Origin: a virus
DNA length: 30,236 nt
Virus record (IMG/VR): IMGVR_UViG_3300034198_012058
Location: 1-30,236 of that record
Reading direction: 5' to 3' (one strand)
Shown: positions 1-30,236 of the stretch, piece by piece
How positions within the stretch are numbered: the first letter of the stretch is position 1
Layout: each line of letters begins with the position of its first letter
Program-made: the position numbers and the translations under genes
The notes under the pieces: generated by a model
What the model saw: only the letters and a program-made list of their open reading frames with translations
Databases searched by the model: none
Told to the model about the DNA's origin: nothing

Positions 1-42
1 CTGCACCTTCTATCGGTTGATATAAAACCCAAAAATAAATAG

Positions 43-69
43 AGGAGTTCTAAAAGGACTCCTTTTTTT
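43..69 (+). terminator. Rho-independent terminator
   Basis: An 8-bp stem (AGGAGTTC with GGACTCCT, one G-T pair) with loop TAAAA is followed by seven T. It presumably ends transcription of a gene lying left of the window. All three plus-strand frames stop within the first 42 bases, so only a few codons of that gene could be present, and its frame cannot be decided. Confidence 0.85.
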
Positions 70-163
70 ATGCTCCTCATCCTCCTGTTCTTCCAACTCT
101 TCGGAGTGTTCCTCTTTCTAATGTCTCTATTGTGAAATAAATATCAATAAGTCGCAAGCACTT

Positions 164-532
164 ATGGTTCCCTTACATTCGCCTAAGGATTACGTGTTTA
201 ACCTTCATACAACATCTAAAAGTGAAGCAAAACGATTGTGGAGACGAAATATAAAAGATGCTTGGAACAACGAATGTGCTTATTGTAGATCAGAAGAAAA
301 TATTACACTAGACCATATCCTTCCTCAGTGTAAAGGTGGTTTAGATATCAAAACCAATGTGGTGGCATGTTGCCATTCATGTAATCAATCTAAGGGACAT
401 ACTCCTTGGGAGGAATGGTATTATAATCAAGAGTTTTTTTCTGAAGAGAATTGTAAAAAAATTAAAAACTGGATGAAACCAGAAGCTCCATCTAATTTAT
501 ATCGATATCCTCCAAGAAGAAAAATTAATTGA
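164..532 (+). CDS. HNH endonuclease, 122 aa
   Basis: Small free-standing HNH nuclease. Seen: a first Cys pair (CAYC, about residues 39-42), then LDHILPQCKGG (His and Asp of the HNH core), an Asn in KTNVVACC, and a second zinc pair in CCHSCNQSKG. This order, C-x2-C ... DHI.P...GG ... N ... C-x2-CN.SK, is the HNH/McrA-type zinc-bound fold, which cleaves DNA with a divalent metal. Such enzymes are common in T4-like phages as homing or nicking nucleases. The ATG at 164 is the first ATG in the frame; no Shine-Dalgarno sequence is seen. A T4-late-like AATAAATA lies at 136-143. The tail of the protein is basic (PPRRKIN). No intron or split host gene is visible around it, so a homing role is only inference. 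Confidence 0.85.
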   Translation: MVPLHSPKDYVFNLHTTSKSEAKRLWRRNIKDAWNNECAYCRSEENITLDHILPQCKGGLDIKTNVVACCHSCNQSKGHTPWEEWYYNQEFFSEENCKKIKNWMKPEAPSNLYRYPPRRKIN

Positions 533-533
533 A

Positions 534-704
534 ATGATTGATGAAAAAACACCGTACAAATTAGATGAAATTATTCGAGACACTTGGCCAAATCTTTATA
601 GACCTTTTAAAGATTTTAAACCACCATCAAAATATTTGAAATCAGATTTCTTACCATCGCCCAAAGTACTTGACAAATCTCTTAAAATCACCTACAATAC
701 GTAG
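534..704 (+). CDS. Hypothetical protein, 56 aa
   Basis: Small ORF whose ATG follows the HNH gene stop (TGA at 530-532) by one base, suggesting translational coupling. It starts MIDEKTPYKLDEIIRDTWPN and is rich in Lys, Pro and aromatic residues; no family was recognised. Its last codons and TAG stop (702-704) lie inside the stem of the next terminator, and the promoter of the next gene overlaps its 3' end. That tight packing argues that the ORF boundary is real. Confidence 0.6.
   Translation: MIDEKTPYKLDEIIRDTWPNLYRPFKDFKPPSKYLKSDFLPSPKVLDKSLKITYNT
670..698 (+). promoter_or_regulatory. Sigma70-type promoter inside gene end and terminator
   Basis: TTGACA at 670-675, a 17-base spacer and TACAAT at 693-698. 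The -10 box falls in the left arm and loop of the terminator at 684-717. Predicted transcription starts near 705, beyond the left arm, so the new RNA cannot form that hairpin. It would drive the 222-aa gene at 724. Confidence 0.75.
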
Positions 705-717
705 GTGATTTTTTTTA
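684..717 (+). terminator. Rho-independent terminator overlapping a promoter
   Basis: A perfect stem (AAAATCACCTAC at 684-695 with its complement at 701-712), loop AATAC, and a T run to 717. It ends the HNH/56-aa unit and shares bases with the promoter at 670-698. Confidence 0.88.
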
Positions 718-723
718 TTGAAT

Positions 724-1392
724 ATGACAAAATATAAAGTTTGGATTAGCTGTGGCGATAGCCCATGGCACAGAACTTATTTCAATGAATTGGGTGCTGT
801 TCAACTACATAAAGAACAAATAGAAAAATACTTTTCTTTTGATGAAAATGGAGATATTGAATTTGATGCAGATATTTTATCTGAAGAAATAAACCGCGAT
901 TGGGATGATTCAGAAAGAGATTTTCCTACGTGGGATACTATTACTGATGGATGCATTTGTTGGGGTCCAGATTCAGCAGATCAAAACATCGGGGTTTGTT
1001 TAGCAGATGACGAAGAAAATCAAATTTGGATGAAATCAATTACAGAACTTCCATATTATACAAAAGAAGATATTGAAGAAGGTCTTCCAGAAGATGAAGA
1101 ATATAAAGGACCTTTTGCTAGAATTCATTATGAAATGGATAATACAGAAGGTGTTTGGATTTTTTATAATTCTTATGAACGTGGTAGTTATATTGGTGAG
1201 TTGGAATTGCCTGACGACGAAGAATTCGATTCATCTAAACTGGTTGTAACTCTTAATGAAGTTGCCGAATGTTGGACTATTGTATCTGGAATTGAATATG
1301 ATGGAGAGGATATATATTGCGATGGAGATACGATTGGTAAAGGAATTGATTGGTATGTTTACTACAAAGGAGAATTGAAGGATTTTAATTAA
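724..1392 (+). CDS. Acidic hypothetical protein, 222 aa
   Basis: Start taken at the ATG at 724; a TTG two codons upstream (718) is less likely. The protein is strongly acidic, with runs such as DDEEN, EDIEEGLPEDEE and PDDEEFDSS, and contains several Trp-rich stretches (WISCGDSPWHRTYF, CICWGPDS, EGVWIFYNSYERGSY). No signal peptide or membrane segment is seen. No family was recognised. It is the first gene after the promoter at 670-698, with a leader of about 19 bases and no clear Shine-Dalgarno sequence, and is followed one base later by glutaredoxin. Acidity and position suggest an early protein, perhaps binding a host partner or mimicking DNA, but this is speculation. Confidence 0.7.
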   Translation: MTKYKVWISCGDSPWHRTYFNELGAVQLHKEQIEKYFSFDENGDIEFDADILSEEINRDWDDSERDFPTWDTITDGCICWGPDSADQNIGVCLADDEENQIWMKSITELPYYTKEDIEEGLPEDEEYKGPFARIHYEMDNTEGVWIFYNSYERGSYIGELELPDDEEFDSSKLVVTLNEVAECWTIVSGIEYDGEDIYCDGDTIGKGIDWYVYYKGELKDFN

Positions 1393-1393
1393 A

Positions 1394-1648
1394 ATGGAAA
1401 TAATAATTTATAAAGTATCTGGATGTTCATACTGTGTAAAAATTGAAGAACTTATGCATAGGGCAAATGTTCAATACAAAACAGTTCATGTCGGAAAAGA
1501 TATTAGTAGAAATGAATTTTCTTCTATGTACCCTAATGCCACAGGGTTTCCTTATACTATAATAGATGGGAATCCTGTGGGTGGATTAGTCGATGTAGTA
1601 AAATTATTTGTAGAAAAAAAATTAGTTTCGTCTAAAAAAAATGAATGA
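1394..1648 (+). CDS. grx: Glutaredoxin
   Basis: 84-aa thiol-disulfide oxidoreductase of the thioredoxin fold. Seen: an N-terminal beta strand (MEIIIYKVSG), the dithiol active site CSYC at about residues 11-14, the cis-Pro strand GFPYTIIDG around residue 50, and a Gly-Gly (VGG) leading into the last helix; this is the full glutaredoxin layout at normal length. Phage glutaredoxins are thought to supply electrons to ribonucleotide reductase for dNTP synthesis; no reductase gene lies in this window. The ATG lies one base after the previous stop, and its own end overlaps the next small ORF by 8 bases. Confidence 0.93.
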   Translation: MEIIIYKVSGCSYCVKIEELMHRANVQYKTVHVGKDISRNEFSSMYPNATGFPYTIIDGNPVGGLVDVVKLFVEKKLVSSKKNE

Positions 1649-1805
1649 ACAAACTGGAATAAATAGAGGTATGGAGCTAATGCTCAGGAGGGAAATTAAA
1701 AAATCTAATAAAAAACAATTTCTAATAGAAAAAACAATTTCTTTCCTAAGCAAAAAATATACTATAAAATTTGAATTTACATGGGAAGGACAAAAAAACC
1801 TGTAG
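1641..1805 (+). CDS. Small basic hypothetical protein, 54 aa
   Basis: ORF starting MNEQTGINRGMELMLRREIK, with its ATG overlapping the end of glutaredoxin. It is basic (many Lys and Arg) with an amphipathic start and a beta-like end (YTIKFEFTWEG). The N-terminal pattern resembles small proteins I remember from other T4-like cyanophages, but no function is known to me. It ends 15 bases before the next gene. Confidence 0.65.
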   Translation: MNEQTGINRGMELMLRREIKKSNKKQFLIEKTISFLSKKYTIKFEFTWEGQKNL

Positions 1806-1820
1806 TAATAGGAGAAACAA

Positions 1821-2051
1821 ATGTCTATCTCAGTAGTATTATTTTTTTCTGCATTTTTTATGATTCTTTGTTTGATGGTAGGACTTATGATTGGGTGGAC
1901 ATTAAATGAGTTTGCTTATAATTATTTGATTAAACCTAACACAGTTCAATTTCATCCCGAAATGTATGATGAAGATGGTATTTGGATTAACGAAGAACTT
2001 TTGTCAGTTAGATTTGTGGACGAAGATGAATTTGAAGACGAAGAGGAATAA
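1821..2051 (+). CDS. Small membrane protein, 76 aa
   Basis: A strong Shine-Dalgarno sequence (AGGAG) precedes the ATG. Residues about 4-28 form one hydrophobic transmembrane segment (VVLFFSAFFMILCLMVGLMIGW). The remainder is hydrophilic and ends in a very acidic tail (DEDEFEDEEE). Likely a single-pass inner-membrane peptide with an acidic soluble tail. No family recognised. It sits in the early operon between the glutaredoxin unit and RNase H. Confidence 0.75.
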   Translation: MSISVVLFFSAFFMILCLMVGLMIGWTLNEFAYNYLIKPNTVQFHPEMYDEDGIWINEELLSVRFVDEDEFEDEEE

Positions 2052-2057
2052 AATTAA

Positions 2058-2921
2058 ATGATTATTATTGATATGAATCAGATTATGATATCAAATCTGA
2101 TGATGCAGATAAAAAATAAAGAAATGGACGAAGATCTTGTTCGTCATATGGTACTCTCTAGTTTAAGAGCATATGAAAAACAATTTGAATCTGAATATGG
2201 TGAAGTTGTTTTAGCATATGATTCTAAACATTATTGGAGAAAAATTCATTTTAGTTTTTATAAACAAAATAGAAAAAAAGATCGAGAAAAATCTTCTCAC
2301 GATTGGAAATCTATATTTGAATTATTAAATAAAATAAGAGATGAAATAAAATTATATTTTCCATATAAAGTTGTCGAAGTAGATGGAGCAGAAGCAGATG
2401 ATGTTGTTTCTGTTTTGTGTAAAAATAAATCTAAAGAAAAAATATTGATTCTTTCGGGAGATAAAGATTTTATTCAGTTACAAAAATATCCTGGAGTAAA
2501 ACAATATAATCCAGCTACCAAATCTTATATTTTTTCTGATGATCCTTATATGTTTATAAAAGAACATATAATAAGGGGCGATAAATCAGATGGGATACCA
2601 AATATTTTATCTAAAGATGATGTATTTGTTTCTGGAGAAAGACAAAAGCCCATAAGCCAGAAAAAAATTTCCAAATGGTTGGAGACAGAGCCTTCTAAAT
2701 TTTGTGAAACGGAAGAACAATATAGAAATTATTGTAGAAATAAAGTTTTAATTGATTTTGATTGCATACCAGAAGAGATAGAAAATAAAATACTAGAAGA
2801 ATATAGTTCTATAAATATAGGTGAGAAAAAACTACCATTAGATTATTTTTCTAAACATAAATTGAATGACTTAATGCAAGATTATTTTTTTCGTACTAAT
2901 AAATCGCCATTTGAAAAATGA
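2058..2921 (+). CDS. rnh: RNase H (T4 Rnh-like 5' nuclease)
   Basis: 287-aa FEN-family 5'-to-3' nuclease that removes RNA primers from lagging-strand fragments. Seen: N-terminal acidic metal site IIIDMNQ, LAYDS (second Asp), a basic arch region (YKQNRKKDREKS), the central EVDGAEADDVVS cluster of acidic ligands, ILSGDKDFIQL (next Asp pair), and RGDKSDGIPNIL, which starts the helix-hairpin-helix region. Length is slightly below T4 Rnh (about 305 aa). The stop overlaps the next start by 4 bases (ATGA). In T4, rnh also lies close to gene 33 and gene 32; here the order is kept but other genes have been inserted between. Confidence 0.95.
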   Translation: MIIIDMNQIMISNLMMQIKNKEMDEDLVRHMVLSSLRAYEKQFESEYGEVVLAYDSKHYWRKIHFSFYKQNRKKDREKSSHDWKSIFELLNKIRDEIKLYFPYKVVEVDGAEADDVVSVLCKNKSKEKILILSGDKDFIQLQKYPGVKQYNPATKSYIFSDDPYMFIKEHIIRGDKSDGIPNILSKDDVFVSGERQKPISQKKISKWLETEPSKFCETEEQYRNYCRNKVLIDFDCIPEEIENKILEEYSSINIGEKKLPLDYFSKHKLNDLMQDYFFRTNKSPFEK

Positions 2922-3349
2922 AACTATTAATTTCCGAAGTATTACAAAAAGTAAGTAATGCTAAAACAAAAGCAGAAAAAATAAATCTGCTTAATCAATA
3001 TAATACCCCAGCACTAAGAGCTATACTCATTGCAAATTTTGACGAAAGTGTTGTTTCAGTTCTTCCTGAAGGTGAAGTACCATTTGTTGTAAATGATGCA
3101 CCTAAAGGAACTGAACATACTGTTTTGGAAAAAGAATATCGTCGCCTTTATGTTTTCTTTAAGGGCGGTTCATCTTTGAGACAAGCTCAACGTGAAAATC
3201 TTTTTATACAAATGTTAGAAGGATTGCATGAAGAAGAAGCTCAAGTTTTAATTTTAGTTAAAGATAAAGAATTGGGCAAAAGATATAAAATTACTAGAGC
3301 ATGTGTAGAAGAAGCTTTCCCTCAAATTAAATGGGGTGGTCGTTCTTGA
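2918..3349 (+). CDS. Conserved T4-like phage protein (DUF6433-like), 143 aa
   Basis: A mostly helical soluble protein. Its start (MKLLISEVLQKVSNAKTKAE), the block VLPEGEVPF, the middle LEKEYRRLYVFFKGG, and the end IKWGGRS match my memory of a conserved protein of marine T4-like phages filed as DUF6433. Function unknown. It overlaps rnh by 4 bases at its start and the following gene at its end, consistent with one early operon. No catalytic motif or membrane segment seen. Confidence 0.8.
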   Translation: MKLLISEVLQKVSNAKTKAEKINLLNQYNTPALRAILIANFDESVVSVLPEGEVPFVVNDAPKGTEHTVLEKEYRRLYVFFKGGSSLRQAQRENLFIQMLEGLHEEEAQVLILVKDKELGKRYKITRACVEEAFPQIKWGGRS

Positions 3350-3606
3350 AGATTACTATACTTCACGAGAAGTGTGAAAAAAAATTAGCTGATGATCGAA
3401 CACTTCCATATAATGCTTTTTTGGTAACATATGAAATAAACAATAATATAAATTATGATATTGTAACTTGCAATAAAAGGGCTGACATATTTGATTATTA
3501 TTGGGATCGTTACAGAGAAGGATTAAAATCTTTTAAACAAACTGAAGGACGTGTTAATCCAAGGCTTTGGCCCAATGAGAAAAAAACTGAAAAAAAGAAA
3601 AAATAA
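3346..3606 (+). CDS. Conserved hypothetical protein, 86 aa
   Basis: The frame is open from an ATG at 3331, but the TTG at 3346, which overlaps the previous stop as TTGA, gives the N-terminus KITILHEKCEKKLADD that I expect from cyanophage relatives; the longer ATG form (91 aa) cannot be excluded. Seen: an alpha/beta stretch, ATCN-like VTCNKRADIFDYYWDRYREG, the segment TEGRVNPRLWP, and a Lys-rich tail. No function recognised. The stop (3604-3606) is immediately followed by the speD ATG. Confidence 0.72.
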   Translation: MKITILHEKCEKKLADDRTLPYNAFLVTYEINNNINYDIVTCNKRADIFDYYWDRYREGLKSFKQTEGRVNPRLWPNEKKTEKKKK

Positions 3607-3933
3607 ATGGGAAAGCATTACTTATTAAATTTATATGATTGTTCATTGTTTTTATTAAACAATGAAATTTTTCTGTGTAATTTACTTGAAAATGCTGCCG
3701 TATCGTGTGGAGCCCAAGTTTTGCAAACAATGTCACATCAATTTAATCCCCAAGGAGTTACTGCTATTTGTTTACTTTCTGAAAGTCATATTAGCATTCA
3801 TACTTGGCCAGAGAAAGGGGAAGCAGCAGTAGATGTTTTTACATGTGGCGATTCAAATCCAAAAATTGCTTGTGATATGATTATCAAACAGTTACAAGCT
3901 AAAACACACAGAATTGATTATATTGAACGGTAA
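3607..3933 (+). CDS. speD: S-adenosylmethionine decarboxylase proenzyme (SpeD-like)
   Basis: 108-aa bacterial-type SAM decarboxylase, which makes the aminopropyl donor for spermidine synthesis. Seen: the processing site in LLSESHISIHTWPEKG (cleavage between Glu and the second Ser would create the pyruvoyl group), then AAVDVFTCGD with the conserved catalytic Cys, and C-terminal helix residues. Length fits the prokaryotic class of about 110-130 aa. Auxiliary speD genes are known in cyanophages. It starts directly after the preceding stop codon and is the last gene before the promoter at 3952. Confidence 0.93.
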   Translation: MGKHYLLNLYDCSLFLLNNEIFLCNLLENAAVSCGAQVLQTMSHQFNPQGVTAICLLSESHISIHTWPEKGEAAVDVFTCGDSNPKIACDMIIKQLQAKTHRIDYIER

Positions 3934-3951
3934 CATACGATACAAAATTAT

Positions 3952-3981
3952 TTGACTATATACATTGGCGTATGCTATAAT
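3952..3981 (+). promoter_or_regulatory. Sigma70-type promoter of the riboswitch/peptide unit
   Basis: TTGACT at 3952-3957, an 18-base spacer, and a consensus TATAAT at 3976-3981. Transcription should begin near 3988, exactly where the structured leader starts. Confidence 0.85.
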
Positions 3982-3988
3982 ACACCAA

Positions 3989-4072
3989 CGTTCATCCCAT
4001 ATGGGACGGAAGTAAAACGACTAGGAACGGAACGTTCATCCTTTTAGGACGCAACGTTGTTTGAAGGAACGC
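3989..4072 (+). promoter_or_regulatory. Tandem glutamine-riboswitch-like leader (glnA/Downstream-peptide type)
   Basis: Two consecutive domains share one plan: CGTTC opening P1, ATCC..., a short hairpin, GGACG..., and GGAACG closing P1. Copy 1 (3989-4029) has hairpin TCCC-ATAT-GGGA followed by CGGAAGTA. Copy 2 (4033-4072) has TCC-TTTT-AGGA, then a CAAC/GTTG pairing, and ends GAAGGAACGC. From memory, these match the hallmarks of the glnA and Downstream-peptide RNAs, glutamine aptamers found in cyanobacteria and cyanophages, which often occur in tandem and in front of short ORFs. A CTCTTT at 4072-4077 can pair with the AAGGAG Shine-Dalgarno sequence at 4091-4096, suggesting control of translation (inference). 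Copy 1 deviates in its 3' junction (GACTAGGAACG). Confidence 0.75.
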
Positions 4073-4103
4073 TCTTTAACCTAAACAACTAAGGAGAAAA
4101 CCT

Positions 4104-4184
4104 ATGGCACTTATATTAATTAAACAAAAAATGCTGAAGGAGAAGCGCCTCAAAGAGGCACAACTTCATATGGCAATGCGTTAA
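4104..4184 (+). CDS. 26-aa peptide gene downstream of riboswitch-like leader
   Basis: Short ORF with an excellent Shine-Dalgarno sequence (AAGGAG at 4091-4096, seven bases before ATG). The peptide begins MALILIKQKMLKEKRLKEAQ, is basic, and would form one amphipathic helix. It is the only ORF between the promoter/leader and a strong terminator, so it is a dedicated transcription unit. Short ORFs directly after this RNA class are the reason for the name 'Downstream-peptide'. The function of the peptide is unknown. Confidence 0.75.
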   Translation: MALILIKQKMLKEKRLKEAQLHMAMR

Positions 4185-4189
4185 TAACT

Positions 4190-4214
4190 GAGGGGTTGAC
4201 ACCCCTCTTTTTTT
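4190..4214 (+). terminator. Rho-independent terminator carrying a -35 box
   Basis: Stem GAGGGGT/ACCCCTC (7 bp), loop TGAC, then seven T. It lies 5 bases after the 26-aa gene. The loop with its flanking stem bases reads TTGACA, the -35 box of the next promoter. Confidence 0.9.
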
Positions 4215-4224
4215 GTGTTATGAT
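4196..4224 (+). promoter_or_regulatory. Sigma70-type promoter of the thyX unit
   Basis: TTGACA at 4196-4201 (in the terminator loop), a 17-base spacer containing the T run, and TATGAT at 4219-4224. Predicted start near 4231 would serve the ORF at 4248, thyX and downstream genes. Confidence 0.8.
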
Positions 4225-4247
4225 GTGTATAGATCTATTTTGATTAT

Positions 4248-4550
4248 ATGCCATCATTAAAACGGGCTACTAAAATGCTTTCAAAAGCACTAGATAACCC
4301 AAACTACAACCATGATCAATACGTTGAAATTTTGAAACGTCGTCATGAGATTAAAAAACTTCGTAAAAACCTACAAGAATATGAGCGATCAACCCGTGGA
4401 TTTGGATACAAACTTGACTCATCTCTCTATGAATCATCAATCAGTGAAATTGATAACATCGACTCCGAAGGCGGAGGAAGCAATGGCGTACATAGCGAGG
4501 GTGAGCAATCCGAACAATCAGGAAAACCCGAAGATTTCGGGACTACTTAA
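4248..4550 (+). CDS. Hypothetical protein overlapping thyX, 100 aa
   Basis: The first ATG after the promoter at 4196-4224, without a clear Shine-Dalgarno sequence. The first ~60 residues look like a genuine helical basic protein (PSLKRATKMLSKALDNPNYN, then RRHEIKKLRKNLQEYERS). The last ~40 residues lie in a second frame over the thyX start and are Ser/Gly/Glu-rich low complexity (EGGGSNGVHSEGEQSEQ). The overlap with thyX, if thyX starts at 4429, is 122 bases, unusually long for this window. Either the ORF is a true overlapping gene or its 3' part is a chance extension. No family recognised. Confidence 0.55.
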   Translation: MPSLKRATKMLSKALDNPNYNHDQYVEILKRRHEIKKLRKNLQEYERSTRGFGYKLDSSLYESSISEIDNIDSEGGGSNGVHSEGEQSEQSGKPEDFGTT

Positions 4551-5073
4551 ATATTGTATTGAACATGGTCATTGGAGTGTGTTTGAACAAGCACACATGA
4601 CTCTTGAAATTAATACAACCAGGGGTCTTGCTGCACAAATTCTTCGTCACAGAAGCTTTACTTATCAAGAATTTTCTCAGCGATATGCTGATACAAATCT
4701 TTTATCAGAAGAGATTCCTGTACCAGAACTTCGTCGCCAAGATACAAAAAATCGCCAAAACTCTATCGATGATCTTGATACTGAACTTGTAATTGCTTTC
4801 CAACAACGAATTCGAATGTTGTTTGCTGAAGCACAAGAACTATATGATGATATGCTTGATGCTGGAATTGCTAAGGAATGTTCAAGGTTTGTGCTTCCTT
4901 TGGCAGTACCGACAAGAATTTACATGACTGGTTCTGTTCGTTCTTGGATACATTATATAGAATTGCGTTCAGCAAATGGCACTCAAAAAGAGCACATGGA
5001 AATTGCTCAGATGTCTAAGAAAATTTTCTCTACACAATTTCCGACAGTCGCTAATGCTTTGGAGTGGAACTAA
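4429..5073 (+). CDS. thyX: FAD-dependent thymidylate synthase ThyX
   Basis: Makes dTMP from dUMP using methylene-tetrahydrofolate, NADPH and FAD. Seen: the signature RHRSFTYQEFSQRY (ThyX RHR-x7-S motif), GHWSVFEQAHMTLEI, and a C-terminal ELRSANGTQKEHMEIA block with dUMP- and FAD-contacting residues. Start chosen at 4429 (MNHQSVKLITSTPK), giving 214 aa, the usual family length; ATGs at 4345 and 4381 in the same frame would add an N-terminal extension with no family counterpart. Its stop overlaps the next ATG as TAATG. Cyanophages commonly carry thyX rather than T4-type thymidylate synthase. Confidence 0.93.
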   Translation: MNHQSVKLITSTPKAEEAMAYIARVSNPNNQENPKISGLLKYCIEHGHWSVFEQAHMTLEINTTRGLAAQILRHRSFTYQEFSQRYADTNLLSEEIPVPELRRQDTKNRQNSIDDLDTELVIAFQQRIRMLFAEAQELYDDMLDAGIAKECSRFVLPLAVPTRIYMTGSVRSWIHYIELRSANGTQKEHMEIAQMSKKIFSTQFPTVANALEWN

Positions 5074-5312
5074 TGCCTACATATCCTGTTGTACATAAAG
5101 AAACTGGAGAAAAACAAGAACTTTATATGTCGATGTTACAATACGAACAGTGGAAAAAAGACAATCCCGAATGGGATAAAGATTGGACCGCTGGTGTTGC
5201 TGGTGTTGGGGAAGTTGGAGATTGGAGAAATAAAATGGGGAAAACACATCCTGGATGGAATGATATTATGAATAGAGTGTCAAAAATGCCTAGATCACAA
5301 GTGGAGTGGTAA
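5073..5312 (+). CDS. Conserved small protein, 79 aa
   Basis: The ATG overlaps the thyX stop (TAATG), so it is translationally coupled; the GTG at 5064 in the same frame is rejected. It starts MPTYPVVHKETGEKQELYMS and contains DNPEWDKDWTAGVAGVGEVG and KTHPGWNDIM. The N-terminus resembles the start of FmdB-type small regulators (MPTY...), but the Cys pairs of that zinc ribbon are absent here. I recall it as a conserved neighbour of phoH in T4-like cyanophages. Function unknown. Confidence 0.75.
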   Translation: MPTYPVVHKETGEKQELYMSMLQYEQWKKDNPEWDKDWTAGVAGVGEVGDWRNKMGKTHPGWNDIMNRVSKMPRSQVEW

Positions 5313-5313
5313 T

Positions 5314-6066
5314 ATGCCTAGAGCAAGAAAAAGAAATCAACCTGATATTAATGGTATGAGTACCAAACAATTAAAAAGAAGAAAACCAATCAATTATGAT
5401 TATCTTCTAAACATTGAACCTCTTACAGATAACCAACGTGTTATGTTTGAGGAGTATGGTAAAGGCCAAAACTTATTTGTTTATGGAGCTGCAGGTACTG
5501 GTAAAACATTTGTTGCTATGTATCTAGCTCTCCGTGATGTGTTAGATGAAAACACACCATATGAAAAAGTATATGTTGTTCGTTCTCTAGTTGCTACTAG
5601 AGAGATTGGATTCCTTCCTGGAACACATGAAGATAAATCATCCCTTTATCAAATTCCATATAAGAATATGGTAAAGTATATGTTTGAGATGCCAGATGAT
5701 AGTAGCTTTGAAATGCTTTATGAAAACTTAAAACATCAAGAAACAATTTCTTTTTGGTCAACCTCTTTTCTTCGTGGTACTACTTTAGATAAAGCTATTG
5801 TTATTGTAGATGAATGTCAAAATTTAAATTTTCACGAACTTGATTCTATTATTACTCGTGTTGGCGAAGATACTAAGATTATTTTTTGTGGTGATGCTAC
5901 TCAATCTGATCTTCAACGTAATAACGAACGTTCTGGAATTATTGATTTTCAAAAAATTCTTCAGCAAATGAAAGAAGTATCTCTTGTTGAATTTGGTGTT
6001 GAAGATATTGTCCGCTCTGGATTAATTAAATCGTATATCATTGCAAAAATTAATTTGGGTTTATGA
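5314..6066 (+). CDS. phoH: PhoH-like P-loop ATPase
   Basis: 250-aa PhoH family ATPase. Seen: Walker A GAAGTGKT at about residues 58-65, VRSLVATREIGFLPG (PhoH signature after Walker A), Walker B with IVIVDECQN at about residue 165, and the sensor-like FCGDATQSDL. These are the core motifs of the superfamily-1-helicase-like PhoH domain. PhoH is one of the most frequent auxiliary genes in marine phages; it is linked to phosphate stress in Escherichia coli, but its role in phage is unproven. It starts one base after the preceding TAA and overlaps the next gene by 4 bases. Confidence 0.93.
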   Translation: MPRARKRNQPDINGMSTKQLKRRKPINYDYLLNIEPLTDNQRVMFEEYGKGQNLFVYGAAGTGKTFVAMYLALRDVLDENTPYEKVYVVRSLVATREIGFLPGTHEDKSSLYQIPYKNMVKYMFEMPDDSSFEMLYENLKHQETISFWSTSFLRGTTLDKAIVIVDECQNLNFHELDSIITRVGEDTKIIFCGDATQSDLQRNNERSGIIDFQKILQQMKEVSLVEFGVEDIVRSGLIKSYIIAKINLGL

Positions 6067-6752
6067 AAATATTTAATCACGTCGGTTTAGAGCCAATTCA
6101 ATTAAAAACTATTAATATAAATGGCAAACGTCATTACCTTACTCCTTCTGGAAATAAGTATGCCTCAGCAACCACCGTGATTAGTAATAATCCGAAAAAA
6201 GTTGAAATTATTAATCGATGGAGAAAACGAGTTGGAGTAGAAGAAGCTAATCGAATATCTGCTTATTCCACAAATAGAGGAAACAAGTATCACAAACTTG
6301 TGGAAAACTATTTAAACAATAAACATGATCCAAACTTATATAGGGATCAACCTTTAATATGGATCATGTTTAATTCTTCCTTAAAGATTCTTGATAATAT
6401 AAATAATATATACCTTCAGGAGGCTGCGTTATATTCTGATTACTTGAAAATCGCTGGTCGGGTAGATTGTATAGCTGAATACAACGGAAAACTTTCAATT
6501 ATTGATTTTAAAACTTCGGCAGAAGAAAAAAAAGAAGAATACCTATATGATTATTATGTACAAGAAATAACCTATGCTTGTATGTTGCAGGAATTATATG
6601 GTTTGAAAGTTGAGCAACTTGTAACAATAGTCGCTTGTGAAAATGGCGATGTTCAAGTTAGCATCGTTCCTCCTAGAAAAGAATATTTTATCACATTACA
6701 AAAATACCTTAAGGAGTATGAAGAAAATTACGCCAGAAAATCTGGAGGATAA
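6063..6752 (+). CDS. PD-(D/E)XK exonuclease (MGME1/RecB-like)
   Basis: 229-aa nuclease of the PD-(D/E)XK fold. Seen: SATTVISNNPKK (early helix), RGNKYHKLVENYL (conserved His/Glu helix), then AGRVDCIAEYNGKLSIIDFKTS, which carries the catalytic Asp, Asp-x-Lys triad (GRVD ... IDFK), and a downstream QEITYACML with the Gln/Tyr of the RecB-type motif. The order and spacing resemble the exonuclease related to mitochondrial MGME1 found in T4-like cyanophages. It probably acts on single-stranded or flap DNA in replication and recombination. Start ATG overlaps the phoH stop (ATGA). Confidence 0.85.
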   Translation: MKIFNHVGLEPIQLKTININGKRHYLTPSGNKYASATTVISNNPKKVEIINRWRKRVGVEEANRISAYSTNRGNKYHKLVENYLNNKHDPNLYRDQPLIWIMFNSSLKILDNINNIYLQEAALYSDYLKIAGRVDCIAEYNGKLSIIDFKTSAEEKKEEYLYDYYVQEITYACMLQELYGLKVEQLVTIVACENGDVQVSIVPPRKEYFITLQKYLKEYEENYARKSGG

Positions 6753-6756
6753 ATTT

Positions 6757-6975
6757 ATGACCACTGCGAAATTTTCGCAGGAGATTGAAAAATTAGCACT
6801 CAATAATTCAATGAATTATATTGATGCAATAATTCACTATTGCGAAATTAATGAAATAGAAATAGAATCTGTATCTAAATTAGTTTCTAAACCTTTGAAA
6901 GAAAAACTAAAATATGATGCACAAAAATTAAATTACATGAAAAAAACATCTAGAGCAAAACTAATGCTAGTATAA
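6757..6975 (+). CDS. 33: gp33-like late-promoter transcription accessory protein
   Basis: 72-aa protein; ATG at 6757 chosen because GGAGGA lies 7 bases upstream. A longer frame opens at 6637 but runs over the nuclease gene, and the ATG at 6718 sits too close to its AAGGAG. Sequence: MTTAKFSQEIEKLALNNSMN, DAIIHYCEINEIEIESV, LVSKPLKEKLKYDAQKLNYM. These match what I know of gp33 in cyanophages; T4 gp33 (112 aa) bridges RNA polymerase and the sliding clamp at late promoters. The position between rnh and gene 32 agrees with T4. Late motifs elsewhere in the window (TATAAATA-like) are consistent with it. Confidence 0.8.
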   Translation: MTTAKFSQEIEKLALNNSMNYIDAIIHYCEINEIEIESVSKLVSKPLKEKLKYDAQKLNYMKKTSRAKLMLV

Positions 6976-6976
6976 T

Positions 6977-7318
6977 ATGTCTGAATTTTTTAAATCGGAA
7001 ATGGTACGTGGAGATTTACAGCAGATAATGGAATTACAACGTTATTGTTTTCAATCTGCATCAGCATTCCCCGTTCTTGCTAAAGAAAAAAAATTAGAAT
7101 ACTTTGATGTTCTAGAAACATTAATCGAAAAACAAAAAATATTTAATGCTAGATTGTCTTTAAGTGATGATCCAGAAGCAATTGATATGTTGAATAGTAT
7201 GAAACAAGCTGCTGTTATGTTAGGCGCAAATCCATCAGATAATATAAATGTTATGTTTGACAGCCTACTAAATAAAGTACTTGATATGCGTAAAAAATTG
7301 AATCAAGAGGGCACTTGA
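6977..7318 (+). CDS. DUF1825-like protein, 113 aa
   Basis: All-helical protein beginning SEFFKSEMVRGDLQQIMELQ and containing KEKKLEYFDVLETLIEKQKIF and RLSLSDDPEA. By memory this follows the pattern of DUF1825, a small family of cyanobacteria (FF.S.iV...ak.l......K...e..e.Lme....F..R..LS.D), suggesting either host origin or common ancestry. Function unknown. It starts one base after the gp33 stop. Its own stop (7316-7318) lies inside the -35 box of the gene 32 promoter. Confidence 0.7.
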   Translation: MSEFFKSEMVRGDLQQIMELQRYCFQSASAFPVLAKEKKLEYFDVLETLIEKQKIFNARLSLSDDPEAIDMLNSMKQAAVMLGANPSDNINVMFDSLLNKVLDMRKKLNQEGT

Positions 7319-7343
7319 CACCCAGCCCAACCCATGATATACT
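7315..7343 (+). promoter_or_regulatory. Sigma70-type promoter of gene 32
   Basis: TTGACA at 7315-7320 (overlapping the preceding stop codon), 17-base spacer, TATACT at 7338-7343. The predicted leader to the ATG at 7396 is about 45 bases and would be the place for gp32 autoregulation, as in T4, but I see no convincing pseudoknot by eye. Confidence 0.85.
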
Positions 7344-7395
7344 AATAAAGTGATGGGAGTCACACAAGCCGAATCCAAAAAATCCGAGGTAATAT

Positions 7396-8277
7396 ATGTC
7401 TTTTGCTGAACTTAAGCGCAAAAACCAAAATAATTTTGAATTTCTTCAAAAAGAATTGGAGAAATCTACAACACAAAACAATTCCGATGATAGGCTCTGG
7501 AAACCAGAACTTGATTCTTCTGGAAATGGATATGCTGTCATTCGTTTTCTACCAGCTCCAGAAGGAGAATCTGTTCCCTGGGCTAAAGTTTATTCCCATG
7601 CCTTTCAAGGTCCTGGTGGATGGCTGATTGATAACTGCCTAACTACAAATGGGGAACGTTGTCCAATCTGTGCAGAAAACACTAAACTTTGGAACAGTGG
7701 TTTTGAACCTGATAAAGAAATTGCTCGCCAACGCAAACGCAAGCTTTCTTATTATAGCAATATATATGTAGTGAAGGACCCCAAAAATCCTCATAACGAA
7801 GGTAAAACATTCTTGTTTAAATACGGCAAGAAAATTCATGATAAAATTTTGGCAGCTATGAAACCACAATTTCAAGATGAAACTCCTGTAAATGTTTTTG
7901 ATTTTTGGGAAGGAGCTAACTTCAAAGTCAAGATCAAAACTGTTGGTGGATATTGGAACTATGATAGTTCTGAATTTTCTGCTCCAACTGCATTGAGTTC
8001 TGATGATGATGAAATGGAACAGATTTGGAAACAAGAACACTCACTTACAGCGTTCACTTCTGCTTCTGAATTTAAAACTTATGATGAACTGGAAACTCGA
8101 TTGAATGCAGTTCTAGGTGCTTCTGCTAGTAGTCAAGCAACACAAGCAGAAGAGGAAGAAGAGCCAGTTTCGGTTGCAGAATCCTTTGCTACTAGGAAAA
8201 CTTCTGCTTCTACATCATCAACCAATGATGACGATGATGCCCTGAGTTACTTTGCTCGTTTGGCTGAAGAAGATTGA
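7396..8277 (+). CDS. 32: gp32 single-stranded DNA-binding protein
   Basis: 293 aa, close to T4 gp32 (301 aa). Seen: a basic N-terminal cooperativity segment (SFAELKRKNQNNF, like the LAST motif region), the OB-fold core starting GNGYAVIRFLPAP, a zinc-binding stretch from YSHAFQGPGGWLIDNC to ERCPICAENT (His/Cys ligands as in T4), an RKRKLSYYSNIYVVKDP strand, and a Ser/Glu/Asp-rich linker ending in an acidic tip (DDDDALSYFARLAEED) that in T4 recruits replication partners. GAGG lies 6 bases before ATG. It has its own promoter and terminator. Coats ssDNA during replication, recombination and repair. Confidence 0.96.
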   Translation: MSFAELKRKNQNNFEFLQKELEKSTTQNNSDDRLWKPELDSSGNGYAVIRFLPAPEGESVPWAKVYSHAFQGPGGWLIDNCLTTNGERCPICAENTKLWNSGFEPDKEIARQRKRKLSYYSNIYVVKDPKNPHNEGKTFLFKYGKKIHDKILAAMKPQFQDETPVNVFDFWEGANFKVKIKTVGGYWNYDSSEFSAPTALSSDDDEMEQIWKQEHSLTAFTSASEFKTYDELETRLNAVLGASASSQATQAEEEEEPVSVAESFATRKTSASTSSTNDDDDALSYFARLAEED

Positions 8278-8283
8278 TAGTTT

Positions 8284-8308
8284 AAAGGGGGCTTACGCCC
8301 CCTTTTTT
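8284..8308 (+). terminator. Rho-independent terminator after gene 32
   Basis: Stem AAAGGGGGC/GCCCCCTTT with loop TTAC and a T run. It separates the rightward early block from the leftward gp53 operon; the gp53 stop codon touches its right edge. The minus-strand T run is short, so it serves mainly the plus strand. Confidence 0.92.
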
Positions 8309-8954
8309 AGTTTGTTTTTTTGACTGTTGCTGAAATATAACTATTTGATTTTTTATACAACATAGTATTTCTAAAATCAGACATAAAAGGTTCTATATAT
8401 TCTCCTTTAAGTAAATATATATTTCTTTTCTTTTCATTTTTTTCTTCTTCGTATTCAAATATAGTTACTGGCGTTGTGATTTGACTTCCTGCTTTTTGTG
8501 TAACTGATCCATTGTCCCAATATTTGAATGGTTTATTTTTAAAATATGAATCTACAATTAGATCTTTTGGTAATACAACCTGACCCAATGAATTTTTTAC
8601 TTCATATGTTTTGTAATGATGTATAGAAGAATATGGATCTTCGTAAACCTGTTCACAATATTTTCTAAGTTCACTGTTTGTCATTGGCATTGTAAATGAT
8701 GGATTGATTATATTGTTTGTTAGTATTATAATCCAATCTAAAAATGGATCGTCATATGCTTTTTGTGCTATCTGATCTAACCTTTCTCCATCAACAATTG
8801 CATATTTTTTGAAGAATATTGCATAAGAAAAGACATCTGGATTGACTTGATATCTTCTAAAAAAATTTTTCGCTAAAACATAATCCGAATTTGAGAATGG
8901 ATAGCTTATTGGTTTTGTATCGTATTGAATAGCTGGTATGTTTTTAAAATACAT
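8307..8954 (-). CDS. 53: gp53-like baseplate wedge subunit
   Basis: 215 aa (T4 gp53 is 196). Seen: YFKNIPAIQYD, then FSYAIFFKKYAIVDGERLDQ followed by IAQKAYDDPFLDWIIILTNN, which resembles the gp53 segment in which a LysM-like 'G-E-R-x-D-x-I-A' stretch is followed by 'D-P-x-x-D-W-x-I-L-x-x-N'. gp53 joins neighbouring wedges of the baseplate through its LysM-like domain. Last gene of the leftward operon gp4-gp2-gp48-gp53, one base after gp48. Confidence 0.88.
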   Translation of the reverse strand: MYFKNIPAIQYDTKPISYPFSNSDYVLAKNFFRRYQVNPDVFSYAIFFKKYAIVDGERLDQIAQKAYDDPFLDWIIILTNNIINPSFTMPMTNSELRKYCEQVYEDPYSSIHHYKTYEVKNSLGQVVLPKDLIVDSYFKNKPFKYWDNGSVTQKAGSQITTPVTIFEYEEEKNEKKRNIYLLKGEYIEPFMSDFRNTMLYKKSNSYISATVKKTN

Positions 8955-8955
8955 A

Positions 8956-10056
8956 TCAATAACTTGCTCCCGTTTCGTCGATATTTATATCATTACCAAA
9001 TAAAATCTTAGTCTCTTTAAAACTTATTGTTAGTTGTGTAGAAACTGGAGATCCATTTACTCCAACAGTTGCATATGATCCATCTGGTGTGTAATTTACT
9101 TCTACTCCAGTTATAGCACACAATTTATATTGTGGTAAATATTCATGAACTGTATTTCCCTTCATGAATGTTACTTGACAAACTAAAGGAACTTTTAATA
9201 AATTTGCTGCAGTAACTGTTCCTCCCAATGCTTGTCCTCCCACATAAGGCATAGAAGCTTTTTTGAATCTATTGCATATTTGTTTTATTACTTTTGCTTC
9301 TTTATCTGATCTTGGAGTCATTTTAAAAGACAAAGAAAGAGTTCTTAAATCTTGACCTTGATAAAGCATTTCTGTATTTGGATTTAAAATTGTCCCAGAA
9401 ACAGCACCAAGTATTTGATTTAAATTTATATTTGATCCTGTATATTCATTTATTTGTTTTAATAGTGCATCGTATAAAGTGTTTTTTACCATTCCTGCCA
9501 CATTTGTTAGTGCCACATTTGGATTTAAATCTGCTTTCCCCCCAAAAGTTCTCATAGCGCCAACTGCACCTGTAGCAAAGTCTGCTCCTCCCCATCTAGA
9601 ACCATATTGTGATTGTAAATCTTCTGGCATATACATCACAATAGGCTTCACTTCTTTTGATACTCTAGTGTGCTTTCCCACTACACCTGATAGGTTATAT
9701 AAATCATAACCATCTTTCGCAAAAAGATTGTCTCCAAGAGTTCCGAAACTTTCCCCTGCAGCTCTTCCGAATGGAGGTGTGTATTCAAAAAATTCAAATA
9801 CTATGTAATCACTTGAAGATGCTATTTTATAATCGTGGGGATATCTTAATGAACCTGATACGGGAGTTGAATTATTAACTGCTGGAGTTCTAATAGTTAT
9901 TTTATCAGTATGTATATCTTCTTTATTTGAAGATGATTTATTGTCGGGATTAGATGGATTTTTATCCCAGACTTCTTTAGGCACATACTTACTACCATCC
10001 CAGTATCCATCTACTGTTCCTGCTCCATTTGCTTTTCTTTCTCCTAGTTGTGGCAT
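8956..10056 (-). CDS. 48: gp48-like baseplate tail-tube cap
   Basis: 366 aa, near T4 gp48 (364 aa). Seen: a Ser/Asn/Lys-rich N-terminal part, then the block YPHDYKIASSSDYIVFEFFE, 'PNTEMLYQGQDLRTLSLSFK' (the 'NP.te.lf.g...R...f.f.m.p' pattern of tube-cap and tube-initiator proteins), the run RSDKEAKVIKQICNRFKK, and VNYTPDGSYAT near the end. In T4 gp48 caps the hub and with gp54 starts tube polymerisation. The stop is one base from gp53; the start overlaps the gp2-like stop by one base. Confidence 0.85.
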   Translation of the reverse strand: MPQLGERKANGAGTVDGYWDGSKYVPKEVWDKNPSNPDNKSSSNKEDIHTDKITIRTPAVNNSTPVSGSLRYPHDYKIASSSDYIVFEFFEYTPPFGRAAGESFGTLGDNLFAKDGYDLYNLSGVVGKHTRVSKEVKPIVMYMPEDLQSQYGSRWGGADFATGAVGAMRTFGGKADLNPNVALTNVAGMVKNTLYDALLKQINEYTGSNINLNQILGAVSGTILNPNTEMLYQGQDLRTLSLSFKMTPRSDKEAKVIKQICNRFKKASMPYVGGQALGGTVTAANLLKVPLVCQVTFMKGNTVHEYLPQYKLCAITGVEVNYTPDGSYATVGVNGSPVSTQLTISFKETKILFGNDINIDETGASY

Positions 10057-10952
10057 TAGTCAACTCTCTCGATATCTTTTTTGTTTTTTCCTCTTACGAT
10101 TCTAGTTCCTAACAATCTATTGCTGTAGTATTGTTTCATTTCTTCCCAAACCAATTCTTTATCGTAAGATATGCTTCCATTACCACGCATCAAAACAAAA
10201 TCTTCAACTGGCAAAAGAATTGCAGACTGCCATTCTTGTTTTGCTAGATCTAAGTAATATTCACCGCATCTAGTCTTTAAATATTTATGTATGATTTTTT
10301 TAGGGATGTCTATTTTGTCGTGTTCTAAATTTAAAATAATTTTCAATCTTTTTTTTGGTTCTACATAATGTAAATTTGCTCCATAAAAACAATCATTTTC
10401 AACTTTCAGAACATATACTAAAGGAAATTTGTCATAGTAAGGTAGTTCTTTTGTTTCTGCTCTGTAATCAAAAAAATATAAATGACCAGTATAAACAAAT
10501 TTTCTGTTTATATTTCTATCTTGATAAATTAAATCATCTAATGCATCTCTTTTTTCACTGAGAATTAATTTAGTTGGTTCTCTAGAAAAAGAATTCGATA
10601 AAGTTTTGATTGTATTTTTGTACCAACTAAATGGTCTTGCCGATCCTTTTGATTTATCTCTTATGATTTCAAATATTGTTTTATAATTATTTTCTCTAGA
10701 TGATTGTTTGGGATTTGGATTTGCTTCAATGTAACCTTTGGTTTTTTTTATTACTTCAACCAAAGTATGCATATTTTTTTCTGACGAATATCTAGGTACA
10801 CCATATTTTGATGCTAATGCTCTTATTTGATCTCTAGTATAAGTATCTGCTGATAGACCTCCTTCTAATTCATACCCAGTAAGATACCCCCATTTTTCTG
10901 GGTTGGTTTTTGCATATGGTTTTGGCTTTAAATCATTCTTTCTTTCTGACAT
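10056..10952 (-). CDS. 2: gp2-like DNA end protector protein
   Basis: 298 aa, comparable to T4 gp2 (about 274 aa), which binds the packaged DNA ends and protects them from host RecBCD. Seen: VYTGHLYFFDYRAETKELPY followed by YDKFPLVYVLKVE and GANLHYVEPKKRL, a pattern (Y-F-x-Y-x-P/A-K-T-x-x-L-P-Y-Y-D-x-F-P-L ... N-x-H-Y) conserved in proteins annotated gp2 in T4-like cyanophages. The N-terminal third is Lys-rich and helical. Location next to gp4, as in T4, supports the call. Confidence 0.75.
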   Translation of the reverse strand: MSERKNDLKPKPYAKTNPEKWGYLTGYELEGGLSADTYTRDQIRALASKYGVPRYSSEKNMHTLVEVIKKTKGYIEANPNPKQSSRENNYKTIFEIIRDKSKGSARPFSWYKNTIKTLSNSFSREPTKLILSEKRDALDDLIYQDRNINRKFVYTGHLYFFDYRAETKELPYYDKFPLVYVLKVENDCFYGANLHYVEPKKRLKIILNLEHDKIDIPKKIIHKYLKTRCGEYYLDLAKQEWQSAILLPVEDFVLMRGNGSISYDKELVWEEMKQYYSNRLLGTRIVRGKNKKDIERVD

Positions 10953-10955
10953 TTT

Positions 10956-11393
10956 TTATACCTTTAGGTGGTCTTCTGTTAATATTACAAATTCCATTTT
11001 TCTATCTTCACAATATTTTCTAGCAGCTTTCCATTTAGCTTGATTTTTTATAAATGTTTTAATTTCTTTTTTCCAATTAGCAGTTTTTCTTTTTGGATTG
11101 GGATCTGGTCCTTCAACTTGACGCTTTGGTTTTACTTCAATAATATATTTTTTGTATTCACCTGTATTACTTAATATTTTTATATAAACATCTGGGTAAT
11201 ATCTATGTGCTTTACCATCAGTTGGACAAATATATGGCACTATAATTTCTTCGCTACCCCATTCGACCACATTTTTATTTGTGTCGCAATAAACAAATAA
11301 CTTTCTTTCCCACAAAGAACGATAGATAATTCTTTGGGGATTGCCCTTATATTTTTTTGGATTTGATGGTTTGTAAATACCAGAATAAGCCAT
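10956..11393 (-). CDS. 4: gp4 (gp50/65) head completion protein
   Basis: 145 aa, near T4 gp4 (150 aa). Seen: IYRSLWERKLFVYCDTNKNV, then EEIIVPYICPTDGKAHRYYP with an Asp, and YIIEVKPKRQ. The Glu (WER), Asp (YYPD) and Glu-x-Lys (EVK) fit the TnsA-like/PD-(D/E)XK nuclease fold seen in this family, suggesting an active or relic nuclease that acts at the portal during head completion. First gene of the leftward operon; its ATG complement is at 11391-11393, only 31 bases from the rightward tube gene. Confidence 0.85.
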   Translation of the reverse strand: MAYSGIYKPSNPKKYKGNPQRIIYRSLWERKLFVYCDTNKNVVEWGSEEIIVPYICPTDGKAHRYYPDVYIKILSNTGEYKKYIIEVKPKRQVEGPDPNPKRKTANWKKEIKTFIKNQAKWKAARKYCEDRKMEFVILTEDHLKV

Positions 11394-11396
11394 AAA

Positions 11397-11404
11397 TATA
11401 AATA
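11397..11404 (+). promoter_or_regulatory. Late promoter motif TATAAATA
   Basis: An exact T4-type late -10 element; a CATAAATA copy overlaps at 11391-11398. It precedes the GTG start of the tube gene at 11425. Confidence 0.7.
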
Positions 11405-11415
11405 GGTCTTCAAAG

Positions 11416-11423
11416 ATATTTAG
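11416..11423 (-). promoter_or_regulatory. Late promoter motif CTAAATAT (leftward)
   Basis: Reads CTAAATAT on the minus strand, 22 bases upstream of the gp4 start. Together with the rightward motif it forms a divergent late-promoter pair in the 31-base gap. Confidence 0.5.
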
Positions 11424-11424
11424 A

Positions 11425-12153
11425 GTGGCTCAATCATCAATAAGTAGTTTTCTAACAGCAATATCAAAAGCTGGTGGCATGTCCATGACAAATGGATATG
11501 ATGTTGAGTTTCAACTAAGTAGTAATCCAAAGACAGCAGGATTGCTTGGAGCTATTACTAGAGCAATTGGGGGAGATCCAACTAAAAATTCCGACCCATC
11601 TTCACCAGGATATTTAATAAAACATTTGTGTGATGAAGCTCAGTTGCCAAATGTTCAATCTGCTACTGGACAAGTTACTGGAGTTATAATGGGAGAAGGT
11701 GCAATTAGTTATCCACACACAAAACTTTATAGTGATTTTAGTTTATCTTGGATGTGTGATTCAAATATGACACCGTTAAAATTTTTGACTGCATGGTATG
11801 ATTATATCTTTGGTGCATATTCAAAAGATGAAGCTATTACTAATAATACTACTACTGCAAAAAATTTAGAAAAAATAAAATCACTTAAAGCTAATCAAAT
11901 TGATAGAGCAGTAAGATTAAATTTTCCAGAACGATATTTGTGTGACGTTAGAATTACTAAAACAGAAAAAGGTAAAAGTGCTCCAAATAGTAGAGCACCA
12001 ATTAGTTATTTGATTCAAGAGTGTTATCCATATTCAATAGATGCTATTCCACTTTCATATGGCACTTCGCAAATAACAAAAGTCAGTGCCAATTTTTATT
12101 ATAGAAAACATACTATAATATACAACAATATATCTAATGGTTATACTGGATAA
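11425..12153 (+). CDS. Tail-tube-fold protein (gp54 tube initiator or gp19-like)
   Basis: 242 aa, GTG start. Seen: a late-promoter motif 21 bases upstream, a start MAQSSISSFLTAISKAGGMS, the strand pattern GYDVEFQLSS, YSDFSLSWMCDSNMTPLKFL (typical 'f...f..d..m....fe.W' of tube proteins), and a closing QECYPYSIDAIPLSYGTSQI then KVSANFYYRKHTI, the 'l.naFP..i..i.l.ys....l.kf.v.F.Yr.y' end of T4 gp19/gp54 relatives. By position (between gp4 and gp26) and homologous cyanophage maps I favour gp54, the baseplate-tail tube initiator; a gp19-type tube subunit is the alternative. Confidence 0.75.
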   Translation: MAQSSISSFLTAISKAGGMSMTNGYDVEFQLSSNPKTAGLLGAITRAIGGDPTKNSDPSSPGYLIKHLCDEAQLPNVQSATGQVTGVIMGEGAISYPHTKLYSDFSLSWMCDSNMTPLKFLTAWYDYIFGAYSKDEAITNNTTTAKNLEKIKSLKANQIDRAVRLNFPERYLCDVRITKTEKGKSAPNSRAPISYLIQECYPYSIDAIPLSYGTSQITKVSANFYYRKHTIIYNNISNGYTG

Positions 12154-12156
12154 ATA
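12149..12156 (+). promoter_or_regulatory. Late promoter motif GATAAATA
   Basis: Fits the NATAAATA consensus described for T4-like cyanophages; overlaps the TAA stop of the tube gene and lies 26 bases before the gp26 ATG. Confidence 0.55.
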
Positions 12157-12181
12157 ATGATATGAAATCTTTACTAATCGT

Positions 12182-12895
12182 ATGACTTTACCTAAAATTG
12201 GAATTCCTTCTCTTGAATTGAAATTGCCTTCTTCTGGAAAGGATATTAAATATAGACCTTTTCTCGTTAAAGAAGAAAAAATTCTTTTACTTGCATTGGA
12301 ATCTGAAGATGATGCTCAAATTACTAGTGCAGTCAAAGAGCTATTAAAAAATTGTGTTATTACTAGAATTAAGGTTGATGATCTTCCTTCATTTGATTTA
12401 GAATATTTGTTTTTGAAAATTAGAGCTGCTTCTGTGGGAGAAATTATCAATATGAAAGTTACGTGTCAAGATGATAACACTACTCAAGTTGATGTTGATA
12501 TTAATATAAATGATGTTCAAATTTATAAACCAGAGGGGCATACAAATAAAATTATGTTATCTGATGATACTGGTATTATTATGAAATATCCTAGTATGAA
12601 AAGATTTATAGAAGCCGAATTTTTAGGAAAAGATTTGAAAACTACTGAAGTTTTTGATTTTATTGCTGATCATATGGAACAAATTTTTGATAAAGATGTA
12701 GTATACGATTCAAGTACAACAACAAAAAAAGAATTTTTGGAATTTCTTGACACATTAACTATAAAACAATTTGAACAAGTACAAAAATTTTATGATACAA
12801 TGCCTAGATTAAAACATGAGTTTGAAGTTGTTAATCCAAACACTAATATAAAATCATCGTATACTATTGAGGGGCTTCAGAATTTTTTCGCATAG
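12182..12895 (+). CDS. 26: gp26-like baseplate/tail-assembly protein
   Basis: 237 aa (T4 gp26 is 208). Begins TLPKIGIPSLELKLPSSGKD, followed by IKYRPFLVKEEKILLLALES and a helical remainder; this is the signature of the T4 baseplate protein family (PF12322). The N-terminal 'P...L.LPS.G..i.yRPf.vkeEk.Ll.A' block is conserved in distant myophages. The 3' end holds the heptamer T TTT TTC seven bases before the stop and gives way to a gp51-like ORF in the -1 frame. Its place between the tube gene and the tape-measure-like gene is that of the G chaperone in lambda-like phages. Confidence 0.88.
   Translation: MTLPKIGIPSLELKLPSSGKDIKYRPFLVKEEKILLLALESEDDAQITSAVKELLKNCVITRIKVDDLPSFDLEYLFLKIRAASVGEIINMKVTCQDDNTTQVDVDININDVQIYKPEGHTNKIMLSDDTGIIMKYPSMKRFIEAEFLGKDLKTTEVFDFIADHMEQIFDKDVVYDSSTTTKKEFLEFLDTLTIKQFEQVQKFYDTMPRLKHEFEVVNPNTNIKSSYTIEGLQNFFA
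12883..12889 (+). other. Slippery heptamer T TTT TTC (-1 frameshift site)
   Basis: In the gp26 frame the codons are TTT (12884-12886) TTC (12887-12889), then GCA and TAG. Slipping back one base gives TTT TTT CGC and joins the gp51-like frame. X-XXY-YYZ with all T at X and Y is a classical -1 site. No strong downstream hairpin was found by eye. Confidence 0.75.
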
Positions 12896-13077
12896 CACTC
12901 TTTCAAAATAGTTTGGAAGGGTATTATAAAACTAATTTTGCTCTATTACAATATCATAAGTATTCTTTGACTGAAGTTGAAAATTTAATCCCTTGGGAAC
13001 GAGAAGTTTACATTGCTTTATTAAAACAATATTTACAAGAACAAGAAGCAAAACGGGAAGCAAATAATAAAAGATGA
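12889..13077 (+). CDS. 51: gp51-like extension reached by -1 frameshift (62 aa)
   Basis: After slippage at 12883-12889 the -1 frame adds 62 residues to 236 of gp26, giving a 298-aa fusion. The extension contains SLEGYYKTNFALLQYHKYSL and TEVENLIPWEREVYIALLKQ, a strongly conserved block that I know as a short 'baseplate hub assembly/gp51' protein after gp26 in T4-like marine phages. No ATG exists in this frame; the only alternative is a TTG at the SLEG position with no Shine-Dalgarno sequence. The stop overlaps the next ATG (ATGA at 13074-13077), coupling it to the tape-measure-like gene. Confidence 0.8.
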   Translation, partial: RIALFQNSLEGYYKTNFALLQYHKYSLTEVENLIPWEREVYIALLKQYLQEQEAKREANNKR

Positions 13078-16000
13078 AATCTTCCACACAGTTTAAACTA
13101 TCAAAAAGAATTAGATTAGCTGGGAAACTTTTTGGCTACAATACGGCTTTTAGTATATTTGGAGATAAAAAACTTGGTCAAGGAGCTTTTGGCACAGTAT
13201 ATTCTTCTAAGGGTAATGCTGTAAAAGTATCTCACTCACGAGGGTTACCGAGCCTAGAAAATGAAATACAAATGCTTCAAGAAACTAGTGGCATAGGAGT
13301 TGCTCCTAAGTTACTTGGATCTGGAAAAGGATTTGCTACGATGCAAAAATTTGAAGGCAAACCTCTTTCGGAATGGTTGAAGAAAATAAAAAATGATCCT
13401 GTTTTTGCTGATTATATTTTTAGAAAAATTGTAGAAGCAATTGGAGCTTTACATAGGAAAAATATTGCTCAACGAGATCTTCATGCTGGTAATATTTTTA
13501 TTACTAATGATTATCAAGTTAAAATTCTTGATTACGGACAAGCACGTAAAGGTTATGCAATAACTTTTTTTGAAACCTTTTTTGGAAATAACAATGATCC
13601 AACTGAAGGATCATTGGGATTAATTGCACATTTATTTACTGATACTAATTCATATAAAGTATATAAAAAAATATTAATAAATGCTATAAAAGTTATTTGT
13701 AAAAAGAAAGGAGTTGATTTCAATATTATATTACGAGGATATGAAGCTATTGAAGGTGACGATAAAAAAGAAAGAGAATATTTTGATAATTTAGAAATCA
13801 TAGCTCATCATGTTGAAAATGACTATACTGATGTTGGAAATTTTTATAGTGCTTTAGATAAAACACTCAAAATTAATACAAAAAATCCTAAAAAAATACG
13901 AACTATTGTACCTAAAACATCTATTGCATCTAAAACTTCTGGAATTGCTTCTTCTATTAATAAAAAGTATAGTTTCAAAGGTACTATTCCACAAGCATCA
14001 GAAGGAGGAGTATTCTCTGGTCCTGAATCTGGATATCCGATAATACTACATGGAACGGAGGCAGTAATTCCTCTGGACGATATTAACGTTCCTGCTGCAC
14101 GATATATTCAGGGGCAATCAGGAGTTTGGGAATTAGACTTTGAATCTATTTTAGATCACGCAATATATTTTGCAGGCAAATCTCCGTTTCCTAAAGGAGC
14201 AAAGCAAGCAGAAATATTAGATTGGCTTCAGGATACTTTAGGATTAACATACAAAGAAATTTCTGAGCATAGAGAAAAAATTCTCGATAAGATTAGAGAA
14301 CTAACTCCAGGAGCGTGGGAAGGAGGAAATTATCCTTATCTTAAAATTCCTAGGATAGATCCTAAGTTTGAAATGGAAGTCTACATGGGATCAGAAACTT
14401 CTGTATATAAACCTGGAGAAAAATTTGTAGATGATCAAAAAGAAATTTTTGATAATATTATTCATAAAGCAGAAGATGCTTTAGAAGAAACTTCTGATGG
14501 CATCATGGATGCTATTGATGAACTTCTTAGAAAAGACCAAGAAAAACTAGAAAAATTTAAAGAAGAAGAAGCAAAAAGACTAGAAGAAAGAATTAAAAAA
14601 ATTTATGAAACTGATGCTCAAGATGATGAAAACGAAGAAGAACCTGAAGGGCTTGATGAATTATTGAATGATATTGCTCAAGAAAAAACTACCGAAGAAA
14701 TCAATGAGGATGTTCTTGATGATTTGCCAGAAGGATTGCGAGAAGCTTTGGCAAATCACATCAATAAAAAAACTGGTAGGGAAGTTATACCACAACAAGA
14801 AAAAACTAACAAATCATCTTCAGTAAGTAATAGTAAAATATATAAATTTTTGACTACTGGAATAACACAGATACAAAATAAATTAAATTCTATAGATGCT
14901 TCTTTACAAGAACAAAATAATTTATTAAGGAATTCTATAGAGTTATCTTTTAAAGCAATTGAAAGAGTAGAAGAACAGGATCAAATTTTAGCGAACAAAA
15001 TTGATGCTTTAACTGATGCATATTTAAATCAAAATCACTTAGCAAAAGAAGTATATGATAAACAAGAATTTAAAAGAAATGAAACTGCATTGGAAAGATC
15101 AAGAAAAGTTTCTGGATTAGAAACTCCAATTGATACTAGAAATTTAAATAATTCTTCTAATGGTTCTGGTTTTATTAGTAAACTGAGAAAATTCTTTAAA
15201 ACTAATGTTGGTAAATTTTTGTGGCGTTTGATAGAAAAACATATACCAGCTAGATTAAAATCAGTTTTATTTGGAATTAATAAAATTGCTAAACTACCAT
15301 CAAAAATAGCATCTAAAATTTCTAGATCAATAATTAATAAAGCTTCTCAAAGATTAGCTCCAAAGGTAGCAACAACAGTAGCAAGAACAGGAGTAGTAAA
15401 GGGATGGGAACATATTGCATTACCTGGAGTAGAAAAATCAGTTGCTTCTTCTGTAGATAAACCAATAGCCAAAGCATTTTCTACTCAAACAGATAATATT
15501 TTAATTAAAATCTTAAAAAGTCGTAAGGTTCAGGAAGCATTAGTTAAAAAATTAGGAAAAGAAGGTGCAGAAAAACTATCTGTTAAACTAGCTGGTAAAT
15601 TAATTCCTGGAATTTCTACTGTTTATGGTCTTGGGGAAGGTCTTGCTCGTATGGCTATGGGTGATATTAAAGGAGGATTTTTATCTTTTGGTAGTGCGAT
15701 TCCAGTAGCTGGATGGGGATTTGCTGCGATTGATGTGCTTAGAGATTTAGATACTACAGCATACACAAAACATATTGAGTCTAATTTAAGTGATATTACT
15801 ACTGGAAATGGTAATGAACACATAGCAGCCTTCTTTGCCGATGCATTAGGAATAAAAGAAGGAGATTATGAAGTTGGTGGTCTTACTAAACCAGGAATAT
15901 CTATGCTTCATGGCACCGAAGCGGTTATTCCTAAGAATCGTACAACACCAGTTGATCCTATTGGAGGAATCTTATTATCAGCAACTCTCAATTACATGAA

Positions 16001-17696
16001 AAATGCTGGTCCAGAAGCAAGTTCTATAGCGCCAATGATAAAACAAGTGGCATCTCCTTTAACAAAAATATATGATGTTCCAAATGTAGTTGTTACTACT
16101 CCTGTTGGTGGAAATATGTCAGGATTATCTTCTACATTTAAACAATTCAAAACAAAAACTTCTACTGATGAATTATCTTTGGAAGAAAAAGATCTTATGA
16201 ATACTCCTAATGAAACTATATTTTCTGAGATGCTTTATAAAATGATAGATCCCGAAGGAAAATTTTTAAAAATAATTGATGATATTAAAACAAAATTTTT
16301 GAATTTTAGAAATCCTTTATTACCCCCTGGTCCCCCAGGACAAGTAGGTGCTGAACCGTTTGTATTGCTTGGTGGTAGTCAAGATCCTGGGCAAGCAGGA
16401 ATTGATTTTACTTTAAAAGGCACTCAAAATAGAGCAATTTTTGCTGGTACTGTGGTTGAAATTGATCATCAATATAATCCAAATGTAACGGGTGGGGATA
16501 ATAGGAAGGGTGCTGGGTATGGTAATTATGTTGTAATAAGATCCACAAATCCTGTTGATGGATCTCAAGTTGATATGTTATATGCACATTTCCCGCAAGG
16601 AGAAATAAAAGTTAATCAAGGAGATCAAGTATCAGTTGGTCAAGATCTTGGTAGAATGGCAACAGAACAAGAATTTGCTGATCCTAGAACTAGACCACAA
16701 GTTGGAAGTGGTACTGGTGCTCATACAAGTTTAGATTTTTTTAAACCAGGATCACACCAAGCACATTCGAAAGCAAGAGAAATTGGTGATTATATTTTAA
16801 AAGAACTTAGAAAAGGTCCTCAAGGTGAAATTGAAAAAACAAGGCAACAAGCATACCAAGCTCAACAAACAACTGCAAATAAATCATTACCAACTGCAAA
16901 AGGTCTTGGTAAACAAGGTGTCGTGAGCAATCAAGATTTTGGTCAAACTTCTGGGGTAGGAAATAAGGGTTATTTAATTGTTCCTGGTCATGCTTCTGGT
17001 GGTGGTGCTCCAGAAGAAAAATCTCTTGTAAGAATGTTGGCAAAAAATGCTTATGATAATTTAAAATCCAAATACCCTTCTGCAAATATTCAATATATGG
17101 ATCCAGATTCAATGTTTACTGATGATGATTCTGGTTGGAATAAACAAAAAGATTGGTACAAACAAAAAGAAAAAGAAGGGTGGGAAATTTTAGAAGTGCA
17201 TATGGATGCTTCTATTGAATCTGGTGAGGGAAAGGGTAGAGGAGTTATTACTTCTAAGTCTGAAATGAATCCTGTTGAAGCTTATTTTGCTAAAAATTAT
17301 GGAGCATATGATAGAGGATTTAGAGATCTTGCTTTGAGTAATAGAGGTGGAGGTATATTTGAATTGGGTAATATGTCTCCTGAATTACAAAAAAATGTAA
17401 AATCTAATAAAGTTTCTGCTGATCAATTAAATGCATTAACTGCTCCTCTTGAAAGATCTATTGCAGTTGGATTAAATTTACACCCTCCATCTCAAAAAAC
17501 TAAATTTCAAACTCTACAAGGACCTGATAAAAAGGAAGATACAAAATTTTTAATTATTAATCAAGCATCAGCTCCAACAATTAATGGTTCTACTTCAACT
17601 AGTTTTGAATCTATCGGAGATGGTTCTTGGAGATCCACTACTGAACTTAATTCTTCTGCTAGAAATTTACTTATGCTTCGTCTTGGTGCTAACTAA
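13074..17696 (+). CDS. Tape-measure-like tail protein with kinase-like and wall-hydrolase domains, 1540 aa
   Basis: Multi-domain protein. Residues about 30-260: protein-kinase-like domain with glycine loop GQGAFGTV (35-42), Lys51, Glu64, catalytic loop QRDLHAGN (Asp135, Asn140) and DYG (153-155). Around 309-336 and 936-953: the tape-measure motif form GGVFSGPESGY...LHGTEAVIPL and GGLTKPGISMLHGTEAVIPK. Middle: acidic coiled coil (470-560) and Gly/Ala-rich hydrophobic helices (840-890). About 1105-1225: M23-peptidase-like fold (GIDF, YAHF, GAHTSLDF), with zinc ligands partly replaced (Gln for His before GIDF; Ser for the last His). About 1300-1435: amidase_3-like domain with VPGH, EVHMDA and FELGNMS, ligands apparently kept. 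It follows the gp26/51 chaperone by an ATGA overlap. Likely central tail component delivering wall cleavage at infection. Confidence 0.75.
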   Translation: MKSSTQFKLSKRIRLAGKLFGYNTAFSIFGDKKLGQGAFGTVYSSKGNAVKVSHSRGLPSLENEIQMLQETSGIGVAPKLLGSGKGFATMQKFEGKPLSEWLKKIKNDPVFADYIFRKIVEAIGALHRKNIAQRDLHAGNIFITNDYQVKILDYGQARKGYAITFFETFFGNNNDPTEGSLGLIAHLFTDTNSYKVYKKILINAIKVICKKKGVDFNIILRGYEAIEGDDKKEREYFDNLEIIAHHVENDYTDVGNFYSALDKTLKINTKNPKKIRTIVPKTSIASKTSGIASSINKKYSFKGTIPQASEGGVFSGPESGYPIILHGTEAVIPLDDINVPAARYIQGQSGVWELDFESILDHAIYFAGKSPFPKGAKQAEILDWLQDTLGLTYKEISEHREKILDKIRELTPGAWEGGNYPYLKIPRIDPKFEMEVYMGSETSVYKPGEKFVDDQKEIFDNIIHKAEDALEETSDGIMDAIDELLRKDQEKLEKFKEEEAKRLEERIKKIYETDAQDDENEEEPEGLDELLNDIAQEKTTEEINEDVLDDLPEGLREALANHINKKTGREVIPQQEKTNKSSSVSNSKIYKFLTTGITQIQNKLNSIDASLQEQNNLLRNSIELSFKAIERVEEQDQILANKIDALTDAYLNQNHLAKEVYDKQEFKRNETALERSRKVSGLETPIDTRNLNNSSNGSGFISKLRKFFKTNVGKFLWRLIEKHIPARLKSVLFGINKIAKLPSKIASKISRSIINKASQRLAPKVATTVARTGVVKGWEHIALPGVEKSVASSVDKPIAKAFSTQTDNILIKILKSRKVQEALVKKLGKEGAEKLSVKLAGKLIPGISTVYGLGEGLARMAMGDIKGGFLSFGSAIPVAGWGFAAIDVLRDLDTTAYTKHIESNLSDITTGNGNEHIAAFFADALGIKEGDYEVGGLTKPGISMLHGTEAVIPKNRTTPVDPIGGILLSATLNYMKNAGPEASSIAPMIKQVASPLTKIYDVPNVVVTTPVGGNMSGLSSTFKQFKTKTSTDELSLEEKDLMNTPNETIFSEMLYKMIDPEGKFLKIIDDIKTKFLNFRNPLLPPGPPGQVGAEPFVLLGGSQDPGQAGIDFTLKGTQNRAIFAGTVVEIDHQYNPNVTGGDNRKGAGYGNYVVIRSTNPVDGSQVDMLYAHFPQGEIKVNQGDQVSVGQDLGRMATEQEFADPRTRPQVGSGTGAHTSLDFFKPGSHQAHSKAREIGDYILKELRKGPQGEIEKTRQQAYQAQQTTANKSLPTAKGLGKQGVVSNQDFGQTSGVGNKGYLIVPGHASGGGAPEEKSLVRMLAKNAYDNLKSKYPSANIQYMDPDSMFTDDDSGWNKQKDWYKQKEKEGWEILEVHMDASIESGEGKGRGVITSKSEMNPVEAYFAKNYGAYDRGFRDLALSNRGGGIFELGNMSPELQKNVKSNKVSADQLNALTAPLERSIAVGLNLHPPSQKTKFQTLQGPDKKEDTKFLIINQASAPTINGSTSTSFESIGDGSWRSTTELNSSARNLLMLRLGAN

Positions 17697-17700
17697 ATAC
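17693..17700 (+). promoter_or_regulatory. Late promoter-like motif CTAAATAC
   Basis: Overlaps the stop of the 1540-aa gene (TAA 17694-17696), 21 bases before the next ATG. The same octamer recurs at 27103-27110. Confidence 0.45.
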
Positions 17701-17720
17701 ACAAGTATAGGAATACATAA

Positions 17721-20276
17721 ATGACTGCTGGATTAGAAACCCCACAAGATACTAGAGGATATAAAAATCCCGTAGGAAATCTAGTGCAAAAAGTTCTTAT
17801 TGCAAGACAACTGGCAGAAGATGAAAGAAATTATGCTGAAAAGAAAGCATTAGAACAAGGAGTAACTTTAGAAGAACTTGGAATAAAAGAAGGACATTTT
17901 TTCAAGAAAGCTTTAAAGCATGAATTTGGCGGAGAAAAAATTGGAGAAAAAATTTCTAAAGTAAAAGGAATTGGTAAAAATATAAAATTAGCAAATAGAA
18001 TAAAAAACAATCCCAAAGCTATTGGAGCTTTATTAAAAAGAAAATTTATAAATGTTGAAGTAAAACCCAAAAAGGTAAAAAGTTTTAGAAAATTATTTGA
18101 TTATACTGATGGAAATCCTTCAGTAAAGGCAGTAGATAAAAAAATTCCTAGTACTGCTAAAAAAATACAAAAAGCAACTACTAGAAGAACAAGCAGAATA
18201 TCAAGAGAAGAAATATTAAGTACATTTAATATATTAATAGATTCATTAAATAAAACAGCAGAAAAACTTGGAAAAAATAGTGAGCAAGTTTCTTCTGGTA
18301 TTATGAGATCTTCTGTTGCTCAAGCAGATATAGCAGAGCAATTAAAAGTTAGAAATAATACTATAGAAGATAAACTTGACGCATTAATAAATGCTATTAA
18401 CAATCAAACTCAATTCCAAAAACAAACTATTGATACATCAAAAGATTATGAACAAAAACAAAAACTAGCTCAGCAAAGAGATGTTGCTGCATCAGAAACT
18501 CCAGATAATTTATCAACAAAAGTTAATGAATCTAATACAACAGAAACTATAACACCAACTACTTCTATAACTAATATTCAAAATATTGGTGTTGGATCTG
18601 CTAGAGAAGCAGAAATGAAACAGATGGAAGCTTATGGTTATCCTCAAGCGGAAAGAGGTGGAATAATTTCTGGACCAGATACTGGATATCTGGCAAAGCT
18701 TCATGGAGATGAGATGGTTGTGCCTTTGAAAAATAGATACACAGAAGGAAAGCCAAGTGCCGTTGATGGAATTAGAAGACCAAAACCATACGAAAGAGGA
18801 ACTGGTTATTCTCCTGTTGGAGGAAGAATGGGATTTGGTATTACTAATATGATGGGAATTGCTGGTGGAGGAACAACTTCTGGTTCTAAAATAGCTCAAC
18901 CACTTGTTGATGCTATGTCTCTTCCAATGATGGCTACTGGCGGAACTATATTAGCAACAACTACACAAATGATGAAATCAATGGGTTCTGCTGGGGAAAA
19001 TATTTCTCCAGAAATAGAAAAAATAACAAAACCAATTGCAGATTCTTTTGGATTACCTGCATCGCTAACACGTAAAGCAAAATCTGGATTGACAAATATC
19101 AAAAAACCAGAAGAAGATTCTCTTGGCAAAAAAGATATCATAGCTAAACTTACTGAAGGGTTTTCTAAACTTCTCGAAAGCTTTGGTAAAAAAGTTGATG
19201 AAATTCCTACTAATCCTCCTCCACCTCCAGGTGACAATCCTGATTTATCTCCAGTTAGTCTACAAGGAATGAGTCAACAGGACACCATTTTGTTGGGTAA
19301 AATGTTAAATGCTGAAGCAGGAACTTCACAAGAAGGAACTGCTCATGTTTTAAATTCTATTTTGAATAGACAAAGAGAAATAAAACAAGGATTAGTAACT
19401 CCAGAAGCATGGGGGGTTACTGGAAAAAAAGCATCAGAAGTTACTATAAGTGATATTTTAATGGCCACTGGTCAGTATAGTCAATCAATACCAAAACTTC
19501 CTGGTATTAGTGAAAAACAAGCTCTTACTTCTTTAAACGCTGCGATTAGAGGAGGTGGATTAGATCCAGCTAAAATAAAACAAAATGCTATAGCGTCTGG
19601 GAAATCGGAAGCAGAAGCTAATGCATTAGCTTTATCTGAAACTTATTATAATCCAACAAGTGCTAACAGCATACCATTCACTGACCATATATCTGGAGCA
19701 CCTTTGCCGACTGCTTCTACTGCTAATAAACATAAATTTCTGCAAAGAGTTATGCCTATAGGAACTCAAGTTGGATCTTTAGCCCCAGTACAACAAACAC
19801 CCACTACCCCAATAGCTCCAGTTGATCTTGGTCAACAACTTATTAGTTATGACAATATTATTCAACCCAATGTAAAAAAATATTTTAATGTTCCTGGCTA
19901 CGGTAAAGTGCAGGCATATAAAACAACACATGGTTTTGATTTTTATAATTCAAACAATCAAAAAATTGATATGAAATCTAATACTGTTCAGGCACCAAAA
20001 ATATTACAAGCATTTGAACAATATATGCAAACCGATTCTATAAGTAAACCAGACGATAAAGTTTCTTTTAATCCTAGGAATTCTGCTAGAACTTCTTCTG
20101 GTGATATAGCTACTGATAATTTTATTTCTGGTGTACCCAATATAGTTGCATTAACTTTACCTTCAAGTCAACAAACTAAAACATCTTCTTCTGCTTTGCC
20201 TGCAACTGATAATACAAGTCGTGGGCTCAATCCTTTATCAAATAGCGGTCATTATTCAGATTTTATTAACGCATAA
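17721..20276 (+). CDS. Large tail protein with SleB-like cell-wall hydrolase domain, 851 aa
   Basis: Residues 1-270 are Lys-rich helical, beginning MTAGLETPQDTRGYKNP, a stretch repeated in the 1540-aa protein near residue 680 (SGLETPIDTRNLNN). Around 310-338 is another tape-measure-type motif, GGIISGPDTGYLAKLHGDEM followed by VVPL. A Pro-rich linker (NPPPPPGDNPD) leads to about 520-640: MLNAEAGTSQEGTAHVLNSI, LNRQREI, QYSQS, and later NPTSANSIPF, matching the pattern of SleB/hydrolase_2 cell-wall hydrolases (E-A...G..aV..vi.NR...Q...). The remainder is Thr/Ser/Pro-rich. Probably a virion-associated murein hydrolase and tail component; partner of the preceding protein. The last codons lie 4 bases before the gp27-like ATG. 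Confidence 0.72.
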   Translation: MTAGLETPQDTRGYKNPVGNLVQKVLIARQLAEDERNYAEKKALEQGVTLEELGIKEGHFFKKALKHEFGGEKIGEKISKVKGIGKNIKLANRIKNNPKAIGALLKRKFINVEVKPKKVKSFRKLFDYTDGNPSVKAVDKKIPSTAKKIQKATTRRTSRISREEILSTFNILIDSLNKTAEKLGKNSEQVSSGIMRSSVAQADIAEQLKVRNNTIEDKLDALINAINNQTQFQKQTIDTSKDYEQKQKLAQQRDVAASETPDNLSTKVNESNTTETITPTTSITNIQNIGVGSAREAEMKQMEAYGYPQAERGGIISGPDTGYLAKLHGDEMVVPLKNRYTEGKPSAVDGIRRPKPYERGTGYSPVGGRMGFGITNMMGIAGGGTTSGSKIAQPLVDAMSLPMMATGGTILATTTQMMKSMGSAGENISPEIEKITKPIADSFGLPASLTRKAKSGLTNIKKPEEDSLGKKDIIAKLTEGFSKLLESFGKKVDEIPTNPPPPPGDNPDLSPVSLQGMSQQDTILLGKMLNAEAGTSQEGTAHVLNSILNRQREIKQGLVTPEAWGVTGKKASEVTISDILMATGQYSQSIPKLPGISEKQALTSLNAAIRGGGLDPAKIKQNAIASGKSEAEANALALSETYYNPTSANSIPFTDHISGAPLPTASTANKHKFLQRVMPIGTQVGSLAPVQQTPTTPIAPVDLGQQLISYDNIIQPNVKKYFNVPGYGKVQAYKTTHGFDFYNSNNQKIDMKSNTVQAPKILQAFEQYMQTDSISKPDDKVSFNPRNSARTSSGDIATDNFISGVPNIVALTLPSSQQTKTSSSALPATDNTSRGLNPLSNSGHYSDFINA

Positions 20277-20280
20277 ACTC

Positions 20281-21693
20281 ATGGCACAAATACAATTTTC
20301 TAGTAATTTTTATTTAATTGATGCTCAAATTCAACTAATAGGTGACACTGGCTACAAAAATATTATGGATTTAATTGTTAGGTTTGATTATTTTGAAGAT
20401 ATATTAATGCCAACTATATCTGCTACTTTAGATTTAGTTGATACTGGTTATAATTTGGTTTCTTCTATTCAAGGATTTGAGAAAGTTAAAATTGAATTGC
20501 AAGATTCATTTGATAAAAAGCATAGATATGAATTTAGAGTGTATAAAATTTATAATAGATTCACCGCTGACAGATTTCAAAAATATACATTAGGTTTAAT
20601 GTCTTTGGAAGCATTATTGAATGAAGGAATAAGAATACCAAAAACATTAAGTGGAAAGGCAGAAACTATAATTAGCCAAATGTTGAAAGATAATATAAAA
20701 ACAAATAAAGATTTTAACTATGATAAAACAAAATTCGATATAAAATATAATCCTGGAAAAAGAACTCCATTTTCAATTATAGATTCTATAAAAAACAAAG
20801 CGGTGCCGAATGATAGCACCAATCAACAGACAACCAATTCTAATCTAAATTTAAATAAAACAGAATCCAATTCTGCTTCTTCATTAATAAATTCTTCTGA
20901 AAATAAATTGATGGGAACTGGAGGATATTTATTTTATGAAAATAAAAATGGATTTAATTTTAGATCAATTGATAGTCTTTGTTCTACTACTAGTAAATTT
21001 AATGGTACTCCACCTGTAGCTATTTACACTCAAGAAAATATTAGTGTTGGTGGTAATCCAGCGTATAAAATTTTGGACATTGATTTCGTGGAAGAAATTG
21101 ATATTTTAAGTAAACTACGAACAGGAGCATTTTCTTCACTAATTTGTTTTTACAATCACAGTACAGGATCTTATGAAGAATATACTTATTCATTAGCAAA
21201 TAGTTATGACAACATGGCTCATTTAGGAAAGCAAGAAAAATTACCTCAGGGTCAACGTGAGCTATCTAAATATCCTACTAGAATAATGAGTGTGGTTCTT
21301 GATCATGAATTATGGTTTAATGAAGCAACTATAGCTTCAGCAGAAACTAATGACAGAAAAGGAATTAATTCAACTTCTTCTGCTCCCTATCAAGATTTTC
21401 AAAAATATTTCATGGCTCAATCAATATCAAGAATAAATTCCTTGGTCAATCAACAAGTAAATATAAAAATTCCAGGCAATCCATCTTTAGTTGCTGGTGA
21501 TAAAATTGAAATCAGAATACCCAATCAAATTCCAACTGCAAATAGATCACAACAACCATATGACGAAACACATAGCGGAGTATATTTAATTAAATCTGTA
21601 AACAATGTATTCATGCCTAAATCTAAAAAAACATTTACATTTTTAACTTTAATACGAGATTCTTATGGAAAAACTGTTTCGAATGTTAGATAA
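20281..21693 (+). CDS. 27: gp27-like baseplate hub protein, 470 aa
   Basis: ATG at 20281 chosen, 4 bases after the previous stop; the frame is open 20 codons further upstream but inside the preceding gene. Seen: IMDLIVRFDYFEDILMPTIS then ATLDLVDTGYNLVSSI and GFEKVKIEL, the 'y.edl..p...g...l.Dt...l....p..G.E.v.i.l' start of tail hub proteins of the gp27/D family, and a C-terminal hub-type end LVAGDKIEIRIP with GVYLIKSVNNVF ('G.ylI..v.H.f'). A Ser/Asn-rich insertion occurs near residues 175-205. T4 gp27 is 391 aa and forms the trimeric hub holding gp5. Confidence 0.75.
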   Translation: MAQIQFSSNFYLIDAQIQLIGDTGYKNIMDLIVRFDYFEDILMPTISATLDLVDTGYNLVSSIQGFEKVKIELQDSFDKKHRYEFRVYKIYNRFTADRFQKYTLGLMSLEALLNEGIRIPKTLSGKAETIISQMLKDNIKTNKDFNYDKTKFDIKYNPGKRTPFSIIDSIKNKAVPNDSTNQQTTNSNLNLNKTESNSASSLINSSENKLMGTGGYLFYENKNGFNFRSIDSLCSTTSKFNGTPPVAIYTQENISVGGNPAYKILDIDFVEEIDILSKLRTGAFSSLICFYNHSTGSYEEYTYSLANSYDNMAHLGKQEKLPQGQRELSKYPTRIMSVVLDHELWFNEATIASAETNDRKGINSTSSAPYQDFQKYFMAQSISRINSLVNQQVNIKIPGNPSLVAGDKIEIRIPNQIPTANRSQQPYDETHSGVYLIKSVNNVFMPKSKKTFTFLTLIRDSYGKTVSNVR

Positions 21694-21696
21694 ATA
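21689..21696 (+). promoter_or_regulatory. Late promoter motif GATAAATA
   Basis: NATAAATA-type motif overlapping the gp27-like stop, 24 bases before the ATG of the gp5-like gene. Confidence 0.55.
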
Positions 21697-21719
21697 TAAA
21701 ATAAAAATCATTTTTTGAT

Positions 21720-24700
21720 ATGGATCAAACATTAGCATCTCTATTTCCATTAAATCAAATAGGATCAGATGGTTTTAATTGGTGGATTGGGCAAGTAGAA
21801 ACAAAAAGAAATGGAGATCCAAAAAAAGCGGGTAGATATAAAGTAAGAATTGTAGGTCAGCATTTAAAAAATTGCGATGCAATGCCAACTAAAGATCTAC
21901 CATGGGCATCTACTATGATGCCAGTAACAACTCCTAGAAGTAGTTCAAATAGTACAGGAGCTTCTGTAAATTTAGATCAAGGTGATTGGGTAATTGGTTT
22001 TTATTTAGATAATGATAAACAAAAACCAATTATAATGGGATCCGTTGGGCATGTTCCTGGATCTACAACTATAATGAATGAAGACCCAAATCCTTCAGGT
22101 ACATGTAAATCTTTTACGAGGTATGCATCTGAAATAAATCCAGCAACAGATTTACCACAAAAAGAATCTAAAGGAAAAGCATCTGCTGATAACGGTCCTG
22201 GATATGAAGAAGGAACTAATATTTTAGGCGGAGATCCGATTGCATCTAGCAGAGCAGGAGAAGAAGGTGGCTGGCCCCCAGCATTAATGGCAGCCTTTGG
22301 GGAAAATTCCGAAACAAATCCCACTGGAGGAAAACTTTGTGTAGTTGTTGCTAATCCAAATTGTGGAACTGAAAAAAATTTAAAATCTTCGTTGACTCAT
22401 ATTATTGGAGATATGCTTCGAGCAAATCAACAATCTGGTGGACAACTTGGAGATTTTTATGTCAGTAAAGCTACTGGGTATTTGCAGGATCAAATATCAG
22501 TGGGAAGATATCATATCAATCGAGCTGTTAGACTAATTAGAAGTCTTATGGCTAGAGCTAAAGGAGAAATTATTAGTTTAATGAAAGAGGCTACCACAAA
22601 ATTAATTAATGCTACATTATATACAAAAGATACTTCTATAATTCCTGACGATATCAATAAGCCATTAACTACAGAAGAAAAAAATGCTTTAGAAGGAGCT
22701 AAAGAAGTATTGGCTATTGCAGAAGCAAATGGAGATACTGCTTCTGCTAAAGCTGCGTTAGAAGAATATGATCGTGTTGTTAAACAAATTAACGAAAGTA
22801 GAGGTCATCCTGGAGTAAAAAAAAGAAAGTCTAGAATCAAAGGCATACAAACATGGCTTGATAATATACTTAAAGAGCTTGGTTGTAAGATGGAAGATCT
22901 TACAGATCGATTAGCACAATGGCTAACTAATTTATTGCTTGGTTATATACAGAATGCTTTTAGTGCAGCTACATGTTTGGTAGATCAACTTGTAAATGGT
23001 ATATTAAATCAAATATTAGGTTATATTGATACTTTAATTAATGATATACTAGGTGGTGTTGAAATGTTATTGAGTGTAATAGCATCTCCATTAAACATTC
23101 TTGGAACCGCTCTTAAAAAAATAATGGATTTACTTGGTATTAGTTGTAGTGGTTCTGCACAATGCGAAAAAATTCAAATTACATGCACTGATTGTGCTAC
23201 ATCTGGAGATAATGAAGATGATCTTGATAAATTAATTAAAACAATTGAAGACGGAAATTTAGATTATAGTAGTGGTATATGTAATGATGCTAAAAAATAT
23301 CCATCGCAGTTGCCTACCGATATAATATTTGTTGGGGGAGTATATGAACCACCTGATAATCCAAATACATTACCAGATAATACAGATAATATTGCTACTG
23401 ATGAGGATAGATTTAATGGAACTACATTTGGAAGTATAAATTATTCTTCATCTGATATAGAAGTTTATGAAGGGGAGACAGCTGTATTTACAATTAAAAG
23501 ATCTGGATCTATAGATGTTGCAAGTAGTCTTAGATATAAAATAAATGAAGGCAATACTAATATAGGAGCAACTCTTAATCTTGATTATGAACCATTAGAA
23601 ACAAGTGGTATTATTGCTTTTGCTCCTGGAGAATCTAGCAAAACATTAGAATTTAATACTTTTATTGATAATTTAATAGAAGGTAATGAAATATTTGAAG
23701 TTGAATTGAATGAAGCATCAACACCTGATGGGCATTATGTGGTGTTTGAAACTACAAATTATTTAAGATGTACTATAAAAGATAACATTGAAGATAACAT
23801 TGAAAATAATGTTGTGGATGCAGAAAATCCTCCAATTATTAATACTCCTAATATTTCTTTGACGGAAATTTCTGGAAGTTCATCTCCAAATTCTCCAATA
23901 ATTGAACTCCCAACTTACAATGTTACCTCAAATAAAGAACAAGTTTTGGAAGGAGATAGTGTAGTATTTAATATAATAACTACAAATGTTTCCGATGGTA
24001 CAGTATTAAACTATACCTTATCTGGTATTAATATTACTAATTCCGATATTGTTGGTGGATCTTTGACTGGATCTTTTGTAATATCTTCTAATAGTTCCAC
24101 TGTTACGATTCAAATAGCAACTAATAATGATGGAAATACAGATGACGAAAGTTTAACTTTTAGCATAGATGACACTAATGCTAGTAAAACTGTTGTAATT
24201 AGTCAAACAATTTCTACATCTCCAACTTATAATGTAAATGCAGATAAAGTTTCTGTAAATGAAGGAGAAACTATTGTTTATACTATTACTACAACAAATG
24301 TTTCTGATGGCACAATATTAAATTATACTTTATCTGGGGAAAATATTACTCAAAGTGATATTTTTGGTGGTGTATTAAGCGGAACAGTTACAATTACATC
24401 TAATCAAGCTAAGGTAAGTGTTCAAATTAATCAAGATAATATTATAGAAATTTATTCAAAAATTTTAAAATTTTCTTTAGTGGATACAAATGTTTATGTG
24501 AATGTAGTAATAAATGCAGATCAAGTTTTTCCTGAGCAAAATGTAGTAAATGTTTTAGATAAAAGATATTCCATTTCTACAGATAAACTTTCTTACAAAG
24601 AAGGAGAAACTATAATTTACACTATTACAACAGAAAATGTTTCGGATGATACTATATTAACTTATAGATTGTATGGAGCTAATATAACTTCTTCTGATTT

Positions 24701-25418
24701 TATTTTGAATTCATTATATGGTCAATTTGTTATTAAAAATAATCAAGCAATAGTTCAAATTGGTATTGAAGAAGATACTGCAATTGAAAATAATGAAACT
24801 GTAACTTTTTCTATTGACAAAACAAATGCATTTGCTGATGTTATTATAGAAGGTACATTTGCTGATAAAGATAAAAAACCAGTTGAACCTTGTTTAAAAT
24901 CTCCTATAGCCACTGCTTTAACAGACGAAGATGGAAAAATTATAAGTATAAAAATTGATGATAAAGGATGCCCATATGTAGTTAAACCAGAAGTTATTAT
25001 TACTGGAGATGGATATGGAGCAGCAGCTATTCCATTACTTGATGATAAAGGATATGTTTCCGAAATAAGAATTACTAGAACAGGATTAAATTATAAAAAA
25101 AATGTGCCTACAAATTTGAATTGTATTATAGATTCTTTTACTATGATAAGACCAGGACAAAATTATACTTCAGAACCAACTGTTTATATTAATGGAGATC
25201 CTACTATAGCAACAGCTATAATTGAAGACGGTTTTGTTAAGGGCATAAATATTTTGGATAGAACAGTTAAATATAATAAGTTGCCATCGGTTGTAATTAT
25301 GGGTGGCGGTGGAATGGGAGCAAAATTTTTAGCAAGTTTAAGCTGTTTAGATTCGAAAGATTTGGAAGCAAAAGGATACGCTAAGATTGGTACAGGTAAA
25401 TATATTGATTGTCCGTAA
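21720..25418 (+). CDS. 5: gp5-like hub protein with OB fold and Calx-beta-like repeats, 1232 aa
   Basis: Residues about 18-115 form the gp5 OB-fold: NWWIGQVETKRNGDPKKAGR, YKVRIVGQH, LPWASTMMPVTTP, GDWVIGFYLDNDKQKPIIMG. A helical, partly hydrophobic region (about 215-480) and a Cys-rich stretch follow. About 573-655 is a Calx-beta domain (VYEGETAVFTIKRSG ... YEPLETSGIIAFAPGESSKT). Three related repeats begin near 730, 833 and 949, each with 'V.EGE...Y.I.T.NVSDGT.L.Y.L.G.NIT..D'. About 1055-1232 holds a second repeat type ending in Gly-rich loops. T4 gp5 (575 aa) carries lysozyme after the OB fold; no lysozyme motif is seen here, and hydrolase domains sit in the two upstream genes. Confidence 0.8.
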   Translation: MDQTLASLFPLNQIGSDGFNWWIGQVETKRNGDPKKAGRYKVRIVGQHLKNCDAMPTKDLPWASTMMPVTTPRSSSNSTGASVNLDQGDWVIGFYLDNDKQKPIIMGSVGHVPGSTTIMNEDPNPSGTCKSFTRYASEINPATDLPQKESKGKASADNGPGYEEGTNILGGDPIASSRAGEEGGWPPALMAAFGENSETNPTGGKLCVVVANPNCGTEKNLKSSLTHIIGDMLRANQQSGGQLGDFYVSKATGYLQDQISVGRYHINRAVRLIRSLMARAKGEIISLMKEATTKLINATLYTKDTSIIPDDINKPLTTEEKNALEGAKEVLAIAEANGDTASAKAALEEYDRVVKQINESRGHPGVKKRKSRIKGIQTWLDNILKELGCKMEDLTDRLAQWLTNLLLGYIQNAFSAATCLVDQLVNGILNQILGYIDTLINDILGGVEMLLSVIASPLNILGTALKKIMDLLGISCSGSAQCEKIQITCTDCATSGDNEDDLDKLIKTIEDGNLDYSSGICNDAKKYPSQLPTDIIFVGGVYEPPDNPNTLPDNTDNIATDEDRFNGTTFGSINYSSSDIEVYEGETAVFTIKRSGSIDVASSLRYKINEGNTNIGATLNLDYEPLETSGIIAFAPGESSKTLEFNTFIDNLIEGNEIFEVELNEASTPDGHYVVFETTNYLRCTIKDNIEDNIENNVVDAENPPIINTPNISLTEISGSSSPNSPIIELPTYNVTSNKEQVLEGDSVVFNIITTNVSDGTVLNYTLSGINITNSDIVGGSLTGSFVISSNSSTVTIQIATNNDGNTDDESLTFSIDDTNASKTVVISQTISTSPTYNVNADKVSVNEGETIVYTITTTNVSDGTILNYTLSGENITQSDIFGGVLSGTVTITSNQAKVSVQINQDNIIEIYSKILKFSLVDTNVYVNVVINADQVFPEQNVVNVLDKRYSISTDKLSYKEGETIIYTITTENVSDDTILTYRLYGANITSSDFILNSLYGQFVIKNNQAIVQIGIEEDTAIENNETVTFSIDKTNAFADVIIEGTFADKDKKPVEPCLKSPIATALTDEDGKIISIKIDDKGCPYVVKPEVIITGDGYGAAAIPLLDDKGYVSEIRITRTGLNYKKNVPTNLNCIIDSFTMIRPGQNYTSEPTVYINGDPTIATAIIEDGFVKGINILDRTVKYNKLPSVVIMGGGGMGAKFLASLSCLDSKDLEAKGYAKIGTGKYIDCP

Positions 25419-26503
25419 TGACTAAACCAGCAACAGGAAAAAATAAAGGAACTCCAGCAGCAAAACCTCAAGGAGGAACGCCACCATCTCCTGGTGTTCC
25501 TCCTGCTAGTTGTAATGTAGTATTTAAAGATAAAGGATGGACATTAGCTACATATACAAACGAAGATGATTCGTCTGGATTTATGTTGACTAATGGACAA
25601 ACAGCTTTTCATTTTGATTCCAGTGGAAATATGATTTTAGCTACTGGAAAACCCTTGGGTGGCTGTGGTGGAAAAGCAATTATAAGTTCTTCTGAATTTT
25701 TGCAAAAAACAGGATCAGTTGCTATTGAAGTTTCAGGTAATGATGAGAAAGAAACTTCTAAAAAAGACAACAAAGGAAATAGTACCAAAGAAAAAACTCC
25801 TGCATATTCTTTAGCTGTTTTTGGTGATATAGCTATAGAAGCTATAGGTGGAGAAGTTGGTATAAAAGGAGATAATGTTTCTATAAAAGCAAATAATAAT
25901 TTAATACTAGAAGCAGGAGAAGCAGTTAAAATAAGTTCTGGATCGGGAGCTGGAAATTTAAATATTTTTACTGGAAATTTAAATTTGACTGCTATGAATT
26001 TTAATAAAAAAATAACTGGTGGGGAATATTCTAAAGGATCTGGAGAATTTAAAGTAGAACAAACTAAACCAGGAGCTGTAACAGAAATATCTACACCTGG
26101 AAGTATCAATTATATTGTTAATGGCAATTATACTGTTGGTGTTACTGGAGATTATAATTTGAATATTGCTGGTGCTTGTTCAATTGCTGGTAAAAAAAAT
26201 TATTTTCTATCCACAAAAGGTAATTACGTAGAAGAAATTGAAGGCAAAAAAACAGTTAAAATTAAAGGTATTGATCCCTATAAAACACAACAGAAAGAAA
26301 CTTATCTTCTTGATGTAGGTTCTCCGTCAGATGGTGGCACTGTTTCTATGCAAACAAAAGCAAATGCAGATATTAAAACTTCTACAGTGGGTCAAATTGA
26401 AATAGAATCAACCAAAAAGATGGTAATTTCTTCTAAATCAACTGCAGAATTTAAAGCTGTTGAAAATATGACAATTAAAGGAAAGCAAATATATTTAAAT
26501 TAG
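25418..26503 (+). CDS. gp5 C-terminal-like beta-helix needle protein, 361 aa
   Basis: ATG overlaps the gp5-like stop (TAATG); a TTG three codons earlier is less likely. Pro/Gly-rich N-terminus, then GFMLTNGQTAFHFDSSGNMI and, from about residue 140 on, short beta repeats with GD/GN turns (VFGDIAIEAIGGEVGIKGDN, VSIKANNNLILEAGEAVKIS, VNGNYTVGVTGDYNLNIAGA). This is the pattern of the triple-stranded beta-helix of gp5C/VgrG needles. With the preceding gene it appears to split the T4 gp5 functions: OB fold in one protein, needle in the next. It ends the tail operon. Confidence 0.78.
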   Translation: MTKPATGKNKGTPAAKPQGGTPPSPGVPPASCNVVFKDKGWTLATYTNEDDSSGFMLTNGQTAFHFDSSGNMILATGKPLGGCGGKAIISSSEFLQKTGSVAIEVSGNDEKETSKKDNKGNSTKEKTPAYSLAVFGDIAIEAIGGEVGIKGDNVSIKANNNLILEAGEAVKISSGSGAGNLNIFTGNLNLTAMNFNKKITGGEYSKGSGEFKVEQTKPGAVTEISTPGSINYIVNGNYTVGVTGDYNLNIAGACSIAGKKNYFLSTKGNYVEEIEGKKTVKIKGIDPYKTQQKETYLLDVGSPSDGGTVSMQTKANADIKTSTVGQIEIESTKKMVISSKSTAEFKAVENMTIKGKQIYLN

Positions 26504-26531
26504 TAGACAGTTATTGATCTGGCACATGGGA

Positions 26532-26565
26532 TTGACACGGGAGAGATTCTGTGGTACTATAAATA
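26532..26565 (+). promoter_or_regulatory. Overlapping sigma70-type and late promoter
   Basis: TTGACA (26532-26537), 17 bases, TACTAT (26555-26560). The -10 runs into TATAAATA (26558-26565), the exact T4 late element. Either polymerase form could transcribe the 43-aa gene and perhaps the tRNA genes. Confidence 0.75.
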
Positions 26566-26586
26566 CATACACGGGTCGAGGAAACC

Positions 26587-26718
26587 ATGAAAGTTCCAAA
26601 TTGGCAACACCACAGCAAAAAAGAACAGAAGAGGCACCTCAAGCCCCAAGCGTTACGAAGTGCTAAAAAGCGCAGACAGGCACTGAAAAACCTCTTGACA
26701 GCAACGGGCCGAATATGA
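26587..26718 (+). CDS. Very basic small protein, 43 aa
   Basis: ATG preceded by GAGG 5 bases upstream and by the dual promoter at 26532-26565. The product, beginning MKVPNWQHHSKKEQKRHLKP, is highly basic (about a third Lys, Arg or His) and probably helical, so it could bind nucleic acid. No family recognised. The end of the gene contains the -35 box of the tRNA promoter (26695), again an example of promoter packing in a gene end. Small, but promoter plus Shine-Dalgarno make it a credible gene. Confidence 0.6.
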   Translation: MKVPNWQHHSKKEQKRHLKPQALRSAKKRRQALKNLLTATGRI

Positions 26719-26724
26719 TACAAT
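26695..26724 (+). promoter_or_regulatory. Sigma70-type promoter of tRNA cluster
   Basis: TTGACA at 26695-26700, 18-base spacer, TACAAT at 26719-26724. The first tRNA begins at 26741. Confidence 0.75.
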
Positions 26725-26740
26725 CATCAGATAATGACAT

Positions 26741-26815
26741 GGGATTGTTGCTTATTGGTTAAAGCCCACTGCTTATAACGGTGTGAACGGGGTTCAATTC
26801 CCTGCAGTCCTACCA
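26741..26815 (+). tRNA. tRNA-Ile(TAT), CCA encoded
   Basis: Acceptor GGGATTG pairs with CAGTCCT; D-arm GCTT...AAGC; anticodon stem CACTG/CGGTG with loop CTTATAA, so anticodon TAT reading AUA; T-arm CGGGG-TTCAATT-CCCTG; discriminator A at 26812 followed by encoded CCA. Confidence 0.85.
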
Positions 26816-26816
26816 A

Positions 26817-26888
26817 GGGAGTATAGCTTAATGGTTAGAGCGGGCTCCTTATAAGGGCTTAGTCTGGGTTCAACTCCCAGTATTCCCA
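26817..26888 (+). tRNA. Second tRNA with TAT anticodon (Ile)
   Basis: Acceptor GGGAGTA/TATTCCC, D-arm GCT...AGC, anticodon stem GGCTC/GGGCT with loop CTTATAA (anticodon TAT), T-arm CTGGG-TTCAACT-CCCAG, discriminator A. It is not a copy of the first tRNA: stems differ while the seven-base anticodon loop is identical. CCA is not encoded. Confidence 0.82.
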
Positions 26889-26912
26889 TTTGCTATTTGC
26901 AAATAGCAAATG
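26887..26912. repeat. Perfect 26-bp palindrome between two tRNAs
   Basis: Half site CATTTGCTATTTG followed directly by its reverse complement, with no loop. It begins at the last stem base of one tRNA and ends on the first base of the next, filling the whole spacer. The arm contains ATTTGC/TATTTGC as an internal near-repeat. Confidence 0.9.
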
Positions 26913-26984
26913 CTGGTTTAGCTCTCTGGAGAAAGCACTGCCCTCATAAGGCAAGACAGGTCGGTTCGATCCCGACAACCAGCA
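26912..26984 (+). tRNA. tRNA with CAT anticodon (Met or lysidine-type Ile)
   Basis: Acceptor GCTGGTT/AACCAGC, anticodon loop CTCATAA (CAT), T-arm GTCGG-TTCGATC-CCGAC, discriminator A. CAT can be elongator Met or, if C34 is modified to lysidine, Ile for AUA. The first base pair G-C argues against initiator tRNA. Sequence alone does not decide between Met and Ile. Confidence 0.85.
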
Positions 26985-26985
26985 C

Positions 26986-27014
26986 TTGACAATCTCAGCA
27001 CCACCTGCTATGAT
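26986..27014 (+). promoter_or_regulatory. Sigma70-type promoter between tRNAs
   Basis: TTGACA (26986-26991), 17 bases, TATGAT (27009-27014), directly after the CAT tRNA. The predicted start lies near 27021, three bases before the next tRNA. Confidence 0.8.
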
Positions 27015-27023
27015 TGTTCTATC

Positions 27024-27096
27024 GGGAGTGTAGCCCAGCGGAAGAGGCAAACGACTTAAAATCGTTCAAGGGTGGGTTCGAATCCCACCACTCCTA
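27024..27096 (+). tRNA. tRNA with TAA anticodon (Leu, short variable loop)
   Basis: Acceptor GGGAGTG/CACTCCT, anticodon stem AACGA/TCGTT with loop CTTAAAA (anticodon TAA, codon UUA), T-arm GTGGG-TTCGAAT-CCCAC, discriminator A. The variable region is only CAAGG (5 bases), although bacterial tRNA-Leu normally has a long arm, so the amino acid identity is less sure than the fold. Confidence 0.82.
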
Positions 27097-27102
27097 TTCT
27101 CA

Positions 27103-27110
27103 CTAAATAC
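27103..27110 (+). promoter_or_regulatory. Late promoter-like motif CTAAATAC
   Basis: Same octamer as at 17693; 20 bases before the ATG at 27131, a position expected for a late -10 element. Confidence 0.4.
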
Positions 27111-27130
27111 ACTAGTAGTGGGAAAACGTA

Positions 27131-27397
27131 ATGAAATACACACTATCTCAGGCATATTGTTTTTATATGGGTGAGGTTGTGCGTATGTATTTCATACAAG
27201 ATCTTCCCTATACTTTTGATGAGTTACCACTAATAATTCAAGAACATCCATCTGTTCAAACCGAAGCATTATCACACAAAGATTATGATGACGAAGAGTT
27301 ATTTAGAGTATCAAATTATCTAGTAATGGAAGAAATGCATCCTTTGATGTATGAAGTTGAATGTCTAAATCCTGAATTGTTGCCTAAAGATGATTGA
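27131..27397 (+). CDS. Hypothetical protein, 88 aa
   Basis: ATG with a weak GGGA upstream and CTAAATAC 20 bases upstream. Begins MKYTLSQAYCFYMGEVVRMY; acidic overall, with YDDEELFRVSNYLVMEEMHP and a Pro/Glu-rich end. No family recognised. It overlaps the following cpeT by 8 bases, so the two are probably cotranscribed and translationally coupled. Confidence 0.68.
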   Translation: MKYTLSQAYCFYMGEVVRMYFIQDLPYTFDELPLIIQEHPSVQTEALSHKDYDDEELFRVSNYLVMEEMHPLMYEVECLNPELLPKDD

Positions 27398-27914
27398 ATA
27401 TTTCTTTAAATTAGTTGAAGGCAAGTTTGAAAATCAGTATCAAGCATTTTCTCACCCATCTAAATATGCACACATAAGAGTTACTCATATCAATATAGGT
27501 AACGGATTATTTTATGGAGAACAAGCATATAACTATGATTTAAAAACTCCATATCGCCAATTTGTTTTGCAACCTATTCAAGAAGACAATTATATAAAAA
27601 TTATAAATTATAAATTAAAAAATCCACAAGAATTTGTAAATTTTAAAAATTTATATACTCTAAATTATAAAGATTTGGAATTGAAATCTGGTTGTGATAT
27701 TATTTTAACACAAGAGGGTGAGATATTTAAAGGTGGTCTTACTGGATGTAATTGTATGGTAGAATGGAATGGTCGTGAAACTTATCTTCAAAATGAAATT
27801 GAGTTGACCCCAACTCACTACTATGTTATGGATCGTGGTTTCTGTGCTCAGCATGGACATCAACTTTGGGGATCTAAATATGATAGGTTTGAATTTGTTA
27901 GAATGCCCTTGTAG
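27390..27914 (+). CDS. cpeT: CpeT/CpcT-type phycobiliprotein lyase
   Basis: 174 aa of the CpcT/CpeT family, which attaches or chaperones bilin chromophores on phycobiliproteins. Seen: GKFENQYQAFSHPSKYAHIR, FYGEQAYNYDLKTPYRQFVL, ELKSGCDIIL, a FKGGLTGCNCMVEWNGRETY block, then DRGFCAQHGHQLWGSKYDRF. These are the family's ordered landmarks (EQAY, PYRQ, L.GC, F.G.T.G..C...W.G..TY, DRG, WGS). Auxiliary cpeT genes are known in cyanophages, implying a host with phycobilisomes or phycoerythrin. Its last residues M-P-L and TAG stop fall inside the tRNA-Thr gene (27905-), an overlap of 10 bases. Confidence 0.92.
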   Translation: MIEYFFKLVEGKFENQYQAFSHPSKYAHIRVTHINIGNGLFYGEQAYNYDLKTPYRQFVLQPIQEDNYIKIINYKLKNPQEFVNFKNLYTLNYKDLELKSGCDIILTQEGEIFKGGLTGCNCMVEWNGRETYLQNEIELTPTHYYVMDRGFCAQHGHQLWGSKYDRFEFVRMPL

Positions 27915-27977
27915 CTCAGCTGGTAGAGCGCAGCTTTTGTAAAGCTGATGTCGCAAGTTCAAGTCTTGTCGAGGGCT
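27905..27977 (+). tRNA. tRNA-Thr(TGT)
   Basis: Acceptor GCCCTTG/CGAGGGC, D-arm GCTC...GAGC, anticodon stem CAGCT/AGCTG with loop TTTGTAA (TGT, codon ACA), T-loop TTCAAGT. CCA not encoded. Positions 8-10 (TAG) supply the stop codon of cpeT. Confidence 0.9.
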
Positions 27978-27987
27978 TCAATACTCG

Positions 27988-28004
27988 CTAGGCAGATAGC
28001 CTAG
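27988..28004 (+). other. Short hairpin after tRNA-Thr
   Basis: CTAGGC-AGATA-GCCTAG, a perfect 6-bp stem, directly upstream of an AAGGAG. No T run, so probably not a terminator; could be a tRNA 3' processing or stability element. Confidence 0.5.
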
Positions 28005-28014
28005 AAGGAGATTG

Positions 28015-28086
28015 ATGGGGGGAGGGGTTGGAAATATCCGAATCTTCCCTCCAAATGTAGGAACCAAAACCTCTCCTTGGTCTTAG
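28015..28086 (+). CDS. Possible 23-aa peptide
   Basis: An ATG four bases after AGAAGGAG opens a 23-codon frame starting MGGGVGNIRIFPPNVGTKTS. The region is unusual for the window (G- and C-runs). Evidence is only the Shine-Dalgarno-like site and spacing, so this may be chance. The rest of 27978-28149 has no other ORF I can support. Confidence 0.25.
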   Translation: MGGGVGNIRIFPPNVGTKTSPWS

Positions 28087-28110
28087 TATTCTGTGTCCAA
28101 GTGAAGTAAA

Positions 28111-28140
28111 GAGGGGGGCTTAAGGTGATGCTCCCCCCTC
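28111..28140 (+). other. GC-rich hairpin
   Basis: GAGGGGGG pairs perfectly with CCCCCCTC across a 14-base loop. There is no T run after it. It stands out in this AT-rich genome and lies 10 bases before a degenerate tRNA. Confidence 0.7.
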
Positions 28141-28149
28141 CTACCACAA

Positions 28150-28221
28150 CCTCTGGTAGTCTATTGGTAAGGACAGGCAGACAATGCACTTGGAAACTAG
28201 GTTCGATTCCTAGACAGAGGA
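28150..28221 (+). pseudogene. Degenerate tRNA-like element
   Basis: Acceptor CCTCTG/CAGAGG, a D-arm (GTC...GAC with TTGGTAA loop) and a perfect T-arm CTAGG-TTCGATT-CCTAG make a tRNA shell of normal length (72). The anticodon arm does not fold normally: GGCAG cannot pair with ACTTG and there is no T33 before any triplet. A shorter pairing AGGCA/TGC(A)CT with loop GACAA is possible. It may be a decayed tRNA or a tRNA-like RNA with another role. Confidence 0.65.
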
Positions 28222-28248
28222 AACACACAAACACACAGGAGAATAACT

Positions 28249-28446
28249 ATGACACCTTACGAACTTCGGTTTGAAATTTTTAAGCAAGCATATTGTATGC
28301 TTTCTGACAATTATCAGGTAGAGTTTGCAAAAGCAGAGTGCTCTAATGATGGCAAATTGCCAGAAGGATTTGATTCAAAATATCCAACTCTTGATGATGT
28401 GCTTAAGCAAGCAGAAATCATCAATGACTTTGTAAGTTCAAAGTAA
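28249..28446 (+). CDS. Conserved-type small protein, 65 aa
   Basis: A good Shine-Dalgarno site (CAGGAG, about 7 bases before ATG). Begins MTPYELRFEIFKQAYCMLSD; helical, with PEGFDSKYPTLDDVLKQAEI near the end. I recall similar small proteins in other T4-like cyanophages, of unknown function. Followed by a weak hairpin (GAGGTG-GGAA-CACCTC, 28453-28468) with a poor T run. Confidence 0.75.
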   Translation: MTPYELRFEIFKQAYCMLSDNYQVEFAKAECSNDGKLPEGFDSKYPTLDDVLKQAEIINDFVSSK

Positions 28447-28478
28447 TTATGTGAGGTGGGAACACCTCTGTTTAGATT

Positions 28479-28563
28479 GTCGATGTGGCGGAATTGGTAT
28501 ACGCGCTGGGTTTAGGTTCCAGTGGAGCAATCCATGAAGGTTCAAGTCCTTTCTTGTGCACCA
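28479..28563 (+). tRNA. tRNA-Leu(TAG), class II, mismatched acceptor
   Basis: D-arm GCG...CGC, anticodon stem CTGGG/TCCAG with loop TTTAGGT (TAG, codon CUA), long variable arm TGGA-GCAA-TCCA, T-arm GAAGG-TTCAAGT-CCTTT, discriminator A and encoded CCA. The acceptor GTCGATG against CTTGTGC has three mismatches, so the gene may be decaying or need correction. Confidence 0.78.
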
Positions 28564-28634
28564 GGGGGATTAGTTTAGTGGTAAAACAGGTGCTTTGCAA
28601 GCATCAATCACCAGTTCGACTCTGGTATCCTCCA
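28564..28634 (+). tRNA. tRNA-Ala(TGC)
   Basis: Acceptor GGGGGAT/ATCCTCC, anticodon stem GGTGC/GCATC with loop TTTGCAA (TGC, codon GCA), T-arm ACCAG-TTCGACT-CTGGT, discriminator A. The first acceptor pairs include a G-T at the third position, as expected for Ala identity. It abuts the CCA of the preceding tRNA with no spacer. Confidence 0.88.
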
Positions 28635-28666
28635 CTTTCTAAATAGTTAAAACTGCAATTATAGAA

Positions 28667-28837
28667 ATGAGTAGATTTCTAGATTTAGTCTATGGTTCAC
28701 TTGTTGAAAATGTTGTAGAGAATGTGGTGGAAGAAGTTGTAGAGAATGTTGTTGAAGAAGTTACAGAAAATGTTGTTGAAGAAGTTGTAGAAGCATCACC
28801 AGCAAAGACAACAAGAAAAAGAACTAAAAAACAGTGA
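28667..28837 (+). CDS. Repeat microprotein, 56 aa
   Basis: Starts MSRFLDLVYG, then about 30 residues of an 8-residue repeat, VVENVVEE, present three times (third copy VTENVVEE) plus partial copies, and a basic tail ASPAKTTRKRTKKQ. The 24-base DNA repeats are nearly identical, suggesting recent slippage expansion. A strictly alternating Val/Glu pattern could be an amphipathic helix or a fibrous strand. A CTAAATAG motif lies at 28639-28646. The MSRFLDLV start resembles other small cyanophage proteins I remember. Function unknown. Confidence 0.6.
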   Translation: MSRFLDLVYGSLVENVVENVVEEVVENVVEEVTENVVEEVVEASPAKTTRKRTKKQ

Positions 28838-28842
28838 TGCTG

Positions 28843-28862
28843 TGCCAGTTTAAGAACTGGCA
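28843..28862 (+). other. Hairpin after repeat microprotein
   Basis: TGCCAGTT-TAAG-AACTGGCA, a perfect 8-bp stem, six bases after the stop codon. It lacks a T run; it may protect the 3' end of the message. Confidence 0.6.
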
Positions 28863-28870
28863 TACTAATC

Positions 28871-28899
28871 TACACAAATCAGAGAACCTGTGCTATGAT
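28871..28899 (+). promoter_or_regulatory. Extended -10 promoter
   Basis: TG-C-TATGAT at 28891-28899 (extended -10) with a weak TACACA 17 bases upstream. Predicted start near 28906, ahead of the ATG at 28922. Confidence 0.6.
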
Positions 28900-28921
28900 T
28901 ACTCTGTAATCAATCAAACAC

Positions 28922-29332
28922 ATGGGAACTCGCAGTTTCATTACTATCAAACACAAAGACAATACTTATTCTGGTGTGTATTGTCATTGGGATGGTTATC
29001 CTGAGCACAATGGCAAGATCCTGAAAGAAGATTATCAGGCACGCAGTAAGGTTGTTGATCTGATTGATGGTGGTGACATGTCATCCCTCAAGACTAAAAC
29101 TACTTGGGAATCCACTTTTCAGGATAATGTCTATAGTAATAATCGTGAAGAACAACCTCTTTACTATTATGAAAGGGGTGAAACTGATGATGATACAATC
29201 TATCCTAAGCATTTCAAAACTCATCAAAAAATGTATAAGTATGCTAAAGGTTGTGGTTGTGAATACATCTATACCTTTGATGATACAGTGGGTGTAGATC
29301 AACCTTGGTGGTCCTTTTGTGGAGTTAATTGA
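28922..29332 (+). CDS. Conserved phage protein, 136 aa
   Basis: Begins MGTRSFITIKHKDNTYSGVY and carries CHWDGYPEHNG, then DGGDMSSLKTKTTWEST and GCGCEYIYTFDD. The 'tRS.i.......i..vYCHWDGYpeHnG..L...Y' motif is shared by proteins in many phages, with no established role that I know of. Mixed alpha/beta, soluble. First gene after the extended -10 promoter; its TGA overlaps the next ATG (TGATG). Confidence 0.8.
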   Translation: MGTRSFITIKHKDNTYSGVYCHWDGYPEHNGKILKEDYQARSKVVDLIDGGDMSSLKTKTTWESTFQDNVYSNNREEQPLYYYERGETDDDTIYPKHFKTHQKMYKYAKGCGCEYIYTFDDTVGVDQPWWSFCGVN

Positions 29333-29538
29333 TGGTAACTAAAGTGAAACGTAAAATGGTAAACATTGAACCTATTTCTAATAAAGCAAAGAATAGGTTT
29401 GCTAACATGATGGACAGTCTTCATGGTTGTCATGTAGAGCAAGAGAATGATAAACAAATGTTCCTTGCATCCATCAATAAGAAATACTTTTTTTGGATTG
29501 ATAAAGTAAATGATCCTCATTGGAGAGTGGTAAAATAA
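29332..29538 (+). CDS. Hypothetical protein, 68 aa
   Basis: ATG at 29332 overlaps the preceding stop; the TTG one codon earlier is not needed. Begins MVTKVKRKMVNIEPISNKAK and contains FANMMDSLHGCHVEQENDKQ and KKYFFWIDKVNDPHW. Small, basic at the N-terminus, soluble. No family recognised. Its TAA overlaps the next ATG (TAATG). Confidence 0.72.
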   Translation: MVTKVKRKMVNIEPISNKAKNRFANMMDSLHGCHVEQENDKQMFLASINKKYFFWIDKVNDPHWRVVK

Positions 29539-29777
29539 TGTATAACTACATGACTGCAAAAATTAGTTCATTCATTGTATTTTCATTGCTGATTGGTGGT
29601 GCTATTGGTTCATCTCATGGTTCATACAAAGCAGTGAATGATACACTTGTACTCTGCAATCAGAGACCTCATGAATGTAAGTTTAAGTATGACATTCTGA
29701 TGTATGAAAAGGATGGCAGAGTTCCTTATGCTGATCCTACCAAAGTTCAACCTCAACCTAAACCAGAGAAGAAATGA
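29538..29777 (+). CDS. Small membrane or exported protein, 79 aa
   Basis: ATG overlapping the previous stop; the longer frame from 29520 is rejected. Residues about 8-28 (KISSFIVFSLLIGGAIGSSH) form a signal-anchor or signal-peptide-like hydrophobic segment with small residues after it. Two Cys follow (LCNQRPHEC), then a soluble part with a Pro/Gln/Lys-rich tail (KVQPQPKPEKK). Membrane-anchored or periplasmic; no family recognised. Overlaps the next gene by 4 bases (ATGA). Confidence 0.7.
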   Translation: MYNYMTAKISSFIVFSLLIGGAIGSSHGSYKAVNDTLVLCNQRPHECKFKYDILMYEKDGRVPYADPTKVQPQPKPEKK

Positions 29778-30049
29778 CTGAAGTAGTTCTTACTCGTAAA
29801 CAATCTGTTGTTGATGAATTGTGGCAAAGAGCAAACGAACTCATTACCAATTATGATGGTGAACCTTATGGATCTACACTGTGTTTAAACATGAATCTTA
29901 ATCCTCTACACTTGATGACATCTGAAGAGTTTCATGGTTGTGTTTATGATGAAGATCTTGAAGCAATTTATGCTTACATTAGAATACATACAGAAAATCA
30001 TCCTAAGTCCCCTTATCGTTTTTACAAAGAGAGTGATTTTAATGACTGA
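29774..30049 (+). CDS. Hypothetical protein, 91 aa
   Basis: ATGA overlap with the preceding gene. Begins MTEVVLTRKQSVVDELWQRA; helical first half, and a second half with LMTSEEFHGCVYDEDLEAIY. Acidic, soluble, no recognised motif. Part of a run of five genes (28922-30230) joined by 1- to 8-base overlaps, so probably one operon. Confidence 0.7.
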   Translation: MTEVVLTRKQSVVDELWQRANELITNYDGEPYGSTLCLNMNLNPLHLMTSEEFHGCVYDEDLEAIYAYIRIHTENHPKSPYRFYKESDFND

Positions 30050-30230
30050 AGATTTTGTGAGACTGAATCTTGATGAATTGGATGCACTGAAGAGTGCACT
30101 CCAGTTGTTGTCAAAGAAAGAACAGAAGTTGATGGAGAGTGGTGGTAAAGTAAGTCTGAGTGCCCTGTATAACAAACTCCAGAGCACCATTGAAGACATC
30201 CAGAGGACAGTTGTAGAAGTGGCACAGTGA
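30042..30230 (+). CDS. Hypothetical protein, 62 aa
   Basis: ATG at 30042, overlapping the previous gene by 8 bases, with AGAGAG about 7 bases upstream. The same frame is open from 29934 but that part is a shadow of the preceding gene. Begins MTEDFVRLNLDELDALKSAL; a likely two-helix protein (QLLSKKEQKLMES ... YNKLQSTIEDIQRTVVEV). No family recognised. Stop at 30228-30230, near the window end. Confidence 0.68.
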   Translation: MTEDFVRLNLDELDALKSALQLLSKKEQKLMESGGKVSLSALYNKLQSTIEDIQRTVVEVAQ

Positions 30231-30236
30231 TCCCCC

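Follow-up and report, generated by a model that had tools for sequence, protein, structure and literature searches.

The window analysed here is the complete 30,236-base virus record IMGVR_UViG_3300034198_012058, whose gene content indicates a fragment of a T4-like cyanophage. Between speD, the gene of S-adenosylmethionine decarboxylase (3607-3933, PF02675, 2e-35), and thyX (4345-5073, PF02511, 3.2e-46), both on the plus strand and with phoH further downstream, lies a small unit on the same strand composed of a promoter, a glutamine-riboswitch-like RNA, an open reading frame (ORF) for a peptide of 26 amino acids and a terminator. The order speD, glutamine RNA with a YRG peptide, thyX and phoH is also found in the cyanophage S-PM2, and Bellamy and S-SM2 carry glutamine RNA/peptide units of their own upstream of thyX.

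The transcription signals proposed in an earlier reading made from the sequence alone (hereafter the sequence-only reading) are present at both ends of the unit. A sigma-70-type promoter, TTGACT-18-TATAAT with a TG before the -10 box, occupies 3952-3981 (+) and agrees with the consensus at 11 of 12 positions, and transcription is expected to start at about 3987-3989, which is the 5' end of the aptamer. Since this promoter is of the host type, the transcript would probably be made by the host RNA polymerase. Among 127 related RNAs of the composite layout described below, only 24 have a -10 box of the narrow pattern TANNAT within 12 nt upstream, so promoter conservation throughout the class is not claimed. 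At the downstream end, inspection of the sequence reveals an intrinsic terminator at 4190-4214 (+), namely GAGGGGTTGACACCCCTC followed by seven T residues, with a 7-bp stem of which five pairs are G-C; in all relatives that reach that far its position is kept while the stem sequences are altered. The promoter of the next gene overlaps it (4196-4224, +), with the -35 box TTGACA in the terminator loop and the -10 box TATGAT at 4219-4224. This fused terminator-promoter, having TTGACA or TTGACT in the loop and a -10 box about 17 nt further on, recurs in nearly all relatives that extend to it (L264-L280 and L381).

The RNA itself contains the landmark CGTTCATCC...GGACG twice, at 3989-4008 and 4033-4051, as had been noticed from the letters, and 100 shuffles gave an expectation of zero for it. 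The covariance model of the type-I glutamine (glnA) riboswitch, RF01739, matches both copies: copy 1 at 3987-4029 with 29.5 bits (E = 1.3e-4 against all Rfam, 2.9e-6 for the family alone on this record) and copy 2 at 4031-4075 with 34.0 bits (E = 7.6e-6 and 1.7e-7, respectively), both significant yet just short of the 35 bits set as gathering score. Scores of 35.5 to 51.5 bits occur among relatives coding for the same peptide, and three of these with a single ordinary aptamer exceed the gathering score clearly (L276 with 51.5, L280 with 46.5 and L269 with 43.9 bits). Because of these above-threshold relatives the membership of the group is secure, though the present copy falls slightly under the curated threshold. 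A merely accidental likeness to glutamine RNAs, for which one could cite only those sub-threshold scores, is negligibly probable in view of the zero expected landmark matches, the hundreds of related loci and the scores of the relatives. Judged from sequence, the RNA belongs to the type-I glutamine riboswitches, and this copy would be expected to bind glutamine. The sequence-only reading had named the Downstream-peptide (type-II) family as well, and that part failed: RF01704 gives 20.9 bits where 33 are required, and the second helix of the match contains non-standard pairs. Two other sub-threshold Rfam matches over the unit, BSR0626 and STnc50, lie far under their own cut-offs.

Regarding the architecture, the two copies are better read, on sequence grounds, as one nested aptamer at 3989-4071 (+), whose P3 helix carries an inserted P1/P2-like element. 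In this composite each hallmark of RF01739 occurs exactly once, as in a typical type-I aptamer such as the one before gifB in Synechocystis: P1 (3989-3993/4067-4071), P2 (here P2a, 3995-4006), J2/3 GGAAGUA (4008-4014, from copy 1), P3, and J3/1 GAAG (4063-4066, from copy 2) before GAACG. The P3 helix (4015-4062) is common to both copies, AAACGAC at 4015-4021 pairing with GUUGUUU at 4056-4062 in seven pairs including one G-U, and at its tip (4025-4049) sit an inner hairpin GAACG-GAA-CGUUC (4025-4037) and a hairpin P2b (4039-4049), both read from RNAalifold. The 5'-UTR position with a maskable Shine-Dalgarno (SD) sequence is also shared with the known type-I RNAs, from which the phage RNA differs in that its P3 is formed by two partial copies with the P1/P2-like insertion and in that the gene behind it is a 26-aa peptide instead of gifB or glnA.

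Comparative evidence supports the shared helix. Within the cyanophage class J3/1 is missing from copy 1 and J2/3 from copy 2, and the stretch that follows J2/3 in the former can pair with the stretch that precedes J3/1 in the latter. Across 139 distinct composites, taken from viral as well as genome loci, J2/3 reads C[GC]AAGTA in copy 1, J3/1 reads [GA]AAGGAACG in copy 2, and the linker of the inner hairpin has at least 3 nt in every case. The P3 partners covary across relatives, with AGUCA/UGACU, AGUCG/CGACU, GGUCG/CGACU, GGACGG/CCGCCC (one mismatch) and GGCUAACG/CGUU(G)AGCU. For 35 distinct pairs the duplex has a mean energy of -4.47 kcal/mol, against -3.04 +/- 0.28 kcal/mol for exchanged partners, and none of 300 exchanges was as low; the sequences are akin, so that this is not a strict probability, though several of the changes are compensatory. 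Run without constraint on 56 composites, RNAalifold brings the first P1 strand of copy 1 together with the final one of copy 2, and the inner GAACG/CGUUC hairpin also forms in its consensus. Moreover, in the Infernal alignments the close relative L381 (40.4 bits) and S-CREM1 (34.4 bits) each form one aptamer, interrupted in P3 by a 56-nt insert. As for the reference sequence, single-sequence folding (z -1.2) is uninformative about the shared P3, and the minimum free energy structure of the aptamer alone differs from the composite fold (-20.5 vs -18.1 kcal/mol), which counts against the composite.

The obvious competitor is the view that two independent type-I aptamers follow one another and together steepen the response to glutamine in a pseudo-cooperative manner. 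It can draw on the separate RF01739 match of each copy, on the 157 glutamine doublets catalogued as pseudo-cooperative in a 2022 review of tandem riboswitches (PMC9481103), and on the existence of genuine tandems with one P3 per copy in loci of the SAR86 type. For the cyanophage RNA, however, we consider it improbable: the half-cores are divided between the copies, P3 covaries across them, folding as two separate P1/P2 domains costs 7.4 kcal/mol relative to the composite (-10.7 vs -18.1 kcal/mol), and the relatives named above are aligned by Infernal as one aptamer. Since P3 joins one strand from each copy, the part of the sequence-only reading that saw two independent, unlike aptamers with graded or two-input control needs revision; each copy is without half of the conserved core, and a complete aptamer per copy, as in a true tandem, is not found. 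In the nested aptamer a second glutamine might still be bound at the inner junction, as far as the sequence goes. The interlocked P3 implies that catalogued "tandem" glutamine riboswitches need re-examination, and many cyanophage doublets may be single composites.

Two variants of the arrangement deserve mention. Three relatives (L268, L272 and L276) have the same peptide behind one plain aptamer, with P3 AG-GAAA-CU. The true tandems of the SAR86-type genomes (L402, L441 and L442), in which both copies have a P3 of their own, precede short ORFs ending in KKDxFFPYYL and could mark a separate glutamine-controlled peptide family.

Directly behind the aptamer lies the expression platform (4072-4096, +), in which an anti-SD segment CUCUUUA (4072-4078) can pair with UAAGGAG (4090-4096) and thereby mask the SD sequence AAGGAG (4091-4096), much as the sequence-only reading had suggested. 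Seven pairs are possible, and the probability that the SD is unpaired is about 0.05. At least 119 viral contigs have the same platform 3' of their aptamer, and other contigs with the same peptide have at the same place a mask of different sequence, GCaCCaaUAC/GUAaaGGaGC. The mask is thus kept even where its sequence differs, which argues that masking is conserved and that control is most likely translational.

The direction of switching is more delicate. P1 ends at 4071 and the mask begins at 4072, so that both can form and stack; the SD is unpaired with a probability of 0.03 when the aptamer is enforced and 0.05 without it, and the mask persists beside P1. As P1 and the mask can coexist, folding energies do not tell ON from OFF. 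These same figures are what an OFF switch would lean on, in which glutamine stabilizes P1, P1 stacks on the SD-masking hairpin, and the peptide is produced under glutamine shortage. Against it, in relatives the final G of P1 is also part of the mask, which P1 would there weaken, and both characterized types of glutamine riboswitch, that of gifB in Synechocystis and a type-II RNA of Prochlorococcus, are ON switches (PMC6316151). We therefore take ON as the more likely direction, by analogy with the family and not explained by the energies, and regard OFF as rather unlikely.

The ORF behind the platform (4104-4184, +; ATGGCA...CGTTAA) encodes MALILIKQKMLKEKRLKEAQLHMAMR, a helix-only peptide, and both its codon pattern and a profile built from host peptides alone mark it as genuine, which confirms the short ORF, preceded by AAGGAG, of the sequence-only reading. 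Relatives were collected with a degenerate DNA pattern: 19 other contigs encode MALILI[KR]QKMLKE.RL.EAQ..., which together with the reference locus makes 15 distinct ORFs in 20 contigs. Differences from the present ORF fall 65, 32 and 134 times on codon positions 1, 2 and 3 (134 of 231 at the third), and the L270 ORF differs by seven synonymous codon changes and no non-synonymous one. The peptide is thus conserved under purifying selection, as far as codon comparison can tell. It could be objected that the ORF is a mere leader peptide or by-product and that the real product is a short RNA of about 220 nt, an sRNA or a sponge; the transcript is in fact short and self-terminated, and Prochlorococcus Yfr6 was originally described as a non-coding RNA (PMC1242208). 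The third-position bias, the purely synonymous changes in L270, the protein-level homology with host peptides and an SD that is always at the right distance make such an RNA product very improbable.

Among 121 phage ORFs behind an identical platform, 103 encode YRG peptides, six YRG plus helix and 12 the helix only, and nothing else occurs. The YRG peptides match or approach DUF4278 (PF14105) and phrog_5049/545, the main product class behind these riboswitches in both phages and hosts. DUF4278 makes up the N-terminal portion of IF17, whose synthesis the Synechocystis glutamine riboswitch controls, and the host arrangement of riboswitch and DUF4278 is already established (PMC6316151). The 26-aa peptide differs from this class in being helix only: it has no Pfam match and no YRG or YRGxxY motif, NCBIfam gave nothing for six members of its family, and it matches the helix half alone of phrog_545, weakly (0.039). 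A close published system is the glnA riboswitch of S-CREM1, which has the same composite layout and platform and whose peptide retains the N-terminal YRG motif and ends in the same helix (..WLALIRAQIEKENKLKEAQLAMAMK); the portion of the paper available (PMC9964418) reports the RNA and mentions neither a shared P3 nor the peptide family. In one contig (L353) the YRG ORF reads on into the helix ORF (MKKLNFLQLIKEQKQKEERRHQAQLAQLVGAK), which suggests a two-gene arrangement or a module fusion. In a further set of viral contigs (L011, L035, L056, L060, L095, L106, L119, L122 and L144) a glutamine aptamer stands 13 nt before ORFs of about 53-56 amino acids, which end in WDAND or similar and belong to phrog_504.

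What links the phage peptide to the host is a family of short helical peptides in picocyanobacteria, with the common motif LxLIRxQIxKxxRLxxAQL. What follows the type-II glutamine riboswitches there is either a YRG peptide or a peptide that starts with MNxLxLIRxxIxKAxRLxxAQL, and homologues of the phage peptide include MNPLALIREQILKAERL.. and MNELSQIREKITRAKRL... A hidden Markov model of 24 host peptides alone finds the phage peptide with E = 6.6e-7, the next best of 1118 six-frame segments having 0.28, and gives it 30.6 bits; among 4724 scored shuffles none exceeds 18.7. When the host and phage profiles are compared with each other, they match at 98.5% (E = 2.6e-15), and forms that join helix and YRG exist in hosts (L563, L564) as well as in phage Bellamy. 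In 61 Cyanobiaceae genomes, 30 of the 31 helix hits matching at the N-terminus lie directly behind an RF01704 match, counted by coordinates and with a query alignment that included four host sequences, which are not those of most of the genomes hit. The phage peptide is, by sequence, a viral member of this host family of glutamine-riboswitch peptides. In both systems a glutamine RNA stands before a very short ORF, and the helix peptides are homologous; the difference lies in the RNA, which is type I in the phage. The tie to host nitrogen status drawn in the sequence-only reading thus holds by way of the host relatives, which are kept under type-II glutamine riboswitches. Near the host helix genes no consistent nitrogen gene was found; one OTCase and one Crp-type regulator lie nearby. 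Several host peptides (L548, L549, L552 and similar) have 59 amino acids with a second half-motif at the C-terminus (KAKRLHNAQLMA), which forms an internal repeat.

Taken together, we favour, with a probability of about 0.7, a stand-alone unit in which one interlocked type-I riboswitch gates a helical peptide of the host family, likely as a high-glutamine ON switch and with a target in nitrogen assimilation. The riboswitch would read glutamine, free or mask the SD and so gate translation of the peptide. As to timing, which we infer like direction and target, the peptide would most likely be made at high host glutamine. Its target, most likely one in host nitrogen assimilation, is probably shared with the host homologues, since these respond to the same metabolite, and the phage peptide would work there as a mimic or a competitor. 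As these relatives are under glutamine sensors too, the virus probably plugs into host nitrogen signalling.

A more daring extension concerns known regulators of nitrogen metabolism. Picocyanobacteria are without the glutamine synthetase (GS) inactivating factors IF7/IF17 and without PirA, which acts on arginine synthesis, and their GS regulation is described as unclear (PMC6316151, PMC8092223); PirA in particular is reported absent from the marine ones (PMC8092223), and a search of the sampled picocyanobacteria yielded no IF7 homologue. These factors resemble the helix peptides in being small, basic, nitrogen-regulated cyanobacterial proteins. The helix peptides could conceivably stand in for the missing factors in picocyanobacteria and in phages, binding a nitrogen-assimilation enzyme or PII, with cyanophages deploying stripped-down copies behind an interlocked-P3 riboswitch, distinct in architecture by its second junction, to set the nitrogen flux of infection; we hold this to be doubtful. 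A homology of the helix to the GS-binding domain of IF7/IF17 was rejected (hhalign 0.1%, below shuffled controls), and comparison with solved structures gave nothing significant for IF7 or the helix. A peptide family that stands almost only behind glutamine riboswitches in these bacteria, and that their phages have copied together with a glutamine riboswitch of their own, is a specific and testable candidate regulator in picocyanobacteria.

Concerning precedence, glutamine riboswitches have been published in cyanophages (PMC9964418, PMC9602691), so that this part of the sequence-only reading is not new (PMC9964418), and in marine phages (PMC9004378), where the RNA of methylophage Melnitz is likewise phage-borne but linked to tmRNA instead of a short peptide. 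Short peptides behind Downstream-peptide RNAs (PMC2864571) are also on record, as are glutamine doublets (PMC9481103). In the open-access literature we found no paper that links phage peptides with DUF4278, or that describes the helix family or the shared P3. The interlocked P3 and the phage-host link through the helix peptides appear to be new, provisionally, because the search covered mainly open-access papers.

Elsewhere in the window, ARAGORN calls a tRNA-His with anticodon ATG at 28150-28221, which Rfam does not confirm and which is probably a pseudo-hit. The large protein encoded at 13074-17696, putatively of the tail or otherwise structural, has at its N-terminus a protein-kinase domain (PF00069, E 2.6e-12) that includes the motif RDLHAGN...DYGQ, an unusual feature in a phage structural gene.

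Follow-up and report, generated by a model that had tools for sequence, protein, structure and literature searches.

A predicted −1 frameshift would give short and long tail assembly chaperones from one gene in a viral genome fragment and its relatives

We analysed a 30,236-nucleotide stretch of DNA from a marine T4-like phage (IMG/VR record IMGVR_UViG_3300034198_012058, positions 1 to 30,236; hereafter the window) and conclude, with a probability of roughly nine in ten, that its gene 26 and the −1 reading frame overlapping the end of that gene form a single tail-assembly-chaperone gene, predicted to yield a short and a long form by a −1 slip of the ribosome. Hundreds of relatives very probably also make a short and a long tail-assembly helper from one gene by slippage. 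The sequence basis for this reading consists of a frameshift cassette, the conservation of that cassette, the coding character of the −1 frame, the absence of a start codon, and homology to T4 gp26 and gp51. Programmed −1 frameshifting is an established device of other tailed phages, and the initial annotation of the window had proposed that it extends gp26 in the manner of lambda G/GT. The proposal came through each of the sequence tests capable of contradicting it: the heptamer is conserved, there is no conserved start, the −1 frame is under purifying selection, a Shine-Dalgarno (SD)-like element and a hairpin are present, and each genome carries one gene of the family.

Results

A frameshift cassette at the end of gene 26

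Gene 26 matched PF12322 with E = 4.8e-68 (229.6 bits, against a curated cut-off of 24.5). Its last codons, CAG AAT TTT TTC GCA TAG, contain the proposed slippery sequence in frame (Table 1); earlier described as lying seven bases before the stop, the heptamer in fact has its first base 10 nt and its last base 3 nt ahead of the stop codon. No stop interrupts the −1 frame between 12871 and its end at 13077; it overlaps the gene 26 frame at 12871-12895, with the heptamer inside the overlap. It had been reported to be open and to lack an ATG; our scan of 12871-13077 agreed, extended the absence to GTG, and found TTG at 12913 and 12967 as the only candidate starts. A −1 slip at the heptamer would add 62 new residues and give a product of 298 aa, the length originally predicted. 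The window is AT-rich, and its + strand holds 11 copies of TTTTTTC, so the heptamer word taken alone is weak proof of slippage; the case rests on how the site is conserved and on codon choice.

Table 1. Features of the predicted frameshifting locus in the window
Feature	Position	Strand	Remarks
Gene 26, short tail-assembly-chaperone form (G / TAC-N)	12182-12895	+	237 aa; PF12322; phrog_150 positions 5-232
SD-like GAGG, probable frameshift stimulator	12869-12872	+	10 nt upstream of heptamer
Slippery heptamer T TTT TTC	12883-12889	+	0-frame codons TTT TTC; register X XXY YYZ
−1 frame extension (T-like domain)	12883-13077	+	62 new residues after FF; includes stop TGA
0-frame stop TAG, end of short form	12893-12895	+	
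Putative stimulatory hairpin	12897-12922	+	11-bp stem, 12897-12907 with 12912-12922; loop ATAG
Hairpin, outer 4 bp	12892-12895 with 12924-12927	+	
Next gene after chaperone	13074-17696	+	1540 aa; N-terminal kinase domain, M23 peptidase domain
0-frame C-terminal peptide of gene 26			SSYTIEGLQNFFA
Predicted junction peptide of −1 slip			SSYTIEGLQNFFR

The slippery site is conserved beyond the demands of the protein

We compared 115 loci taken from viral contigs and phage records, counting a heptamer wherever TTTTTT preceded a C, T or A in the gene's reading frame, 7 to 13 nt before the stop. Aligning the slippery site among relatives, a check that the initial annotation had suggested, revealed it in 112 of these loci, which come from cyanophages, pelagiphages, and phages of Aeromonas, Vibrio, Agrobacterium and Caulobacter. 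A related −1 frame continues past the stop in all 115 loci, with a few contigs ending inside it.

We then asked how often the slippery codons would be expected from each gene's own codon use, considering 67 loci with <75% identity, 62 of which encode Phe-Phe at this position. All 62 use slippery codons (a T-ending codon, then TTT), against 28.9 expected (log10 P = −24.4, a value that treats loci as independent). Stricter pruning gave the same picture: 33 of 33 (13.2 expected), 22 of 22 (8.4) and, at <45% identity, 15 of 15 (5.1). The residue ahead of the heptamer varies (N, S, D or A), and the heptamer outlasts an amino-acid change in L017 and L026, where the second Phe has become Leu and the codons read TTT TTA.

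The three loci without a perfect heptamer are L032, L119 and L120. The full heptamer is likewise missing from L135, L136 and L137 which, with L119 and L120, belong to the Ackermannviridae or their Vibrio relatives and share N NTT TT(C/T) or a similar sequence before the stop (G GCT TTC in L136). In these five (in L120, at 2701-2760) the −1 frame is present and the slippery site is reduced around TTY, with an additional TAATG at the stop in some. No ATG accompanies the stop in L120 and L135, and therefore a weaker slip is possible there; in L032, L119, L136 and L137, re-initiation at an ATG overlapping the stop is possible.

Elements flanking the heptamer

In the −1 frameshift of E. coli dnaX, an SD-like element lies upstream of the heptamer and a hairpin downstream, the arrangement that we find in the window; dnaX differs in its heptamer, A AAA AAG, and in that its shift yields the short product. 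Among the relatives, the Glu codon upstream of the heptamer is GAG at 35 of 42 Glu sites, compared to 12.8 expected from codon usage, and at 10 of 10 (2.8 expected) when identity is <50%.

The hairpin starts 7 nt downstream of the heptamer and has a predicted free energy of −11.6 kcal/mol. RNAalifold predicted no common structure for 22 divergent loci, as both the sequence and the register of the stem differ from lineage to lineage; we therefore folded sequences singly and compared each with synonymous shuffles that preserve the −1 protein and its codon use. The window's hairpin scored z = −4.05. Over 64 loci the mean z was −2.13, with 55% below −2, versus means of −0.5 to +0.1 and 3-14% below −2 at six control positions. 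The hairpin is absent or weak in Syn9, P-SSM7 and S-RIM8. In the window's subclade, pair counting gave 84% paired, versus 47-54% for slid versions; covariation evidence there is weak, since two-sided changes are few (3 pairs). Together, the GAGG, the heptamer, the hairpin and the open −1 frame amount, on sequence grounds, to a full −1 frameshift cassette.

The −1 frame is a conserved but inconsistently annotated coding region

The translated −1 frame matches phrog_634 (E = 5.6e-27) and phrog_150 positions 227-279; Pfam holds no family for it. Its structural model is helical (pLDDT 84.5), and a fold search with this domain returned nothing useful. We detected the domain in 574 phage records, and a slippage feature is annotated in none of those examined. 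Public records instead name the second gene 'baseplate hub assembly catalyst' and treat it as separate, or omit it (S-CAM1, Aeh1 and Syn2).

Those annotations express the most serious alternative, namely that the −1 frame is a small gp51-like gene of its own, translated from its own start or by re-initiation after the gp26 stop, which we consider improbable. An ATG does overlap the gp26 stop in several lineages (TAATG or TGATG), and re-initiation could operate there too, but the window's −1 frame offers no ATG or GTG, 36 of 67 loci have neither ATG nor GTG in the first 50 nt of the frame, and an SD-like sequence precedes the first start in just 1 of the 67. The annotated starts are also inconsistent, giving proteins of 31 to 47 aa in S-RIM8, HTVC008M, Syn9 and P-SSM7 and of 53 to 61 aa in others, and they truncate conserved sequence. 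Selection already acts upstream of them: directly after the stop and before the first common ATG, pN is 0.25 and pS 0.81 in the −1 frame, and the other two frames show no comparable purifying pattern over this stretch. Judging from these substitutions, purifying selection on the −1 frame sets in right at the stop, ahead of every start that could be used. A separate gene would moreover leave the slippery codons unexplained. The initial annotation had set a conserved heptamer against a conserved start for the second gene, and it is the heptamer that is conserved.

Much less probable still is that a conserved Phe-Phe pair and AT-rich codon use produced the slippery word incidentally, and that the −1 frame is a decayed remnant. 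The Phe residues are indeed conserved and the word is common in the window, but codon use accounts for fewer than half of the slippery codons observed, T4-type phages retain Phe at this place with codons that form no heptamer (GAG TTC TTT, GAA TTT GTT, AGT TTC CTT or CAA TTT TTA), and the pN and pS values are not those of a decaying frame. The six-T homopolymer at the join could also suggest one gene split by a sequencing or assembly error, an explanation that becomes scarcely credible when the identical junction recurs in 112 of 115 loci, including finished genomes of cultured phages. Internal start, chance and assembly error were thus all rejected, on the absence of starts, the codon and selection tests, and the recurrence of the junction, respectively.

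Relation to T4 gp26 and gp51

A short and a long form with a common N-terminal domain are encoded in both systems, through the predicted frameshift here and as gp26 and gp51 in T4. Along the 282 positions of phrog_150, gp26 covers 5-232, the −1 frame 227-279, and T4 gp51 13-280; T4 gp26 and gp51 both belong to PF12322, and the C-terminal end of T4 gp51 holds a domain resembling the −1 block. Because this coverage is colinear and both T4 proteins are PF12322 members, homology identifies T4 gp26 as the short form (G, TAC-N) and T4 gp51 as the whole long form (GT, TAC-NC). The earlier proposal that T4 gp26 and gp51 correspond to G and T therefore stands for gp26 and falls for gp51, which is a PF12322 protein with a T-like tail. 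For the same reason the 62-aa block, correctly recognized as conserved and gp51-like, should not bear the name gp51.

Gene content follows this division. We counted a single PF12322 gene per record in 18 records that have the one-gene layout, namely a 56-kb contig with an identical gp26 and 17 phage records, among which two Ackermannviridae do not have the full heptamer. T4, JSE, KP15 and Konradin have two each; there the long gene carries the T-like domain as an in-frame fusion, and the heptamer has been lost from the short gene. T4 thus resembles the window in having one protein homologous to the short form and another colinear with the long form, and differs in that the two are encoded by separate, divergent genes without a heptamer. 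In KP15 (L134, 2501-3795) the long and short chaperone genes lie adjacent on the same strand, a side-by-side pair that is possibly intermediate between a frameshifting gene and the divergent pair of T4.

Structure predictions and neighboring genes

AlphaFold2 modeled the short form with a pLDDT of 90. In a Foldseek search with this model, the top two probabilities among solved structures (0.57 and 0.44) went to chains of the HK97 tail assembly chaperone 2ob9, and 3fgx (0.33) was also among the highest-probability PDB matches, but all had E > 1 (1.7 to 3.8). A PDB sequence search with the gp26 profile returned no match to any solved structure, chaperones included.

The −1 frame had been said to end over the start of a tape-measure-like gene. 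The overlap is real, its stop TGA (13075-13077) and the next gene's ATG (13074) forming ATGA. The gene is not a proven tape measure, however: the domains recognizable in its product are a protein kinase at residues 32-170 (PF00069, E = 3.8e-11) and an M23 peptidase at residues 1107-1200. Among genes in the same place, those of S-CAM1, Syn9, P-SSM7 and S-8S56 contain no kinase or peptidase in Pfam, and that of P-HM1 has a VanY peptidase only; in HTVC008M and Cr30, an annotated tape measure follows the chaperone locus and one small gene. Elsewhere in the window, 21720-25418 encodes a large protein, probably of the baseplate or a spike, that has an N-terminal gp5-like OB domain and matches Calx-beta weakly.

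Discussion

From these observations we infer that slipping occurs, the rate at which it does so, and a chaperone function. Most ribosomes would halt at the TAG and release the 237-aa short form. A minority, delayed by the hairpin and perhaps also by pairing of rRNA with the GAGG, would move back by one base on T TTT TTC and make the 298-aa long form with its extra helical domain. If lambda G/GT is a guide, the short form may coat the tape measure protein, while the added domain of the long form may recruit tail tube subunits. Lambda G/GT, and TAC-N/TAC-NC pairs generally, share with the window a short protein with a −1 extension near the 3′ end, a single slippery site near the stop and an expected minor long form; the window differs in its long N-terminal part (237 aa) and in that the gene directly downstream, which encodes kinase and peptidase domains, is not a proven tape measure.

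Vladimirov et al. reportedly identified the tail chaperone genes of T4-like phages (Virology, 2022). Citing papers attribute to that work the finding that some T4-like phages have a longer fusion gene besides a short one (PMC10885494), as well as T-rich slippery sites in T4-like phages (PMC12846349), so the kind of mechanism is not new; what may be added here is the SD-like element, the hairpin and the breadth of conservation. The phage Adele locus (Vandenendeviridae/Andersonviridae), as described in the excerpt of PMC12846349, likewise has a T-rich slippery site (GTTTTT) and a conserved −1 frame misannotated as a hypothetical gene; it belongs to a different phage lineage, and the excerpt mentions no hairpin or SD-like element.

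On balance, we lean towards a joint history in which the whole T4-like tail chaperone family descends from a single frameshifting gene equipped with SD-like element, heptamer and hairpin, the essential T4 genes 26 and 51 arose by a duplication after which one copy lost the slip and makes only the short form while the other fused the frames and makes only the long, and slippage in the Ackermannviridae relies on a weaker site, N NTT TTY.

T4 assembly requires gp51, which is not part of the virion, and both gp26 and gp51 are listed among the hub assembly chaperones (PMC3004832). The relationships proposed here would give gp51, the T4 'hub assembly catalyst' that has long been a puzzle, a place in the general tail-chaperone mechanism, and they draw attention to a conserved coding stretch that is misannotated or overlooked in public cyanophage genomes. 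The family would also provide a natural series (frameshift, possible re-initiation and gene duplication) for studying how phages set the ratio of short to long form.
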